A stretch of 64,000 bases of DNA from an uncultured Cohaesibacter sp. (GTDB taxonomy: Bacteria; Pseudomonadota; Alphaproteobacteria; Rhizobiales; Cohaesibacteraceae), in assembly GCF_963676485.1 (NCBI RefSeq), contig NZ_OY781114.1:3364501-3428500 (forward strand), in the 5' to 3' direction. Made by a program: the position numbers and the translations under genes. Each line of letters starts with the position of its first letter. Within the stretch, counting starts at the first letter, position 1. The notes under the pieces were generated by a model, which worked only from the letters and a program-made list of their open reading frames with translations, was not told the DNA's origin and made no database searches. This document shows, piece after piece, positions 1 through 64,000 of the stretch.

Positions 1-2
1 GC

Positions 3-173
3 TCCTTCAAAGGTGGTCACAAGCTGAATTTCAATATGCTTGAAGCGCTGTTTTCGGATGACAGTAACTGGGAGTGGGTCGATGCGGTGCCTGTCTTTCG
101 CAATGCGGCGCATGTTGGAGCTCCAGTAGATAAAGCCTCTGTGCGGATCGCTTTGGGGCCTGAAACCAACTAG
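3..173 (+). CDS. lpxC: LpxC C-terminus (UDP-3-O-acyl-N-acetylglucosamine deacetylase), partial
   Basis: The last 56 codons of a gene cut by the left edge, ending in TAG. The visible residues include GGHKLNFNMLEALF followed by an acidic Trp-rich stretch, which matches the C-terminal end of LpxC, where a conserved SxKxGHxLNxxLL segment precedes the last strand. LpxC is the zinc deacetylase committing UDP-acyl-GlcNAc to lipid A synthesis in the cytoplasm. The following bamD, recN and ligA genes are the usual downstream neighbours of the ftsZ-lpxC region in alphaproteobacteria, which supports the call. The zinc site lies outside the window. No start can be given. Confidence 0.85.
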   Translation, partial: SFKGGHKLNFNMLEALFSDDSNWEWVDAVPVFRNAAHVGAPVDKASVRIALGPETN

Positions 174-200
174 GCAACCATGTGCAATGGATAAGAAACA

Positions 201-224
201 GGGTGGCGTTGGTCACCCTTTTTT
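201..224 (+). terminator. Rho-independent terminator after lpxC
   Basis: GGGTGG and TCACCC form a 6-bp stem (one G-U pair) around a 6-nt loop, followed at once by six T. It lies 27 bp after the lpxC stop and separates lpxC from bamD. Confidence 0.75.
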
Positions 225-546
225 GTGTCCGATGAGCGCCGACTTACCTGATTGATCGTGGATTTGCTTGCATTGGCCTGTTTGCTGTGTAGATTTGGGT
301 AGGCATTTGGCATTCAGACACAATTTTTCCCCAATTGTGATTTCTGTGATGGTAAGGGCGTGCGCTTTATTGTTAAGACAAGGAGTTCAGCAAAGTCAAA
401 ATCGTTTGCCGGAAGGATGAGCGCTTTTGTCTTTGCTGATCAAGCCATGGGCCACAGCCTTTTCATCAGGGCGGGGCTGGTTGTTCGGGGCAATTTGGCA
501 GTGAGTGCCGATAGAGATTTGTTCCAGTTAAAGGATATAAGTATCG
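225..546. other. Non-coding gap between lpxC terminator and bamD
   Basis: About 320 bases without a convincing gene. It must hold the bamD promoter, but I cannot pick a clear -35/-10 pair. An AAAGGAT ribosome-binding site lies just before bamD. Nothing else stands out. Confidence 0.5.
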
Positions 547-1365
547 ATGGATTTTCTTTTCGCGAAACGGATCTGGTTCGGGCTCGCTCTCATTGCATTG
601 TCCGGTTTGGGCGCATGCGCCAGCAAAGATCCATCGGATCTGGCCTTTGAGGAAGTTCCTGCAGAGAAACTCTATGCGGAAGGGCTTCTTGCGATGGAAA
701 ATGGCGATCGCAAGGAAGCCAAACAGAAATTTGACGAGCTGGACCGGCAGCACCCCTATTCAAACTATGCTCGCCGCTCGATGATCCTGAATGCCTATAC
801 CCATTATAAAAGCGGGCAATATACCGAGTGTATTTCTGCGGCGAAGCGCTTTATCACGCTGTTTCCGGGCGACGAAGATGTGCCTTATGCCTACTATCTG
901 ATTGGACAGTCCTATTTCAACCAGATTCCGGACGTGACCCGCGATCAGGACACAACCAAAAAGGCGCTGCAGGCGATGAACGAGCTGGTTCAGAATTATC
1001 CTGATTCTGAATATACCAGTGATGCACGCCGCAAAATCCGCGTGACGATGGATCAGTTGGCTGGCAAGGAAATGCAGGTTGGGCGCTATTATCTCGAGCG
1101 CAAGGAATATATCGCTGCCATCAATCGATTCAAGGTTGTTGTGACGGACTATCAGACAACCCGTCAGGTGGAAGAAGCCCTGATGCGTCTGGCTGAAGCC
1201 TATCTTGCTCTTGGCATTACCCATGAGGCCCAAACCGCTGTTGCCGTTCTGGGGCATAACTATCCAGATAGCAAGTGGTACAAGATGGCCTACAGCATGC
1301 TGAACAAGGGTGGCTATGAGCCTGAAATCAACAAAGGTTCCTGGATGGCCCGAATTCTGGGCTAG
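547..1365 (+). CDS. bamD: BamD, outer membrane protein assembly lipoprotein
   Basis: 272 residues. BamD is the essential lipoprotein of the BAM complex that folds beta-barrel proteins into the outer membrane. The N-terminus is a lipoprotein signal peptide: KR, a hydrophobic stretch at about 9-22, and lipobox L-G-A-C with the lipidated Cys at 24. The rest is TPR-like helical repeats, with typical BamD phrases (PYSNYARRS near residue 76, and a LIGQSYF repeat). Length fits the family (about 245-290). The ATG is preceded by AAAGGAT at good spacing and gives a complete signal peptide. It stands in the common alphaproteobacterial order lpxC-bamD-recN, but the upstream terminator suggests its own promoter. 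Confidence 0.95.
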   Translation: MDFLFAKRIWFGLALIALSGLGACASKDPSDLAFEEVPAEKLYAEGLLAMENGDRKEAKQKFDELDRQHPYSNYARRSMILNAYTHYKSGQYTECISAAKRFITLFPGDEDVPYAYYLIGQSYFNQIPDVTRDQDTTKKALQAMNELVQNYPDSEYTSDARRKIRVTMDQLAGKEMQVGRYYLERKEYIAAINRFKVVVTDYQTTRQVEEALMRLAEAYLALGITHEAQTAVAVLGHNYPDSKWYKMAYSMLNKGGYEPEINKGSWMARILG

Positions 1366-1535
1366 GGGCTGGCATTTTCAGCCTCTATTCCTATATACCT
1401 GTTGAAATGATCATGTTTTGTTCATGCTAACCATGCATTGCCCGATTGCTTTTGATGAGGCAGTTGGCATAGCATGGCGCGCAAATCGAGTCAGCTTTGC
1501 GATTGCCTGATGCTGTCTGCTCTTATGAGGAAACC

Positions 1536-3215
1536 ATGCTCGCCTCGCTTTCAATTCGCGATATAGTTTTGATTGATCGTCTGGATCTTGAATTCGGCGA
1601 CGGCATGACCGTTTTGACCGGTGAGACCGGCGCAGGGAAGTCGATTCTGCTGGATTCCCTGTCACTTGCCCTTGGTGGGCGTGGCGATGGCGGTTTGGTG
1701 CGCGCCGGTCAAAAGCAGGGGCAGATTGTCGCCATGTTCGACATTGCGCCCAGCCATCCGGTTTTTGCTTTTCTGGAAGAACAAGGCCTTGACCATGATG
1801 GGGATCTCATCCTCAGACGTGTTCAGAATGCTGATGGACGGACGCGGGCTTATGTGAATGATCAGCCTGTAAGCGCTGGTATGCTGCGCAGGGTCGGTGA
1901 AGGGCTTGTTGAAATTCATGGTCAGCATGATGATAGGGCGCTGGTGGATGCATCCGAACATCGGGTGCTTCTGGATGCCTTCGGGGGCTTGCAGAGCGAG
2001 CTTGAGGGCGTGCGAAAGCGCTATCAGGCTTGGCGCAAGGCCGAGCGGGATCTGGCCGCGCTGGAAAAGAAGATTGAGGAAGCCCGCAAAGAAGCTGACT
2101 ATTTAACCGCTTCTGTCGAAGAGCTTGGTGCGTTCAACCCTATTGCAGGCGAAGAGGAAGACCTGGCCGCCAGACGCACCACCATGATGCAATCGGAAAA
2201 GATCGCCACGGATCTGAAAGAGGCCTATGAGGTTCTCGACGGGAACGGCTCGCCAATCCCATCGCTCGCCAGCATGATGCGCAGGCTGGAGCGCAAAACC
2301 GAGCAGATGCCGGGATTGCTCGAGCCTACATTGTCTCATCTGAATATCGCTCTCAATGAACTGGAAGATGCGCGCAGCAGCCTTGAAGAGGCGCAGCGCC
2401 AGACGGATTTTGATCCCCGCGAGCTGGAACAGATCGAGGAGCGGCTGTTTGCTCTGCGCGCCCTTTGCCGCAAGCACAAGGTCACTGGTGACGAATTGGT
2501 GGGGCTGCTTGAGCGGATGCGCTCTGAACTGGATGCGCTGGATCATGGCGAAGAGAGGCTCGTGGCATTGCACGCGGCGGCTTCTGAAACCAAGGTTGCT
2601 TATGACAAGGCAGCAGAGGCTCTAAGCCGCAAGCGGGCCAAGGTTGCCAAGGATCTTATCAAGAAGGTCATGGCCGAACTGCCCTCCCTGAAGCTTGAAA
2701 CTGCGCAATTCCTGGTGAATCAGGCAAGTGACGCCGAAGCACGCAGCGAAGAGGGCATCGACCAGATCGAATTCTGGGTGCAGACCAACCCGGGAACACA
2801 TCCCGGCCCGATGATGAAGGTTGCTTCAGGCGGTGAGCTGTCGCGTTTTCTGTTGGCGCTGAAGGTGGCTATGGCAGACAAGGGCTCGGCGCCTACGCTG
2901 GTCTTTGACGAAATCGACACCGGCGTTGGTGGCGCGGTGGCGGATGCCATCGGGCGACGCCTCGCGCGGCTGGCGGAGAATGTTCAGGTGCTCTCGGTGA
3001 CGCATGCGCCGCAGGTGGCTTCCCGTGCCAATGCCCATATGCGGATTGCTAAAAATGCCGTCAAAGGCGAGGATCGCGTGGCAACGGGTGTGACTGTGAT
3101 TGATGGCGACCATCGGGAAGAAGAGATCGCCCGCATGCTGGCTGGCGAAGTGATATCAGATGAGGCGCGGGCTGCGGCCCGGCATCTTATTTCTGGCAAG
3201 ACAACAGGAGCATAG
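1536..3215 (+). CDS. recN: RecN, DNA repair ATPase
   Basis: 559 residues from ATG 1536, which has GAGGAAA in front; an upstream in-frame start exists but adds 13 unconserved residues. RecN is an SMC-like cytoplasmic ATPase for double-strand break repair. Walker A GETGAGKS is at 29-36, a long coiled coil fills the middle (about 160-370), and the C-terminal head has the ABC signature SGGELSR and Walker B LVFDEIDTGVGG. This order (head, coiled coil, head) and the length are standard. The stop lies only 3 bp before the ligA start, so recN and ligA are cotranscribed. No SOS box was recognised in the 170 bp upstream. Confidence 0.96.
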   Translation: MLASLSIRDIVLIDRLDLEFGDGMTVLTGETGAGKSILLDSLSLALGGRGDGGLVRAGQKQGQIVAMFDIAPSHPVFAFLEEQGLDHDGDLILRRVQNADGRTRAYVNDQPVSAGMLRRVGEGLVEIHGQHDDRALVDASEHRVLLDAFGGLQSELEGVRKRYQAWRKAERDLAALEKKIEEARKEADYLTASVEELGAFNPIAGEEEDLAARRTTMMQSEKIATDLKEAYEVLDGNGSPIPSLASMMRRLERKTEQMPGLLEPTLSHLNIALNELEDARSSLEEAQRQTDFDPRELEQIEERLFALRALCRKHKVTGDELVGLLERMRSELDALDHGEERLVALHAAASETKVAYDKAAEALSRKRAKVAKDLIKKVMAELPSLKLETAQFLVNQASDAEARSEEGIDQIEFWVQTNPGTHPGPMMKVASGGELSRFLLALKVAMADKGSAPTLVFDEIDTGVGGAVADAIGRRLARLAENVQVLSVTHAPQVASRANAHMRIAKNAVKGEDRVATGVTVIDGDHREEEIARMLAGEVISDEARAAARHLISGKTTGA

Positions 3216-5339
<2,124 letters not shown>

Positions 5340-5384
5340 ACAGTTTGCTGGTCAGGATGAATGAAAGACCTCTGTTGATGATAC

Positions 5385-5422
5385 AAAAAGGCCAGCCTCT
5401 TGATCAAGAGGCCGGCCTTTTT
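5385..5422. terminator. Bidirectional terminator between ligA and aminopeptidase P
   Basis: AAAAAGGCC and GGCCTTTTT flank a second perfect stem GCCTCTTGATCAAGAGGC. The 38-bp near-perfect inverted repeat has T runs on both strands and sits between two convergent genes. Confidence 0.92.
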
Positions 5423-5460
5423 GCTATGCTTCTTATCCGGAATAAACCAGATCGTGCGTC

Positions 5461-7281
5461 TTAGGAGGCGTGGATCGGCTTGGTGGCCTGCGCCAGCCAT
5501 GCGCGCACATCTTCGGGCAATTCGGCGGACAGTTCTGCAAACACCTGCTCGTGATAATCATTAAGCCATCCGATTTCCCTTTCGTTGAGCAGGGAAACAT
5601 CAATCAGCCGCTGATCAATGGGGCAGAGTGTCAGGGTTTCAAAGCCAAGCATGGGGAGTTCTCCACCCGCAAGATCTTCTGCCTTGGTGACGGTGATCAG
5701 ATTTTCAATCCGGATGCCCCATGCTCCTGTTTTGTAGTAGCCCGGTTCGTTGGAGAGCACGTTGCCCTCTTCGAGCGCCGCGCCACCGCGTTTGGAGATG
5801 CTTTGCGGCCCCTCGTGGCAACAGAGATAGGAGCCGACGCCATGGCCTGTGCCATGGGCATAATCCAGCCCGACCTCCCAGAGAGGTTGGCGGGCCAATG
5901 TGTCCAGCTGGATACCCTTGGTGTTGGAAGGGAAGCGGGCCAGCGTCAGGGCAATCATGCCTTTGAGGACACGGGTAAAGCGGTCCTTCATTTCAGCATC
6001 TGGCGTGCCGATGGCGATTGTGCGGGTGATATCCGTCGTGCCATCTGGATATTGCCCGCCGGAATCGATGAGAAAGAGAGAATTCTGGTCGAATTTGCGA
6101 TTGGTCGCTTCTGTTACCCGATAATGCACGATTGCCCCGTTGGGGCCCGCTCCCGCGATTGTGTCAAAGGAGATGTCCTTGAGACAGCCTGTGGCAGCCC
6201 GGAACTCTTCCAGAGCTTTCGTGGCGGCGATTTCATCGAGTGTATCGGTCGGAGCCATGGTGTCCAGCCAGTGCAGGAACTGGCACATGGCCAGACCATC
6301 ACGATGATGCGCCTTGCTCATGCCTTCCAGCTCGGCCGTATTCTTGACAGCCTTGGGCTTAAGACATGGGTCGGCAGCTTTGATGATGGGCGAAGCTTTT
6401 TCCTCGATCATGGTCTTGATTGCATAGGGAACGATGGTTTCATCCAGCATCCAGCCTTTGTCAGGACCAGAGAGAGAGGCGATTGTAGCGGGCAGATCTT
6501 CAAATGGCGCGACGGTGACCTGCTCGGGCAAATGGGCGCGGGTTTCTTCAGGCAGCTTGGCAAGGTCCGTAAAGAGATAGGCGGAGCCATCCGCGCATAC
6601 GATAGCAAAGGCAAGGGGCAGGGGGGCGCGCGCAACGTCGCTGCCGCGGATATTGAACAACCATGCGATGCTATCACCTTGCGTGATAAAGGTGGCCTGG
6701 GCCCTGGTAGCAAAGCTTTTGGCGATCTTGCCAAGCTTGTCTTGAGAGGTTTGGCCAGCCAGCGTCATGGGGTGTGGGACAATCGGATTTTGCGGGCGGC
6801 TCGGGTGATCGGTCCATATCGCATCCACCGGGTTGCTTTGGCAGGCAACGAGGGTTGCCCCCTTTTCTTCGCATATTTTGCGAAAGCGATCGACTGCGCT
6901 TTGTGTGTAGAGCCAAGGGTCAAAACCGATGGTTTCTCCGCCTTTCAGCGTTTCGGATAGCCATTGTGCGACCGACTTTGTCAGAAGTGCCACAGGTGTC
7001 AGCAACTGGGTATCCACCTGATCTTGCACTTGCAGCGTATAACGCCCATCGACAAAGATGGCGGCGGTTTCTTCAAGGATCACGGCACTACCAGCAGAGC
7101 CGGTAAAGCCGGTGAGCCATGCAAGACGCTCCGCATAAGGGGCCATGTCCTCCCCGCCGAACTCGTCTGCGCGGGACATGATGAAGCCATCAAGGCCCAG
7201 TGTCTTTAAGTGATCCCGCAAAAGGGGAATGCGAAGGCGTCCCTGTTCCGGGTTTGCCGTGTCGCTAAATTCTTGAAACAT
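5461..7281 (-). CDS. Xaa-Pro aminopeptidase, long (three-domain) M24 family form
   Basis: 606 residues. Cytoplasmic metallopeptidase removing an N-terminal residue next to proline. The length matches the three-domain eukaryote-like aminopeptidase P (about 600), not E. coli PepP (about 440). The C-terminal pita-bread domain shows the five metal ligands: DSGG with the first Asp, DGTTDITRT with the second, HGTGHGVG with the His, NEPGYY and RIENL with the two Glu. The N-terminal creatinase-like domain has YVDGRYT-type sequence (FVDGRYTLQ). ATG start; no strong Shine-Dalgarno. It converges on ligA with a shared terminator and has no partner on its own strand. Confidence 0.93.
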   Translation of the reverse strand: MFQEFSDTANPEQGRLRIPLLRDHLKTLGLDGFIMSRADEFGGEDMAPYAERLAWLTGFTGSAGSAVILEETAAIFVDGRYTLQVQDQVDTQLLTPVALLTKSVAQWLSETLKGGETIGFDPWLYTQSAVDRFRKICEEKGATLVACQSNPVDAIWTDHPSRPQNPIVPHPMTLAGQTSQDKLGKIAKSFATRAQATFITQGDSIAWLFNIRGSDVARAPLPLAFAIVCADGSAYLFTDLAKLPEETRAHLPEQVTVAPFEDLPATIASLSGPDKGWMLDETIVPYAIKTMIEEKASPIIKAADPCLKPKAVKNTAELEGMSKAHHRDGLAMCQFLHWLDTMAPTDTLDEIAATKALEEFRAATGCLKDISFDTIAGAGPNGAIVHYRVTEATNRKFDQNSLFLIDSGGQYPDGTTDITRTIAIGTPDAEMKDRFTRVLKGMIALTLARFPSNTKGIQLDTLARQPLWEVGLDYAHGTGHGVGSYLCCHEGPQSISKRGGAALEEGNVLSNEPGYYKTGAWGIRIENLITVTKAEDLAGGELPMLGFETLTLCPIDQRLIDVSLLNEREIGWLNDYHEQVFAELSAELPEDVRAWLAQATKPIHAS

Positions 7282-7585
7282 ATATTTATTCCTGAGAGGG
7301 CAGGGCTTTGAGGCTTGATATTTGCTCTATGTGCGAGCAAGCATATGACCCGTTTACAGTGCCAAATTTCCGTTGGTCAGGCAAGGGCTGTGGGGGAAGC
7401 AAAATATAGGGCTTTATGATGCATAAAATTTGAATATTTGCGAAAATGGCGTAGCTCAATTTTCCGCTATGCGTATTTTGCATCTCTGTTTTGAGTTATT
7501 GGGCCTTTTTGAATGGAGGGGGATGCCCCATATTCCATCGTGTAAGGAAAATAACCAATCACCATACAGAAGAAAGGTATTTATC
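7282..7585. other. Divergent intergenic region, aminopeptidase P / small ORF 1
   Basis: 304 bases holding both upstream regions. It contains the CGTAGC-N10-GCTATG palindrome listed at 7450-7471 and a GGGG-ATG-CCCC inverted repeat near 7522. A good AGAAAGG ribosome-binding site precedes the small ORF. No other gene is visible. Confidence 0.5.
7450..7471. promoter_or_regulatory. Palindromic operator-like site upstream of small ORF 1
   Basis: CGTAGC-N10-GCTATG, one mismatch from perfect symmetry, 115 bp before the start of the 44-residue ORF. The same arms with the same 10-bp spacer recur at 7926-7947, 119 bp before the second small ORF. The flanks also agree (TTTGCGAAAATG here, TTTCGCAAATCTGAATG there). 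This looks like a duplicated regulator site; the regulator is unknown. Confidence 0.5.
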
Positions 7586-7720
7586 ATGAACTTCTTTAAC
7601 CGCGCTCTTGAAAAAGTTATCACGGCTCGTGAAGAGCAGGCTCAGCGTTTTGTTGACGAATATATGTCCGATCGTGGCCTCGACTCTATCATCGACATGA
7701 CCAACGATCCTCGTGGCTAA
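7586..7720 (+). CDS. Small protein of unknown function, copy 1 of a related pair
   Basis: 44 residues, no family recognised. ATG with AGAAAGG 9 bp ahead and a clear terminator 120 bp after the stop, so expression is likely. The N-terminal half is an amphipathic, charged helix (phase F-x-x-A-L-E-x-V-I-x-A-R-E-E); the tail is acidic (DSIIDMTNDPRG). No signal peptide or Cys. It aligns with the 42-residue ORF at 8067: both start with a hydrophobic cluster, then N-R/A-A/F-E-x-V/M-I-x-A-R, then a Q/A-rich helix and an acidic end. It is not DUF1127, as the RELxxLSDRELxDIG core is missing. Role unknown; a small regulatory or binding protein is possible. Confidence 0.7.
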   Translation: MNFFNRALEKVITAREEQAQRFVDEYMSDRGLDSIIDMTNDPRG

Positions 7721-7840
7721 TCGCCGCGAGACTTTCTGGATGATCAAAGCGTAAAGACAAATTGCCGATCAGGCAGTCATCCGGAGAGACGTATGGACGG
7801 GAGGAGCAAAGCCGTCCAAAAACAAACTCCACGAAAACAA

Positions 7841-7863
7841 GCGGGCCTCGGCTCGCTTTTTTT
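7841..7863 (+). terminator. Rho-independent terminator after small ORF 1
   Basis: GCGGGC-CTCG-GCTCGC hairpin (6 bp, one G-U) followed by seven T. It closes the first small-ORF transcription unit before the second begins. Confidence 0.85.
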
Positions 7864-7925
7864 ATTTGTGCATGGCCTATTTGGAGCAGGCAGGTGGGCC
7901 GCTAAAGTTTCGCAAATCTGAATGA

Positions 7926-7947
7926 CATAGCTAGTTCAATTGCTATG
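7926..7947. promoter_or_regulatory. Palindromic operator-like site upstream of small ORF 2
   Basis: Perfect inverted repeat CATAGC-N10-GCTATG, 119 bp before the 42-residue ORF. It matches the site at 7450-7471 in arms, spacer length and distance to the start codon, so the two promoters look like copies of one another. Confidence 0.55.
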
Positions 7948-8066
7948 CATAATTGTGGTAACTGACTTGAGAAACTGTCTGTTTTTGTTTGCGTCAAAGC
8001 TTGATATATAACTTTGGTATAAGGAAGCGGTCAAAAATTTGGCCGATGATCGAAAAGGAAAAGCAA

Positions 8067-8195
8067 ATGTCCATTCTTAGCAACGCTTTTGAACGCATGA
8101 TCGCAGCTCGTCAAGCTGAAGCGCGTTCTTACCTCGCTCTCTATTCCAACGATTTTGAAGATTCTGTATCTGCTCGCGACGACAACGACAAGTAA
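8067..8195 (+). CDS. Small protein of unknown function, copy 2 of a related pair
   Basis: 42 residues; ATG with AAAAGGAAAAG just ahead. The first 25 residues form a helix with the same pattern as the ORF at 7586 (hydrophobic start, N-A-F-E-R-M-I-A-A-R, then Q/A/E-rich), followed by an acidic tail (NDFEDSVSARDDNDK). No signal peptide, no Cys, no family I know. The two small ORFs lie head to tail in a gap between opposite-strand genes, each with its own palindrome upstream, and the first with its own terminator. That arrangement supports a duplicated, independently transcribed gene rather than chance frames. It could instead be an sRNA with a short ORF. Confidence 0.68.
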   Translation: MSILSNAFERMIAARQAEARSYLALYSNDFEDSVSARDDNDK

Positions 8196-8199
8196 GATC

Positions 8200-8227
8200 C
8201 TTGAACTTCCCTTATGGGAAGCTCAAG
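8200..8227 (+). terminator. Stem-loop after small ORF 2, possible terminator
   Basis: CTTGA-a-CTTCCC-TTAT-GGGAAG-c-TCAAG, an 11-bp stem with one internal mismatch, starting 5 bp after the stop codon. No T run follows, so it may stabilise the mRNA end rather than terminate. Confidence 0.45.
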
Positions 8228-8359
8228 GGTATATCCGCATATATAAGGCATCGGGCCTATATATGCCTTGCTCTGAGGGGAATATCCGGGTGAATGCCCG
8301 GAAAGCGGCTTTCAGATGCAATAAAGCAGACTATCTGGTCGATCCTGAAGGATCTCTGC

Positions 8360-9232
8360 TTATCGTTCGAGGACCAGAACAAGCCAACCATCTTCTTTGA
8401 CTGTTCTGATGTGCCGGAAGCCTTGCAAGCGATAGGCTGCAAGAACCCGTGCGCGCTGATGCGTCAACAGACCGGAGAGGATGACACGTCCGCCAAGTGC
8501 AAGATTGTTTGCCAGATCTGGCGCCATTTTGCACAGCGGCCCCGCCAGGATGTTGGCGACGATCAGGTCAAATGGCCCTTTTTCCTTGAAAACCGGATGG
8601 CTGAAGCCAGCGGCAACGGCCGTCGTGACAAAGGGATGCACCTCGTTGATCCGGATATTGTCCCGGGCTGTTTCAATCGAGACCGGATCAATATCTGTCG
8701 CCACGATTTCCTGCTTCAGCATCTTGGCAAGTCCGATGGCCAGAACGGCTGAGCCGGTGCCCAAGTCCAGAATGCGCAGAGGATGCGCACGGCGCAGCTC
8801 GTCGCTGAGCACTTTCAGGCAGCCTGCTGTGGTGCCGTGATGGCCGGTGCCGAAAGCCTGTCCGGCATTGATCTGAACCGGAATGCGTCCATGGGTATCC
8901 ATGCCCTTGTCGTGGGACCCGTGAATGATGAAACGGCCCGCTTCTACCGGTACGAGGCCTTCAAGGCTTTTCGATACCCAGTCAACCTCGCCCAGATCCT
9001 CAACGGAGAGATCAAGAGAGATATCAAGAGCGGCAAGCTCTGAGATGGTTTTTTCCCGGGCTTCCTCGATTGCTTCTTCGGAGGGATAAAGGGAGAGGGC
9101 CCAGACGCCATTATCCTCATCAATTTCGAAATTCGAGATGGCAAAGCCGTCCTCTTCGAAGATGATTTCCAGATGCTTGGCGGCAGCCTGAATGTCTTTT
9201 GCAGAGCCTTCGGCATAAAGATAGTGGGCCAT
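8360..9232 (-). CDS. prmA: PrmA, ribosomal protein L11 methyltransferase
   Basis: 290 residues. PrmA trimethylates ribosomal protein L11 using S-adenosylmethionine. The class I methyltransferase motif ILDLGTGSAVLAIG follows the PrmA-specific FGTGHHGTT (near 143), and the catalytic-site motif DLIVANILAGPL is present. The N-terminal L11-binding domain (about 1-100) has the usual sequence pattern. ATG with GAGGAAA ahead. It lies 69 bp downstream of uvrD on the same strand and is probably cotranscribed with it. Length is typical (about 290-300). Confidence 0.95.
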   Translation of the reverse strand: MAHYLYAEGSAKDIQAAAKHLEIIFEEDGFAISNFEIDEDNGVWALSLYPSEEAIEEAREKTISELAALDISLDLSVEDLGEVDWVSKSLEGLVPVEAGRFIIHGSHDKGMDTHGRIPVQINAGQAFGTGHHGTTAGCLKVLSDELRRAHPLRILDLGTGSAVLAIGLAKMLKQEIVATDIDPVSIETARDNIRINEVHPFVTTAVAAGFSHPVFKEKGPFDLIVANILAGPLCKMAPDLANNLALGGRVILSGLLTHQRARVLAAYRLQGFRHIRTVKEDGWLVLVLER

Positions 9233-9301
9233 TGTTTCCTCATATAATGCTGATCTGGACCGTCGATAGACCTTCGCAACAGCAAAGGCAAGCCGGAAGG
9301 C

Positions 9302-11686
9302 TCAATGTTTTTCCACGAAGCCGTCGAGGACACGTTTTTGACCAGTCTGGAACTGGATCGTTAGCTTGTTGCCCTCGACGGATTTGATCTCTCCATAGCC
9401 GAATTTGAGATGGAACACACGTTCGCCAACGGAAAATTTGGAAGGGCCATCGGAAATGCTCTTTGCGACCAGTTCGCCTTCAATTGTGGTGGTGGCCCGT
9501 TTCGCCTTGGGCGTGGATGATTTACCCCTGCTGGCCTTGTTGGCCTGCGCGCGCTTCCAGCCCGGCGTGTCATAGCTATTCTCGAAGGGATCGGATGTAT
9601 CAAACCGGCTCTTGCCATAGACGGAGCCGCCGACACCGGAGGCGCCATAGCCGCCATAAGTGGACTGGCTCTCTTCGATCTCTACATGCTTGGGAGGAAG
9701 CTCATCGAGGAATCGCGAAGGAATGGAATTTTGCCAGAGGCCATGAATGCGCCTATTTGAGGCGACATAGATCTTGGCCCGTTTCTTGGCGCGTGTGATG
9801 CCCACATAGGCAAGGCGGCGTTCTTCCTCCAGCCCTTTGGTGCCGGATTCATCCAGAGCGCGCTGATGGGGGAACAAGCCTTCTTCCCAACCGGGCAGGA
9901 ACACCGTGTCAAACTCCAGCCCCTTGGCTGAATGCAACGTCATGATTGAAACCGCGTCGTTGGTTTCGGCAGAATCCCGATCCATGACCAGCGCGATATG
10001 CTCAAGGAAGCTGGGCAGGGAATCGAACTCCTCCATGGAGCGGACCAATTCCTTGAGGTTTTCAAGACGACCCGGAGCATCCGGTGACTTGTCCTTCTGC
10101 CACATTTCCGTATAGCCGGATTCATCAAGGATGATCTCGGCCAGCTCGGTATGCTTCATTGTGGCCAGCATGGTGCGCCAGTGATTGAACTGTCCCAAGA
10201 GGCTTTTTAGCGAATTGCGCGGTTTCGGCTTCAGCTCCTCAGAATCGACAAGCTCGGTTGCCGCTTCCATAAGCGGAATTTCCTCGGCGCGTGCCAGATT
10301 GTGGATCTGTTGGACAGTCGCATTGCCCAGACCGCGGCGCGGTGTGTTGACTATGCGTTCGAACGCCAGATCGTCGGCAGGCTGGACCATGGCGCGGAAA
10401 TAGGCGAGCGCATCACGGATTTCTGCGCGTTCATAGAAGCGTGGGCCGCCGATGACGCGATAATTCAGCCCCATGGTGATGAAGCGATCTTCAAACTCGC
10501 GCATCTGGAAGGAGGCACGCACCAATATGGCCATGTCGTTGAGCTCATGCCCGTTGCGCTGGTAGGATTCGATCTGGTCGCCGATGGTGCGGGCTTCCTC
10601 TTCTGAATCCCAGATGGAAGCAACGGTGACCTTTTCGGCTTCATCATCCTTGATTTGCGGATGCAGGGTTTTGCCCAGTCGTCCGGCATTATAGGTAATG
10701 AGATGGGAGGCTGCGGCCAGAATATGGGCCGTGGATCGGTAGTTGCGCTCAAGGCGGATGACCTTGGCTCCGGGGAAATCTTCTTCAAAGCGCAGGATAT
10801 TGTCCACTTCGGCGCCACGCCAGCCATAGATCGACTGGTCATCATCGCCCACGCAGCAAATATTGTGGCTCGATTGGGCCAGCAGGCGCAGCCAGAGATA
10901 TTGCGCCACGTTGGTGTCCTGATACTCGTCCACCAGAATATAGCGGAATTTCTGATGATAGGTCGCCAGCACGTCCGGATTTTCGCGGAACAGGCGGATG
11001 CATTCAAGCAGCAGATCGCCAAAATCGCAGGCATTGAGAATTTTCAGGCGTTCCTGATAGGCCTTGTAAAGCGCGATGCCCTTGCCTTGTGCAAACAGAA
11101 AGGCTTCATCCTGTGGCACCTGATCGGGGGAAAGGCCTCGGTTCTTCCAGCTATCAATGAGGGTTGCCAACTGGCGCGCGGGCCAGCGCTTTTCTTCGAT
11201 GGCATTGGCCTGAATAAGCTGTTTGAGCAGGCGGAGCTGATCGTCGGCATCAAGGATCGTAAAATTGGATTTGAGGCCGACAAGTTCGGCATGGCGGCGC
11301 AGGATTTTCACGCCGATAGAATGGAATGTGCCCAGCCACTGCATGCCTTCCACTGATCCGCCGATCAGAGAACCGATGCGTTCCTTCATCTCGCGGGCCG
11401 CCTTGTTGGTGAAGGTCACCGACAGGATCTGCCATGGCGTGGCCAGACGCGTGGCCAGAATATGGCCGATGCGGGTGGTCAACACGCGGGTTTTGCCAGT
11501 GCCTGCACCTGCCAGTACCAGCAGTGGGCCATCGAGACTTTCCACCGCTTCGCGCTGCTCGGGGTTGAGCCCTTCCAGATAAGGCGTGGGGCGCATGCGG
11601 GCGAGCTTGGCGCGTATGCCTTCCTGATCTTCCTCCTGCATCTCGTTGGGCGGAGAGATTGGCGATGGTGCAAAAAGATCAGACAT
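9302..11686 (-). CDS. uvrD: UvrD/PcrA-type superfamily 1 DNA helicase
   Basis: About 794 residues from the ATG at 11686. A GTG at 11749 would add 21 residues; neither start has a strong ribosome-binding site. A 3'-5' ATP-dependent helicase for nucleotide excision and mismatch repair. Motifs in order: Q-motif LNPEQREAV, Walker A AGAGTGKT, TFTNKAAREM (Ia), LVDEYQDTN (II), GDDDQSIYGWRGA (III), LERNYRS (IV), TLHSAKGLEF (V), YVGITRAKKR (VI). The end carries the Tudor-like region of PcrA/UvrD (FSVGERVFHLKFGYGEI). An Ala/Lys/Thr-rich linker precedes it. Complete and ordinary. Confidence 0.95.
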   Translation of the reverse strand: MSDLFAPSPISPPNEMQEEDQEGIRAKLARMRPTPYLEGLNPEQREAVESLDGPLLVLAGAGTGKTRVLTTRIGHILATRLATPWQILSVTFTNKAAREMKERIGSLIGGSVEGMQWLGTFHSIGVKILRRHAELVGLKSNFTILDADDQLRLLKQLIQANAIEEKRWPARQLATLIDSWKNRGLSPDQVPQDEAFLFAQGKGIALYKAYQERLKILNACDFGDLLLECIRLFRENPDVLATYHQKFRYILVDEYQDTNVAQYLWLRLLAQSSHNICCVGDDDQSIYGWRGAEVDNILRFEEDFPGAKVIRLERNYRSTAHILAAASHLITYNAGRLGKTLHPQIKDDEAEKVTVASIWDSEEEARTIGDQIESYQRNGHELNDMAILVRASFQMREFEDRFITMGLNYRVIGGPRFYERAEIRDALAYFRAMVQPADDLAFERIVNTPRRGLGNATVQQIHNLARAEEIPLMEAATELVDSEELKPKPRNSLKSLLGQFNHWRTMLATMKHTELAEIILDESGYTEMWQKDKSPDAPGRLENLKELVRSMEEFDSLPSFLEHIALVMDRDSAETNDAVSIMTLHSAKGLEFDTVFLPGWEEGLFPHQRALDESGTKGLEEERRLAYVGITRAKKRAKIYVASNRRIHGLWQNSIPSRFLDELPPKHVEIEESQSTYGGYGASGVGGSVYGKSRFDTSDPFENSYDTPGWKRAQANKASRGKSSTPKAKRATTTIEGELVAKSISDGPSKFSVGERVFHLKFGYGEIKSVEGNKLTIQFQTGQKRVLDGFVEKH

Positions 11687-12026
11687 TGAGGCTATCGGGT
11701 CCAACTGTGTTTGGTTTTGGGTGCGTGGGGCGATGATTTTGATCGGCACGCGCTTTCATGCATTGGTTCAAAGGCTACTCTTATCTAAGACCGGCTCGGA
11801 TATTGCGAGAATAGCTATAGGTTTGGATTGTGTTTAATGGCCTTGCTGCTGGTTTGCAAAGGACAAAAGCGCAAGAAGGGATCCATGCATCGAATCCAAA
11901 CAAGAACATTATAGCAACAAATGTGGTTTGTCAGGGGCAAATTTGCCATTATGGGCGATCTTTTCGCTCCCGGTGCCTGTCTTCGGCCCTCTTGCGCGAA
12001 GCAAGCAATTGAAATGCCATGAAGCT

Positions 12027-13655
12027 CTAGCGATGCTCCTCGACCTGTGTGTTGATCAATACAGCGTTGAAATAGCGAAGGGCATCGACCTGACGCGCCC
12101 AGCCCAGAATACGGCCGGGCTTTTCCGGATCAAGTACAGCAAGATTGCTGCCGCCATTGTCGTCAAATTTCTTGAGCGCCAGTTCCAGTGTGTCAAGCAG
12201 CCTGATCGGCTCCATGGTGTGGTCAAGCACTGTGTCTTCGATGGGGGTGTCTGCTGCCAGCGGGGTGTAAAAATCTGATATGGTGGTGTTTTTTACGATG
12301 TAGCGATGGGACCCTTCATGCAGGAAGATGCCGCGCATACCCAGTTGCCAATGGAAATAGGAGCGCCCGCTGAGTGCCACGGCAAGACCATTCGAGATGG
12401 AAACCGTCACCAACAGAGCAATTGAAAGGGCATAGCCGCCGGTCAGTTCGAAGACGATCATGGTTGTCGATATGGGGGCTCCAAGCATGGCGGAGGCAAC
12501 CGCTCCCATACCCAGCAGTGCGTAAAGGCCATGGGTTGAGGCGATTTCTGGCAGCAAGGGTTGGGCTATGAGGCCGAAAGTGCCTCCTACCATGGCTCCG
12601 ATATAGAGGGACGGCGAGAAAATACCACCGCCAAAGCGGGATGCCAGCGTGATGGACGTTGCCAATGCCTTGGCGGCAATAAGCGAGAGCAGCATCGTCA
12701 GGGGAAGTTGCTGCTTGAGTGCAAGGTCTGTCGCCTCATAGCCAACGCCGAGCACCTCCGGGTAGGCCAGAGCAATGAGACCGACAAGAAAACCGCCGAT
12801 GATCGGGCGATAGATAAGAGGCATTTTGATGTGGCGTGCAATCCAGTCTGTTCCGAGCAGCGAGGTTTGGAACAAGACAGCAACGATGGCGCAGACGATA
12901 CCCAAGAGGGCAAAGGAGGGCAGCTCCCAGTAGGTGGTGATCTGGTAATCGGGGATTATGAAGGATGCGACGTCACCGAAGAAGAGGCGCGAGAAGGTGG
13001 TGCCCACTGCCGACGCCAGAGCGATGGGAACGAAGGCGGAGACCGCGTAGTGGCCCAGAATGACCTCATGGGCGAAAAGCACTCCGGCAATGGGCGCATT
13101 GAAGGAGGCCGAGACCGCGCTGGCGACCCCGCAGGCGAGCAGCACTCTTTGAGCGGCCGCCGGTATCGTGAGCTTGCGGCCAAGGGATCTGGCAAGACTG
13201 GCTCCCAGATGCACGATGGGCCCTTCGCGACCGGCGCTGGCGCCTGCGCCAAGGGATATGATGGTTACCGCCGCGCTATCCAGTGCTTGCCAGAAACGCA
13301 AGCCTCTGCCGCCTCGGGCTCGCGCCTCTATGACATCGGCCACGCCTTCTGCGCGCTTGATGGGATGGATATATTGCAAGAATGCACCAACAAAGACGCC
13401 GCCAAGCGTGGGGGCGGCGACCACAAGCCAGGGCGGGGCGGCTCGAATGGCCGAGATGATATTTTCCCCGCCGGTGCCCAGCCAGAACCACTGCACTCCC
13501 CCGATGCCGAGCCGAAACAATATGGCGGCCAGAGAAACCAGAAAGCCGATCAGGATAGAAAAAAACCAAAGTTTGGGCTGCTGTGTCGATAGATATATCG
13601 ACCAGTTCGGTTCTATCCAGCTTCGTATCAGTTTGATCGGGTTCGTCCGGATCAT
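12027..13655 (-). CDS. ClC-family chloride channel/antiporter with C-terminal CBS-like domain (copy 1)
   Basis: 542 residues from ATG 13655, which has GAGAG upstream; a TTG three codons earlier has no room for one. Inner membrane ClC protein with some ten or more hydrophobic segments. GREGP (142-146) holds the gating glutamate and GGGIFSPSL the second anion-binding motif. The usual GSGIP anion-filter motif is replaced by RAEGVADV, so selectivity may differ from classic ClcA. The last 90 residues look like a CBS domain. The neighbour at 13868 is a second ClC gene on the same strand, but a terminator lies between, so they are likely separate units. Confidence 0.9.
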   Translation of the reverse strand: MIRTNPIKLIRSWIEPNWSIYLSTQQPKLWFFSILIGFLVSLAAILFRLGIGGVQWFWLGTGGENIISAIRAAPPWLVVAAPTLGGVFVGAFLQYIHPIKRAEGVADVIEARARGGRGLRFWQALDSAAVTIISLGAGASAGREGPIVHLGASLARSLGRKLTIPAAAQRVLLACGVASAVSASFNAPIAGVLFAHEVILGHYAVSAFVPIALASAVGTTFSRLFFGDVASFIIPDYQITTYWELPSFALLGIVCAIVAVLFQTSLLGTDWIARHIKMPLIYRPIIGGFLVGLIALAYPEVLGVGYEATDLALKQQLPLTMLLSLIAAKALATSITLASRFGGGIFSPSLYIGAMVGGTFGLIAQPLLPEIASTHGLYALLGMGAVASAMLGAPISTTMIVFELTGGYALSIALLVTVSISNGLAVALSGRSYFHWQLGMRGIFLHEGSHRYIVKNTTISDFYTPLAADTPIEDTVLDHTMEPIRLLDTLELALKKFDDNGGSNLAVLDPEKPGRILGWARQVDALRYFNAVLINTQVEEHR

Positions 13656-13795
13656 GATCGGCAAACTCTCATCACTGAGCCGCTTTGAAAGGTGAGGAAC
13701 CCAATTGCCGGTTTTTCACCCAGTCTCCACTGCAAAGCTTTGAAACTTTTGCCGCAAAGGTCAAGCCGAACCTTCGGCAGGATAAGGGGGAGCGC

Positions 13796-13822
13796 AAAAA
13801 GCCGCCCTGAAAGGCGGCTTTT
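13796..13822. terminator. Terminator between the two ClC genes
   Basis: AAAAAGCCGCC-CTGAAA-GGCGGCTTTT, a perfect GC stem with T/A runs on both sides. It lies 45 bp after the stop of the upstream (minus strand) ClC gene and ahead of the next one. Confidence 0.85.
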
Positions 13823-13867
13823 GGGATTTTCTGCCTGATGTGCGCGCTTTTGAGGCGCTTGCTGGCG

Positions 13868-15277
13868 CTAGCTCTTTGCTGAAGGCGGAGATTGTTCCGA
13901 ATCGCGATGGCGGGCAAAATCGTAGAATTTTCCCGATTGCAGGTGATAGACACCTTCCTTGCAGAAGACCTTGGAGGCGGCATTGGCGATGATGGCGCAA
14001 GCCATGAGCGGCAGCATCATCTGGTGGTTATCGGTCATTTCCATGACGATGACGAATGAGGTGATGGGGGCCTGCACAACGCCGGTGAAGTAGGACACCA
14101 TGCCCAAAAGCACGATGGCCCCGACGGGAACCTTGGGGAAGAAGCCTGCAAGGTCTGCCCCAAGACCGGCCCCAACCGAAAGGGATGGGGAGAAAATGCC
14201 ACCCGGCAGGCCGCTGATCGATGAGGCAATGGTCGCCAGCAGTTTGAGCGGTGCATATTCAAGGCGCAAATCCGCTTCGCTATGCAGGACATCCCGTGCC
14301 GCTTCATAGCCCGAGCCGTTGACGGCCCCATCCGTGTAAAGACCGGCAAGCGCAACCAAAAGGCCGCACAGGATGGCAAAAGGAACCGGATGGGCCTTGA
14401 TTATTCTGCCAACGGTGCCGGGCAGGCCATAGGTAAACAGCACCAGAATCTTGGAGAAGAAACCACCGGCCAGTCCACCAATTACGCCAACGATGGGCAC
14501 TGCAATCCAGCCCCAGCCGAATTGCAAAAGGTCGTGGGAGGTGCCGAAATAGGTGTAGTTGCCGAAAACCGCCATCGAGGTAAGACCGGCGAGAATGACT
14601 GTACCCAGAATCATACCACTGGTGCGCATCTCGAAAGAGCGGCTCATTTCCTCAATGGCAAAGACGATTCCTGCCAGAGGAGTATTGAACGCACCGGCGA
14701 TACCAGCCGCTGCACCGGCAAGGATAAGGCCGACCTGTCGTTTGGGGGCGATGCGCCCTGTAAGGAACATGACCGCGGCGCCAACCTGTACGGTGGGGCC
14801 CTCGCGACCGGTCGAGGCACCGATCATCAGGCCGAGCAATGTCATGATGACCTTGCCCACTGCCGAGCGGATGCCGACGAGGCGCGCGCGGCTTGTGGGG
14901 CGTTTGAGGCGACGGGCTGCAATGGCCTGCGGAATACCCGAGCCTTGCGTGCCGGGGAAATAGCGGTTGGTGGCCCAGACGATGACGCCAAATCCGAGCG
15001 GGGTTACGAAAAGGCCCGCATAAGGATAGGCTTTGATAAGCTGACGATACAGACCCTGGCTGGCATCGGCGCCCATGGCCAAGACCACTGCGGCGAGGCC
15101 AACCATAATACCGCCCAATCCGAAAATGATCCGTCTTTGCCAGATCATGCGTTGGGCTCTGACACGCTTGCCATGCGGAAGATGCAGGTGAAATCGGTTA
15201 TTCATGGTTCTTGGCTGGCTTTTTGGTTCTGCTCGTGGAAATGAGTGTCTGAAATGCGAAAAGAAGCGAATTTTCAT
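13868..15277 (-). CDS. ClC-family chloride channel/antiporter (copy 2)
   Basis: 469 residues from ATG 15277, with AGAGG 10 bp ahead; ATG 15205 is an alternative that starts nearer the first membrane helix. Typical ClcA-like membrane protein: GSGIPQ at about 112-117 (anion filter), GREGP at 157-161 (gating Glu), GGIFSPSLSVGA later. No CBS domain; the C-terminus ends shortly after the last helix with a short polar tail. Compared with copy 1 it keeps the full canonical filter, so the two are not recent duplicates. Probably exchanges Cl- for H+ at the inner membrane (family knowledge). Confidence 0.92.
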   Translation of the reverse strand: MKIRFFSHFRHSFPRAEPKSQPRTMNNRFHLHLPHGKRVRAQRMIWQRRIIFGLGGIMVGLAAVVLAMGADASQGLYRQLIKAYPYAGLFVTPLGFGVIVWATNRYFPGTQGSGIPQAIAARRLKRPTSRARLVGIRSAVGKVIMTLLGLMIGASTGREGPTVQVGAAVMFLTGRIAPKRQVGLILAGAAAGIAGAFNTPLAGIVFAIEEMSRSFEMRTSGMILGTVILAGLTSMAVFGNYTYFGTSHDLLQFGWGWIAVPIVGVIGGLAGGFFSKILVLFTYGLPGTVGRIIKAHPVPFAILCGLLVALAGLYTDGAVNGSGYEAARDVLHSEADLRLEYAPLKLLATIASSISGLPGGIFSPSLSVGAGLGADLAGFFPKVPVGAIVLLGMVSYFTGVVQAPITSFVIVMEMTDNHQMMLPLMACAIIANAASKVFCKEGVYHLQSGKFYDFARHRDSEQSPPSAKS

Positions 15278-15715
15278 TCCGATTTTGCCTCTTGCAAAGC
15301 AAAAACCGGCTTCAAGGGTCCAACAATAGCAAAGGGCACAAGTGGGTCAACCGAGAGTGACCACGTATCACTTGAGCTTTCGTCGCGTATTCGAAGGATT
15401 ATGAGCGCTGATCAACGCATAAAGACTCCAGCGAAAATAAAATTTTCGCTGGAATACCAATCTCATAACATTCGTGAAAAGGGGGCAGAAGAGCGGAATC
15501 GAAAGAGGAGCTATGCATAGGGTGATTGGGCCGGATTTCAAGTCACGATCCGATACAATTCTTGAAAATTCTCAAGATCATTGTCGCACAGCAGTTGCGG
15601 TTGCCCTTGGAAGGTGCGGTCTGGCTGTGTGAATTCATGGGCCCGGTCTGGCAATTTATGCGTGAGTGTGCGTTATTGAGGCAAAAAGACTAAAGCAACC
15701 GATCCGGAGTATCTC
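15278..15715. other. Divergent intergenic region, ClC copy 2 / D-LDH-like gene
   Basis: 438 bases. It holds a perfect 12-bp inverted repeat (15427-15453, listed separately). A GGAG ribosome-binding site is next to the right-hand gene. No RNA gene or small ORF is convincing. Confidence 0.5.
15427..15453. repeat. Perfect 12-bp inverted repeat
   Basis: TCCAGCGAAAAT-AAA-ATTTTCGCTGGA. Perfect arms, 3-bp centre, in the gap between divergent genes and 263 bp before the FAD oxidase. The short loop and lack of a T run after it argue for a protein-binding operator rather than a terminator. Confidence 0.7.
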
Positions 15716-17137
15716 ATGCCTTCTGCCGTTCAACCCCATTTCAAGCATCCCAAAAATGAGGAGGCCATCCGTCTGGTCTGTTCGCATCTTGCAGAGCAGT
15801 TTGGCGAACGGTTCACGATGGGGAAAGCCCTGCGTGAGCAACATGCCCACACCACAACAGGTTTGCAGAACGAAATGCCGGACGGAGTTGTCTTCGCCCA
15901 GAGCACAGAAGACGTCTCCAAGATCGTCGCTCTCTGCAATGAGCATAGTGTGCCGGTGATCGCCTTTGGCTCGGGTTCTTCTCTTGAGGGGCAACTGAAT
16001 GCTCCTTATGGCGGTATTTCGGTGGATCTTTCCGGTATGAATGCCATTCTGGAAGTCTGCGCGGAAGATCTTAACTGCACGGTTCAGGCCGGGGTAACCC
16101 GCAAGCAACTCAATGATTATTTGCGCGATACGGGCCTGTTCTTCCCCATCGATCCGGGTGCGGATGCTACCCTGGGCGGTATGGCTGCGACGCGGGCATC
16201 GGGCACCAACGCTGTGCGCTATGGCACCATGAAGGACAATGTGCTGTCTCTCAAAGCGGTCATGGCTGATGGTACCATCATCGAGACAGCGAGCAAGGCC
16301 AAGAAAAGCTCGGCAGGCTACGATTTGACGCGCCTTCTGGTCGGCTCTGAAGGCACCTTGGGTATCATCACCGAGGTGTCCCTGAAGCTTTCCGGCATTC
16401 CGCAGGCCATATCGGGGGGCATTTGCGGCTTTCCCGATCTGGAAAGCGCGTGCAACGCCGTGATCATGACCATTCAGTGCGGTATTCCGGTGGCGCGCAT
16501 CGAATTGCTCGATAGTCTGCAGGTCAAAGCCGTCAATCTTCACTCGAAACTGGGGCTGGAAGAACGTCCGACCCTGCTTGTGGAGTTTCACGGCACGGAT
16601 AGCGGCGTTGCAGAGCAGGCCGAGCTGTTTGCCGATATCATCGAGGAGTTCGGCGGTTCCGATTTTGAATGGGCAACGAAACCGGAAGACCGCACCCGCT
16701 TGTGGTCGGCCCGGCATGAAGCCTATTGGGCAACCTTCTCTTTGAGGCCCGGCGCCAAGAGCATATCGAGTGATGCCTGCGTTCCGATCTCCCAGCTTGC
16801 TGAATGTGTGAGAGAAACCCAAAAAGATATCGAGGCAACCGGATTTCTGGCGCCGATTGTGGGCCATGTTGGCGATGGTAACTTTCATGTGCAGCTGTTG
16901 CTTGATCCGGAAAATCCGGACGAGCATGCTGCCGCTGATGCTTTTCTTGGGCGACTCGCCGAGCGCGCCATCGCCATGGGCGGCACTTGCACCGGTGAAC
17001 ATGGCGTGGGGCAGGGCAAGATAAAATATATGGCTCAGGAATTCGGGCCCGCCCTAAGCTATATGATTGCGATCAAGGAAGCGTTCGATCCGAAAAATAT
17101 CATGAATCCGGGCAAGATATTGCCTGAGCATGGCTAG
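15716..17137 (+). CDS. FAD-linked oxidase, D-lactate dehydrogenase (cytochrome)-like
   Basis: 473 residues. FAD_binding_4 plus C-terminal FAD-oxidase domain, as in GlcD and mitochondrial-type D-lactate dehydrogenase. Seen: PEGVVFAQS-like entry, FGSGSSLEGQ pyrophosphate-binding loop near 82, DPGADATLGGMAATRASG near 145, GSEGTLGIITEV, then the C-terminal HVGDGNFHV metal/substrate-site motif and GEHGVGQGK. It would oxidise D-lactate or another D-2-hydroxy acid and pass electrons to cytochrome c or quinone. ATG with GGAG 8 bp ahead. Stands alone, without glcE/glcF, which favours a D-lactate dehydrogenase over glycolate oxidase. Confidence 0.88.
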   Translation: MPSAVQPHFKHPKNEEAIRLVCSHLAEQFGERFTMGKALREQHAHTTTGLQNEMPDGVVFAQSTEDVSKIVALCNEHSVPVIAFGSGSSLEGQLNAPYGGISVDLSGMNAILEVCAEDLNCTVQAGVTRKQLNDYLRDTGLFFPIDPGADATLGGMAATRASGTNAVRYGTMKDNVLSLKAVMADGTIIETASKAKKSSAGYDLTRLLVGSEGTLGIITEVSLKLSGIPQAISGGICGFPDLESACNAVIMTIQCGIPVARIELLDSLQVKAVNLHSKLGLEERPTLLVEFHGTDSGVAEQAELFADIIEEFGGSDFEWATKPEDRTRLWSARHEAYWATFSLRPGAKSISSDACVPISQLAECVRETQKDIEATGFLAPIVGHVGDGNFHVQLLLDPENPDEHAAADAFLGRLAERAIAMGGTCTGEHGVGQGKIKYMAQEFGPALSYMIAIKEAFDPKNIMNPGKILPEHG

Positions 17138-17443
17138 ATCGGGCAGGATGGGCACTTTGATGTAGAATTTCTTTTGTCTTATCAATGCTTGTTCATCTGG
17201 TTTGTCCTTTTCAGATGGCAGTGCAAGTGCTATTTGGGAGTAAGGAATTTTTAAGACTTACCAACGGAATGAAGGGTCGGGTCATAAAATCGGCGGGACG
17301 GTATGCATCCATGCTTTTCAGCTTGGCGTTTCCGGTCTGATCGGTTGGGTCTCGTGTGAGTGAACGGTTATATTGCAAAGCATATTTTTGTGATTTCCAA
17401 ATGCCGAAAGGGGCCCCGGAGGGCTTCACTTCTGTGAGATTGT
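17138..17443. other. Non-coding gap before the AsmA-family gene
   Basis: 306 bases. I see no gene, terminator or clear promoter. An in-frame stop at 17435-17437 limits how far upstream the AsmA-family gene can begin. Confidence 0.5.
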
Positions 17444-20400
17444 TTGATCCGGTCTTTGTGCGTTTGTTTCCAGGGGGGCAGGGTCCTGAATAGTCTGTAT
17501 TTTACGATTGGTGGGTCCATTCTGCTGGCGCTCGTCATCGCGCTGGTCGGGCCACTGTTTGTTGACTGGACATCCTATCGTGCCGCTTTCGAACGCGAAG
17601 CGACGATGGCGCTGGGGCAGCCTGTGCATGTTCTGGGCGCTGCTGACATGCAAATTCTCCCCATGCCCCGTCTCCATTTTGAAAGTGTGCATGTGGGGCC
17701 GGATGAGCAGAACCCCATTTTGACTGTTGATGCATTCGATGTCGGAGTAGAGCTGTTTCCCCTTGTTCAGGGCAAGATCGAAGTTGTCGACATGACCCTG
17801 AAAAATCCTTCTCTCAAGCTGGAGTTGGATGAACAGGGCCGGTTTGACTGGCGTCAGGATGGCGGCAAGCTCTGGGATCTGGATATGGAGAAAATCCGCC
17901 TCAATGATGTGCGGATTGAAAATGGCCGGGTTGATTTTCTCGACAGAAGCTCGGGACGCAGCAAACGCCTGACGGGGCTCAACGGCGGGCTGGAAGCGCG
18001 GACCTTGGTTGGCCCCTACAAGATCGAAGCTGCCTTCCGCATGGACGGGAAGCCTTATTCGTTGATGCTTTCAACTGGCACAGCAAGTGCTGACGGGTTG
18101 CGGGTCAAAAGTCTTCTGACGCCTGCTAATTTCGCAGTGTCTCTTGCTATGGATGGCAATGTTCAGGAAGGGGCGGACGAGCGGCTGCATTATGTGGGCA
18201 CAACCCGCATTACCAACGCGATCGAGGGGCTGGAAGGCTCGGTGACGCCATGGACCCTTAGCGGAGACAGCGATCTGACGGCCTCCTCGCTGGTCATGCC
18301 AAAATTTGAATTCTCCCATGGCCCGGTGGATCATGCCTATCGGCTGAACGGCGCTGGCACCATTGATTTTGGCGCGTCCCCGCGGTTTGATGTGGTGGTT
18401 TCATCGCGACAACTGGATTTTGACCGGGCTCTGGGCAATGGGCCCAATGCGCCGATCAATCTGCAGGATGGCATCGAAAAACTGGCCACTTCTTTGATCG
18501 ATATGCCTTTGCCCGGCATTCCGGGGCATATCGGCTTTGATGTCCCCGGCGTCATTCTTGGGGGCGGTGTGATCCGAAATTTGCAACTGGATGCGGATCT
18601 GGTTGGTACGGCCTGGAAGATTGATCAACTGACCGCGGATTTGCCGGGGCAGACAATTGTCTCACTTTCAGGATTGTTCTCCCGACAGGAAGACGAAAAC
18701 GGCAAACGGAACGGGTTTGAAGGGCAAGCGCGTATCCGTTCAGATCAACCACTGGCCTTTTCCAAATGGTGGCTTGATGATGCACCAACCAGTGGTCAGC
18801 TCACACCCTTTGATCTTAGCGGGCAAGTGTTGATCAAATCGGATCATATTCAGGTGTCCGATCTGGATCTCTCCATGGAGGGAGACCGCGCCTCTGGCTA
18901 TATAGACTGGTATGCTGGCGCGCCGGAGAACGAACGCAAGGGTGATGCCCTGTCCATCAACCTTGATGCCGAGCGGATCAATCTTGATGCGGTGATAGGC
19001 GTTGGCTCTTTGCTGCTGCGCAATTCCACAGGCTCCAGAGCGCCGTTGCAGGATATCGCGCTTGATATTGAAACCAATCAGCTGGTGTCCGGTTCCTTTG
19101 AGGGCAATAGCCTGAGCGCCAAGCTGCGGTTGGCAAAGGGCGGCGTTGAAATCGATCAACTGAGTGTTGATGATTTTGCCGGTGCCACCATATCGGCGCA
19201 CGGCTTTCTTCAGGATCTTTCGTCCGGTACGCCGCATGGCAAGATCGAAGGCAAGATTAGCGCGGATGATCTGGAAGGGCTTTCAGCGCTTATTGAGCAG
19301 CTGGTGCCTGATCAGCCTGTTGCGAGCTGGTTCGCACGCCATCAGGGGGCGATGTCGCCTGCAGATCTTTCTTTTTCCATTTCCGGCGGCAATGCTGAGC
19401 GGGGCCTAAGCGCCAAGCTTGACGGCACGCTCGGCGGCGGCAATGCTTCTCTTGAATGCGGATTGGACGGTGCGTTGGCCGACTGGGCCAAGGGTGATCT
19501 GGATCTGTCGGTTGACATGGATAATCCGGATGGACGCAAGCTTCTATCCCTGATGGGGCTGGGAGATGGGCTCATCGACTTACCCAAACTGTCCGTGTCA
19601 GCAAAATTGAAGGGTGCTTTGGCAAATGGAGCAGCCTTCACCGGCTCGCTCAAGGCCGACGATGGTGCTTTGAGCTATGAAGGCAAGATGCAATTTCCCC
19701 CTGATAGCCGGGAAGGGCTGACAAGCAAGGGGCAGGTTGCATTCGAGACCGATGATCTGGCCCCCTATTTGATGGCGGCGGGCATTTCTCTGACCAACCC
19801 GGGTGAGAGCTTGCCGGTTTCCCTCAAGGCAGGGCTAACTCTTGAAGACAAGGCGCTGGCCGTTTCACAAGTAAAAGGGCAGTGGAATGATCAGCCCGTA
19901 TCGGGGGCGCTTAGACTGACGCCTCGGGTCAATGATCGCCTGCTCAAGGGTGATATTGAACTGGGTGACATGGATGGCATCTGGCTGGGGGAAACAGTTC
20001 TTGGTGCTGGGCGTCTGACCGCCGTTGATCGCAGCTGGCCGGATCTTGCCTTCATTGCACCTGTCACCACAGGGAATGAACTGCCAATCAAGGTGGATCT
20101 TTCTGTAAAGGCGCGCAGTCTTGAGCTGGCGGCGCCTTATATCTTCCAACAGCCATCCTTTTCGCTGGTCTGGCAGGATAGGGGCTTGTCCGTGCGCGAT
20201 TTCAAAGCCCTGTTGCAGGGCGGTAAGGTGAGCGGCGGTCTGGATCTGAACAATGTCGAGGGGGAAGCGGTTCTTAAAACCCATCTCCGGATTGACAATG
20301 CGGCGCTGGCGCCTCTTGTCTGGGAGCGCGATGGGCGCTCGGTGGCCCGCGGGCAATTTGACGTCAATCTCGATGTTGAAAGCCAGGGACGCTCCATGGC

Positions 20401-21610
20401 GGGGCTGGTGTCCGGCCTTTCCGGTACTGGGACTTTTACGCTCAAGGATGCGACGCTCAACTATCTCAACCCATCGGCCTTTGCGCAGGTCATTCGCGCG
20501 GTCGACGCCGGAATGGAGCTGGACAATGAGGATATAAGGAAGGCTTTCATCTCCCATATGGATGCCGGTTCCACCGAGGTTTCCAGCGTGGAGGGAACCT
20601 TTGTCATTGCCGGAGGGGCCTTGCGCGCCAGTAACATCGAAGCAGATGCGGATATTCTGAAGTCGCGTGGCAATCTGGTGATTGATTTGCCCAACCAGAC
20701 GCTGGATGGGGACTGGTCGATCAAGGTCGAGCCGGATGCGGAGGATGCTGTGACCGGAGCCCAGCCGGAGGTCGGACTGGCTTTTTCCGGCCCGATGGAA
20801 GCGCCAAAGCGTGTGGTTGATGTTGCGCCCTTTACCGGCTACCTGACCATTCGGGCCTTTGAGCGGGAAGTGGATCGCGTGGAGCGCATGCAGGCCGATA
20901 TTCTGGAGAAAGACCGGATGCGGCGTTTGCTGCGCCTTTATCGCGAGCGGGCCAAGCATCGCGAAGAGGAACAGATTGCAAGGGAAAAGGAAGCCCTAGC
21001 CGCCGAGAAGGCTGCTGAAAAGGCTGCCAATGAGGCCAAAGCCCAAAAGGTCGCTGAAGACCAAGCAGCCAAGGAGCAGGCAGACGTTGAGGCGGCAAGG
21101 CAAGAGGCGCAGCGCAAGGCTGAAGAGGCTGAACGCGTTCGTCAGGCTGAGGAAGAGGCCAAACGGAAGGCCGCTGAAGCCGAAGCTGCCAGACAGGCTG
21201 ATGCTAAAAAGCAGGCTGCTGAGCAAAAGGCCAAAGAAGCCGCCGCCGCTCAAAAGCGTGCAAAAGCTGAAGAAGAACAAAGAGCAAAAGCCGAGGCGGC
21301 TCTTCTTGAGTCCCTACGCCAGAAACAGCCAGTTCCTGCGCCACAATCGCAGAAAACGCCCGCTATTCCTTCATTTGATATCGATGCGGGCGATATCATT
21401 ATGCGGCCATTGGATGAGCTGACAACCCAACCGGCTCCATCGGGAGACCTGCAGGCTCAGCCAGAGGAAGTAGCGCCCGTGGAAACATATATCGACTTGC
21501 CTCAACGCTTGAACACCTTGCCGAAGGATAGGAGAGTGCCTTCCCTTGGCCAGGGGCTTACCTTTTCAGATGAGCAAATGGCGACGGATTACATAATCCA
21601 GAATTATTGA
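17444..21610 (+). CDS. Large AsmA-family protein with charged coiled-coil tail
   Basis: Up to 1388 residues. The N-terminus has one membrane helix (about 20-38) followed by FVDW and the AsmA N-terminal domain; the middle is a long beta-rich AsmA region, and an AsmA-like C-terminal domain ends near 1130 (TGTFTLKDATLNYLNP). AsmA-family proteins sit in the inner membrane with a periplasmic body and are linked to lipid transport to the outer membrane. After it comes a Lys/Glu/Ala-rich helix (about 1140-1285) like the TolA stalk, then a Pro-rich tail. The start is unclear: no ATG or GTG occurs before the membrane helix, only TTG 17444 or 17456 and CTG 17486. The stop overlaps the convergent RHH gene by 7 bp. 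Confidence 0.85.
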   Translation: MIRSLCVCFQGGRVLNSLYFTIGGSILLALVIALVGPLFVDWTSYRAAFEREATMALGQPVHVLGAADMQILPMPRLHFESVHVGPDEQNPILTVDAFDVGVELFPLVQGKIEVVDMTLKNPSLKLELDEQGRFDWRQDGGKLWDLDMEKIRLNDVRIENGRVDFLDRSSGRSKRLTGLNGGLEARTLVGPYKIEAAFRMDGKPYSLMLSTGTASADGLRVKSLLTPANFAVSLAMDGNVQEGADERLHYVGTTRITNAIEGLEGSVTPWTLSGDSDLTASSLVMPKFEFSHGPVDHAYRLNGAGTIDFGASPRFDVVVSSRQLDFDRALGNGPNAPINLQDGIEKLATSLIDMPLPGIPGHIGFDVPGVILGGGVIRNLQLDADLVGTAWKIDQLTADLPGQTIVSLSGLFSRQEDENGKRNGFEGQARIRSDQPLAFSKWWLDDAPTSGQLTPFDLSGQVLIKSDHIQVSDLDLSMEGDRASGYIDWYAGAPENERKGDALSINLDAERINLDAVIGVGSLLLRNSTGSRAPLQDIALDIETNQLVSGSFEGNSLSAKLRLAKGGVEIDQLSVDDFAGATISAHGFLQDLSSGTPHGKIEGKISADDLEGLSALIEQLVPDQPVASWFARHQGAMSPADLSFSISGGNAERGLSAKLDGTLGGGNASLECGLDGALADWAKGDLDLSVDMDNPDGRKLLSLMGLGDGLIDLPKLSVSAKLKGALANGAAFTGSLKADDGALSYEGKMQFPPDSREGLTSKGQVAFETDDLAPYLMAAGISLTNPGESLPVSLKAGLTLEDKALAVSQVKGQWNDQPVSGALRLTPRVNDRLLKGDIELGDMDGIWLGETVLGAGRLTAVDRSWPDLAFIAPVTTGNELPIKVDLSVKARSLELAAPYIFQQPSFSLVWQDRGLSVRDFKALLQGGKVSGGLDLNNVEGEAVLKTHLRIDNAALAPLVWERDGRSVARGQFDVNLDVESQGRSMAGLVSGLSGTGTFTLKDATLNYLNPSAFAQVIRAVDAGMELDNEDIRKAFISHMDAGSTEVSSVEGTFVIAGGALRASNIEADADILKSRGNLVIDLPNQTLDGDWSIKVEPDAEDAVTGAQPEVGLAFSGPMEAPKRVVDVAPFTGYLTIRAFEREVDRVERMQADILEKDRMRRLLRLYRERAKHREEEQIAREKEALAAEKAAEKAANEAKAQKVAEDQAAKEQADVEAARQEAQRKAEEAERVRQAEEEAKRKAAEAEAARQADAKKQAAEQKAKEAAAAQKRAKAEEEQRAKAEAALLESLRQKQPVPAPQSQKTPAIPSFDIDAGDIIMRPLDELTTQPAPSGDLQAQPEEVAPVETYIDLPQRLNTLPKDRRVPSLGQGLTFSDEQMATDYIIQNY

Positions 21611-21852
21611 GGCCCGACGTCAGGGCTGTCAGCATCGAAGGGCTTGGGAATGAGGGATTTATAATAATCCAGAACCGTGATGCGGATGGCCGAGGAGAGA
21701 TTGTTTCTGCCCCGGTCCTTGTCGATCTGACGGATGATGTCCGCCAGAGACTTGTTGCGGCTGTCGGCGAGCGCTTTCAAGCCTTGCCAGAATTCGTCTT
21801 CCAGAGAGATGGATGTGCGATGGCCTGCGATGGTAACGGAGTGTTTTTTCAT
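21604..21852 (-). CDS. Ribbon-helix-helix domain protein (RHH_4 type)
   Basis: 82 residues. RHH_4-type pattern: KHSVTIAGHRTSISLEDEFW (strand, first helix start), then a helix with ALADSRNKSLADIIRQID and a second with NLSSAIRITVLDYY. RHH dimers usually bind DNA through the strand pair, so a small regulator is likely; target unknown. It is the last gene of a minus-strand set sspB-DUF4169-RHH, a grouping I know from many alphaproteobacteria. 11 bp separate it from DUF4169. ATG start. Confidence 0.85.
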   Translation of the reverse strand: MKKHSVTIAGHRTSISLEDEFWQGLKALADSRNKSLADIIRQIDKDRGRNNLSSAIRITVLDYYKSLIPKPFDADSPDVGPQ

Positions 21853-21863
21853 CGCCTTGCCAT

Positions 21864-22076
21864 TTATTCGCTCTGATCGTCCGGTTGGGAAGCGTCGTCC
21901 AACGTTGCGCGCTTGTGGCCATCGAGATGGCGCTCCAGCTTGTCCGCTTCAAAGCGCTGCTTGGTCTTCTGCGCTTTGGTTTGGCCATAACGGGCGCGGT
22001 TGGTTTCTGCCTTTTTCTCTTTTTCGGAGCGCGCCTTGGCTTTGCGTGCCTGCCGGAGATTTACGACGCTGCCCAT
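21864..22076 (-). CDS. DUF4169 family protein
   Basis: 70 residues, highly charged: MGSVVNLRQARKAKAR, then Lys/Glu/Arg-rich helix to an acidic tail. The N-terminal VVNLRQARK is the hallmark of DUF4169, a short alphaproteobacterial family without known function. ATG with AGGTGAG ahead. Lies between sspB (42 bp away) and the RHH gene, all on the minus strand. Confidence 0.88.
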   Translation of the reverse strand: MGSVVNLRQARKAKARSEKEKKAETNRARYGQTKAQKTKQRFEADKLERHLDGHKRATLDDASQPDDQSE

Positions 22077-22118
22077 AGCAATCTCACCTTAATGTGATTC
22101 TTGAAAGACTGGCGCTCT

Positions 22119-22697
22119 TTACTTCTTGCGGAAGGCATCCAGAGAGACGACTTCAGCCCCTTCTTTTTCCTTGCCATCCTCTTTAGCGCTCTCTTCGTCA
22201 GATGCTGCGCTTTGCTTGTCTTTATCGGCAGCTGCAGGTTCCTCTGGCATGGAGAATTCTTCCTCATTGGGAGCAAGAACCGTCAGCACATCGTCATCAT
22301 TGCCTTCGCTCTGTTCTTCCGGATTTTCGATCTCTTCTTCCATTTCGATTTCGAACTGGAGGGAAAAATGAACACTGGGGTCAATGAAGGTGATGATCGC
22401 CGTATAAGGGATATAGAGCTTTTCGGGAATGCCATCGAAGGACAGCCCAATCTCAATGGCCTGATCGTTGGCTTGCAGATCCCAAAACTGGTGCTGCAAG
22501 ACAATGGTCATGTCATCGGGATATTTTTCCAGAAGCCTTGGCGAAATGCGTACGCCGGGCGCTTGGGTGTTAAAGGTGATGTAGAAATGATGCTCGCCGG
22601 GCAAGCCTGTGCGTGCAACCTCTGTCAGGACCGTTTTAACCACGCCGCGCAACGCATCCTGTGCAAGGATGTCATACCGGATCAGGTCTTCGCTCAT
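22119..22697 (-). CDS. sspB: SspB, ClpXP adaptor for ssrA-tagged proteins (alpha type)
   Basis: 192 residues from ATG 22697, which has GGAGG just ahead; an earlier in-frame start adds 12 unconserved residues. The folded domain (about 1-130) starts MSEDLIRYDILAQDALRGVV and has the alpha-SspB pattern HFYITF-T-APGV and LQHQFWDL. A long acidic linker follows, and the protein ends in VVSLDAFRKK, the ClpX-binding tail of alphaproteobacterial SspB. SspB grips ssrA-tagged proteins and delivers them to ClpXP. The ssrA gene itself lies directly upstream on the same strand, so tag and adaptor are neighbours. Confidence 0.95.
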   Translation of the reverse strand: MSEDLIRYDILAQDALRGVVKTVLTEVARTGLPGEHHFYITFNTQAPGVRISPRLLEKYPDDMTIVLQHQFWDLQANDQAIEIGLSFDGIPEKLYIPYTAIITFIDPSVHFSLQFEIEMEEEIENPEEQSEGNDDDVLTVLAPNEEEFSMPEEPAAADKDKQSAASDEESAKEDGKEKEGAEVVSLDAFRKK

Positions 22698-22844
22698 GAG
22701 GCCTCCAAAAATTGGACATAAATTTGTCGCCACAATGTCTGAGGCGCGTAAAGAAAGTCAAGCAAACGACTGGGAAAACTCAGTTCGGATTATCAGATAT
22801 CAACCGTTGCTGTTGTCTTTCAGCCTTATACCCGAGGTCCTAGT

Positions 22845-23165
22845 GAGGGCTTCTGTTGCCAGGTGCCCCCGAACCCCGCCTAACCGAGCATACCGGCTAG
22901 GGCTTTAGTGGCTAGTCGCACTGCTTAAGCAGCAGCGAGACGAGAGCCTGCATAGTTGTCATTTGCAACTACTCAATTAGCCCGATAACGGTGGTACAAT
23001 GCCGAGCAAAAGCACGATCTTTACACCCTCGTCGATCCTAGTTCGCCCCCAGCAAAAACACCGTTTTCACAAAAATAACAAAAGCGGTGCTTTTGGTGGA
23101 GGCGCCGGGTACCGCCCCCGGGTCCGATAGGCTTATTACAAAGGCCATTTATTGCCATAGTCACT
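22845..23165 (-). ncRNA. ssrA: tmRNA, circularly permuted two-piece form
   Basis: Read on the minus strand. The acceptor piece comes first: CTTTGT (23138-23143), a T-arm CCGGG-N7-CCCGG, then CGCCTCC-A-CCA ending at 23094. After about 43 spacer bases the coding piece begins with GGGGGCG at 23050, followed by GGATCGACG. The two ends pair as a 7-bp acceptor stem with G3-U70, the alanine identity pair. GTAAAG (23019-23024) pairs with CTTTGT of the acceptor piece (helix P2). The tag frame at 22925-22966 encodes ANDNYAGSRLAAA and a stop. Both mature ends are estimates: the outer end of the acceptor piece and the 3' end of the coding piece. It rescues stalled ribosomes and tags the products. Confidence 0.95.
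22925..22966 (-). other. tmRNA proteolysis tag reading frame
   Basis: Resume codon GCA then AAT GAC AAC TAT GCA through to TAA, giving ANDNYAGSRLAAA. AND-N at the start is the SspB-binding part in alphaproteobacteria and the LAAA end is the ClpX degron. TAGTTGCA just before the resume codon matches the usual set-up signal. Confidence 0.95.
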
Positions 23166-23179
23166 TGCGTGACAACGCG

Positions 23180-23208
23180 AATATAGGGTGGGTTCAAACA
23201 AATTTAAA
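23180..23208 (-). promoter_or_regulatory. Probable ssrA promoter
   Basis: On the minus strand TTTAAA and TATATT are 17 bp apart, and a start about 7 bp downstream would fall just ahead of the acceptor piece. A GTCAC-GCAA-GTGAC hairpin follows. The -35 is a poor match, so this is tentative. Confidence 0.4.
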
Positions 23209-23345
23209 GTGGGAAATCAGAACTATGCGCATATTGTGCAATTGAGCTTACTTTGACGAGAGGCTCAGCCTCTCTGCTTGGCCATATTCCGCGACGCGAG
23301 AATCGTGTAACACCGTGGAAAAGAAAATTGGCTGAAAGGATCACA

Positions 23346-24140
23346 ATGCAGACCTATCTCGATTTGCTGGCCCACATTCTTGAGAATGGCGCCGATAAGG
23401 GAGATCGCACCGGGACCGGTACGCGCTCTGTGTTTGGCTATCAGATGCGATTCGATCTGGCGAAGGGCTTTCCGCTTCTGACCACGAAGAAGCTGCATCT
23501 GCGTTCGATCATCCACGAGCTTTTGTGGTTTCTGGCCGGGGATACCAATATTGGCTATCTGAAGGAAAACAAGGTGCGCATCTGGGATGAATGGGCCGAT
23601 GAAAATGGCGATCTGGGGCCGGTCTATGGGCACCAGTGGCGTTCATGGCCTGCGCGTGATGGTGGTACGATTGACCAGATCAGCCAGCTTGTCGAGCAGA
23701 TCAAGACCAACCCGGATAGCCGCCGCCTGATCGTTACGGCCTGGAATCCGGCGGATGTGGATCGAATGGCGCTGCCACCCTGTCACTGTCTGTTCCAGTT
23801 CTATGTCGCCAACGGGCGTCTTTCCTGTCAGCTTTATCAGCGCTCGGCGGATGTATTCCTTGGGGTGCCCTTCAATATCGCCTCCTATGCGCTTTTGACC
23901 ATGATGGTGGCGCAGGTGTGTGATCTGGAGCCGGGCGATTTTGTGCATAGCCTTGGGGATGCCCATCTTTATTCAAACCATTTCGAGCAGGCCCGCCTGC
24001 AATTGACCCGTGAACCAAGGGCATTGCCGAGAATGACGATCAATCCCGGGAAGCGGGATATCTTCGATTTCGTCTTCGAGGATTTCGAACTGAGCTCCTA
24101 TGATCCCCATCCGCATATCGCAGCTGCGGTTGCCGTTTAA
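23346..24140 (+). CDS. thyA: ThyA, thymidylate synthase
   Basis: 264 residues from ATG 23346, which has AAAGGA ahead; same length as E. coli ThyA. Converts dUMP to dTMP with methylene-tetrahydrofolate. Arg in GDRTGTGT near 21 binds phosphate, and the catalytic Cys is 146 in [16 protein letters not shown] and [22 protein letters not shown] are conserved family blocks. Followed 12 bp later by folA, which regenerates the dihydrofolate that ThyA makes: a functional operon. Confidence 0.97.
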
Positions 24141-24152
24141 AAGGAGAGGATC

Positions 24153-24680
24153 ATGCCGGGAAAGACAGTGCCAAGGATCGTATTTCACTATGCTGTTGCG
24201 GACAATGGGGTGATTGGCAAGGACAATGCCATGCCTTGGCATGTGTCATCCGACCTCAAGCGCTTCAAGGCGATGACCATGGGCAAGCCGCTCATCATGG
24301 GGCGGCGGACATTTCAGTCGATTGGCCGGCCTTTGCCCGGCCGGACCAATATCGTTGTCTCGCGCGATCCGGACTTTCAGGCAGATGGCGTCGAGCGTGT
24401 TGCCTCCATTGATGCAGCTCTGGACAGGGCCAGAGCCATCGTGCTTGAGGATGGAGGCGACGAAATCGCCGTGATCGGTGGGGGCTCCATTTACAATGCC
24501 CTTTGGGATCTTGCGGATCGGTTATATGTGACCCATGTGCATGCCGAGCCGGAAGGGGATACCTTCCTGCCAGCGATCGATCAGGATGTCTGGTCGGAGA
24601 TCTCGCGTGAACCGACAGTGCAGAATGAGAATGATAGCGCGGCAATGACATTTGCTATTTATGAGAAGGCTGCATCATAG
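24153..24680 (+). CDS. folA: Dihydrofolate reductase
   Basis: 175 residues. NADPH-dependent reduction of dihydrofolate to tetrahydrofolate. Seen: NGVIGKDNAMPWH with the conserved Pro-Trp, DLKRFKAMTMGKPLIMGRRTFQSIG with the substrate and NADPH sites, and VIGGGSIYNA later. The proton-donor acid lies in the SSDLKRF stretch. ATG, GGAGAGG ahead, 12 bp after thyA. Slightly longer than E. coli FolA (159) owing to an N-terminal extension of a few residues and a longer end. Confidence 0.95.
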   Translation: MPGKTVPRIVFHYAVADNGVIGKDNAMPWHVSSDLKRFKAMTMGKPLIMGRRTFQSIGRPLPGRTNIVVSRDPDFQADGVERVASIDAALDRARAIVLEDGGDEIAVIGGGSIYNALWDLADRLYVTHVHAEPEGDTFLPAIDQDVWSEISREPTVQNENDSAAMTFAIYEKAAS

Positions 24681-25047
24681 AGCCGATTTTTGTGCCATTT
24701 GAGGGGATAAGCCTGTTTGATCACCGGTTTGCTGCCGAAATCGCACTGCCAAACACAGGACTTGTATCCTAAAGTCCAGTTTGGTCTTGATTTTGTGGCT
24801 CGGGGTAACCACTTTGTCTCCAAAGTCGCGTTTGCACCCTGACTGTGGTGTCCTCTATATAAGAGAATTGGTGAGGAACTGATTTTAGGGGCGCCAGGTG
24901 GCGCCGATGGGCTCACGGTGTTTGGTCGCCTATGTGGAAATGCGCTAAGACTTTAAAAACGGTCAACTTTTCTGTCTTAGGCTGCGCCTTGCCTGGCAGA
25001 GGGCTGGTCGCAAGATGGATAACGGGTTCCTAACGTAAGGATAGAAT
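24681..25047. other. Non-coding gap between folA and hflK
   Basis: 367 bases. It holds the stem-loop at 24749-24784 and the unseen hflK promoter. A TAAGG ribosome-binding site lies next to hflK. No gene is convincing. Confidence 0.5.
24749..24784 (+). terminator. Stem-loop after folA, possible terminator
   Basis: Arms CCAAAC-aca-GGACTT and AAGTCC-a-GTTTGG with an 8-nt loop: two 6-bp stems around a small internal loop, 68 bp after the folA stop. The downstream TCTTGATTTTG is only moderately T-rich, so terminator or structured RNA both remain possible. Confidence 0.4.
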
Positions 25048-26187
25048 ATGCCTTGGAACAATCAGAATGGTGGTAACGGAGGCCCTTGGGGGGGCGGCGG
25101 CGGTGGCCGCAATGGCGGTCCTTGGGGGCAAGGCCCTCAGAATCAGGGCCCAAATCCGCCAGATCTTGAGGAAATGATCCGCAAGGGGCAGGAGCGCCTT
25201 AAGCAGATATTCCCTGGTGGTGGTGGCAGTTCGGGCGGCGGTTCGCTCGGGCTCAAGGGCATTGGCCTGTTGGCTCTGGGCGCTGTGGCAATCTGGATGG
25301 CGACCGGCTTCTATACGGTCAAGGAAGGGGAGTTGGGCGTTGAATTGTTGCTCGGTGAACCTATTGCCGTTTCGACCTCTGGTCTGAACTATAACCTGCC
25401 TTATCCGATCGGGCGTGCAGAGACGGTCAATGTTGACCAGATCCGTGATGTCACTATCGGGTCCCGTGAGTTTTCCAATCAGCGTGGCTCTGTCAGCAAG
25501 CGTGACGTGCCTGAAGAAAGCTTGATGCTCACCGGTGACGAAAACATCATTGATGTGGATTTCAAGGTCCAGTGGAACATCAAGGATCCCGAAGCTTATT
25601 TGTTCAATGTTGACAGCCCGGAGATTGCGGTCAAGCAGGTTGTTGAATCTGCCATGCGCGAGATCGTTGGCCGCAACACCATGGATGAAGTGCAGACCGG
25701 GGACCGTGTTGCCATTCAGGTGGCCGCGCGTGAATTGACCCAGAAGATGCTCGATAAATATGATGCGGGCGTCAACATCATTCAGGTTCAGCTGCAGGGT
25801 GTGGAACCTCCCGAGCAGGTGATTGATGCGTTCCGCGATGTGCAGACGGCCAAGGCCGACAAGGTGCGCATGCAGAATGAAGCTCAGGCCTATGCCAACA
25901 AGGTTGTTCCGGAAGCGGAAGGTCAGGCTGCCAAGATTCTCGAAGCGGCCAACGCCTATCGTGAGCAGACCGTTGCAGATGCCCGTGGTCAGGCCCAGCG
26001 CTTTATCGAAATTCTCGGCGAATATGAAAAAGCACCAGCGATTACACGCAAGCGTCTCTATCTTGAGACCATGGAGCAGGTTTTGGGTAATTCCGAAAAG
26101 ATCATCCTTGATAGCAAGTCTGAAGGCGGTTCGGGCGTCGTTCCTTATTTGCCCCTTAATGAACTGACCAAGAAAGCGGGGAAATGA
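25048..26187 (+). CDS. hflK: HflK, membrane protease regulator (SPFH family)
   Basis: 379 residues. With HflC it forms a large inner-membrane complex in the periplasm that modulates FtsH. The N-terminus is Gly/Asn/Pro-rich (about 1-70), then one membrane helix (about 70-90), then the SPFH/band-7 domain (VKEGELGVELLLGEP onward) and a charged helix (KVVPEAEGQAAKILEAANAYREQ). The Gly-rich head and length are typical. The stop overlaps the hflC start by 4 bp (ATGA). Confidence 0.96.
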   Translation: MPWNNQNGGNGGPWGGGGGGRNGGPWGQGPQNQGPNPPDLEEMIRKGQERLKQIFPGGGGSSGGGSLGLKGIGLLALGAVAIWMATGFYTVKEGELGVELLLGEPIAVSTSGLNYNLPYPIGRAETVNVDQIRDVTIGSREFSNQRGSVSKRDVPEESLMLTGDENIIDVDFKVQWNIKDPEAYLFNVDSPEIAVKQVVESAMREIVGRNTMDEVQTGDRVAIQVAARELTQKMLDKYDAGVNIIQVQLQGVEPPEQVIDAFRDVQTAKADKVRMQNEAQAYANKVVPEAEGQAAKILEAANAYREQTVADARGQAQRFIEILGEYEKAPAITRKRLYLETMEQVLGNSEKIILDSKSEGGSGVVPYLPLNELTKKAGK

Positions 26188-27185
26188 TCATGTCTGTAAA
26201 ATCTGTCTTTGCCCTGGTTATTGCCGCTCTCATTGCTGTTTTGCTTTATGGGTCGGTCTTTCTGGTCTATCCGTCTGAGCAGGCTGTTGTCACCCAGTTT
26301 GGCCGTATCGAACGGGCTGTGCGCGAACCGGGTCTGTATTTCAAGACTCCGTTCATTCAGAGCGTTGAATATCTGGACAAGCGTGCACGCTATCTGGAGC
26401 AGTCCGAGCGTGAGGTTATCGCCTCTGGCAAGAAACGCCTTCTGGTCGATTCCTTTGCGCGTTATCAGATTACCGATCCGATCGTGTTCAAGCGTCAGGC
26501 CAAGTTCCTTTCCAACTTCGAAAGCCAGTTGAACGGCTTTATGGAAGCATCGCTGCGTGACGTTGTTGCCGAATATACCTTCAAGGATATCGTGCGCGAC
26601 AAACGTGACGAGCTGGTCGAACTGATCCGCAAGAGCGTGGATGAGAAAACCCAGCGACTTGGGGTTACTCTGGTTGACTATCGCATCCGCCGTGCTGACC
26701 TTCCGAAAGAGAACTCCGAGGCTGTCTATCGTCAGATGCAGACCGAACGTCAGCAGGAAGCCAATGGTATCCGCGCCGATGGTGAGAAGCTTTCCCAGCA
26801 GATCCGTTCTGTGGCAGATCGTAATGCAACGGTTATTATCGCCAATGCAAAGCGGGATGCTGAAATCCAGCGCGGTGTCGGGGATGCGCTTCGGAACAAT
26901 ATCTTCGCAGCGGCTTATGGCAAGAATTCGGATTTCTTCGAATTCTACCGCACCATGAAGGCGTATGAGAATAGCCTCTCCAATGGTGATACGCGTCTGG
27001 TTCTGTCGCCTGATGGTGAGTTCTTCAGCTATTTCAATAATGCTGGTGACTCTCCTGCCGCGATCGTATCGCCTGCTGCAGATGGTTCTTCGGACACTGT
27101 TACTGAGCCGGCTGAGCCGGTTGAACCGGCAGCTGCAGCTGATGCGCCTGCTATCGCGCAAGAGCCTGCGGTCTCTGCAAACTGA
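26184..27185 (+). CDS. hflC: HflC, membrane protease regulator (SPFH family)
   Basis: 333 residues, one N-terminal membrane helix (about 8-27), then the SPFH domain (VYPSEQAVVTQFGRIERAVREPGL starts it; LLVDSFARYQITDP and EVIASGKKR follow). The Pro/Ala/Glu-rich C-terminal 50 residues are a poorly conserved extra. Partner of HflK for FtsH control. Overlaps hflK and is followed by the DUF2065 gene, a common alphaproteobacterial trio with a DegP-type protease after it. A second ATG at 26190 is possible. Confidence 0.95.
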   Translation: MIMSVKSVFALVIAALIAVLLYGSVFLVYPSEQAVVTQFGRIERAVREPGLYFKTPFIQSVEYLDKRARYLEQSEREVIASGKKRLLVDSFARYQITDPIVFKRQAKFLSNFESQLNGFMEASLRDVVAEYTFKDIVRDKRDELVELIRKSVDEKTQRLGVTLVDYRIRRADLPKENSEAVYRQMQTERQQEANGIRADGEKLSQQIRSVADRNATVIIANAKRDAEIQRGVGDALRNNIFAAAYGKNSDFFEFYRTMKAYENSLSNGDTRLVLSPDGEFFSYFNNAGDSPAAIVSPAADGSSDTVTEPAEPVEPAAAADAPAIAQEPAVSAN

Positions 27186-27206
27186 GACCCTGATCAAGTA
27201 GAATAG

Positions 27207-27247
27207 AAGGCTTGCGCGGAGGTGTTTATTCGCTCTGCGCAAGCCTT
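27207..27247 (+). repeat. Long inverted repeat between hflC and DUF2065 gene
   Basis: AAGGCTTGCGC and GCGCAAGCCTT, perfect 11-bp arms around 19 bases. No T run follows. It would form a stable hairpin in the hflC-DUF2065 mRNA and may lower expression of the downstream gene. Confidence 0.7.
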
Positions 27248-27274
27248 GCCATTATCCGGCACCATGAGGGCACT

Positions 27275-27460
27275 ATGTCAGATTTTCTAGCCGCTATCGG
27301 TCTGGTCTTCGTGATTGAAGGCTTTTTGTGGGCCGCGATGCCGCGCAGCATGAAGCGCATGATGCTGGAAATCGCGACAATTCCCGGTAGCAATCTTAGA
27401 ATTGGTGGTATTGTTGCCATGATTTTCGGGGTTGTGGTTGTCTGGATGATCCGCGGCTGA
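27275..27460 (+). CDS. DUF2065 (YjeT-like) small membrane protein
   Basis: 61 residues from ATG 27275 with GAGGG ahead. Two hydrophobic segments (about 5-21 and 42-58) with MPRSMKRMM and LRIGGIVAMIFGVVVVW, the DUF2065 pattern. Function unknown; it usually follows hflKC, here at 89 bp, which hints at a role near that complex. An upstream in-frame start at 27212 lies inside the inverted repeat and is less likely. Confidence 0.85.
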   Translation: MSDFLAAIGLVFVIEGFLWAAMPRSMKRMMLEIATIPGSNLRIGGIVAMIFGVVVVWMIRG

Positions 27461-27627
27461 CGTTGCTCACCTTTGCCGAATGCGCTGAAACCACTGCGCG
27501 TCGGAGTTATCTCCCATCCATTTCGTCTTCTTTCTTGCGCGTGCGTCCTTCTTCTTTTAAGGCTGAAAGCCACTGGAGTTTTCGCTGTGAAGGGGCTCAG
27601 CCCACCAGTGCGTAAGGAAAAAGAATC

Positions 27628-28089
27628 ATGATCCGTTTTTTCATCGCTGCATTGCTATTTCTCGCGGGTCCCGCCTTCGCTGAAACATGCGAGAAGGGGG
27701 CAGTGTTTGAGGCCAAGGATAGCGATGGCAACTTGCATGTCTTGAAAACCAATGGTCTTGGCGATCCGTTTGTCTTTGAAATGCATACCGCCGGTTATCT
27801 CGTCTGGTCCCTTAACGCCGAAGAGGATTGTTCCGATGGTATATCCATGTGCTGGATGAGTGTTCAGACGACGGAGGAAGAGCCGATAGATATTCCCGTC
27901 GAGACAATAGAGGAGCAGGGCAGCCTGAAATATTATGTGTTTGCGCATTTGCGCCAGACACTGGCCAGCATGAAAATGGATGATGAGCAGTTTGACACCA
28001 TGGCGCAATGGAATATCGAACGGCCTGATGATCCGTTCGAGAGCTTGGCCATGCCTGTCAATGTGTATGCATTCAAACGCTGCAGATAA
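27628..28089 (+). CDS. Exported protein of unknown function
   Basis: 153 residues. Signal peptide MIRFFIAALLFLAGPAFA with an AFA-E cleavage site near 18/19. The mature part has four Cys (near the start, at EDCSDG, MCW, and the last residues), which could form two disulfides in the periplasm. Acidic overall; no domain known to me. ATG with AAGGAAA ahead. It sits between the hflKC-DUF2065 set and a periplasmic protease gene, both on its strand, so it may work in envelope quality control; that is inference from context only. Confidence 0.75.
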   Translation: MIRFFIAALLFLAGPAFAETCEKGAVFEAKDSDGNLHVLKTNGLGDPFVFEMHTAGYLVWSLNAEEDCSDGISMCWMSVQTTEEEPIDIPVETIEEQGSLKYYVFAHLRQTLASMKMDDEQFDTMAQWNIERPDDPFESLAMPVNVYAFKRCR

Positions 28090-28238
28090 ACCATCTTTCG
28101 ATTCTACAGGGTGGGTGGGCCGCCAAGCATTAAATCGCAGGTCTTGACCAAGGCTCCTTTTACCCGATCAATGAGGCTTTATTTATTTTTTCCTTATACT
28201 GTAAGGTGTCCTTCATAGGATATGGCATTTGCAGTAGA

Positions 28239-28256
28239 CGCGGTCGCTCGACCGCG
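28239..28256. repeat. Perfect inverted repeat in the DegP-like 5' region
   Basis: CGCGGTC-GCTC-GACCGCG, 7-bp perfect arms with a 4-nt loop, ending 17 bp before the protease start codon. In mRNA it would sit next to the GAAAAGG ribosome-binding site, so it may influence translation, or it may be an operator. Confidence 0.6.
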
Positions 28257-28273
28257 CATGGAAAGAAAAGGTC

Positions 28274-29800
28274 ATGACTCTTTTGCACGTTGGTTTGAGG
28301 CTGCAGCATAAAGGCCGCAGAGGGCGAGACCTGGCCTGCCTCTTGGCTCTTGTTCTACCCTTTCTTCTCGCCGCTCCCGCTTCAGCCCAACAAGCAGCTA
28401 AAATCTCGCCTCATGAAACACAGCGCGGACCAAGGAGTGTGGCCGATCTGGCGGAGCGCCTGACGCCTGCCGTGGTCAATATTTCCACTATTTCGCTGGT
28501 TGCTGCCGAAGGCGCGGTGCCTATGCCCAAGGTGCCGGATGGATCTCCGTTCAAGAAATTCTTTGATGACTATTTTGATGAAGATATGGCCGAGATGGAT
28601 CGCAAGCGAAGCTTGCAGTCCCTTGGGTCGGGTTTTGTGGTCGACGCCAAAGGGTTGATCGTGACCAACTATCACGTCATCTCGGAAGCGGATCGGATCA
28701 ATGTCAAATTTCACGATGGGTCAAATTATCGCGCCGAACTTGTCGGGTATGACAGCAAGACAGATCTGGCGCTGCTCAAGGTGGATGCTGAAAAGCCGCT
28801 GCCAACCGTTTCTTTCGGCGGGGCCAAGGATTTGCGCGTTGGCGATTGGGTGATGGCGATTGGCAATCCTTTCGGGCTTGGCGGTTCCGTCTCCATCGGT
28901 ATCGTTTCGGCGCGCAACCGGATTATCAATAACGGGCCCTATGATGATTTTATCCAGACCGACGCGGCCATCAATCGAGGCAATTCCGGCGGGCCGCTGT
29001 TTGATATGTATGGCAATGTTGTCGGTGTGAATACGGCGATCATCTCCCCCACAGGCTCATCCATCGGACTGGGCTTTGCTATCCCGTCTGATATTACCCA
29101 GCGGGTCGTGCAGCAGCTTCTGGATTATGGAGAAGCCCGCCGTGGCTGGCTGGGGGTGCGCATTCAGGAGCTTTCCGTGGATCTGGCCGAGGGGCTGGGC
29201 GTGAGTGAAGTGCGCGGGGCATTGATCACATGGGTGGATAAGGACGGACCAGCTTTTAGCGCTGGGCTCAAATCGGGTGATGTCATTCTGGACTATGATG
29301 GAACGCGTATCGAACGGGTGCGTGACTTGACGCGTCTGGTTGCCGATACGCCAGCGGGCAAGAAAGTTGACGTCGCGTTTGCCCGCAAGGGGCAGGTTCT
29401 TAATCGCACGGTTGTCGTCGCCCAACTTTCGGAGAAAGAGCACAAGGCTGAGAAAATGCCTGATACAGGCTCCAGCGGAGCAACGCTGTTTGGCATGTCT
29501 TTATCGCGGCTCAGTACCCATGCCCGCCGGCAGCATCATCTGGGGGATGATGTGGAAGGGGTCGTTGTCTCCGATGTTGAGGCGGGGAGCCTGGCCGAGC
29601 GCAAAGGCATTGAAGCGGGAATGGTCATTGTCGAGATCAATCAGGAAATTGTCTCATCGCCCAAGAGTTTGATCGAGCGCCTTGAGCGCTTGAAGGCCGA
29701 AGGCAAGACAGCATTTCTGTTTCTTGTCGCAAAGCCGGATGGTGGAGAGTTGGAATTTGTTTCTATCAGGCTTGAGGATGTCGATAGTCTGTTGAACTGA
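28274..29800 (+). CDS. degP: Do-family periplasmic serine protease (DegP/HtrA type)
   Basis: 508 residues. A signal peptide with a long basic N-region precedes the hydrophobic core and ASA-Q cleavage near 38. Catalytic triad: His134 in NYHVIS, Asp164 in KTDLALLK, Ser238 in RGNSGGPLF. Two PDZ domains follow (about 280-370 and 400-500). It degrades or refolds damaged envelope proteins. The linker between the protease and the first PDZ is normal. ATG with GAAAAGG ahead. It is degP- or degQ-like; the exact subtype cannot be told by eye. Ends before a GC-rich terminator. Confidence 0.93.
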   Translation: MTLLHVGLRLQHKGRRGRDLACLLALVLPFLLAAPASAQQAAKISPHETQRGPRSVADLAERLTPAVVNISTISLVAAEGAVPMPKVPDGSPFKKFFDDYFDEDMAEMDRKRSLQSLGSGFVVDAKGLIVTNYHVISEADRINVKFHDGSNYRAELVGYDSKTDLALLKVDAEKPLPTVSFGGAKDLRVGDWVMAIGNPFGLGGSVSIGIVSARNRIINNGPYDDFIQTDAAINRGNSGGPLFDMYGNVVGVNTAIISPTGSSIGLGFAIPSDITQRVVQQLLDYGEARRGWLGVRIQELSVDLAEGLGVSEVRGALITWVDKDGPAFSAGLKSGDVILDYDGTRIERVRDLTRLVADTPAGKKVDVAFARKGQVLNRTVVVAQLSEKEHKAEKMPDTGSSGATLFGMSLSRLSTHARRQHHLGDDVEGVVVSDVEAGSLAERKGIEAGMVIVEINQEIVSSPKSLIERLERLKAEGKTAFLFLVAKPDGGELEFVSIRLEDVDSLLN

Positions 29801-29847
29801 TGGGAAGCGTTGTTCTTATGGGGCGGCCTATAGGGCCGAGGCATAGG

Positions 29848-29869
29848 AAAAGGGGCCTTTTGGCCCCTT
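29848..29869. terminator. Two-way terminator between degP and serB
   Basis: AAAAGGGGCC-TTTT-GGCCCCTT, perfect 6-bp GC stem with A and T tracts on both sides, between two convergent genes. T runs are short. Confidence 0.7.
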
Positions 29870-29943
29870 CATGGTATCTGCAACCTGCTATCGCGGCTGG
29901 CTGTACCCGCGTATTTCTCTCTTATTGCCCTCTCATTGCCTTC

Positions 29944-30837
29944 TCAGGCAAGAACGAAGTCCTCAGCCTTGTAGCCTTGCAGGAACAGAAGGCCGGTGAG
30001 GTCGCCATGGTTGATGACATAGGCGGCCTGTGCAGCCACTGTGGGCTTGGCATGAAGCGCAACACCAGCGCCCGCACTCATGATCATCGGCAGGTCATTG
30101 GCGCCGTCGCCAACGGCCATGGTCTCGGAAGGGTCAAGCTTATGCTCTTTGATGAGAGCGTTGAGGCGGGACAGCTTGGCATCTTTGCCCAGAATGGGCA
30201 TGCCGACCTCACCTGTCAGCAAGCCGTCTTTTTCGATCAGCAGGTTCGCCCGGTCTTCGTCGAAGCCGAGAATTTCGCGTACGCGCGACGTGAAATGGGT
30301 AAATCCGCCCGAGACAAGAGCGCAATAGGCGCCGTTGGCTTTCATGGTGTGCACCAGAGCCTTACCGCCGGGAGTAAAGGTGATGCGCTCTGCAAACAGC
30401 TTGTCCACGATATCGAGGTTGAGGCCCTTGAGCAGACCGACACGCTCCTTGAGCGCTGGTTCGAATTCGATTTCTCCGCGCATGGCGCGTGCGGTGATAT
30501 CGGAAACCTTTTCCTTCAGCCCCACCTCATCAGCCAACTCGTCGATGCATTCCTGCTGGATCATTGTGGAATCCATATCTGCCAGCAACAGCTTTTTCTT
30601 GCGGCCTTTGCTGGGCTGGAAGATCAGATCGACAGGGGCCTTGCCAAAGGCTGCGAACAGCTCGGCACGCAAATTTGCGAAATCCGGGTGACGCGGGATC
30701 ACAAAATCACAAGCAACCCCTTCCATCAGCCAAGTAAAATCTGTATCGACATTGATGATAGATTGAACTTCAGCCACAAGATCGGCGCTGACGGCTGGGT
30801 CAGCTGGCGCGCTAATAAGGGTCAGTGTGAAGGACAT
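29944..30837 (-). CDS. serB: SerB, phosphoserine phosphatase
   Basis: 297 residues. Last step of serine synthesis: hydrolysis of phosphoserine. HAD fold with DMDST (catalytic Asp 87 and 89), a Ser in LVSGGFTHF (motif II), a Lys in the LLIEKDGL/GKDAKL region, and GDGANDLPMI (motif IV). The first 75 residues are an ACT-like N-terminal domain as in many alphaproteobacterial SerB. ATG; divergent from miaA with 47 bp between starts, so the two promoters share that space. Confidence 0.95.
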   Translation of the reverse strand: MSFTLTLISAPADPAVSADLVAEVQSIINVDTDFTWLMEGVACDFVIPRHPDFANLRAELFAAFGKAPVDLIFQPSKGRKKKLLLADMDSTMIQQECIDELADEVGLKEKVSDITARAMRGEIEFEPALKERVGLLKGLNLDIVDKLFAERITFTPGGKALVHTMKANGAYCALVSGGFTHFTSRVREILGFDEDRANLLIEKDGLLTGEVGMPILGKDAKLSRLNALIKEHKLDPSETMAVGDGANDLPMIMSAGAGVALHAKPTVAAQAAYVINHGDLTGLLFLQGYKAEDFVLA

Positions 30838-30884
30838 GACAGCTCCAAAAATGGGAACCTCTTATCGAGAGGCTGCAGACTCGC

Positions 30885-31838
30885 GTGATTGATAGCGGAA
30901 CACAGATTGCTACGGCTCCGTCAGCGGTGTTGATAGCTGGGCCAACGGCCAGCGGCAAGTCATCTCTTGCACTAAGACTTGCACAAATCGTTGATGGTGT
31001 GATTATCAACGCCGATTCAATGCAGATTTATGACCAATTGTCTATTCTCTCGGCCCGCCCCACGCCCGAAGAGATGGGGGATGTGGAGCATCGACTCTAT
31101 GGTTATGTGGATCCGGCCGAGCGCTATTCTGTAGGCCGCTGGCTTGATGATGTGGTTGCGGCCATCAAGGACGTCAGGGCAGGGGGGCAATGTCCCATTC
31201 TGGTGGGGGGCACAGGGCTCTATTTCAAAGCGCTGCTCGAAGGGCTGAACGTGGTTCCCGATGTCCCCGAGAGCATACGAAATTTTTGGGAAAGTGAGTT
31301 GGATCGGCTGCAGAGCCCCGAAGCACTGCATACCATTCTTGCTCAACGGGACCCGGAGATGGCGGCCACGCTCAAGCCTGCCGATGGACAGCGCATCCTG
31401 AGGGCGCTTGAGATCCTCGAGGCTACCGGAAAATCCCTGCTGGAATGGCAAAGGAATCCGGTGCTGCGTCACGATCCAACCATTGTGCAAGGTGCCATCA
31501 AGCTGGCGCTCTGCCCGCCGCGCGATCTGGTTTACAAGAAAATAGAGGCCCGTTTCGATCAGATGGTCGAGCTTGGCGGTATCAGAGAGGCTGTGACTAT
31601 GGCGAGCCTCGGGCTTGATCCTGACCTGCCAGCCATGAAGGCGATCGGCGTTTCCTATCTTGCAAGCTTCGATGAGGGGCTTCTTGATTATGATGAGGCC
31701 ATCCGTCTGTGCAAGCGCGATACGCGGCGCTATGCCAAAAGGCAGATGACCTGGATCCGCAATCAGATGTCTGATTGGCCCCTTTTTGATAGCGCTGAGG
31801 ATGCAATTGCCCGTTTTTTGATAGAAATGAAAAAATAG
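30885..31838 (+). CDS. miaA: MiaA, tRNA dimethylallyltransferase
   Basis: 317 residues. Adds dimethylallyl to A37 of tRNAs reading U-initial codons. P-loop GPTASGKS at 19-26, then INADSMQIYDQL with the substrate Asp, GGTGLYFKALLEGL, and RYAKRQMTWIRNQ near the end. GTG start; its ribosome-binding site GAGAGG is rather far (about 12 bp). Divergent from serB. Because MiaA-modified tRNAs read Leu codons, it could affect the leader peptides downstream, though that is only inference. Confidence 0.94.
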   Translation: MIDSGTQIATAPSAVLIAGPTASGKSSLALRLAQIVDGVIINADSMQIYDQLSILSARPTPEEMGDVEHRLYGYVDPAERYSVGRWLDDVVAAIKDVRAGGQCPILVGGTGLYFKALLEGLNVVPDVPESIRNFWESELDRLQSPEALHTILAQRDPEMAATLKPADGQRILRALEILEATGKSLLEWQRNPVLRHDPTIVQGAIKLALCPPRDLVYKKIEARFDQMVELGGIREAVTMASLGLDPDLPAMKAIGVSYLASFDEGLLDYDEAIRLCKRDTRRYAKRQMTWIRNQMSDWPLFDSAEDAIARFLIEMKK

Positions 31839-31894
31839 GAGGTGGGAAACTGGTCTAATATTGCTGGCATTCCCAAAAATTGTGGCAAAGCGGG

Positions 31895-31923
31895 TTGACC
31901 TTGCCGGATTGAGAGATTAACGT
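31895..31923 (+). promoter_or_regulatory. Candidate promoter for the ilv leader
   Basis: TTGACC is followed 17 bp later by a weak TAACGT. The start would be about 28 bp before the leader ATG. Only the -35 is a good match. Confidence 0.4.
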
Positions 31924-31957
31924 GCCTCGCGAAACGAACGGAAAGCTTGTAGCGATT

Positions 31958-32014
31958 ATGCGAAATATTCTTGTGATTCTAGTGGGTAGGCGCGCTGCTG
32001 TGATGATTGGGTAA
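31958..32014 (+). CDS. ilv operon leader peptide (attenuator)
   Basis: 18 residues, MRNILVILVGRRAAVMIG. Six consecutive branched-chain codons ATT CTT GTG ATT CTA GTG lie early in it, with further Val and Ile near the end. A GGAAAG element is upstream and an intrinsic terminator begins 25 bp after the stop, ahead of ilvB. The GGCGCGC (31988-31994) within the leader can pair with GCGCGTCC (32032-32039) just before the terminator stem, a plausible antiterminator. This is the layout of ribosome-controlled attenuation: when charged Ile, Leu or Val tRNA is short, the ribosome stalls and the terminator is avoided. Confidence 0.85.
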   Translation: MRNILVILVGRRAAVMIG

Positions 32015-32039
32015 TCATTGCAAATGGTGGTGCGCGTCC

Positions 32040-32063
32040 GGGGCCTTTAAGGGGCCCTTTTTT
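32040..32063 (+). terminator. ilv attenuator terminator
   Basis: GGGCC pairs with GGCCC across a 7-base loop with possible inner pairs, then six T. It lies between the leader peptide stop and ilvB, with 172 bp still to go to the ilvB start, so it must be conditional. Confidence 0.8.
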
Positions 32064-32190
32064 ATTGCCTGATTGGAAATGACAAGGCGTTGTTATATCG
32101 GTTTCATGGTTTGCGGGCGGAAGGGCCAATGCTGTCGGGAGGAGTGTTCGGGGTAACCTGATCGGTTTCTGGCAGATGATTGAGAAAATG

Positions 32191-32222
32191 GAGCCTCGTG
32201 CTGTGCGAAGGCTCGGGTTTTT
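32191..32222 (+). terminator. Second hairpin with T run just before ilvB
   Basis: GAGCC pairs with GGCTC, then GGGTTTTT. It ends at the AAGGA ribosome-binding site of ilvB. Either a second intrinsic terminator or a structure that affects ilvB translation. Confidence 0.5.
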
Positions 32223-32235
32223 AAGGAATGGATGA

Positions 32236-34005
32236 ATGACACGGCAGATGACGGGTGCTGAGATGGTTATTCGTGCTCTGAAAGATCAGGGTGTGGACCA
32301 TATTTTTGGCTATCCTGGGGGCGCAGTTCTCCCGATCTATGATGAAATCTTTCAGCAGGAAGATATTCGTCACATTCTCGTGCGCCATGAACAGGGCGCT
32401 GGCCATGCAGCAGAGGGCTATGCCCGTTCAACCGGTAAAGTGGGCGTGCTTCTTGTGACCTCCGGCCCGGGGGCCACCAATGCCGTGACCCCTCTGGCTG
32501 ATGCGCTGATGGATTCCATTCCTTTGGTTTGCATTACCGGGCAGGTTCCCACATCTCTGATCGGTTCTGATGCCTTTCAGGAGTGCGATACCTCCGGCAT
32601 TACGCGCCCCTGTACCAAGCATAATTATCTGGTTCGGTCCATCGAGGATCTGCCACGCATTCTGCATGAGGCCTTCTATGTTGCGCGCTCCGGTCGACCA
32701 GGGCCGGTTGTCGTTGATATTCCCAAGGATGTCCAGTTTGCCAGCGGCATCTATCATGGACCGAGCAATGTCAGCCACAAGACATATCATCCGCAGATCA
32801 AGGGTGATCTGGAATCGGTTCGCAAGGCTGTCGAGATGCTGGTTTCTGCCAAGAAGCCTATGCTCTATACCGGTGGTGGCGTTATCAACTCGGGCACGGA
32901 AGCCTGTCAGATGCTGCGCGAGCTGGTCGACCTGACCGGCTTCCCGATCACCTCCACATTGATGGGCTTGGGTGCCTATCCGGCATCGGGCAAGGAATGG
33001 CTCGGCATGCTGGGTATGCACGGCACCTATGAGGCCAACATGGCCATGCATGAGTGCGATGTCATGCTGTGCGTTGGTGCGCGGTTCGATGACCGTATCA
33101 CGGGACGGCTTGATGCCTTCTCGCCCAACTCCAAGAAGATCCACATCGATATCGATGCATCCTCGATCAACAAGATTGTTCAGGTGGATCTGCCGATCGT
33201 TGGAGATGTCGGGCATGTTCTGGAAGATATGGTGCGCATTTGGCGGGCCAGCAGCAAGAAAACCGACAAGGAAGCTCTGGCGACCTGGTGGGAGCAGATC
33301 AAGATCTGGCGCAAGCGGGATTGTCTGGCCTATCGACCCAATGAAGATATCATCATGCCGCAATTTGCTTTGCAGCGCTTGAATGAAAAGCTGAAGGGCA
33401 AGGACTTTTACATCACCACCGAGGTCGGGCAGCATCAGATGTGGGCCGCCCAGTTCATTGATTTTGAGGAGCCGCATCGCTGGATGACGTCCGGTGGCCT
33501 GGGTACAATGGGCTATGGTTTCCCTGCCGCACTTGGGGTGCAGACGGCCCATCCGGAAAGTCTGGTTGTCGACATTGCCGGTGATGGCTCCGTTCAGATG
33601 AATATTCAGGAGCTTTCAACGGCCATCCAGCATAACCTGCCGGTCAAGATCATGATCCTGAACAATGAGCATCTGGGCATGGTGCGCCAGTGGCAGCAGC
33701 TGTTGCATGGCAACCGGCTCTCGAACTCCTATGTCGAGGCGATGCCGGACTTTGTGAAGCTGGCAGAAGCTTATGGCGCCAAGGGTATTTATTGCGACAA
33801 GCCGCATCAATTGGATGCCGCGATTGATGAAATGATTGCCTATGACGGTCCTGTTATTTTCGATTGCCGTGTTGCCAAATTGGCAAACTGCTTCCCGATG
33901 ATCCCGTCGGGGCGGGCACACAACGATATGCTGTTTTCTGAAGAAGCAGAAGACGCGAGCAAAATCGCTACGGCCATTGGGGAAGCGGGCAAGAAACTCG
34001 TCTGA
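32236..34005 (+). CDS. ilvB: Acetolactate synthase, catalytic (large) subunit
   Basis: 589 residues. TPP- and FAD-dependent condensation of two pyruvates, or pyruvate with 2-ketobutyrate: first shared step of Ile, Val and Leu synthesis. GYPGGAVLPIYDE with nearby active Glu, RHEQGAGHAAEGYAR, TSGPGATNAVTPLADAL, and the TPP motif GDGSVQMNIQEL...ILNN are all there. Start ATG 32236 chosen among three closely spaced ATG because of AAGGA 8 bp ahead. Length normal. Directly followed by the small subunit. Also named ilvI in some genomes. Confidence 0.97.
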   Translation: MTRQMTGAEMVIRALKDQGVDHIFGYPGGAVLPIYDEIFQQEDIRHILVRHEQGAGHAAEGYARSTGKVGVLLVTSGPGATNAVTPLADALMDSIPLVCITGQVPTSLIGSDAFQECDTSGITRPCTKHNYLVRSIEDLPRILHEAFYVARSGRPGPVVVDIPKDVQFASGIYHGPSNVSHKTYHPQIKGDLESVRKAVEMLVSAKKPMLYTGGGVINSGTEACQMLRELVDLTGFPITSTLMGLGAYPASGKEWLGMLGMHGTYEANMAMHECDVMLCVGARFDDRITGRLDAFSPNSKKIHIDIDASSINKIVQVDLPIVGDVGHVLEDMVRIWRASSKKTDKEALATWWEQIKIWRKRDCLAYRPNEDIIMPQFALQRLNEKLKGKDFYITTEVGQHQMWAAQFIDFEEPHRWMTSGGLGTMGYGFPAALGVQTAHPESLVVDIAGDGSVQMNIQELSTAIQHNLPVKIMILNNEHLGMVRQWQQLLHGNRLSNSYVEAMPDFVKLAEAYGAKGIYCDKPHQLDAAIDEMIAYDGPVIFDCRVAKLANCFPMIPSGRAHNDMLFSEEAEDASKIATAIGEAGKKLV

Positions 34006-34045
34006 CCGGTAACGCAACACGCATTTCAAAAGAAGGAACGGCAAG

Positions 34046-34588
34046 ATGCAACAAGGATCTGCCTATTTCATTGAAGAAGTATCGACTGTTCAAGAAACGC
34101 ACACGCTATCTGTTCTCGTGGACAACGAACCGGGTGTGCTGGCGCGCGTAATCGGCCTCTTTTCCGGACGGGGATACAATATCGACTCTCTCACTGTGTC
34201 TGAAACCTCCCATGAGGAGCATATTTCGCGCATCACCATCGTAACGACCGCAACGCCTCCGGTGCTGCAGCAGATCCGCTCGCAGTTGGGGCGTCTGGTG
34301 CCGGTGCATGAAGTCGCGGACCTGTCGACTTTCGAAGTTGCTCCGCTTGAGAGGGAGCTTGCCTTGATTAAGGTCGCCGGAACGGGCGATAAAAGAGTGG
34401 AAGCCCTCAGATTGGCTGATGCATTTCGTGCTACGGTGATTGATGCTACGGCTGATCATTTTGTTTTTGAGATGACAGGTCGTAAAAACAAGATCGAACA
34501 GTTTATCACGATTATGCAGCCGCTCGGGCTGGTCGAGGTGTGCCGCACCGGCGTGGTGGCCCTGCGCCGCGGGCAAGATAAAACCTGA
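34046..34588 (+). CDS. ilvN: Acetolactate synthase, regulatory (small) subunit
   Basis: 180 residues (ilvH type). N-terminal ACT domain (HTLSVLVDNEPGVLARVIGLFSGRGYNIDSL), then the C-terminal half with LERELALIKV and TGRKNKIEQFI. It activates the large subunit and makes it sensitive to valine. 40 bp after ilvB with GAAGGAA ahead of the ATG. Length matches the long small subunits of alphaproteobacteria. Confidence 0.96.
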   Translation: MQQGSAYFIEEVSTVQETHTLSVLVDNEPGVLARVIGLFSGRGYNIDSLTVSETSHEEHISRITIVTTATPPVLQQIRSQLGRLVPVHEVADLSTFEVAPLERELALIKVAGTGDKRVEALRLADAFRATVIDATADHFVFEMTGRKNKIEQFITIMQPLGLVEVCRTGVVALRRGQDKT

Positions 34589-34726
34589 GGAACGCCTCCG
34601 GGTGGCGATTGGGAACCGATTGATCGGGCTTTGTGTTTGAGGCGGATGGCTCAGCAGATGGCTCGATCAAATCTTCTTCTACCGGGGTGGCTTTCGTTGG
34701 GTTGCCGTTGGAAGGACTGAAATTCT

Positions 34727-35470
34727 ATGAAAACACGATTGAGCGTGAATGTGAATGCAGTGGCAGTGTTGCGCAACAGGCGCGATCTGCCATGGCCCAG
34801 TGTCACAGGTCTGGCCCGGATTGCTCTGGAAACCGGAGCGAAGGGTATTACGGTCCATCCGCGCCCTGACGAACGTCATATTCGGGGGCAGGATGTTCGG
34901 GATCTGTCCGATATGATCCGTTCCGATTTCACCGGCAAGGAACTGTGCCTTGAAGGCTATCCGGATAATCGCTTTCTGGCATTGTGCGAGGAAGCGCGTC
35001 CGGATCAGGTTCTGTTCGTGCCCGATGATCCATCGCAGCAGACCTCTGATCATGGCTGGGATTTTGAAGCGAATGACGATCTGTTGCGCAGATCTGTCGC
35101 CGTCATCAAGAATTCGGGCATGAAGGTGTCGTTGTTTGTGAATCCGGAACCGGATCAGCCTGCCAAGGCCGCCGCAGTGGGTGCTGACCGTATCGAAGTC
35201 TATACCGGCCCTTATGGGGCTTGCTATGCAGATGAAGCTCTGGCAGCAACCCGGCTTGCCGAAGTGGCCGCCACAGCGCATGCGGCGAAGGAAGCCGGCC
35301 TTGGCGTGAATGCCGGTCACGACCTGACGCCGGAAAATCTTCCTGCTCTGATGAAGGAAGTGCCCTTCATCAGGGAAGTGTCCATTGGGCATGGCTTTAT
35401 CGCAGAGGCCCTGATCTATGGATTTGAAGAAACAGTTCGCCGCTTTCAACGGGCAATGGGCGAATTGTGA
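34727..35470 (+). CDS. pdxJ: PdxJ, pyridoxine 5'-phosphate synthase
   Basis: 247 residues. Closes the pyridoxine ring from aminoacetone phosphate and deoxyxylulose phosphate. Seen: LSVNVNAVAVLRN at the start (N-V-D/N substrate site), GITVHPRPDERHIR with the conserved HPRPDxRHI, FVPDDP, VSLFVNPEP, IEVYTGPYG, and VNAGHDLTPENL. ATG, on the strand of the ilv genes and between ilvN and ilvC. PLP is the cofactor of the branched-chain aminotransferase, which may be why it is here, but gaps of more than 130 bp on each side suggest a separate unit. Confidence 0.95.
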   Translation: MKTRLSVNVNAVAVLRNRRDLPWPSVTGLARIALETGAKGITVHPRPDERHIRGQDVRDLSDMIRSDFTGKELCLEGYPDNRFLALCEEARPDQVLFVPDDPSQQTSDHGWDFEANDDLLRRSVAVIKNSGMKVSLFVNPEPDQPAKAAAVGADRIEVYTGPYGACYADEALAATRLAEVAATAHAAKEAGLGVNAGHDLTPENLPALMKEVPFIREVSIGHGFIAEALIYGFEETVRRFQRAMGEL

Positions 35471-35598
35471 TCGGACTTTAGCAATCCAGCTCTATTAAGG
35501 AGCGACCAGTTCATATTTGGGCTTGACCTTCATCGAGACATCTTTTAGGCCGAGTTCAAATCTTTCGGTTTCGACCAAATATCAGGCTGTCCGGGTAA

Positions 35599-36654
<1,056 letters not shown>

Positions 36655-36680
36655 GCGTTCTTTTCTGATGTAAATTCTAC

Positions 36681-36713
36681 AAAAATCCCGGTCCTCGTGA
36701 TCGGGATTTTTCT
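36681..36713. terminator. Terminator after ilvC
   Basis: AAAAATCCCG and CGGGATTTTT around a 10-base loop, T run continuing. 26 bp after the ilvC stop. Confidence 0.92.
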
Positions 36714-36820
36714 TTATTCTTTATTTAGGCTTACCGCGCTTTGATGTTGGTGCGCCCATCGGGATAAGCCTATACTCTCAACCCTGTGCCCTTTTGTCAT
36801 CAAATCCGGAACAAGCCCTC

Positions 36821-37747
36821 ATGTCCAATGCCGAGCATCGCTATTTCACTCTTGATGTGTTCACCAAAGATTTGTTTGCGGGCAATCCGTTGGCAGTGGT
36901 GCTTGATAGCGATGATCTTTCTGATGATCAGATGCAGAAGATTGCCAGAGAATTCAATTTTTCCGAGACGGTGTTTGTCTGTACGCCCGAGAACAAGGCG
37001 CATAGCGCTTGCCTGCGGATCTTTACTCCGACTTGTGAGTTGCCTTTTGCCGGTCATCCTACGGTCGGAACGGCGGTGTTGCTCGGCCTCCTGCGCTTTC
37101 CTGATCTGGAGAGCGAGCAGAATTGCGTGATGCTGCTTGAGGAGAAGGTGGGGCGTATTCGTGCCAAGGTCAAACTGGATTCTGACGGAGTGGGCAAGGC
37201 TGTGTTCGAGGTGCCGCAACTCTCCAAACCCGTGGCGTCTGTTTCGTTGGGCTCGAAAGACGAAATTGCTGCTGCGCTGGGGTTGCATATCAAGGATATC
37301 GGTTTTGAGAATCACGTTCCAACGGCTTACTCGGCCGGCGTGCCCTTTGCCATGGTGCCGATTCGCGATCTTGAAGCCATGAAGCGGGCGCGGCCGGTGA
37401 TGCCAAGCTGGAGCTCAGCCTTTGGTGCGCACGAGCATAACGACGCCTATCTCTATACACGCGAAACCACCTGCCATGATTCCAGCTTTCACACGCGCAT
37501 GTTTGCCCCCGGAATGGGGATCGTGGAAGATCCTGCAACAGGATCTGCTGCCGCGGCTTTTGCCGGAGTGATTTGCCAATTCGACAAACCCGGCCAAGGC
37601 AACCATAAATATCGCATCGAGCAGGGGTTTGAAATGGAGCGACCGTCCATCATCGAATTGGCAATGGAGGTCGCCGAAGGACGCCTGACAAGTGAGACAA
37701 TAGGCGGGCGTGTGGTCCTTGTTTCTGAAGGAAAATTGTATATTTAA
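36821..37747 (+). CDS. PhzF-family protein
   Basis: 308 residues from ATG 36821; an in-frame TTG at 36794 would add 9. PhzF-like fold with DVFTKDLFAGNPLAVVLD at the start, the Glu-bearing FSETVFV, RIFTPTCELPFAGHPTVGTA, and the second-domain DPATGSAAAAFAGVI. Family members isomerise or epimerise; substrate here unknown. Right after it comes an Asp/Glu racemase-like gene on the same strand, so an amino-acid or dihydroxy-acid isomerase pair is possible (inference). No strong ribosome-binding site. Confidence 0.88.
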   Translation: MSNAEHRYFTLDVFTKDLFAGNPLAVVLDSDDLSDDQMQKIAREFNFSETVFVCTPENKAHSACLRIFTPTCELPFAGHPTVGTAVLLGLLRFPDLESEQNCVMLLEEKVGRIRAKVKLDSDGVGKAVFEVPQLSKPVASVSLGSKDEIAAALGLHIKDIGFENHVPTAYSAGVPFAMVPIRDLEAMKRARPVMPSWSSAFGAHEHNDAYLYTRETTCHDSSFHTRMFAPGMGIVEDPATGSAAAAFAGVICQFDKPGQGNHKYRIEQGFEMERPSIIELAMEVAEGRLTSETIGGRVVLVSEGKLYI

Positions 37748-37839
37748 CACTGGCGTTGGGTGAATTTTGGTCTTATTGTGCCACCAACAGGCCATCCGCT
37801 GACCTATTTGTTTCATCCAAGATTGTCCAGGCGACCCTA

Positions 37840-38511
37840 ATGTCTTTTTCTTTCCTACATAGCATCGAGAGTAACATTGCGCTTTTTTCCGAAGCGCTTG
37901 AAGGCACGAATCTGGTGCCTGAGCAGCATTTTGTGCGGAACGATTTGCTGCAGAAGGTGACCGAACTTGGCTATATCGATGCAGACATCGGAGCGGAAAT
38001 CGAGCGTGCTATTCTGGAGTGTGCTCGCGGGGTCGATCTGTTGCTTGTCACGTGTTCCACGCTGAGCCCGATCGCAGACCGGTTGATGGTTGAAGGGGCT
38101 CCGGTGCTCAGAACCGACCGCCTTTTGGCCGACGATGTGTTCAAGAAGGCCATGTCCAATCCGGGACGCAGCGATATCGCGATTCTGGTTACCGCGCCCT
38201 CGACCATGGAAGCGACGGGGGGGCTATTCAAAACCTGCCGTGATGTTCTTGGTGCAGAATCGATTGGTGTCGAAACCATTTTGCTGCCGGAAGTCTGGGA
38301 TATCTTTCTCGCCGGTGATCTGGAAGGCTATAAAAAGGCCTGTGTGACCGCGCTGGATACTTTCCTTGAGAATGATGACAAATACACCCATGTGGGCGTT
38401 GGTCAGGTGTCGATTGCTCCTTCTCTGGCCTATTGCCAGTCTCCGCGTGCCCAGAAAGTGATGTCCGCTTTGAGTGCGACGCGCGCCTATCTGCTTTCCC
38501 ATTATCGCTAA
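37840..38511 (+). CDS. Asp/Glu/hydantoin racemase-superfamily protein
   Basis: 223 residues from ATG 37840; the same frame opens upstream but no homology is seen there. Starts MSFSFLHSIESN, contains DLLLVTCSTLSPIAD with the expected first active Cys (T-C-S-T pattern), and VGQVSIAPSLAYC with a later Cys, though its spacing to known racemases is unclear. It may be an Asp/Glu-type racemase or a related decarboxylase. Follows the PhzF gene by 92 bp on the same strand. Ends before a strong terminator. Substrate unknown. Confidence 0.7.
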   Translation: MSFSFLHSIESNIALFSEALEGTNLVPEQHFVRNDLLQKVTELGYIDADIGAEIERAILECARGVDLLLVTCSTLSPIADRLMVEGAPVLRTDRLLADDVFKKAMSNPGRSDIAILVTAPSTMEATGGLFKTCRDVLGAESIGVETILLPEVWDIFLAGDLEGYKKACVTALDTFLENDDKYTHVGVGQVSIAPSLAYCQSPRAQKVMSALSATRAYLLSHYR

Positions 38512-38562
38512 GGTGGATGAAGAGCCGCGCCTTGGGCGTTTAGCCGCCAAATTCTGAATCTG

Positions 38563-38603
38563 AAAAAGGCACGGTGTCGGGATTGACCCCACCGTGCCTT
38601 TTT
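38563..38603. terminator. Two-way terminator between racemase-like gene and chemoreceptor
   Basis: AAAAAGGCACGGTG and CACCGTGCCTTTTT, perfect 9-bp stem plus A/T tracts, 13-base loop, between convergent genes. Confidence 0.92.
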
Positions 38604-38639
38604 GGTTTTCGCCCTGTCAGTTTTTTGCTCTTTTTGCTG

Positions 38640-40352
38640 TCAGGCCGCCTGAATGTCCTTGAGGAAGCTCTCGATACGCTCACGCAGCTGTCGCGCTTGT
38701 TCGGCGGCATTGCGTGAGGCTTCAAGAACATTCTCGGCTGACTGATGGGTATCGGCAACCGAACTGCTGACCGAAGCCATGCGCTCGCTTGCCTCAAGGG
38801 TGCCCTGAGAAGCCTGCTGCACATTGGAGCTGATTTCCTCGGTTGCTGCTCCTTGTTGTTCCACTGCGGCGGCGATGGAGTTTGTGTATTCATTCACCTC
38901 TGCCATGGTTTCCGAGATCTTGGAAATGGCTGCGACCGCTTCCTGAGACGAGCTCTGGATGCCGGAAATCTGGCTGGAGATCTCTTCTGTGGCTTTGGAC
39001 GTCTGGTTGGCCAGCTCCTTGACCTCTGCTGCAACAACAGCAAAGCCCTTACCTGCTTCTCCTGCGCGTGCTGCTTCGATGGTGGCGTTCAATGCCAACA
39101 GATTGGTCTGTTCGGCAACGGCTTGAATGAGGGTCACGACCTCGCCAATCTTCTGGGCGGCCATGTCGAGGCTCTCAACCTTCTCGTTGGTGGCTATCGA
39201 CTCGTTGGAGGCGAGGGATACAACGGACCTTGTTTTGCTCAATTGCTGTGAGATTTCGCCGATAGAAGCGGAGAGTTCCTCCGATGCTGATGCGACGGTT
39301 TGTGCATTGCTTGCAGCCTCGTTTGAAACAGAAGAAGCGCTGTTGGACTGCTCTGCGGTAGCTTCGGCGATTTCTGTCAGACGCTGAGCTGTCCCTTCCA
39401 TGGTTCTGGAGTTCTCTGAAACGGATTCCAGAATGGCCTGAATGTCATGGTCAAACGCCACCACGGTTTGCAGCATTTTCTGCTCATGCCGCTCCCGTTC
39501 CTTGTCGGTTTCCGCTTTATGATTCTCAAGCTCGAGGCGATGCACATTCTTGTCATTCAGCACAGCGACAGCTGCGGCCATATCTCCGATTTCGTCCTTG
39601 CGGGACTGATAGGGAATTTCCGAGATTTTCTCGTCATGCGAGATTGCTGCCAACAGGTTTGTCATGACGGGCAGAGGCTTCATCATGCGGCGGCTTGCGA
39701 AGAAGGCAAAGGCCACAATCAGGGCGCCGACGATGAGTGCCGAAATGAGAAGGCCCTGCAAAACGTCGCTCAAAATGGATTGAACGCGCTCTTTCTGGAT
39801 GCCGACATAGAGAATGCCGTTGACCCTGTTTGAGGGAGAAAAGATTGGTTGATAGAGCGTGTAATATGGAACGCCGAGAATAACGGCTTCGCCCATGAAG
39901 GTCTTGCCTTGCGTGACGACAGGATAAACAGCGCCATTCTTGCCCAAGGGAGTACCGATGGCTCTCTTGCCGTCGGGTTTCTTGATGTTTGTGGTCTTGC
40001 GCCAGAAGTCCTTGCTTTGTGCGTCCCATGCGAACAGGGTGGCTGTTTCGCCCGTGATGGAGCCGATGCGGTCAATCATGTCATGATTGGAGAATGCGGG
40101 GATGTCTTTCATGACAAGGCGACGAATCCCGCCTGACGCGTCTCTCGTGACGCTCACATCGGGAAGGCTGGTTTCGAATATTTGTGAAGCGACACGGATG
40201 CTGACTGATTGTTGCTGCAACACATCTGATTTGATTTTGTTGCTGATCGTCGACCAGGTCGCTGCTGCAAGCGCAATCATGCAGATCAGCACAGAGCCTA
40301 TGGTTAGAACTGTTACTTTTTGGGTTAGCTTCAGTTTCGAAAGAAGGTTCAT
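38640..40352 (-). CDS. Methyl-accepting chemotaxis protein with periplasmic Cache-like sensor
   Basis: 570 residues. TM1 about 13-35, a periplasmic domain of about 160 residues (Cache-type, includes TLFAWDAQ and [22 protein letters not shown]), TM2 about 196-217, HAMP about 218-275, and an MCP signalling domain with the hairpin tip [19 protein letters not shown] near 400-420. Methylatable Glu/Gln stretches flank the tip. No CheR/CheB-tethering pentapeptide at the end (ends IQAA). Ligand unknown. It stands alone, with no che genes next to it; the only other chemotaxis gene in the window is the CheZ-like gene at 53.8 kb. Confidence 0.94.
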
Positions 40353-40735
40353 ATTTTTCGCCTTTCGAGTGTGCTTATTATTATTAAAAACTTTTGATAT
40401 ATATTTTCGGCTGGTTTGTTCTTGAACTGTATTTTTAAAAAGTTAACGAAAAATCATACACATATCCGCAATTTGTCAAGAACTGAGCAGAATGCATTCA
40501 ATTGACGAATGGTAATAATTCTAAGCAAATGGGGCGAGAATGTTGGTCGTGCTTGGCGTCTTTTGGCCGTTATAAAGAGAGAAAGGCAAAGTCTACCGCT
40601 GTTTGGCTAAGACCCTTTCTGCTCTATGTGTGTGAAATTTTCTCTTGTTTCGCCGCCTTTTATCGGTTACAGGTTTCATTATTGAATAGCAGAGTTGCAA
40701 AAACAGGCTCTGCGAATGCGTGAGAGAGATTTTCC
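40353..40735. other. Divergent intergenic region, chemoreceptor / leuA leader
   Basis: 383 bases, AT-rich next to the receptor (ATTATTATTAAAAAC). Holds both promoters, none clear to me. A short open frame at 40502-40723 has no start signal or homology and is not counted. Confidence 0.5.
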
Positions 40736-40843
40736 ATGTTCGCTCCTGAGAGCACAATTGGTCAGATCAAATTGGTTGAGCTATCCGCTCCCAGTGCTCT
40801 CGCTCGCCTAAATTCCGAACTACTCCTCCTTATCTGCCCCTGA
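40736..40843 (+). CDS. leuA leader peptide (attenuator)
   Basis: 35 residues from ATG 40736, with GAGAGAG ahead. Residues 29-33 are L-L-L-L-I encoded by CTA CTC CTC CTT ATC, and it holds nine or so Leu in all, including earlier L at 13, 16, 22 and 25. Four Leu codons in a row just before the stop, 144 bp ahead of leuA, is the hallmark of Leu-sensing leader peptides. No homology beyond that is expected. The overall layout differs from the ilv leader in that no classic T-run terminator follows. Confidence 0.8.
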   Translation: MFAPESTIGQIKLVELSAPSALARLNSELLLLICP

Positions 40844-40987
40844 ACATCGACAGGCGCTGATCTCATTCGGCGGCGGATCTTCAGGGGATATCAAACTTCA
40901 AGGCAGCAGGAAATTTTCCCGCCGCTTGTTGGCTTTGCATGTGAACAGCCCCATGCGCCGCAGCGGCAAAAAAGCAGGATGAGTTCT
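40844..40987 (+). promoter_or_regulatory. leuA attenuator region with alternative pairings
   Basis: GCGGCGG (40870-40876) can pair with CCGCCGC (40919-40925). The same segment, as GCCGC (40921-40925), can pair instead with GCGGC (40963-40967), which sits next to the leuA ribosome-binding site. A ribosome stalled on the Leu codons would cover neither but would change the spacing. No intrinsic terminator with a T run is visible, so control could act on translation or through Rho. This is a model, not a demonstration. Confidence 0.5.
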
Positions 40988-42535
40988 ATGAATAATGATA
41001 TTGTAATCTTTGATACGACCTTGCGTGATGGTGAACAGTCTCCCGGAGCGTCCATGACGCTGGAAGAAAAGTTGCAAGTTGCGCAGGTTCTGGATGAATT
41101 GGGTGTCGATGTGATCGAAGCCGGGTTCCCGATTGCATCCAATGGTGACTTCGAAGCCGTGAGCGAGATTGCCAAGGTGGTCAAGAATGCGACGGTTTGC
41201 GGCTTGGCTCGTGCAGGAGCCAAGGATATAGACCGGGCAGGGGAAGCCATCAGGCACGCTGAAAAGCGCCGTATTCATACCTTCATTTCCACGAGCCCCG
41301 TGCATATGAAATACAAGCTGCAGATGGAGCCGGACCGGGTTTATGAGAAGGTGATCGAATCCGTCACGCGCGCCCGCAACTGGACCGATGATGTGGAATG
41401 GTCTGCAGAAGATGGCACCCGTACCGAATTTGACTTCTTGTGCAAATGCGTGGAAGCGGCGATCAATGCCGGTGCGACCACGATCAACATTCCCGATACG
41501 GTTGGCTACACGACACCTCTGGAAATCGCTGATTTGTTCAAGCGGGTCATCGAGACTGTTCCGAACGCGGATAAGGCGATCTTCTCGACACATTGCCACA
41601 ATGATCTGGGCATGGCTGTGGCCAACTCGCTGGCAGCGGTGCGTGGCGGTGCGCGTCAGATCGAATGCACGATTAACGGCTTGGGCGAACGCGCAGGCAA
41701 CGCGGCGCTGGAAGAAGTCATTATGGCCATCCGCACGCGCAATGACGTGTTTGCATACAATACCGGCATCAATACCAAGCTGCTGACCCGAGCGTCCAAG
41801 CTGGTGTCCGCCGTTTCGGCCTTCCCGGTCCAGTATAACAAGGCAATTGTCGGCAAAAATGCCTTTGCGCACGAATCCGGTATCCATCAGGACGGCATGC
41901 TGAAAAATGCCGAGACTTACGAAATCATGAAGCCGGAAGATGTGGGCGTTGGCGGTACCGATCTGGTCATGGGCAAGCATTCCGGCCGTCATGCCTTCAA
42001 GCAGAAGCTGGATCAATTGGGCTATAATCTGGGTGAAAATGCCTTCCAGGATGCCTTCAACCGATTCAAGGATCTGGCCGACAAGAAGAAAAACATTTTT
42101 GATGAAGATATCGAAGCTCTGGTGGATGATGAAGTCGGCGCCGCTTCCGACAAGATCAAGGTGATTGCGATGACCGTGATCGCAGGCACCAGTGGCGTTC
42201 AGAAGGCCATTGTGACGCTGGATATAGATGGAACGCATGTGACCAAGGAAGCGACCGGTGACGGTCCTGTTGATGCCATCTTCAACGCCATCAAGCAGAT
42301 GATCGAGCATAAGGCTCACCTGATGCTGTATCAAGTGAGTGCCGTGACTGCTGGAACGGATGCGCAGGCCGAGGTGTCCTGCCGTCTGCGCGAGGGGGAT
42401 CATACGGTGACGGGCCGGTCTGCCGATACCGACACCATGGTCTCTTCTGCCAAGGCCTATGTTTCCGCACTCAACAAGCTGATCGTGCGTCGGGAGAAGG
42501 AAATCCACAACGCCCAGACGAGCGCTGCAGAATAA
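40988..42535 (+). CDS. leuA: LeuA, 2-isopropylmalate synthase
   Basis: 515 residues from ATG 40988, which has AGGA 8 bp ahead; the ATG at 40979 overlaps that site. First committed step of leucine synthesis: acetyl-CoA plus 2-ketoisovalerate. DTTLRDGEQSPG at the start, FSTHCHNDLGMAVANSL with metal-binding His pair, GLGERAGNAALEE, and the LeuA dimer/allosteric domain in the last 130 residues (ending in the pattern TGRSADTDTMVSSAKAYVSALN). Length is that of the short LeuA. Ends before a strong terminator. Confidence 0.96.
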   Translation: MNNDIVIFDTTLRDGEQSPGASMTLEEKLQVAQVLDELGVDVIEAGFPIASNGDFEAVSEIAKVVKNATVCGLARAGAKDIDRAGEAIRHAEKRRIHTFISTSPVHMKYKLQMEPDRVYEKVIESVTRARNWTDDVEWSAEDGTRTEFDFLCKCVEAAINAGATTINIPDTVGYTTPLEIADLFKRVIETVPNADKAIFSTHCHNDLGMAVANSLAAVRGGARQIECTINGLGERAGNAALEEVIMAIRTRNDVFAYNTGINTKLLTRASKLVSAVSAFPVQYNKAIVGKNAFAHESGIHQDGMLKNAETYEIMKPEDVGVGGTDLVMGKHSGRHAFKQKLDQLGYNLGENAFQDAFNRFKDLADKKKNIFDEDIEALVDDEVGAASDKIKVIAMTVIAGTSGVQKAIVTLDIDGTHVTKEATGDGPVDAIFNAIKQMIEHKAHLMLYQVSAVTAGTDAQAEVSCRLREGDHTVTGRSADTDTMVSSAKAYVSALNKLIVRREKEIHNAQTSAAE

Positions 42536-42562
42536 TCGATCCGTCAATTCATTGGCATTTCA

Positions 42563-42594
42563 GGAGGGTAGACAGGGTCTGCCCTCCTTTTTTA
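42563..42594 (+). terminator. Terminator after leuA
   Basis: GGAGGG-t-AGAC-agg-GTCT-g-CCCTCC and seven T. 28 bp after the stop. Confidence 0.93.
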
Positions 42595-42645
42595 TACTTG
42601 GCTTCCCTCCTGGTTGTATAACCCCACTTTGAGAAAGTATTTGCC

Positions 42646-43203
42646 TTGATTGAGAAGAATTTTGAAGGATCCGTTGTCGCCGTCAGTCTGGACAACGCGC
42701 ATGCATTTTCCAAGAACCTGAAATCAGCCATTCGATTGCTTGAAGGGCTTGGCGTTGAAGGGGATGCGCATATGGGGGAGTTGGTTCAGCATCGTTCCCG
42801 AGTACGCGCCAATCCAAATCAGCCCAATTTGCGGCAGGTGCATCTCATTCATCAGGAACTGTTCGAAGAAGTCGCCAGCAAGGGATTTACCGTGGCTCCT
42901 GCTGATATGGGGGAGAATATCACGACATGCGGTATTGATCTGCTCTCCCTGCCAACAGGCGCGGTGCTTCACATCGGGGAAGATGCCGAAGTTGAAATCA
43001 CAGGGCTGAGAAATCCCTGTTCCCAGATTGAAAATTGGCAACCGGGGCTGCTCAAGGAGCTCGTTTTCAAGGATGATGAGGGCAATCTGGTGCGCAAGGC
43101 TGGCGTGATGGGTATTGTGCGCAAAGGCGGCTTGGTCAAGCCTGATGACAGGATCACGACGACCTTGCCCGAAGAGCCATGGCAAAAGCTGGAGCGGGTC
43201 TGA
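42646..43203 (+). CDS. MOSC-domain protein
   Basis: 185 residues. MOSC fold with GVEGDAHMG near 36 and the conserved Cys in GLRNPCSQIENW near 124, which binds sulfur or the Mo cofactor in relatives. Single-domain MOSC proteins of this size (YiiM/YuaD-like) reduce N-hydroxylated compounds or carry sulfur; substrate unknown here. Start is TTG (42646) with GAGAAAG ahead; no ATG lies earlier in frame and the next Met would lose the first strand. Converges on the DUF123 gene. Confidence 0.85.
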   Translation: MIEKNFEGSVVAVSLDNAHAFSKNLKSAIRLLEGLGVEGDAHMGELVQHRSRVRANPNQPNLRQVHLIHQELFEEVASKGFTVAPADMGENITTCGIDLLSLPTGAVLHIGEDAEVEITGLRNPCSQIENWQPGLLKELVFKDDEGNLVRKAGVMGIVRKGGLVKPDDRITTTLPEEPWQKLERV

Positions 43204-43241
43204 CTTCTAAGACTTGGTTTTGGTGAGCCAGTTGCTTTGTT

Positions 43242-43706
43242 CTAGCTGATCGGGCTCATAAAGAGGTGGCTCTGACATTGGGCGCAGTCAGAGCTGCCGA
43301 AGCCGGGTTCAGGAATGGAAAAAGCATCCTGCTGTTCGAGATGGGCCGCCAGAGCGCATTCGGAGCCATCCAGCCACGCCCAGACATGCAGAGAGCTGGC
43401 GCGGATCGTCAGTTGATCGACGTGCCAGCGCACGGATTTTTCCTTTGCCAGATGGCGAGCCAGGCGTGCGCGCAGCCCGCCGGGGCCATGGGCACTGCCT
43501 GCATAACAATAAAGCCCCGGTGGCAGGATGGCCGGGGTAGGGCGCAGGATCTTCGTGCGGCGGGGCAGGATCATGGCCACAATATAGACCCCGCCTGCCT
43601 TGGGGCATTTTCCCAGCGATCGCCGGTTGCCTTTGAAAACAGGCTCCGGCAAAGCTGCGAGCGCAGCAGCGAGAGGCTTATGGGCAAGGATATGGCTTTG
43701 TGGCAT
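43242..43706 (-). CDS. DUF123 (GIY-YIG-like) protein
   Basis: 154 residues. GLYCYAGSAHGPGGLRARLARHL fits DUF123, a GIY-YIG-related endonuclease-like domain. Two Cys in the SSDCAQCQSHLF stretch near the end and His in VRWHVDQL may bind metal. Role unknown. It starts 6 bp after the stop of the DMT transporter on the same strand, so the two are likely cotranscribed, but I see no functional tie. Confidence 0.8.
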   Translation of the reverse strand: MPQSHILAHKPLAAALAALPEPVFKGNRRSLGKCPKAGGVYIVAMILPRRTKILRPTPAILPPGLYCYAGSAHGPGGLRARLARHLAKEKSVRWHVDQLTIRASSLHVWAWLDGSECALAAHLEQQDAFSIPEPGFGSSDCAQCQSHLFMSPIS

Positions 43707-43712
43707 CGGGCT

Positions 43713-44663
43713 CTAGTATTTTGGTGGTTGCGGTTTGCGCTCTTTGCCCAGTTTGGCCTCTCGGCGCATGATGTAAAAGGTGGAAGCAAAGATGATGGCC
43801 GCACCAATCCATGTGTAAACATCGGGCCATTCATTGAACATGTACCAGCCAAGCATTGCTGAGAGAACAAGGCGAAGATAATCGAAAGGTGCCAGCGCGG
43901 TTGCCTCTGCCCGTTTGAAGGAATGCAGCGTCAGCCATTGCGCGCAGCTCGCCAATATGCCGATCAGTGCCATTAAGCCAAACTGGCTGAGCGACATGGG
44001 CTTCCAGTTGATCCATGCAAGCGGAATGAGGGCCAGTCCGATGACAATGGCCTGATAGGTCACAATGATGGTTGGCCTGTCATAGCGCAGATGAACGCGC
44101 ACGATGGTTTGGTTTGCGGCAACAAGGGCTGCGCCAGCCAGTGCGAGAAGCAGATTCTGGTCGATGCCGCCGATGCCCGCAGCGAGCAACTCGGAAGGGC
44201 GTGCGATGATGAGCACCCCGATGAAACCGACCACCAGTGCTCCGATACGGCGCATGCCGACCGCCTCTTTGAGAAATATTACGGCAAAAATGGTCAGAAA
44301 GAATGTCCGCGTGAAGCTCATTGTCGTAGCCGTTGCCAGTGGCAACTGAATGATCGCAGTAAAGCCCGCCAGAATGCTCAGATAGGTGAAGAAGGCACGC
44401 CAGAGGAACAGGCCCTTGCGATGGATCGACAAGTCACCATGCGCCGATTTCAGCATCGGCGGCAGCAGGAACACAATCATCCAGGCCTGCCGAATGACTA
44501 TGATCTGGCTGACATGTAGGTCCTGCCCGAGCTTTTTTACGATGCCTGCTTGCAGTGTGAAGCCGATCATGGCGATAAACATAACCAGAACGGCTTGCAA
44601 GAAGCTTGGCATGCCGTCAAAGGCTGTCAGGGCTTTGCTGATGCTGTTTTTTACGGACGTCAT
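43713..44663 (-). CDS. DMT-superfamily (EamA) transporter, copy 1
   Basis: 316 residues from ATG 44663; a TTG at 44711 would add 16. About ten membrane helices in two EamA halves (about 20-150 and 160-290). Drug/metabolite transporter; substrate unknown. The C-terminus carries a Lys/Arg-rich tail. Divergent from a second EamA transporter gene with 404 bp between starts, and related to it by fold and by the WRAFFTYLSIL / RRSAVGTAAMFCW region at the same place. Downstream it is followed at 6 bp by the DUF123 gene. Confidence 0.88.
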   Translation of the reverse strand: MTSVKNSISKALTAFDGMPSFLQAVLVMFIAMIGFTLQAGIVKKLGQDLHVSQIIVIRQAWMIVFLLPPMLKSAHGDLSIHRKGLFLWRAFFTYLSILAGFTAIIQLPLATATTMSFTRTFFLTIFAVIFLKEAVGMRRIGALVVGFIGVLIIARPSELLAAGIGGIDQNLLLALAGAALVAANQTIVRVHLRYDRPTIIVTYQAIVIGLALIPLAWINWKPMSLSQFGLMALIGILASCAQWLTLHSFKRAEATALAPFDYLRLVLSAMLGWYMFNEWPDVYTWIGAAIIFASTFYIMRREAKLGKERKPQPPKY

Positions 44664-45067
44664 TGAAGAGGAAACTCTATCTTGGCTGTCCAGACCGGGG
44701 GAGCGCGCCAATGCTCAAGATGCGTTTGGCTGAGTCCGGCTTTGGATGGAATTTGTTGAGTAGCACAACAATCCCATGCTGTAAATCTTCATGCATGAGC
44801 GATGCGTCTATTGTGAGGGAGGCCCGTTGGCCCGGTTCATTTCCGTGTGGCAAGTGTAAGGCACAGGAAAAGGCGGGTGTTCTTTGTTGTGGGAGAAACT
44901 CCAGTTTTCTCTTGATCTTTTTGGCAAGGCGTGGCGAGAATAAGCACCTTACCCTGCATTGCACAGCAGCCCTTTGTTTCCTTGTATCAGTTACCATCAA
45001 GCAGGTTTTTAAACGACCTGCTGGCCCATCATTTTGTTAGCTCTAACGTTAGTCGGGAAGATTATCT
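44664..45067. other. Divergent intergenic region between the two DMT transporter genes
   Basis: 404 bases. Next to the right-hand gene there is a cluster of inverted repeats (listed at 45000-45052). The rest shows no gene or obvious structure. Confidence 0.5.
45000..45052. promoter_or_regulatory. Operator-like inverted repeats upstream of DMT copy 2
   Basis: AGCAGGT-N9-ACCTGCT (45000-45022) and 20 bp on a perfect CTAACGTTAG palindrome (45043-45052) with an extra GTTAG just before it. They end 15 bp before the start codon of the transporter. A regulator site seems likely; no regulator gene is next to it. Confidence 0.45.
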
Positions 45068-45979
45068 ATGAACGCCCTTTACGGCATTGGACTCAAGATT
45101 GCTTCGACGATGTCTTTTGCGGTCATGCTTGCCTTGATCAAATATACATCAGAATATATGCCGATTGGTGAACTTATCTTCGCTCGCTGCTTTTTTGCTT
45201 TGCCGCCGCTATTGCTGGTGACCGCATGGCAGAGCGACTGGCGCGATTGCATCCGCACGAAGAATCCGTGGGCGCATGTGCGGCGCTCTGCTGTGGGCAC
45301 AGCAGCGATGTTCTGCTGGTTCGTTTCGATCTCGATGTTGCCATTGCCTGAAGCCACTGCAATTTCCTTTCTGAATCCCTTGATGATTGTGGCTATGGCG
45401 GCTCTGTTCCTCAAGGAAGTCGTCAAGGCTTATCGCTGGACGGCTGTTGGCGTCAGCTTTATTGGCGTGCTGATCATTCTATCTCCGCGGTTAAGCGGTT
45501 CAACGGGGGATGTGGGCTTGCTGGGCGCTATTCTCTGCTTGAGTTCAACTGTGTTTACGGGGATGGCCGGTATCCTGATCCGGCAGATGACGAAAACCGA
45601 AAATAACTCGGCGATTATCTTCTATTTCTTTGTTACTTCGTCCTTCTTTTCCCTCATTTCGATTTACTGGGGCTGGGTCGTTCCTGATTTGGGGACCTTT
45701 GGGCTGATGGTTTTGGCTGGGATTTTTGGTGGTTTGGGACAGATCTTCATAACCAAATCCTACAGCGTGGCCGAAGCGTCGCTTGTTGCTCCATTTGACT
45801 ATGTCAATGTGGTTTGGAATGTGGTTATCGGCATCGTGATCTTTGGCGAATATCCAAGTCACGCAGTGGTCGTCGGAGGCGGCATTGTCGTTGTGGCTGG
45901 TATGTTTGTTATTTATCGGGAACGGCAACTGGGCGTTTCGCGCAAGGCGGAGCGGCAGGCAAAGCTGCTCGGATCGTGA
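45068..45979 (+). CDS. DMT-superfamily (EamA) transporter, copy 2
   Basis: 303 residues, about ten helices, two EamA halves. The first half has the usual EARFFFALP-like signature region (LIFARCFFALPPLLL) and the later GGLGQIFITKSYSVAEASLVAPFDY matches this family. Substrate unknown; it could export amino acids or metabolites. ATG with GGGAAG ahead. Followed by a terminator. Confidence 0.9.
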   Translation: MNALYGIGLKIASTMSFAVMLALIKYTSEYMPIGELIFARCFFALPPLLLVTAWQSDWRDCIRTKNPWAHVRRSAVGTAAMFCWFVSISMLPLPEATAISFLNPLMIVAMAALFLKEVVKAYRWTAVGVSFIGVLIILSPRLSGSTGDVGLLGAILCLSSTVFTGMAGILIRQMTKTENNSAIIFYFFVTSSFFSLISIYWGWVVPDLGTFGLMVLAGIFGGLGQIFITKSYSVAEASLVAPFDYVNVVWNVVIGIVIFGEYPSHAVVVGGGIVVVAGMFVIYRERQLGVSRKAERQAKLLGS

Positions 45980-46026
45980 CTTCTCTTCTGAAAAACCATG
46001 CTCTTCCTTACTGATATTGGCTGAAA

Positions 46027-46069
46027 ACAGGCCCTTTTCTCCTTGGTTGGGGGAAAGGGCCTGTCTTTT
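46027..46069 (+). terminator. Terminator after DMT copy 2
   Basis: ACAGGCCCTTT and AAAGGGCCTGT, perfect 11-bp stem with a 16-base loop, followed by CTTTT. Confidence 0.9.
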
Positions 46070-46087
46070 GGATGCCATTTGCCCTGA

Positions 46088-46105
46088 CTGTCACAAAAGT
46101 GAGAC
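46088..46105 (+). promoter_or_regulatory. Imperfect Pho box candidate upstream of plcP
   Basis: CTGTCAC-aaaa-GTGAGAC. The first half matches the alphaproteobacterial Pho-box half-site (CTGTCAT/C); the second keeps 4 of 7 bases at the right spacing of 4. It is 54 bp before the likely start. PhoB control would fit the known role of PlcP. Confidence 0.4.
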
Positions 46106-46159
46106 AGCGCGTTCTTAAAAGTGGCGCAAAGACTTACGAACGTGAATCAGAGCAGGCAC

Positions 46160-46969
46160 ATGAATCAGTCCAGCGATGAAGGGCTCTATAAGCATCGGAC
46201 CATGTTCATCTCCGATGTCCATCTGGGGAGCCGCGGTTGTCAGGCAGAAATGCTGCTTGATTTCCTCAAATTTAATGATGCAGAGACGATTTATCTTGTC
46301 GGGGATATCGTCGATGGCTGGCGCCTGCAAGCGCGCTGGCATTGGCCGCAGCTGCATAATGATGTGGTGCAGAAGCTTCTGCGCAAGGCCCGCAAGGGGG
46401 CGCGCATCATCTATGTGCCGGGCAACCATGATGAATTTCTACGCAGCTATTATGGTGCCCATTTCGGTGGTGTGGAGGTAAAGGAACACGCCATCCATGA
46501 AACAGCAGATGGTCGCCGGTTGCTGGTGATCCACGGGGATCAATATGACATGGTGGTGCGACATGCCAAATGGCTCGCCCATCTGGGCGACTGGGCCTAC
46601 AGTTTTGCTCTGGGGCTCAATACCATTCTCAACCGTCTGCGCCGCAAGCTCGGCTTCAGCTATTGGTCCCTGTCTGCCTGGGCCAAGATGAGGGTGAAAA
46701 ATGCGGTCAATTTCATTGGCACCTTTGAGGAAACCCTCTCTCAGGAAGCCCGAAAATTTGACGTTGATGGCGTGATTTGCGGCCATATTCATCATGCCGA
46801 GATGCATGAGAAATTCGGTATTTCCTATCTAAATACCGGGGACTGGGTGGAAAGCTGCACAGCGATTGTCGAGCATCCGGATGGACGTTTCGAATTGATC
46901 CGCTGGAGCGACGAGGCCAGGACAGTTCCCCAACTTGAAAATCACACCCCAACCAAGGCGCTTGCATGA
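46160..46969 (+). CDS. plcP: PlcP-like phospholipase C (metallophosphoesterase family)
   Basis: 269 residues from ATG 46160 (AGCAGG ahead); GTG 46121 is a weaker option. Calcineurin-like metal-site motifs: FISDVHLGS, LVGDIVDGW, GNHDE, HGDQYD and GHIHHAEM. LpxH has GNRD where this has GNHD, which argues against lipid A synthesis. In Sinorhizobium and marine bacteria PlcP cleaves phosphatidylcholine-type lipids to diacylglycerol under phosphate shortage, and a glycosyltransferase next to it (Agt) turns that into glycolipids. The next gene overlaps by 4 bp and is just such an enzyme. The call rests on motifs and on this pair. Confidence 0.75.
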   Translation: MNQSSDEGLYKHRTMFISDVHLGSRGCQAEMLLDFLKFNDAETIYLVGDIVDGWRLQARWHWPQLHNDVVQKLLRKARKGARIIYVPGNHDEFLRSYYGAHFGGVEVKEHAIHETADGRRLLVIHGDQYDMVVRHAKWLAHLGDWAYSFALGLNTILNRLRRKLGFSYWSLSAWAKMRVKNAVNFIGTFEETLSQEARKFDVDGVICGHIHHAEMHEKFGISYLNTGDWVESCTAIVEHPDGRFELIRWSDEARTVPQLENHTPTKALA

Positions 46970-47973
46970 GTGGTCTCTTAATCGTAACGGATGCCTGGCA
47001 TCCTCAAGTCAATGGCGTTGTCCGCTCGCTTGATCGTTTGGGTCAGGAAGTGAAAAAGCAGGGAATGGAGGTGCATTATCTGACGCCTCTGGATTTCAAG
47101 ACGGTTCCTTGCCCGACCTATCCGGAAATCCGTCTCTCTTTAACAATGCGCAGGGGTGTTGCCAGAAAGATTGAAGAGATTGCCCCCGACTATGTGCATA
47201 TTTCCACTGAGGGGCCACTTGGCTTCTGGGCGCGGAGTTATTGCAAAAAACGGGACAAGACCTTTACCACCTCCTACCATACGCGCTTTCCGGAATATCT
47301 CGCCGCACGCTTTCCCGTTCCGCTCTCTCTCTCCTATGCGGCCTTGCGCTGGTTCCATAATCCGGGCCGATGCTGCATGGTGGCGACGCCAAGCCTGAAG
47401 CGGGATCTTGAGGCGCGCGGTTTTGAGCGATTGCACTATTGGGGCCGTGGTGTTGACCTTGACCAGTTCCACCCACGAGAAGAAAAGGTGCTCGATTTTC
47501 CCGGGCCCTTGTTGCTTTATGTTGGTCGTGTTGCTGTCGAGAAGAATATCGACGCTTTTCTGGATCTGAAGGTTGAGGGCACAAAGATCGTCGTGGGGGA
47601 TGGTCCGCAGAAGGCGGCTCTGGAAGAGCGGTATCCGGATGTGAAATTTCTCGGGCTCAAAGAGGGTAAGGATCTCGCAGATATCTATGCGTCATGCGAT
47701 GTCTTCGTCTTTCCTTCCAAAACCGACACCTTCGGCATTGTGCTTCTGGAAGCTTTGGCGTCAGGATTGCCCGTTGCTGCCTACCCTGTCATGGGACCTC
47801 TGGATGTTATTGGCGATAGCGGGGTTGGGGCATTGAAGGACAATCTGGAAGAGGCCGTGCGCGAAGCGTTGACGATTGATCGACAAGCTTGTCTGGATTA
47901 CGCGCGGAATTATAGCTGGGAGGCGAGTGCCAACCAGTTTCTGTCCAATATTTCAAAAGTCTATTCTGATTAA
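46966..47973 (+). CDS. agt: Family 4 glycosyltransferase, probably Agt-type glycolipid synthase
   Basis: 335 residues. GT4/GT-B fold: GLLIVTDAWHPQVNGVVRSL at the start, STEGPLGFWAR, LLYVGRVAVEKNIDAFL in the middle, and the C-terminal donor-site FVFPSKTDTFGIVLLEALASGLPV (E-x7-E). In relatives linked to plcP it uses UDP-glucose or UDP-glucuronate and diacylglycerol to form phosphate-free glycolipids. ATGA overlap with plcP makes translational coupling likely. Length matches. Sugar specificity cannot be read by eye. Confidence 0.78.
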   Translation: MSGLLIVTDAWHPQVNGVVRSLDRLGQEVKKQGMEVHYLTPLDFKTVPCPTYPEIRLSLTMRRGVARKIEEIAPDYVHISTEGPLGFWARSYCKKRDKTFTTSYHTRFPEYLAARFPVPLSLSYAALRWFHNPGRCCMVATPSLKRDLEARGFERLHYWGRGVDLDQFHPREEKVLDFPGPLLLYVGRVAVEKNIDAFLDLKVEGTKIVVGDGPQKAALEERYPDVKFLGLKEGKDLADIYASCDVFVFPSKTDTFGIVLLEALASGLPVAAYPVMGPLDVIGDSGVGALKDNLEEAVREALTIDRQACLDYARNYSWEASANQFLSNISKVYSD

Positions 47974-48032
47974 GCTGGCAAGGCCTGAAGCTGTTCGCTC
48001 AAGGCCTGGATATCGACAAGAGCAGACAGCAA

Positions 48033-48053
48033 GGGGCCGCGCATAGGGGCCCC
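48033..48053. terminator. GC-rich hairpin between convergent genes
   Basis: GGGGCC-N9-GGCCCC between the agt end and the end of the lipoprotein gene. No T run on either side, so a weak or Rho-assisted terminator at best. Confidence 0.35.
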
Positions 48054-48087
48054 GTTGCTTCTCGCCGGGCTATTGCCTCCCCATGCG

Positions 48088-48693
48088 CTAGATCGCCTTG
48101 AGGGTCCAGACGAGAATATCGTTCAACACGCTATCAAGGGCGCGGTCCAGTGCTGCAACACCTTTGTCTGGTGTCGCTGAGCTGGCCGGAGAGGAGGCCT
48201 GGAACAGGCGAGAGGCAACCACGCGGCCATTGCGATCATTGATGATCTTTACTGAGAGCGCGATTTTGGCAACGGGCTGGTTTGCGTCATTCAACTCGAA
48301 ACTGCGTATGGATGTTGCGAGCTTGTAGTCAACCACAACGCCATCCCCTGGCTTGACGACAGAGCGCATGCGGCCGGAATTCTCGAATGTCTGGATCAGC
48401 TTGTCCTGCAACACATTGGGCAGGCTGTCGCTCCATTGTGCATCGCCAAAATAGGTGATTTCGGCAGCGTCAGGTCGCACCACGATCATCTCGCTATCAA
48501 GCGATTTCAAGGCAGTGGGCTCCGAGATCAGCAGCTGCGCATTGCTGCGCCCGCGGAGATTCTCAAAATTCGTTGGTGCACTCAGATCGTAAGTCGTGAG
48601 CTCTTTGCCTCCGCCCACCACAGAACAGGATGAGAGCCAGAGAGCGAGGCAAACAGACGATAGGATGCGCACAAATTGGGTCGCAGAAGACAA
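48088..48693 (-). CDS. ABC-type transport auxiliary lipoprotein (PqiC-like)
   Basis: 201 residues. TTG start at 48693 with GAGG 7 bp ahead. Lipoprotein signal with lipobox L-S-S-C, Cys at 23. The mature part has TTYDLSAPTNF near 33 and WSDSLPNVLQDKLIQTFENSG, the ABC_trans_aux (PqiC) pattern. Outer-membrane partner of an MCE lipid transporter. The mlaE-mlaF-mlaD genes precede it on the minus strand, 259 bp away from mlaD, so it may have its own promoter. Confidence 0.88.
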   Translation of the reverse strand: MSSATQFVRILSSVCLALWLSSCSVVGGGKELTTYDLSAPTNFENLRGRSNAQLLISEPTALKSLDSEMIVVRPDAAEITYFGDAQWSDSLPNVLQDKLIQTFENSGRMRSVVKPGDGVVVDYKLATSIRSFELNDANQPVAKIALSVKIINDRNGRVVASRLFQASSPASSATPDKGVAALDRALDSVLNDILVWTLKAI

Positions 48694-48952
48694 AGGTGTA
48701 CCTCGGCAGTAGACAAATATGGGCTTACCTTAACGCAGAAATGGTAACCGCCAACCGTTTTTTCCTGACATGGACTGATTTTGGAGGAAATTTGCGCTTT
48801 CGCGCGCAGTCCATAGTGTCAGATTTTTGCGGCTGGGGCCTCGTTTCCACAAGGAACCCAGTTTAACAAAGCGAGTCAAAGTCATATGACAATCATGTTT
48901 TGTTTCAATGACATCGACTCATGATCTTGATCAGTCGGCAAGCGACTGAAGG

Positions 48953-50350
48953 TTAGTAGCGCTGATCGAAGGTTTTCACCTTGTTGCCGCCAAATATCAC
49001 GCTGGATGGATCTTTCTCCAGCTTGTTGACGGCCCCTTCAACCCGTTTGATTGTCCGCCTAGCTTCAGAAACCATGGCTTCGACGTTGCGCAAGCCACTG
49101 CCTGAGAAGCGGGCAAGGCCATCGGAGATTTCATCTGCGCGGCTGTTGAACTTGTCTGCAACACTGCGGATAGAACGCGCTGCGAGCGTCACTTCCTCTA
49201 TCACGCCTTTGCCGCCATCTTTATCGGAAAGAATGCCATCGACCTTGCCCAGAATGCCGTCGATCCGCTTGGATGCCTTGTTGAGACGGGCAGCAAGTTG
49301 CTGTGCATCAGTCACTATGGCGTTGAAATCATCTGTGCGTTGGGAGAGGGATGTAGAAAAATTGCTGATATCGCCCGACGCCTGTTTGGCGTTGGCCAGA
49401 ATAATGTCGATATCACCGGACGACTTATCCAGCGTCGTTGCAAAATTCTGCAAGGATGCAACGGCTGCAGAGATGGTTTCAGGGTCCACGCTTTCAACCA
49501 ATCGATCGACCTTGCCAAGGGAGGCGTTCAGATTGGACGAGAAATCATTGATGCCCTTTGCGGCTTCAGAGGCGTCGGCAACGATTGCATCAAAGCGGTT
49601 GGAGGTTCCCACCAGATTTTGGGAAATCTTCTCGACATTTGCGACGCTGGTCTTGATGCTTTCCGGATCAACCGCAGCTAGCAGGCTGTCGGCCCTGTCG
49701 CTGAGGGTTTCAAGGCGGCCAGACAGAGAGGTCAGGCCCTTTGCAGCGTCAGACGCATCTGCGAGAAATGTTTCTATTTTGCCGGAATTGTTGTTGAGCG
49801 CTGTGGTGAAGCCTTCGATATTCTTGACCGTCTTGTTGATGCTCTCCTGATTGGTATCAACAACGGTTTCGATTTTCGAGAGCACCTTGTCCGCGCGAGA
49901 CATGAACTGGCGGGCGCCATTCATCATGTCCTCAAAGGATGAGCTGTGAGCCATCATTTCCGGCGTCCCCGGTTGATCGAGAAGATCGGGTAGATCCGGG
50001 CTGCCGCCCTTGATTTCAACGGTGCCTACGCCTGTCAATCCCTGAAAGGAGAGGCTGACATCACTGTCTTTCTTGAGCGGGATATCGGCATCGACCATAA
50101 GGTCCGCTTTGACATATTTGGGATTGTCCGGGTCATATTCGAGTTTTGCGACTTCGCCCACCTTGATGCCGTTGAACATCACAGCGCCGCCGCGAATAAG
50201 GCCGGCAACAGATCCTTCAAAACGCACGATTACCTCGGTCGTTGGTCGGGTTTCATCGTATCTGGCAATCCAGTAGATAAATCCGAAGCCGACTGCCGTC
50301 AGAAGCAATGTGAACAGGCCTATGGCCACATAGTTGGCTTTTGTTTCCAT
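48953..50350 (-). CDS. mlaD: MlaD-like MCE-domain lipid transport protein
   Basis: 465 residues. One N-terminal membrane helix (about 7-28), the MCE domain (about 38-115: VIVRFEGSVAGLIRGGAVMFNGIKVGEV), then a very long helical part of some 330 residues rich in Asp/Ser/Ala with a repeat-like pattern (DASDAAKGLTSLS; DASEAAKGINDFS). It is much longer than E. coli MlaD (183) and resembles the alphaproteobacterial long form. Periplasmic, it carries phospholipids between the inner and outer membrane. Starts 3 bp after mlaF. Confidence 0.92.
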   Translation of the reverse strand: METKANYVAIGLFTLLLTAVGFGFIYWIARYDETRPTTEVIVRFEGSVAGLIRGGAVMFNGIKVGEVAKLEYDPDNPKYVKADLMVDADIPLKKDSDVSLSFQGLTGVGTVEIKGGSPDLPDLLDQPGTPEMMAHSSSFEDMMNGARQFMSRADKVLSKIETVVDTNQESINKTVKNIEGFTTALNNNSGKIETFLADASDAAKGLTSLSGRLETLSDRADSLLAAVDPESIKTSVANVEKISQNLVGTSNRFDAIVADASEAAKGINDFSSNLNASLGKVDRLVESVDPETISAAVASLQNFATTLDKSSGDIDIILANAKQASGDISNFSTSLSQRTDDFNAIVTDAQQLAARLNKASKRIDGILGKVDGILSDKDGGKGVIEEVTLAARSIRSVADKFNSRADEISDGLARFSGSGLRNVEAMVSEARRTIKRVEGAVNKLEKDPSSVIFGGNKVKTFDQRY

Positions 50351-50353
50351 GTC

Positions 50354-51166
50354 TTAGCTCTTGTCCCATTGTCTGATGGCGCGCTTGCCCGTGAAATAGC
50401 TCTTGATCCAGGGATGCGGGTTTTCCTGCAGATCACTCATATTTCCTATGGCCAGAACGCGGCGTTCGGCCAGAACCGCGATGCGATCGCAGGCCTGACT
50501 GAGGCTATCCAAATCATGGGTTACCATAAAAACGGTGAGACCCAAAGTGTCTCGAAGGGTCGAAATCAAATCATCAAACTCCTCGGCGCTGATCGGATCA
50601 AGCCCGGAGGTCGGTTCGTCAAGGAACAGAAGTTGGGGGTCAAGCGCCAAAGAACGGGCCAAAGCGGCGCGCTTGATCATGCCGCCGGAAAGCTCGGACG
50701 GGAATTTGTGGGCCGCGTCCGGAGAGAGCCCGACAAGCTCCAGCTTGGAAATGGCCAATTCATCCATGAGGCGCTGGGGCAAGGAATAATATTCCCGCAT
50801 GGGGACCTGAATATTCTGCAATACCGATAGCGAGGAGAATAGCGCGCCATGCTGGAACAGAACTCCAAGGCGGCGCTCGATGGCCAGGCGCTCTTTGCGT
50901 GATAGATGTGCGGTATTGTGGCCGAACATGATGAACTCGCCGGACTGGCGCTTCACAAGGCCCAAGACACTGCGCAGCAACACGCTTTTGCCCGTGCCGG
51001 AAGCGCCCACGATGCCAAGAATTTCGCCACGCCGCACATCAAGATCCAGATCTTCCAGCACCAAGCGGGAGGAGAAACCGACGGTGAGACCTCGTACCGA
51101 CAGAATAGGACTGTCACCTGACGCTGAAGAGTGTGTGGTTTGCGGCGTTTGAGGTGTTGCTGACAT
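50354..51166 (-). CDS. mlaF: MlaF-like ABC transporter ATPase
   Basis: 270 residues from ATG 51166, which has GGGAGAG ahead; an upstream frame overlapping mlaE is open but unconserved. Walker A GASGTGKS, signature LSGGMIKRAAL, Walker B LLFLDEPTSGLDP, and H-loop VTHDLDSL. Energises the MlaE permease. The stop is next to mlaD and the start is 10 bp after the mlaE stop, so mlaE-F-D form one operon. Confidence 0.94.
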   Translation of the reverse strand: MSATPQTPQTTHSSASGDSPILSVRGLTVGFSSRLVLEDLDLDVRRGEILGIVGASGTGKSVLLRSVLGLVKRQSGEFIMFGHNTAHLSRKERLAIERRLGVLFQHGALFSSLSVLQNIQVPMREYYSLPQRLMDELAISKLELVGLSPDAAHKFPSELSGGMIKRAALARSLALDPQLLFLDEPTSGLDPISAEEFDDLISTLRDTLGLTVFMVTHDLDSLSQACDRIAVLAERRVLAIGNMSDLQENPHPWIKSYFTGKRAIRQWDKS

Positions 51167-51176
51167 GCTGCTCTCC

Positions 51177-52331
51177 CTAAAACCCGACTGCGGCGAAGAA
51201 AATGGCAAAAAGGCCATCGACCAGAACCATCAGGAAAATGGATTTCACGACGGCTGCTGTCGTTCTCCTGCCAAGGCTTTCTGCGCTACCGCCCACCTGC
51301 AAGCCTTCGCTGCAGGAGATGAGCGCAATGATCAGGGCCATGAAGGGGGCTTTTATCACCCCGACAAGGAAAGTATTGATCGCGACAGCATCGCGCAACC
51401 AGGTGATATAGGTGGATGGTGAAATATCCGAATAGGCCCATAGCAGAATGCCTCCGCCGACAAGACCTGAGAGGTTCGCAACAAGGCCAAGCAAGGGCAG
51501 GGCGATGATGAGAGCAATGACGCGTGGGGCAATCAGAACTTCAATGATGTTAAGGCCCATGACGCGCATGGCGTCGATTTCCTCGCGCATTTTCATCGAG
51601 CCGAGTTCTGCGGTGAAAGCGCTGCCGGAACGACCGGCCACAAGAATTGCCGTTAGCAGAATGCCCACCTCGCGTAAGACGAGAATACCGACAAGATCGA
51701 TGACAAAGGGCTCTGCGCCGAACTTGCGTAGCTGAAAGGCGCCTTGCTGGGCGACAATGGCTCCGACCAGAAAAGACATCATGGCAACGATCGGAACGGC
51801 TTTCAGCCCCGTATGCTCCATATGATGGACGATGGAGGTGATGCGCAGGCTGCGCGGGTGTATCACTGCCCTGAGAAGGCAGGCGACGATTTCTCCGGCC
51901 AGATAGGCGAGAATCTTGATGTCATTGTAGATCTCAACGACATCTTCCCCCGTTTTCTGAAAAGCGGCGATAACGAAATTCTGGTTCTTTTGGGTCGAAG
52001 GCGCTGTCAGGTTGGTTTCTGCTACGGCTTCGAAAAGAGACACATGATCCGGATTGATCGGTTTTGCGCTGGACAGCTCCAGTCCGAGCCCACGCAGGAG
52101 GCGAATGATCACCCAAGCGCCCGATGTGTCCAGAGAGGTCAGTCCAGACAGGTCCAACTGTTGGAAGGAAGGCTTTTCTTTCAGAAGATCATCAACTTGA
52201 CTGTCGGCATCTTTGAGAGTCTCGATGGTCCAGCTTCCAGTTACAGACAGAGTCTTGGGCGCAGACGTTCCGTCGGCCTCCAGAACGGGGGGGTGCCCCG
52301 GGGCGGCTAAGTCTGATCCCTGTGGAGCCAT
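51177..52331 (-). CDS. mlaE: MlaE-like permease with N-terminal STAS domain
   Basis: 384 residues. The first 130 form a STAS-like domain (LDLSGLTSLDTSGAWVI), fused to the MlaE permease domain (about 150-384, five or so helices: VGAIVAQQGAFQLRKFGAEPFV, GRSGSAFTAELGSMKMREEIDAMRVMG). In gammaproteobacteria the STAS protein (MlaB) is separate; the fusion is common in alphaproteobacteria. First gene of the operon. ATG; no strong ribosome-binding site. Confidence 0.94.
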   Translation of the reverse strand: MAPQGSDLAAPGHPPVLEADGTSAPKTLSVTGSWTIETLKDADSQVDDLLKEKPSFQQLDLSGLTSLDTSGAWVIIRLLRGLGLELSSAKPINPDHVSLFEAVAETNLTAPSTQKNQNFVIAAFQKTGEDVVEIYNDIKILAYLAGEIVACLLRAVIHPRSLRITSIVHHMEHTGLKAVPIVAMMSFLVGAIVAQQGAFQLRKFGAEPFVIDLVGILVLREVGILLTAILVAGRSGSAFTAELGSMKMREEIDAMRVMGLNIIEVLIAPRVIALIIALPLLGLVANLSGLVGGGILLWAYSDISPSTYITWLRDAVAINTFLVGVIKAPFMALIIALISCSEGLQVGGSAESLGRRTTAAVVKSIFLMVLVDGLFAIFFAAVGF

Positions 52332-52521
52332 GTAACAGTTTGCCTTACTTGCGTTTGTGCTGCATCAAAACCATGAGCAGGCCAAAATATCCATGCTTGC
52401 CTTGAAACGAACCGATCAATTTATAATCGATCCGCGTCCTGTCCTTTCTGACGCATGCCAGATTCCCTGCTTTTTATACAGGAAATTCATGCCTTTGCAG
52501 AGAGTAAATTGGTGCGCGATC

Positions 52522-53727
52522 CTATCGGAGACTGTTTTTACCGCCATTGACCCTTATATGGGTGAGCGGAACCCAACTGCTCAGCACAAGAAGACCCAAT
52601 GCCAGAATGCCAATGGCGCTCATGGTCAGGAAGGCAGCGCCTTGCAATTCGGCATAGAGGAATCCTGATGCCGTTGTCGCCATTGCCGAGAGAAGGCCGG
52701 TGAGCATGGTGTAGAGCCCTTGTGCGGTGCCTGAGAGTTCATCATCGACGGTTTCGTTGATAAAGAACATCGCACCCAGATGGGCACAGCCAAAACTTCC
52801 CGCGTGCAGAAGCTGGAGCAGTAAATAGCCATAGGTCGGCAGCTCAAGAGGGAAGGTGGCCCAGCGGACAATTGCAATCAGGGCCGCAATCTTCAACAGC
52901 GCTCGCCAGTCGAATATGGCGGATATCTTTTTGGAGTAGCGAAACAGGATGATCTCGGACACTGAGGCCATGGACCACAAAAGGCCGGTCATATTGGCCG
53001 AGATGCCGATCTTGCTCCAGTAAATCGCGGAAAAAGAATAGAGCATGCTGTGCGATGCCTGAATGAGGGAGGCTGACACTAGAATGATCCAGAAGCATCC
53101 TTGCCCGAATTGCTTCAATTGGGCCCAATCCAGCCGGGTGCCTTTCGCGAGCGCCTTGTTGTCTATCCGGCGCGGGTCTATCGGTAGGGAAACAGAAAAA
53201 ATGATATGCAGCATATTGCCGATTACGAGCAGCCAGATCACCTTGTTGGCGCCAAAATGCTCCATGAAGAGACCGCCTGCGAGGTTGGCTCCCAGAAAAG
53301 CAAGGGTGCCCGAGCTGCGCATGCGTCCATAATCGAGCCCAAAGCGACGCGTGCCAGCCAGAGCCAGAGAGTCTCCAACGGGGATAATGGCGCTTTGGGC
53401 GATATGTGATACCGCCATAACTAACGCAATCCAGATCAGGCTGTCGTTAAGCATAATCAAGGCAAAAGTCAGACCATAGAAGCCGCAATAAATGCGCAAA
53501 GCCAAGCGTCGGTCGCCGAATTTGTCGGATATTGCCGCCATGATGGGCGTAAATATCACGCGTGCAATCATCGGTATGGTTAATACCAGTCCGATCTCCT
53601 CTGGACTGAAGGCCAAACTCTTCAGCCAGATCCCGAAAAAGGGTACGTAAATACCAAAAGGAAAGAAAAAACCGGCATAAAAAAGCGACATGCGCAGCGC
53701 GTATTTTTGCTGAATTGGGGGGGGCAT
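52522..53727 (-). CDS. Major facilitator superfamily transporter (MFS_1_like)
   Basis: 401 residues from ATG 53727; upstream frame to 53868 is open but looks non-coding. Twelve or so membrane helices, with the A-motif region ISDKFGDRRLALR after helix 2. Sequence style (short N-terminus, FFPFGIYVPFFGIWLKSLAFSPEEIG) matches MFS_1_like proteins, such as HcaT-type and nucleoside/sugar relatives. Substrate unknown. Divergent from the CheZ-like gene with 119 bp between. Confidence 0.88.
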   Translation of the reverse strand: MPPPIQQKYALRMSLFYAGFFFPFGIYVPFFGIWLKSLAFSPEEIGLVLTIPMIARVIFTPIMAAISDKFGDRRLALRIYCGFYGLTFALIMLNDSLIWIALVMAVSHIAQSAIIPVGDSLALAGTRRFGLDYGRMRSSGTLAFLGANLAGGLFMEHFGANKVIWLLVIGNMLHIIFSVSLPIDPRRIDNKALAKGTRLDWAQLKQFGQGCFWIILVSASLIQASHSMLYSFSAIYWSKIGISANMTGLLWSMASVSEIILFRYSKKISAIFDWRALLKIAALIAIVRWATFPLELPTYGYLLLQLLHAGSFGCAHLGAMFFINETVDDELSGTAQGLYTMLTGLLSAMATTASGFLYAELQGAAFLTMSAIGILALGLLVLSSWVPLTHIRVNGGKNSLR

Positions 53728-53846
53728 CGCGGATTTGCCTGCTGAAAAGTAAAATTCCGTTAAGATTTGGCCTGTAGAATCAGGCAGTGAGAATGCGTAT
53801 ACCGAGTGTGATTCGCGCCAATGAAGATAGGAACTTGGTCTGAACC

Positions 53847-55250
53847 ATGAGCAGCAAACCAATGCCACCTACACCACTGCGACAAGAGGACTATCTGGCG
53901 ATCGAAGCCGCCGTGATGGAAACTGCGAGAGGTCGCTGGTTTCTGGCGGAATATGCCCGTAGAAATCGTAATGCAGATACTGATACCTTATTGACCGCGA
54001 TCGATAAACTGGAAAAAACGGTCGTACGGGAAAGAGCACCATCGTCTCTGATGCATCAGGTCCGCATGGATCTGACGGATATGGCCAACGCCATTGAACG
54101 CACCAAAACAGAAATTGCTCAAATCAAGCATGAAGATAATCAGGGCTCCGAGCGCTTCGAACGCGCGACTGTTGAGCTTGATGCCATTGTTTCTCAAACA
54201 GAAAGTGCGACCGGAGATATTCTGGGCGCAGCCGAGAAAATTCAGGAATTCGCTTGGACGCTGCGTGAAATGGGCGCTGATAGCGACAAGTGCGATGAAC
54301 TGGATATGGAAGCAACCAACATCTATATGGCTTGCTCCTTCCAGGATCTGACCGGCCAGCGGATCAGAAAAATTGTGGATGCCATGCGCTATGTCGAAAG
54401 CCGCATCAATTCCATGATCGATATCTGGGGATTCGAATCCGAAGGCATCGAAGTGGATCAGCATGATCACCGACGTCATGATCAGCGGCCCGACGCCCAT
54501 CTTCTCAATGGGCCGGCTCTTGAAGGGGAAGGCGTTGGACAAGATGATGTCGACAATCTCTTCAGCGCTCCTGATCTTTATGAAGAAGCTGATCAGAATG
54601 ATGTTGATGCCCTGTTCGATAGCAACGACAAGTCAGATCAGGACGATGTAGACGCTCTGTTCGATACGGCAAGTTCTGATGATGAGCCCTCTGAAGAAGA
54701 ATGCGATCTGTCTGCAGAGATGAGCCAGGATGATGCGGATGCTTTGTTTGCGACAGCCTCTGAGGTTGAAGCCGATGATGAAGCTGAAGCTGAAATGGTA
54801 GAGGCTGCTGCCAGCTCTGAGGAAATGTCCTCTGACGATATGACCGAAGTGGCTGCTGAAGTCAGCGCAGAGGACACCGCTGATGTCGATATTGTCGATG
54901 CAGACTTCATGGACATGCAGGATCTGGACTGGGCTGCAGAAGCGGAAGCTGACACAGATGCTGCCGACTATCTGGAAACGGTAGAGCCGGAAGCAGTTTC
55001 TGAGGCCGATGATCAGGAAGCCGACATCTTTGCCTCTGCAGATCCTGAAATGCTGTCTGAGCAGGAGAGCTTAGATGCGGCTGCTCAGCAGGATGAGGGC
55101 GAGGCAATGCCTCCAGCAGAAGATGGCGAGCCGGACATTTTTGCTTCTGCTGATATTTTTGATAAGGCTCTGAATGAAGAGTTGGCCTCTTCCGATGAGG
55201 AAGAAGAAGAGCTTCTGGATCTGCGTGATCGCGTGGCTCAGTTCAGCTAA
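53847..55250 (+). CDS. cheZ: CheZ-like phosphatase with long acidic repeat tail
   Basis: 467 residues, about twice E. coli CheZ (214). CheZ strips phosphate from CheY-P. Residues about 10-195 are helical and hold the catalytic motif QDLTGQ at 166-171 (Asp 167, Gln 171 by analogy with CheZ). The remainder is acidic and probably disordered. It holds four copies of a Q-D/N-D-V-D-x-L-F motif at 231-239, 249-257, 264-272 and 293-301. This resembles the CheY-P-binding peptides at the C-terminus of E. coli CheZ and the N-terminus of FliM. The phrase DIFASAD occurs twice later. ATG start; followed by a strong terminator. No che operon is near. Confidence 0.82.
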   Translation: MSSKPMPPTPLRQEDYLAIEAAVMETARGRWFLAEYARRNRNADTDTLLTAIDKLEKTVVRERAPSSLMHQVRMDLTDMANAIERTKTEIAQIKHEDNQGSERFERATVELDAIVSQTESATGDILGAAEKIQEFAWTLREMGADSDKCDELDMEATNIYMACSFQDLTGQRIRKIVDAMRYVESRINSMIDIWGFESEGIEVDQHDHRRHDQRPDAHLLNGPALEGEGVGQDDVDNLFSAPDLYEEADQNDVDALFDSNDKSDQDDVDALFDTASSDDEPSEEECDLSAEMSQDDADALFATASEVEADDEAEAEMVEAAASSEEMSSDDMTEVAAEVSAEDTADVDIVDADFMDMQDLDWAAEAEADTDAADYLETVEPEAVSEADDQEADIFASADPEMLSEQESLDAAAQQDEGEAMPPAEDGEPDIFASADIFDKALNEELASSDEEEEELLDLRDRVAQFS

Positions 55251-55328
55251 CGGCCTTTTCGCAAGAGTAGCTGGCTTTGTCTTGCTGCCAATTTCCAGAA
55301 TGCGTCTTGTGAGCTTTCTATAAGACAT

Positions 55329-55359
55329 AAAAAAGGGTGCCAGTTCGGCACCCTTTTTT
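55329..55359. terminator. Two-way terminator between cheZ-like and GPR-like genes
   Basis: AAAAAAGGGTGCC-AGTTC-GGCACCCTTTTTT, perfect 7-bp GC stem with A6/T6 tracts, between convergent genes. Confidence 0.95.
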
Positions 55360-55417
55360 GTATCTTTATGGATCAGGGGAGAGCAAGAGGAAGTGCTTCC
55401 TCTTGCCACATATCCTG

Positions 55418-58400
55418 TTATCCCAATCTACCGCTGGCATGGGCAAGCATGGTGTAGATCTTGCCGGTATCCGAGGTGAGATAGTTCATTGTCGAGCTTC
55501 CGTCGCGGTCTTTTCTGGAAATATCGTCCAGAATGCGTTCGAAATCACCGACATAGCGGTTCACCGTGTTGCGGAAGTCCGTGTCACGTTGGTAGCGCAT
55601 ACGTACGTCTTCAAAGGTCTGTTGGCCTTTCAGGGTGTAGAGCCGCCGTGTGAAGCTTCCACCTTCGCCGCGGCGATAGCTTTCCCAAGCATCCGATTGG
55701 TTGTCAGCGTCAATGCCGCGGATGATGTCCTTGGAAATCGGTGCCAGCGCTTCGGCATCGCCCGGCTGAGGAATGTTGTCCTCTGGCTGGGAGGCCCGGC
55801 GCAGCAGGTCTGAGACCCAACCGCCGGAGCGGCCTTCAGGCTCTTCTCTTGCGCTTTGCGGGGCATAGTTGCTCGCTACAGGTTGCTGTGGCTGCTGCTT
55901 CTGAGGTTGTGGCTCAGGCTGGCGGGCCGGCTGTTGAGCTGGTGGAAGCGAACGCTGCTGGTTGCTGGTGGCAGGAGCATTGTTGCGCTTCTGGCTCGAA
56001 CGATCCGATGCAGGCACTGTGTCGAACATGTTGCCATGGCGTTGCACCACGCGGGACAGCTCTTTAAGGGCATCGATCTGCTCGGAGACGACACGGCGCA
56101 TGGCACCTGTTGCCTCGCGGGTTTCTGTTGGCAGTTCGTTGAGACCCTGCTTGAGCTCGGACCGGGTGACATCAAGATCACGCTTGATTTCCTGCGTGAT
56201 GGTACGGATGTCTTGCGTTGCCTGCTCGAAGCGTGCATTGGCATCAGACATGGACTGGGCCATTTCTTCGCTCATTTCACGCTGCACGGCACGAATGGAT
56301 TCCGCAGCACGGCGCCCTTCGGAAGCCGCGTTGATGCGCAGCTGTTCGAGCTGGTCCATGACTTCCTTGGACACGCCTTCCGTGCTCTGGCTGAGCAGCA
56401 TACCCACATCCCGTGCGCGGCCTTCAGCTGTGCTCAGGGTGCTGGCTATGATCGAGGTGAAGTTGTTCAGCACATTCTCGATGGCTTCTGTCCGCTTGGA
56501 GAGGTCATCGGTCATGTTGACAAGCATCGCGCGCCGTTCCTCAACCGAGCCTTCGAGGCGATCATTGGTGGATTCCATGATGCGCGTCGTGTTGACCAGA
56601 GCTGAGGCTTGCTCTTCGAACTTGTCGGTGAGCGAAGCGACCTGACCAAGGATGCTGTTGGAGACATCGCGCAGATCATGCACATGGCCTGTGAGCTGGT
56701 TGGTCGAGTTGCCTGCTTCGTTGACCACGGTTTCCACGACAGTCCGGAACTGGTTGGTCTGGTCGGACAGGCTGGTCTCGATGGTAGACAGGCTGTGACC
56801 GGCATTGAGAAGCAACTCGGAGAGCGTGTCGTTGGCATGCTTGAGCCGCTCGACGATTTCTGTGCCATCGGCCCGCAGCAATTCGTTGGTGCTGCTCATG
56901 GACTGGCTGGCTTCGTCTGAGGCTATGCGCATTGCTTCGACCAGACGTTTGTTGGAAGTGTCCAGTTTGACAATCGCATCGTGGCTGCTCTGGGCGATGG
57001 CCTTGACGAGATTGCTCGAAGAGGCTTCCAGCGCACTTCTTGCCTGATCGGAGCTGATGCTAAGCGCCTCGACCGTGCGTTTGGAGCTTTCGTCCATGGC
57101 AGAGAGCGTTTCGTTGGACTTCTCGCCAATGGTCTCAACAGCCTGACGGGAGCTTTCATTGAGTGCAGATACAGCCCGCCGCGAGCCTTCGTCCAGAGCG
57201 GCGAGGGTGCCGTTCGAGCTATGGCTGATGGCTTCGACTGCGCGTCTGGAGCCTTCTTCAAGGGCTTCCAGAGTGCCGCTCGAGCTTTCCGTGATTGCGG
57301 TAACCGTGCGTCTTGACGTATCTTCAAAGGCCGCAAGGGTTTCGCTGGAATTCTCGGTAAGGGCCGATACGGCGCGTCTTGACGTGTCTTCAAAGGCCGC
57401 AAGGGTTTCGCTGGAATTCTCGGTAAGAGCCGATACGGCGCGTCTTGATGTATCCTCGAAGGCTGCAAGCGTTGTGCTTGAGCTTTCATCGAGCGCTTTG
57501 GCGGCCATTTCTGCGCTGGAGGAGAGAGCCATCTGTGTGCGTGATGTGCTTTCTTCGAGCGTTTGCACGGCCAACTGGGCGCTTTCAGACATGGTGTGCG
57601 CAGCGCGATCTGTGCTGCTGGTCAGAGACCCAACAGAGCGATCGGTGTTCTCGGTGATCGCCTGAACGGCACGGCTCGTGCTTTCGGTAAGGGTTTCCGT
57701 TGCGCGTGAGCTGTTGTCGTTGATAGCGCTGACCAGATGTTCGCCGGTTTCCGCCAGCGTCTGGGATGCCCGAGCACTTTCCTGTGCAACGGCGCGAGCG
57801 ATTTCCCCACCGCGGCTGGAGAGGCTGTGAATGATGCTTTCGCCAGCTTTCTGGAAGGTTTCTGTGATGCTCTGGCTTCTGCTGTCCAAAGCCTGCACAA
57901 CAGAGTTGCCTTTCTCATCCAGAATGGAGGAGAGCTCAGCCGATCGCGATCCGAGGACTGCGTTGAAGTTCTCGGTCTTCTCGGTGATTTCGGCGCTTGC
58001 CGTTGTCAATGTGGAAGCAAGGGCATCGCGGGCCTTGGCGCTTTCAGTTGCGAAGTTGGTCGAGATCGCATTCAGGCGATCATTGAGAATGGCCTCGATC
58101 TGGGCGGAACGGCTGTCGAGCGTTTCGGCAACCTCAAAGACCTTGCTGCCGAGCGAGACATTGATTTCTGCAACGCGATCGGACAGGGTTTCCGTAAGTT
58201 CGTGGGCCTGACGCGACAGGGTTTCGCCAACCAGAGTAAGGCGCTTGTCCATGCTCTCGTTGATGTCATTCTGCCCTTGCGAGTAGGCCTGTGCGATATC
58301 ACGGGTGCGGTCAAGCAGCGTCTCGTTGATATTGCGCGCCCGGGTATCGAGGGTTTCGTCCAGCTTGCTGGTGCGTTCTTCCAGAGCCGAATTGAGCGTA

Positions 58401-61162
58401 TCGGCCTTGGTTGCGAAGTTCATCGTCAGGCTCGAGACATTGTCTTCGAAGCCACTCAGGCGTGTCGCAATTTCCTGCTCGAAGGTTTCTGTGCGGCTGG
58501 TAAGTGCGTTGGCCACTTCCTCTGCCCGCGCCGAAACGCTGACCGAGAAGCCTTCAAGGCGGCTATCGAGCATGCTTTCGATCTCACCGGCCCGTGCAAA
58601 CAGGGTCTGATCAAGCGAGTTGATGCGCTGATCCATGGACTGGCTGAGATTGTCGAGGCGATCACCAAGATGGCTGACCAGATTGGTGCCACCAACGGAA
58701 ATGACGTCGTCAAATGCCTTGACGCGCTCTTCCATGGCAATGCGGATTTCTTCGCTCTGGCCTTGCAGGGCATTGGTGAGCTCGCCGCCTGCATTCTCGA
58801 ACAGTTCCTTGACCTTGTTGCCGCGCTGGGCAATGACCTTGGCGATCTCGGTACCGACCATGGCAAGACGCTCGGTGACTTCCATGGAGCGGGAATTGAG
58901 TGCGTCGGTTGCTTTGCCCGTGGCCTCTTCGAGATTTTCGGACATGGCCTTGGACTGGGTCTCAAGCACAGTGCTCATGCTGCTTGTGCGTTCGTCCAGC
59001 ATGGAGCCCAGATGGGAAGCATGCGCTTCGAGCTGTTCGTTGAGCTCGCCGCCCTTGACGGTAACCGTCTGATGGATGCGTTCGGCGGTGGTATCGAGCT
59101 TGATGGTGAACTGCTCGCCCTGCGTCGACAAGGTTTCGGAAATATGCGTTCCGGTCTGTGTCATGCGCTGGGTCAGGGTGTCGCCCGTGCTGGAAATGGT
59201 ATGAGCGATATTGGTGCCCGTCTCGTCCAGCTTCTCGTTGATTTCCGTGCCGCGCAGGGACAGATCCACCAGAAGGGCATCGCCGGTGCCTTTGAGGGCC
59301 TGGGAAACTTCGGAGGAGCGTTCGGTGATGGCGGAAACGATCTCGGTGCCTTGGGTGCGGATATTCTCTGCGACCGTTGACCCCGTCTCGGACATCGAGA
59401 GGGTCATCGTGGAGCTGATTTCCGTCAGGCTGCTTGTAACGGTTGTCCCGATTTCGCGCAGTTCCGAAGTGATTGAACCGCCAGTATCGGAAAGGTTCGT
59501 TGTGACTTCGGAGCCGAAGCTTCTGAGATTGTCCGTCAGCGACTGACCGGTGGTTGCGATATTTTCGGTAACCTCGGTGCCAATTGTCTTCAGCTCGCTG
59601 CTGAGAGAGTTGCCGGTGTTGGCTAGATTTTCCGTGACTTCCGAACCGATGGTGCGCAGCTCTGTGCTGAGGGCGCCGCCTGTGGAGGAGAGGTTGGCCG
59701 TGACTTCCGCGCCGATGGTTCTGAATTCGCCGGTGAGGCTGTTGCCCGTCTCGGCCAGATTGGTCGTAACCTCGGTGCCGATGGACTTCAATTCGCCCGT
59801 AAGGGAGTTGCCGGTGTAAGCAAGATTCTCGGTGACTTCTGCGCCGATGGATTTCAACTCGCTGGTGAGCGCGTTGCCGGTGGTCGACAGGTTGGCCGTG
59901 ACGTCATTGCCGATGGACTGAAGATTGGAGTTAAGCCCGGCGCCGACTTCGGAGATATTCTGGGTTACCGTCTCGCCCGTCTGGGAGAGGGTGGAGGTCA
60001 GTTCTTGCCCTGCGCCGATGAAGCGGTCGGTTACTTCATGGCCGATGCTAGCCAACTGGCTGGTCAGGTCACTACCGGTAATTTCCAGTTTTTGGGAAAT
60101 GTCGGTGCCTGACATGCTGAGCTGATTGGTAATGGACTGTCCGGCGTCGGTCAGGGACTCGGTCACATTCGCACCGGTGGTGGAGAGGCGATCCACCAGA
60201 TCGGAGCCGCGGTTGGAGAGCACATTGACCATGGTTTCGCCGGCGTTGGCCAGCGCAATGGTGATTTGCTCGCCCTTTTCGGCCAGAGACAGCGTAACGC
60301 GGGACCCCGCATCGGAAACGCTTTTGGAGATCGACTCGCTGGTGGTGTTCAGCTCGTCGGAGAGGCTGGTATGCGCTCCGGAAATGGAGGCGCGGACACG
60401 TTCGGAGTTGGTAACGATGGCTTCGCGCTGTGTGATCAGTTCGTCAATCAGCGAGCGAATGCGCAATTCGTTTTCAGTGTAGGCGCGTTCCAGGGAGGAA
60501 ACCTCGTTATGCACCATCACTTCCAACTCGGAGGCGCGGGCCAGAGCCCGTTCGATACCATCGCTCATGGAGGCCACTTCGCGGCGAATGGCCTGCCCAA
60601 CATTGACGACGGATTCCTTGGCAACATTTTCCGGTTCCACCAGACGCATCGCGACTTGTGTCATGGCGTTGGAAACCTGACGCATCTCATGAGCCCGGAC
60701 CACAATGTAGGCCATCATGAAGAACAGGATAACAGGCAGGAAGATACCGGCCATGGCTGCGAGGGCCGGTGGCGAATCCGTCAGGGATGCAAAGCCGTCC
60801 TGAGCGATCTGATCGCCGCCAAAGCCCATGAAAAACAGGCCTCCGCCGATCGCAACCCAGAAGAGCGACAGGATCGAAGCAAACATGTAAGGTGCCGAAC
60901 TCGGCGGCTGCTGCAGGGAATGCAACAAATGCCCGACCGATTGCTGATCGTCATTGGCAGGCCTTGGCTTGATCTTGTTGCCGCGCCCTTCGCCTTTGGC
61001 CGAAGCCTTTTCGCCAGTGGTGTCCTTGGCGTTGTCAGCGTCATCTTTCGGCTTGGATTCATTGGTCTCTTCGGAGACGTCGAAATCCATTTTCAAAGCA
61101 TCTTCAACCGCTGACAGAGCCGCTTCTGTCGGATCCTGAATCTTTGGAGACTTCGTTACCAT
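55418..61162 (-). CDS. Giant coiled-coil membrane protein, growth pole ring (GPR) homologue
   Basis: 1914 residues. An acidic N-terminus, two membrane helices (about 92-113 and 134-155), then some 1,500 residues of apolipoprotein-like helical repeats (LTGELKSIGTEVTENLA-type every 22 or so residues), a Gln/Pro-rich linker (about 1730-1780), and a conserved C-terminal domain (QTFEDVRMRYQRDTDFRNTV; SRKDRDGSS). This layout is that of the GPR protein of Agrobacterium, of about 2,100 residues, which forms a ring at the growth pole and is needed for polar growth and rod shape. Assignment is by layout and repeat type. ATG start. Convergent with the CheZ-like gene. Repeats with 66-bp period are seen at 57310-57441. 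Confidence 0.82.
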   Translation of the reverse strand: MVTKSPKIQDPTEAALSAVEDALKMDFDVSEETNESKPKDDADNAKDTTGEKASAKGEGRGNKIKPRPANDDQQSVGHLLHSLQQPPSSAPYMFASILSLFWVAIGGGLFFMGFGGDQIAQDGFASLTDSPPALAAMAGIFLPVILFFMMAYIVVRAHEMRQVSNAMTQVAMRLVEPENVAKESVVNVGQAIRREVASMSDGIERALARASELEVMVHNEVSSLERAYTENELRIRSLIDELITQREAIVTNSERVRASISGAHTSLSDELNTTSESISKSVSDAGSRVTLSLAEKGEQITIALANAGETMVNVLSNRGSDLVDRLSTTGANVTESLTDAGQSITNQLSMSGTDISQKLEITGSDLTSQLASIGHEVTDRFIGAGQELTSTLSQTGETVTQNISEVGAGLNSNLQSIGNDVTANLSTTGNALTSELKSIGAEVTENLAYTGNSLTGELKSIGTEVTTNLAETGNSLTGEFRTIGAEVTANLSSTGGALSTELRTIGSEVTENLANTGNSLSSELKTIGTEVTENIATTGQSLTDNLRSFGSEVTTNLSDTGGSITSELREIGTTVTSSLTEISSTMTLSMSETGSTVAENIRTQGTEIVSAITERSSEVSQALKGTGDALLVDLSLRGTEINEKLDETGTNIAHTISSTGDTLTQRMTQTGTHISETLSTQGEQFTIKLDTTAERIHQTVTVKGGELNEQLEAHASHLGSMLDERTSSMSTVLETQSKAMSENLEEATGKATDALNSRSMEVTERLAMVGTEIAKVIAQRGNKVKELFENAGGELTNALQGQSEEIRIAMEERVKAFDDVISVGGTNLVSHLGDRLDNLSQSMDQRINSLDQTLFARAGEIESMLDSRLEGFSVSVSARAEEVANALTSRTETFEQEIATRLSGFEDNVSSLTMNFATKADTLNSALEERTSKLDETLDTRARNINETLLDRTRDIAQAYSQGQNDINESMDKRLTLVGETLSRQAHELTETLSDRVAEINVSLGSKVFEVAETLDSRSAQIEAILNDRLNAISTNFATESAKARDALASTLTTASAEITEKTENFNAVLGSRSAELSSILDEKGNSVVQALDSRSQSITETFQKAGESIIHSLSSRGGEIARAVAQESARASQTLAETGEHLVSAINDNSSRATETLTESTSRAVQAITENTDRSVGSLTSSTDRAAHTMSESAQLAVQTLEESTSRTQMALSSSAEMAAKALDESSSTTLAAFEDTSRRAVSALTENSSETLAAFEDTSRRAVSALTENSSETLAAFEDTSRRTVTAITESSSGTLEALEEGSRRAVEAISHSSNGTLAALDEGSRRAVSALNESSRQAVETIGEKSNETLSAMDESSKRTVEALSISSDQARSALEASSSNLVKAIAQSSHDAIVKLDTSNKRLVEAMRIASDEASQSMSSTNELLRADGTEIVERLKHANDTLSELLLNAGHSLSTIETSLSDQTNQFRTVVETVVNEAGNSTNQLTGHVHDLRDVSNSILGQVASLTDKFEEQASALVNTTRIMESTNDRLEGSVEERRAMLVNMTDDLSKRTEAIENVLNNFTSIIASTLSTAEGRARDVGMLLSQSTEGVSKEVMDQLEQLRINAASEGRRAAESIRAVQREMSEEMAQSMSDANARFEQATQDIRTITQEIKRDLDVTRSELKQGLNELPTETREATGAMRRVVSEQIDALKELSRVVQRHGNMFDTVPASDRSSQKRNNAPATSNQQRSLPPAQQPARQPEPQPQKQQPQQPVASNYAPQSAREEPEGRSGGWVSDLLRRASQPEDNIPQPGDAEALAPISKDIIRGIDADNQSDAWESYRRGEGGSFTRRLYTLKGQQTFEDVRMRYQRDTDFRNTVNRYVGDFERILDDISRKDRDGSSTMNYLTSDTGKIYTMLAHASGRLG
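57310..57441 (-). repeat. Tandem 66-bp repeat inside the GPR-like gene
   Basis: Two nearly identical 66-bp units (57310-57375 and 57376-57441), a diverged third from 57442. Each encodes 22 residues with the core SSETLAAFEDTSRRAVSAL. A 22-residue period is that of apolipoprotein-like helices. Near-identity at DNA level means recent duplication or gene conversion within the repeat array. Confidence 0.9.
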
Positions 61163-61705
61163 GTCTGCTCTAGCCTTGTTCTACTCAATACTTGCATTGG
61201 TCTTTCCACCCATCGTCCCGCCGAACGGGGCGGAACTAGCCTCTTGCGAGTGGTAAACCTCTTAAGGGTCAAACCTTATCGTCACGATTCCTATCCGGGG
61301 ATCCTTGTATCCACACGCCAAAAGCACCCGGACGTCCGCAGCCCATGAGCTGCGGGGCAAGGTGGATAGAAAAAGTGTCCAACATATTGCGACGCATCGT
61401 ACAAGGAGAGGAAAGGCAAAGGAACTACTATTTTTCATGAGTCCTCTCAAGCTGTTAACCAAAATCGCATGACGTGGTGGGCTAATTCAGGGAGGGGATT
61501 AAGGCTTGCTCGTTAACTATATGTGTTTACTGTGTTTTTTATCTTTTTATTTTTATTTTCAACTCTGCTGTCGAGACATGCGAAATTGCACAAAATATTT
61601 ATGGTGAGTCGCTGCGAATCCGGCAAACATGGTTAACATGTAGTAACCATTTTCCAATTTGTTTTGATTCCTGCTGCGGCCAGTCGCGGAGAAAGAAAAG
61701 TGGGC
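61163..61705. other. Divergent intergenic region, GPR-like gene / HPt gene
   Basis: 543 bases. It has an AT-rich block near 61520-61560 and five GANTC sites (61286, 61439, 61606, 61616, 61666), three of them within 65 bp. GANTC is the target of the CcrM cell-cycle methylase of alphaproteobacteria. A minus-strand frame at 61262-61462 with a hydrophobic stretch lacks a start signal; I do not count it as a gene. Confidence 0.5.
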
Positions 61706-62032
61706 ATGGATACACAAAATTGCGCCCTTGATCGGGTTCATTTGGCCCAACAGACCATGGGGGATGCGGGGCTGGAGAAACAGGTCCTGACCATATTTGT
61801 TGACCATATGGCAGAGACCATGCCCCGCTTGACTCCAGCGACAGAGGAAGTGTGCCAGATCGCCCATAGCATCAAGGGGTCTGCGCGCGGCATAGGCGCG
61901 TGGGATGTCGCTGCTGCGGCGGAAGCTGTCGAGAAGGCATCCGGGGATCGGTCTGGGGAAATTTCGTCTCTCAAAAGGGCTGTTGATACCGCAATGCTGG
62001 AGATTGTCGCCTTGCTTGAAAGGGATGTTTGA
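61706..62032 (+). CDS. HPt-domain phosphotransfer protein
   Basis: 108 residues from ATG 61706 with GGAGAAAG upstream; the frame is open 14 codons earlier. Single HPt domain with phosphorylated His 54 in IAHSIKGSARGIGA. Such proteins pass phosphate between a hybrid sensor kinase and a response regulator. Partners are not in the window. It sits divergent from the GPR-like gene, with GANTC sites in front. Cell-cycle phosphorelays in alphaproteobacteria use ChpT, which has a different fold, so this is not ChpT. Confidence 0.88.
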   Translation: MDTQNCALDRVHLAQQTMGDAGLEKQVLTIFVDHMAETMPRLTPATEEVCQIAHSIKGSARGIGAWDVAAAAEAVEKASGDRSGEISSLKRAVDTAMLEIVALLERDV

Positions 62033-62154
62033 GCCGAAAGATTCAAGATCCCGCACAATAATTACTCTTCGATACAATTCGCCCTCTTTGTTATCAGGGC
62101 AAAATTGTCTATATGCAGTGAACCTGACCAATAATAGACCAGTGAGCTGAATTC

Positions 62155-62475
62155 ATGCCGAAGATTACTTTTATCACATTTGATGAAACGCAGTATGACG
62201 TGGACGCCAAGGATGGCGCGACCGTGATGGAGACAGCCATCAAAAATGGCGTTCCCGGAATTGAAGCCGAATGCGGCGGCGCCTGCTCCTGCGCGACCTG
62301 TCATGTTTATATCGATGAGGCATGGGCCGAGAAAACCGGCGAGCCGGGAGCTATGGAAGAGGATATGCTGGATTTTGCGCAGGATGCTGATGAACGCAGC
62401 CGCCTTTCCTGCCAGATCAAGATGAGCGATGAGCTCGATGGCTTGGTGGTGCGTATACCGGAATCCCAAGCCTGA
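62155..62475 (+). CDS. 2Fe-2S ferredoxin, adrenodoxin/FdxB type
   Basis: 106 residues. Cys ligands 40, 46, 49 and 86 (C-x5-C-x2-C ... C) as in [12 protein letters not shown] and LSCQI. Matches the adrenodoxin-like ferredoxins of alphaproteobacteria (FdVI / FdxB), which serve iron-sulfur assembly or hydroxylases. Cytoplasmic. ATG; no strong ribosome-binding site. Ends before a strong terminator, so it forms a single-gene unit. Confidence 0.93.
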
Positions 62476-62510
62476 TACGCTTAGCCGCAAGAATAGTGAA
62501 GTGATGAAGA

Positions 62511-62541
62511 GCGAAGGCCTGATGCAGGCCTTCGCTTTTTT
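62511..62541 (+). terminator. Terminator after the ferredoxin gene
   Basis: GCGAAGGCCT-GATGC-AGGCCTTCGC and six T. Perfect 10-bp stem. Confidence 0.95.
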
Positions 62542-62617
62542 ATTGAAGGCCCGCGAAGGATCGGGCACAGTGCGTCTGTTATTTTCTTATGTTCGATATT
62601 ACAAAAATGGAGGGAAT

Positions 62618-63265
62618 GTGCCGGACTGTTGCGCCAACAAAAAGCCAGGCTCTCTTCTGGGCGGTTTCATGCCGATTGGCGTTCATCTTGTATGTGGTTT
62701 GCAAGTGGTGACGCGCCAGCGTGCCAAAGTGGTGCCCATGGCGCAAGGTGATGTGGTGGAAATCGGCTTCGGCTCCGGTTTGAATTTGCCGCATTATGAC
62801 CGTAGCGCTGTGCGCAGTCTGATTGGCATCAACCCTGATGACGGGTTGCCGGAGTTGGCGCGCAAAGCCATAGCCAGGCAGGACCTTCCCGTCGAGTTGC
62901 TGGTGGAAAGTGCCGAAGCGATGTCCCTTTCGTCCGCCTCTGCCGATACGGTGGTCGTTACCTATAGCCTATGTTCTATTCCGGATGTGTTGGCGGCGCT
63001 CAGAGAAGCGCATCGCATTTTGCGCCCTCATGGTCGTCTTCTCTTTTGCGAACATGGTCGCTCCCCCAAGAGGCGTGTGGCGCGCATGCAAGACCGGTTC
63101 AATGCGCCATGGCGCTGGATGGCCGCGGGCTGTCATCTGAACCGCAACACCGGAGTGTTGATCCTTGAGGCCGGTTTCGAGATGGAACATTATGACATCT
63201 ATGACCTTGGATTGGGCACCCGCATTTTGGGCACCCACCATGTTGGTGTTGCACGCAAGCGCTAG
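62618..63265 (+). CDS. Class I SAM-dependent methyltransferase
   Basis: 215 residues from GTG 62618, which has GGAGG 4 bp ahead. The frame opens earlier, but a strong terminator lies there, so a later start is right. SAM-binding VVEIGFGSGLNLPHYD near 43, then YSLCSIPDVLAALREAHRILRPHGRLLFCEHG, typical of the UbiE/METTL7-type Methyltransf_11 group. Starts with a CC pair (PDCCANKK). Substrate unknown; a lipid or quinone is possible but unsupported. Confidence 0.85.
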   Translation: MPDCCANKKPGSLLGGFMPIGVHLVCGLQVVTRQRAKVVPMAQGDVVEIGFGSGLNLPHYDRSAVRSLIGINPDDGLPELARKAIARQDLPVELLVESAEAMSLSSASADTVVVTYSLCSIPDVLAALREAHRILRPHGRLLFCEHGRSPKRRVARMQDRFNAPWRWMAAGCHLNRNTGVLILEAGFEMEHYDIYDLGLGTRILGTHHVGVARKR

Positions 63266-63295
63266 GCGCCGCGGCACTTTTTCAATTTTCTATCT

Positions 63296-64000
63296 TCATT
63301 CGGCTGCTGGTTGCGGGACTGATGGTGCCTTGCCGACCCACTCATGGCCTTCTTTGGGATGTCTTGGAACGAAGCGGGAGAGGATGAAGGATATGATCGC
63401 CATGCAGGAGCCTAGCAGAAAGACTGCGGACGGGTTGATCAGCCAGATGAGGCCGAAGGAAACTGGAATGACAATGGCTGCGATATGGTTGATGGTAAAG
63501 GCCACCCCGGCGGTGGGGGCAATATCTGCCGGGTCGGCAATCTTCTGGAAATAGGTTTTCATCGCAATCGCCATGGCAAAGAAGGCGTTGTCTGCCACAT
63601 AGAGCGCGGCGGCCATCCATGGACTGGAGACGAAGGCATAAGATGTGAAGATGAGGAACAGGCCGACATATTCGATGCCCATCATGCGCCTCTCACCAAA
63701 GCGGCCGATGAATTTGCCGATCTGGGGGGCGAAGACCATGTTGAAGAGGCAGTTGATGAAGAAGAGCGCGGCAATCTCATCTACGTGATAACCGAATTTT
63801 TCCACCATCATGAAGCCGGCAAAGACCGTGAAGATCTGGCGCCGTGCTCCACCCATGAATGTGAGGGCGTAATAGAGCCAGTAACGCTGGCGCAGGACCA
63901 GCTTCTTGCGCTGAGGGTTCGGAGCTTCGAATTGGGGGAAGAGGAACCAGAGTACCGTGATCATGATGATGGTCATTGCGCCGCCGATCAAGAATACGGT
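63296..64000 (-). CDS. MFS transporter, C-terminal part (cut by window end)
   Basis: At least 235 codons; the frame runs through the right edge, so the start lies outside. Six or so membrane helices with FGERRMMGIEYVGLFLI between helices, and a Pro-rich end (VPQPAAE). Likely the C-terminal half of a twelve-helix major facilitator protein. Substrate unknown. It converges on the methyltransferase gene with 30 bp between the stops and no terminator in view. Confidence 0.82.
   Translation of the reverse strand, partial: TVFLIGGAMTIIMITVLWFLFPQFEAPNPQRKKLVLRQRYWLYYALTFMGGARRQIFTVFAGFMMVEKFGYHVDEIAALFFINCLFNMVFAPQIGKFIGRFGERRMMGIEYVGLFLIFTSYAFVSSPWMAAALYVADNAFFAMAIAMKTYFQKIADPADIAPTAGVAFTINHIAAIVIPVSFGLIWLINPSAVFLLGSCMAIISFILSRFVPRHPKEGHEWVGKAPSVPQPAAE

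Follow-up and report, generated by a model that had tools for sequence, protein, structure and literature searches.

Repeated CheY-docking-type peptides in a CheZ paralogue of Cohaesibacter, and the same peptide in PopZ and a zinc-ribbon protein

The genome of an uncultured Cohaesibacter sp. consists of two contigs and 5.08 Mb. In this study, we analysed a stretch of 64,000 nucleotides of this genome (the window), which carries a gene for a CheZ paralogue, here called CheZ3. The genome has two more CheZs, CheZ-a and CheZ-b. The first-pass annotation had placed the gene away from any che operon and close to a polar growth gene. CheZ3 lies at 3418 kb with no che genes seen adjoining it; a cheY-cheZ pair is at about 510 kb, and fliM is about 37 kb away. 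The neighbouring gene encodes a protein that resembles, by its size and domains, the growth pole ring (GPR) protein of Agrobacterium as it appears in the excerpt of PMC8262873. Among the loci of CheZ3 relatives, of which some overlap, a relative of the MFS gene stands beside CheZ3 in 28 of 34, MlaE is near it in 14 of 34 and a GPR-like sequence in 8 of 34, many of the flanks being short; the MFS gene is also found at four of the eight orthologue loci that lack the catalytic motif. Elsewhere in the window, positions 38640-40352 encode a Cache-domain methyl-accepting chemotaxis protein. The features of the locus are collected in Table 1, together with the PopZ proteins discussed below.

Table 1. 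Features of CheZ3 and its neighbour in the window, and PopZ loci with the linker peptide
Feature	Position or locus	Strand	Remarks
CheZ paralogue (CheZ3)	53847..55250	+	467 aa, ATG start, stop included
N-terminal segment of CheZ3	53880..54014	+	residues 12-56, including METARGRWFLAEYARRNRNADT
Catalytic QDLTGQ of CheZ3	54342..54359	+	residues 166-171
Long acidic tail of CheZ3	54363..55247	+	residues 173-467
LLNGP linker of CheZ3	54501..54515	+	residues 219-223; alignment with E. coli CheZ
Motif copy 1, QDDVDNLF	54540..54563	+	residues 232-239
Motif copy 2, QNDVDALF	54594..54617	+	residues 250-257
Motif copy 3, QDDVDALF	54639..54662	+	residues 265-272
Motif copy 4, QDDADALF	54726..54749	+	residues 294-301
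C-terminal peptide LRDRVAQFS of CheZ3	55221..55247	+	
Neighbour of CheZ3	55418-61162	-	1914 aa, apolipoprotein domains
PopZ with linker peptide of CheZ/FliM docking type, non-genus-listed	L180, L182, L183, L188, L201, L203, L207		
PopZ with linker peptide, genus	L190-L197, L199, L200, L205, L208, L239-L243		

CheZ3 carries the catalytic signature of its family. Residues 162-171 read ACSFQDLTGQ, in which ACSFQ precedes and overlaps QDLTGQ, whose D167 and Q171 form the DXXXQ pair of CheZ, in agreement with the AXXFQ/DXXXQ motif described for CheZ in the excerpt of PMC7750401. The Pfam CheZ model matches residues 147-240, copy 1 of the repeated motif included, with an E-value of 7.6e-11 and 42.7 bits, above the cut-off of 30.7. 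The score against the NCBIfam CheZ equivalog, 37.5, is below the cut-off of 257, as are those of the two other CheZs of the genome (40.1 and 47.5). The N-terminal segment is traceable in relatives across the Hyphomicrobiales even where the catalytic motif is absent. After QDLTGQ the protein continues for 296 residues rich in aspartate (18.2%) and glutamate (15.2%), and it finishes in LRDRVAQFS, an end that shows only small changes within the genus. Many relatives finish in a similar ...ALFS, and this type of C-terminal end is perhaps a second interaction motif. In CheZ proteins, long hairpins pair into a dimeric four-helix bundle. An AlphaFold2 model of CheZ3 built from three sequences is of low confidence (mean pLDDT 51.8). 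It places helices at residues 66-141 and 146-193 and, in the tail, short helices at 232-240, 250-273 and 294-305, the remainder up to residue 430 being mostly unstructured.

The first-pass annotation had described, at 54537-54749 (residues 231-301), four copies of Q-[DN]-D-[VA]-D-x-L-F in an acidic tail that follows the catalytic QDLTGQ of a CheZ-like protein. The translation bears this out, coordinates included. Copies 1-3 also fit Q-x-x-[IVL]-D-x-L-[LF], and copy 4 has alanine at the hydrophobic place, which in CheZ is taken by V or I. A chance origin of the repeats was rejected by shuffling the residues of the tail: among 200,000 shuffles, one strict octet arose in 2 and two strict octets in 0, and with the looser pattern 8070 shuffles contained one copy, 134 two, 2 three and 0 the four copies of the real tail. 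When all six frames of the window were scanned with the looser motif (frames of at least 80 aa), it was found in the CheZ3 gene alone.

It is well established that the C-terminal helix of E. coli CheZ binds CheY-P and that the N-terminal peptide of FliM binds CheY. A phmmer search of the PDB with CheZ3 (E up to 10) returned a single chain, E. coli CheZ (1kmi), at a marginal E-value of 0.0067. The aligned stretch begins in the catalytic region and includes LLNGP, which is common to both proteins and in E. coli CheZ lies directly before the C-terminal helix; beyond it, QDDVDNLF of copy 1 is paired with QDQVDDLL, close to the C-terminal end of the E. coli protein. The N-terminal segment of CheZ3 is without an aligned counterpart. 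Moreover, copy 1 starts at the 61st residue after QDLTGQ, with the same spacing in CheZ-a and CheZ-b. Because of the 1kmi alignment and the coverage of the Pfam match, we regard copy 1 as the canonical docking peptide of CheZ, located where it is expected in the family. Judged by this alignment, copy 1 is homologous to the E. coli docking helix, beyond mere similarity, and the likeness to the CheZ C-terminal peptide proposed at first pass is borne out for this copy. The two proteins are thus alike in the DXXXQ core, the linker and the docking helix, whereas E. coli CheZ has one such helix at its very C-terminus and CheZ3 has it internal and repeated, with four copies and 166 more residues after the last. 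The CheZ of Azorhizobium caulinodans is likewise alphaproteobacterial, with AXXFQ next to DXXXQ, and is polar independently of CheA; in the excerpt of PMC7750401 it has a C-terminal helix at residues 225-236 without described repeats, unlike the four copies of CheZ3.

The peptide recurs in other chemotaxis proteins of the genome. CheZ-a, which lies near a CheY on the same strand in the cheY-cheZ pair, contains QDEVDAML plus a terminal SQDDIDALFG, and CheZ-b ends in SQDDIDALFD. The N-terminal region of FliM, encoded at 3457 kb, contains NQEEIDNLL, in line with the Q-x-x-I-D-x-L-L pattern by which the CheY-binding peptide of FliM resembles the CheZ3 octets, but there the peptide is single and sits on the motor switch, whereas CheZ3 has four in its tail. 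The docking idea gains support from the peptide at the ends of CheZ-a and CheZ-b and in FliM. A second FliM at 1277 kb (L059) has no N-terminal peptide of the CheY-binding type, which suggests that another flagellar system exists whose switching may not depend on CheY. The CheY of the genome, encoded at 511 kb, is identical to E. coli CheY at 67 of 122 positions, and at 21 of 37 over alpha4-beta5-alpha5; judged by these identities, the genome encodes an E. coli-type CheY. A degenerate DNA pattern for the octet had 14 matches in the whole genome and its reversed control 0. These matches are distributed over CheZ3 (4), CheZ-a (1), CheZ-b (1), a zinc-ribbon protein (7) and a spurious-looking frame (1), the variant octet of PopZ being outside the pattern.

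The zinc-ribbon protein (444 residues, at 2585-2586 kb; L014:1282-2613; L060) contains eight tandem copies of an 18-residue SQDDIDALF unit, EQSQDDIDALFDSPSGGE. It begins with an MJ0042-type zinc ribbon (Zn_ribbon_4, 2.6e-14; TIGR02098, 4.3e-15), and the array is followed by a hydrophobic stretch that reads, by eye, like one membrane segment. An N-terminal zinc ribbon followed by a membrane segment is also found in ZitP of Caulobacter, which is bipolar, binds PopZ and is required for pili and motility, but the excerpts of PMC5182063 and PMC5182065 give ZitP 245 residues and mention no repeats, in contrast to the eight copies here. A Pfam search (E up to 1) found no match to DUF3426, the C-terminal domain of ZitP, in the zinc-ribbon protein, and we therefore speak only of a ZitP-like architecture and leave orthology with ZitP unclaimed. 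Arrays of 2-9 copies are present in 18 of 18 genus genomes; the protein of G015 has two, with further units reading DGIDALF, and in G017 the gene is split over contig ends. Six copies are present in a relative from a different family (G052), against one weak copy (QDDVEALF) in the sister genus (G018). Within the arrays, pS is 0.643 and pN 0.018 for the octets, and 0.551 and 0.048 for the linkers. High pS with low pN indicates copies kept as protein, more than recent DNA duplicates. On this between-copy divergence and on the orthologue comparison, recent DNA duplication was rejected as the sole cause of the repeats. On the opposite strand, genes that look by eye like ftsE and ftsX neighbour the zinc-ribbon gene. 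Two genes downstream of it lies a CpdR-like single-domain receiver, whose best NCBIfam model is CpdR at 108.3 bits, below the cut-off of 180.

The polar organiser PopZ carries the peptide as well. The PopZ of the genome (L156) scores 93.2 bits against DUF2497 (cut-off 27) and contains MSQEALDALFDEP. In the pattern Qxx[IVLA]Dx[LM][FLM], the peptide is present in the PopZ of 18 of 18 genus genomes (13 in a first round and 5 in a second) and in 7 of 38 outside the genus (7/17 in the first round and 0/21 in the second), with three copies in G031; residue shuffles lead us to expect 0.04 PopZ proteins with a match in each of the two sets of the first round. The octet is QEALDALF, with A replacing D, in 8 of the 18 genus PopZs, and the PopZs of G054 and G038 have the strict form QDDIDALL. 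No DUF2497 match was found in 5 of 61 genomes. A class-wide sample was restricted to the 30 best among 117 genomes with a match, which left 29 loci besides our own. The script did not recognise the PopZ of 8 of these loci, which were dropped, and the peptide occurs in 0 of the 21 recognised. A protein of another class member (G569), which looks like PopZ by eye and was not recognised by the PopZ test, has two copies. Outside the genus, the PopZ motif is found in 7 of 24 FliM-positive and 0 of 12 FliM-negative genomes, a difference that is not significant (Fisher 0.07) in a count that left out G047 and G049, both with weak FliM matches and without the motif.

Across the order, a strict DNA pattern matched 116 of 249 genomes, with zero matches of the reversed control in every row. 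Among the matches listed, genomes outside the genus have at most 5 and the 8 genus genomes 5-14. Of 23 non-genus pattern loci taken from the matches listed, 15 are CheZ genes in which the octet is followed by one residue and the stop, and the remaining 8 are off-consensus octets in unrelated proteins. CheZ is not the sole carrier of the peptide, since the PopZs of G054 and G038 hold strict octets. Of the 42 non-genus genomes covered by both the pattern search and the Pfam FliM search, 27 have Pfam FliM, and 20 of these hold the strict pattern, compared with 1 of the 15 that lack it (Fisher 5e-5), an association that is partly circular because CheZ and FliM themselves hold the peptide. Such an association would follow from CheZ and FliM being the carriers, and it is compatible with a partner linked to chemotaxis. 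The sole FliM-negative match and one FliM-positive match (G036 and G047) are off-consensus octets in unrelated proteins. Taking the lack of Pfam FliM as lack of a flagellum was rejected on finding FlhA in 5 of the 15 FliM-negative genomes, and we therefore limit the association to Pfam FliM. In the class, a 110-residue query made from the array matched 9 of 385 genomes, our own included. By the general pattern, CheZs with four copies are encoded in G310, where the N-terminal segment is like that of CheZ3, and in G615. CheZs with one or two copies were matched in G442 and G623, the PopZ-like protein of G569 was matched too, and at the matched loci of G309 and G390 the inspected frames contain no octet. 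In this class sample, a CheZ with repeated motifs is thus a rarity, though not unique. The match in G288 (L146) is a frame that looks by eye like a TRAP transporter large subunit, with an acidic tail ending in three Q-x-x-[IVL]-D-x-L-F repeats.

A search with CheZ3 in 61 genomes gave matches in 49, other CheZs included. We could read an orthologue in 15 of the 18 genus genomes. G005 and G009, without one, are drafts of 64% and 90% completeness, and in G016 (L109 7486-8025) the gene seems interrupted, with the GPR-like match split across two frames. By the general pattern, the genus orthologues L028-L042 have 4, 4, 3, 4, 4, 3, 3, 3, 3, 6, 7, 2, 1, 2 and 2 copies, that is, at least two in 14 of 15 and a range of 1 to 7. 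The nearest 15 orthologues outside the genus (L043-L057) have one copy in 12 cases and none in 3, with tails of 143-500 residues. The repeats are kept within the genus, but extra copies occur in 0 of the 27 non-genus orthologues examined within the order; their multiplication is therefore a lineage-specific elaboration.

QD[LI]TGQ is intact in all 15 genus orthologues and in all 15 of the nearest ones outside the genus. Among 12 more distant ones (L093-L104), 8 lack it, and none of these 8 has the peptide; one copy is present in 2 of the 4 that retain it. Outside the genus, 14 of 19 orthologues with the catalytic motif have the peptide versus 0 of 8 without it (Fisher 5.8e-4, uncorrected for kinship, nearly all orthologues being from different families), and peptide and phosphatase thus go together. 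The N-terminal segment is visible by eye in 12 of the 12 distant orthologues, and a separate BLAST query with it matched 11 (not L093). In L093 and L095-L101, which come from other families of the Hyphomicrobiales, catalytic motif and docking peptide are both lost, whereas a GRWFL-type N-terminal segment is still recognisable.

With moderate confidence, we favour the reading that these octets are a portable CheY-docking peptide, which would have been multiplied to concentrate CheY(~P) at the phosphatase and the pole. CheZ3 would be the third CheZ-type phosphatase of the genome, in which copy 1 and DLTGQ would make an ordinary CheZ. An ancestral single docking helix, copy 1, would have been followed by three extra copies on the flexible acidic tail, and a CheZ3 dimer, if one forms, would offer eight docking helices beside two active sites. 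Each copy would most likely bind the alpha4-beta5-alpha5 face of CheY~P, presumably in a phosphorylation-dependent manner. The array would then act as a local concentrator, either through a higher effective CheY~P and rebinding at the phosphatase or by holding a pool of CheY~P, and the same peptide on the zinc-ribbon membrane-type protein (2-9 copies) and on PopZ would locate this pooling at the cell pole. For CheZ3, we infer the phosphatase activity, the polar location and the sink or concentrator effect from sequence. In the CheY phosphate sinks of rhizobia, a second CheY takes the phosphate. Both that system and the one proposed here would lower free CheY~P, but the rhizobial sinks use a second CheY, whereas CheZ3 multiplies binding sites. 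The first-pass interpretation is supported in part, by the homology of copy 1, the retention of repeats in the genus, the slower change of the octets and the joint loss of peptide and catalytic motif. With the peptide also found in PopZ and, in even higher number, in the zinc-ribbon protein, the weight shifts from catalytic turnover to where CheY, or a different receiver, is positioned.

The best-surviving alternative concerns the identity of that receiver. The extra CheZ3 copies and the peptides of the zinc-ribbon protein and PopZ would dock another receiver or polar client, be it CpdR-like, DivK-like or an unknown adaptor, with CheY bound only by the canonical CheZ copy and FliM; in that case, the arrays would recruit a cell-cycle regulator to the pole. 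We consider this unlikely, although it agrees with several of our findings and with work in Caulobacter, whose PopZ directly binds unphosphorylated CpdR according to the excerpt of PMC11519897. The zinc-ribbon gene is two genes upstream of the CpdR-like receiver, and the strict octets QDDIDALL in the PopZs of G054 and G038 make it clear that CheZ is not the sole carrier. Against these points stands the docking face. Eight other short receivers of the genome (of ten with frames up to 200 aa, those of 197 and 200 aa being outside the comparison) match that of the own CheY at 7-13 of 37 positions, and the two CpdR-like receivers, one recognised by NCBIfam and the other a protein that we take to be CpdR-like, at just 7 and 8. 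To our knowledge, Caulobacter PopZ lacks the peptide, and its binding of CpdR would thus not need it. Furthermore, the peptide accompanies the catalytic motif in CheZ3 orthologues. Homology, this joint loss and the docking face lead us to weigh CheY above a CpdR-like partner, while the literature examined holds no CheY link of PopZ or the zinc-ribbon protein, which leaves room for another partner.

More doubtful still is that only copy 1 works and that copies 2-4 are slippage or segmental duplicates, neutral or nearly so, in an acidic tail under low constraint. This would agree with copy numbers that vary from 1 to 7 among the 15 genus orthologues, and with the long tails of the nearest 15 non-genus orthologues, which have one copy (12) or none (3). 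Copies 3 and 4 are variably present within the genus, and therefore not every copy is needed. However, in five close genus orthologues pN/pS is 0.026 for the core, 0.060 for the octets, 0.129 for the inter-motif tail and 0.356 for the remaining tail, so that the octets are more constrained than the flanking tail at similar synonymous divergence, a descriptive contrast in which the octet estimate rests on 32 codons. The order is unchanged when four further species are added (0.073, 0.096, 0.224 and 0.425). Neutral duplication is also at odds with the multiplication of the motif in the CheZs of G310 and G615 and in the zinc-ribbon proteins of two families. Finally, it is very improbable that CheZ3 serves chiefly as a structural or scaffolding protein at the pole in unipolar growth, with a relic CheZ core and motifs serving a scaffold network: its gene does adjoin a growth-pole-ring-like gene, and 8 of 12 distant orthologues have lost the catalytic motif with the N-terminal segment still recognisable, but the GPR-like gene is near just 8 of 34 loci (many with short flanks), QD[LI]TGQ is intact in all genus and nearest non-genus orthologues (15/15 each), the core has the lowest pN/pS (0.026), and the lack of the peptide in all 8 catalytic-less orthologues is the opposite of the pattern predicted if the peptide had a scaffold role.

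Among top-ranked open papers on CheZ/CheY docking and multivalent CheY binding, we found no CheZ with repeated docking motifs, which is weak evidence of novelty. Similarly, the top-ranked open papers on PopZ with CheY or CheZ did not report the peptide in PopZ, and none described a chemotaxis-polarity link through a docking peptide; the excerpt on HubP of Vibrio (PMC8789113) is within the same negative result on repeats and the PopZ peptide. A text search for the letters of the peptide returned no paper. The first-pass statement that no CheZ with repeated motifs has been described therefore stands for this literature, but the sequence itself is not unique, as two other CheZs of the class have four copies.

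If the copies of CheZ3 bind CheY~P, its tail would be a naturally occurring, multivalent array of docking sites for CheY on a CheZ, and the natural variants with 1 to 7 copies would serve to test how the number of sites shapes dephosphorylation, sinks and switching. We propose more tentatively, as a possibility, that the docking motif of CheZ and FliM was installed in the alphaproteobacterial polar organisers PopZ and zinc-ribbon ZitP-like proteins and multiplied there and in CheZ3, so that the pole may act as a multivalent trap for CheY~P that is equipped with a phosphatase, physically linking chemotaxis to polarity. Through the peptide on PopZ and on the zinc-ribbon membrane-type protein, the pole would have a direct and testable way to gather or release the chemotaxis signal. 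In this sense, our results might bear on the loss of ZitP in Caulobacter, which harms motility and is relieved by a fliG mutation for a reason called unclear in the excerpt of PMC5182063, although the peptide is not known in Caulobacter ZitP. Should the partner be a different receiver, our results still define one peptide common to chemotaxis and polarity proteins.
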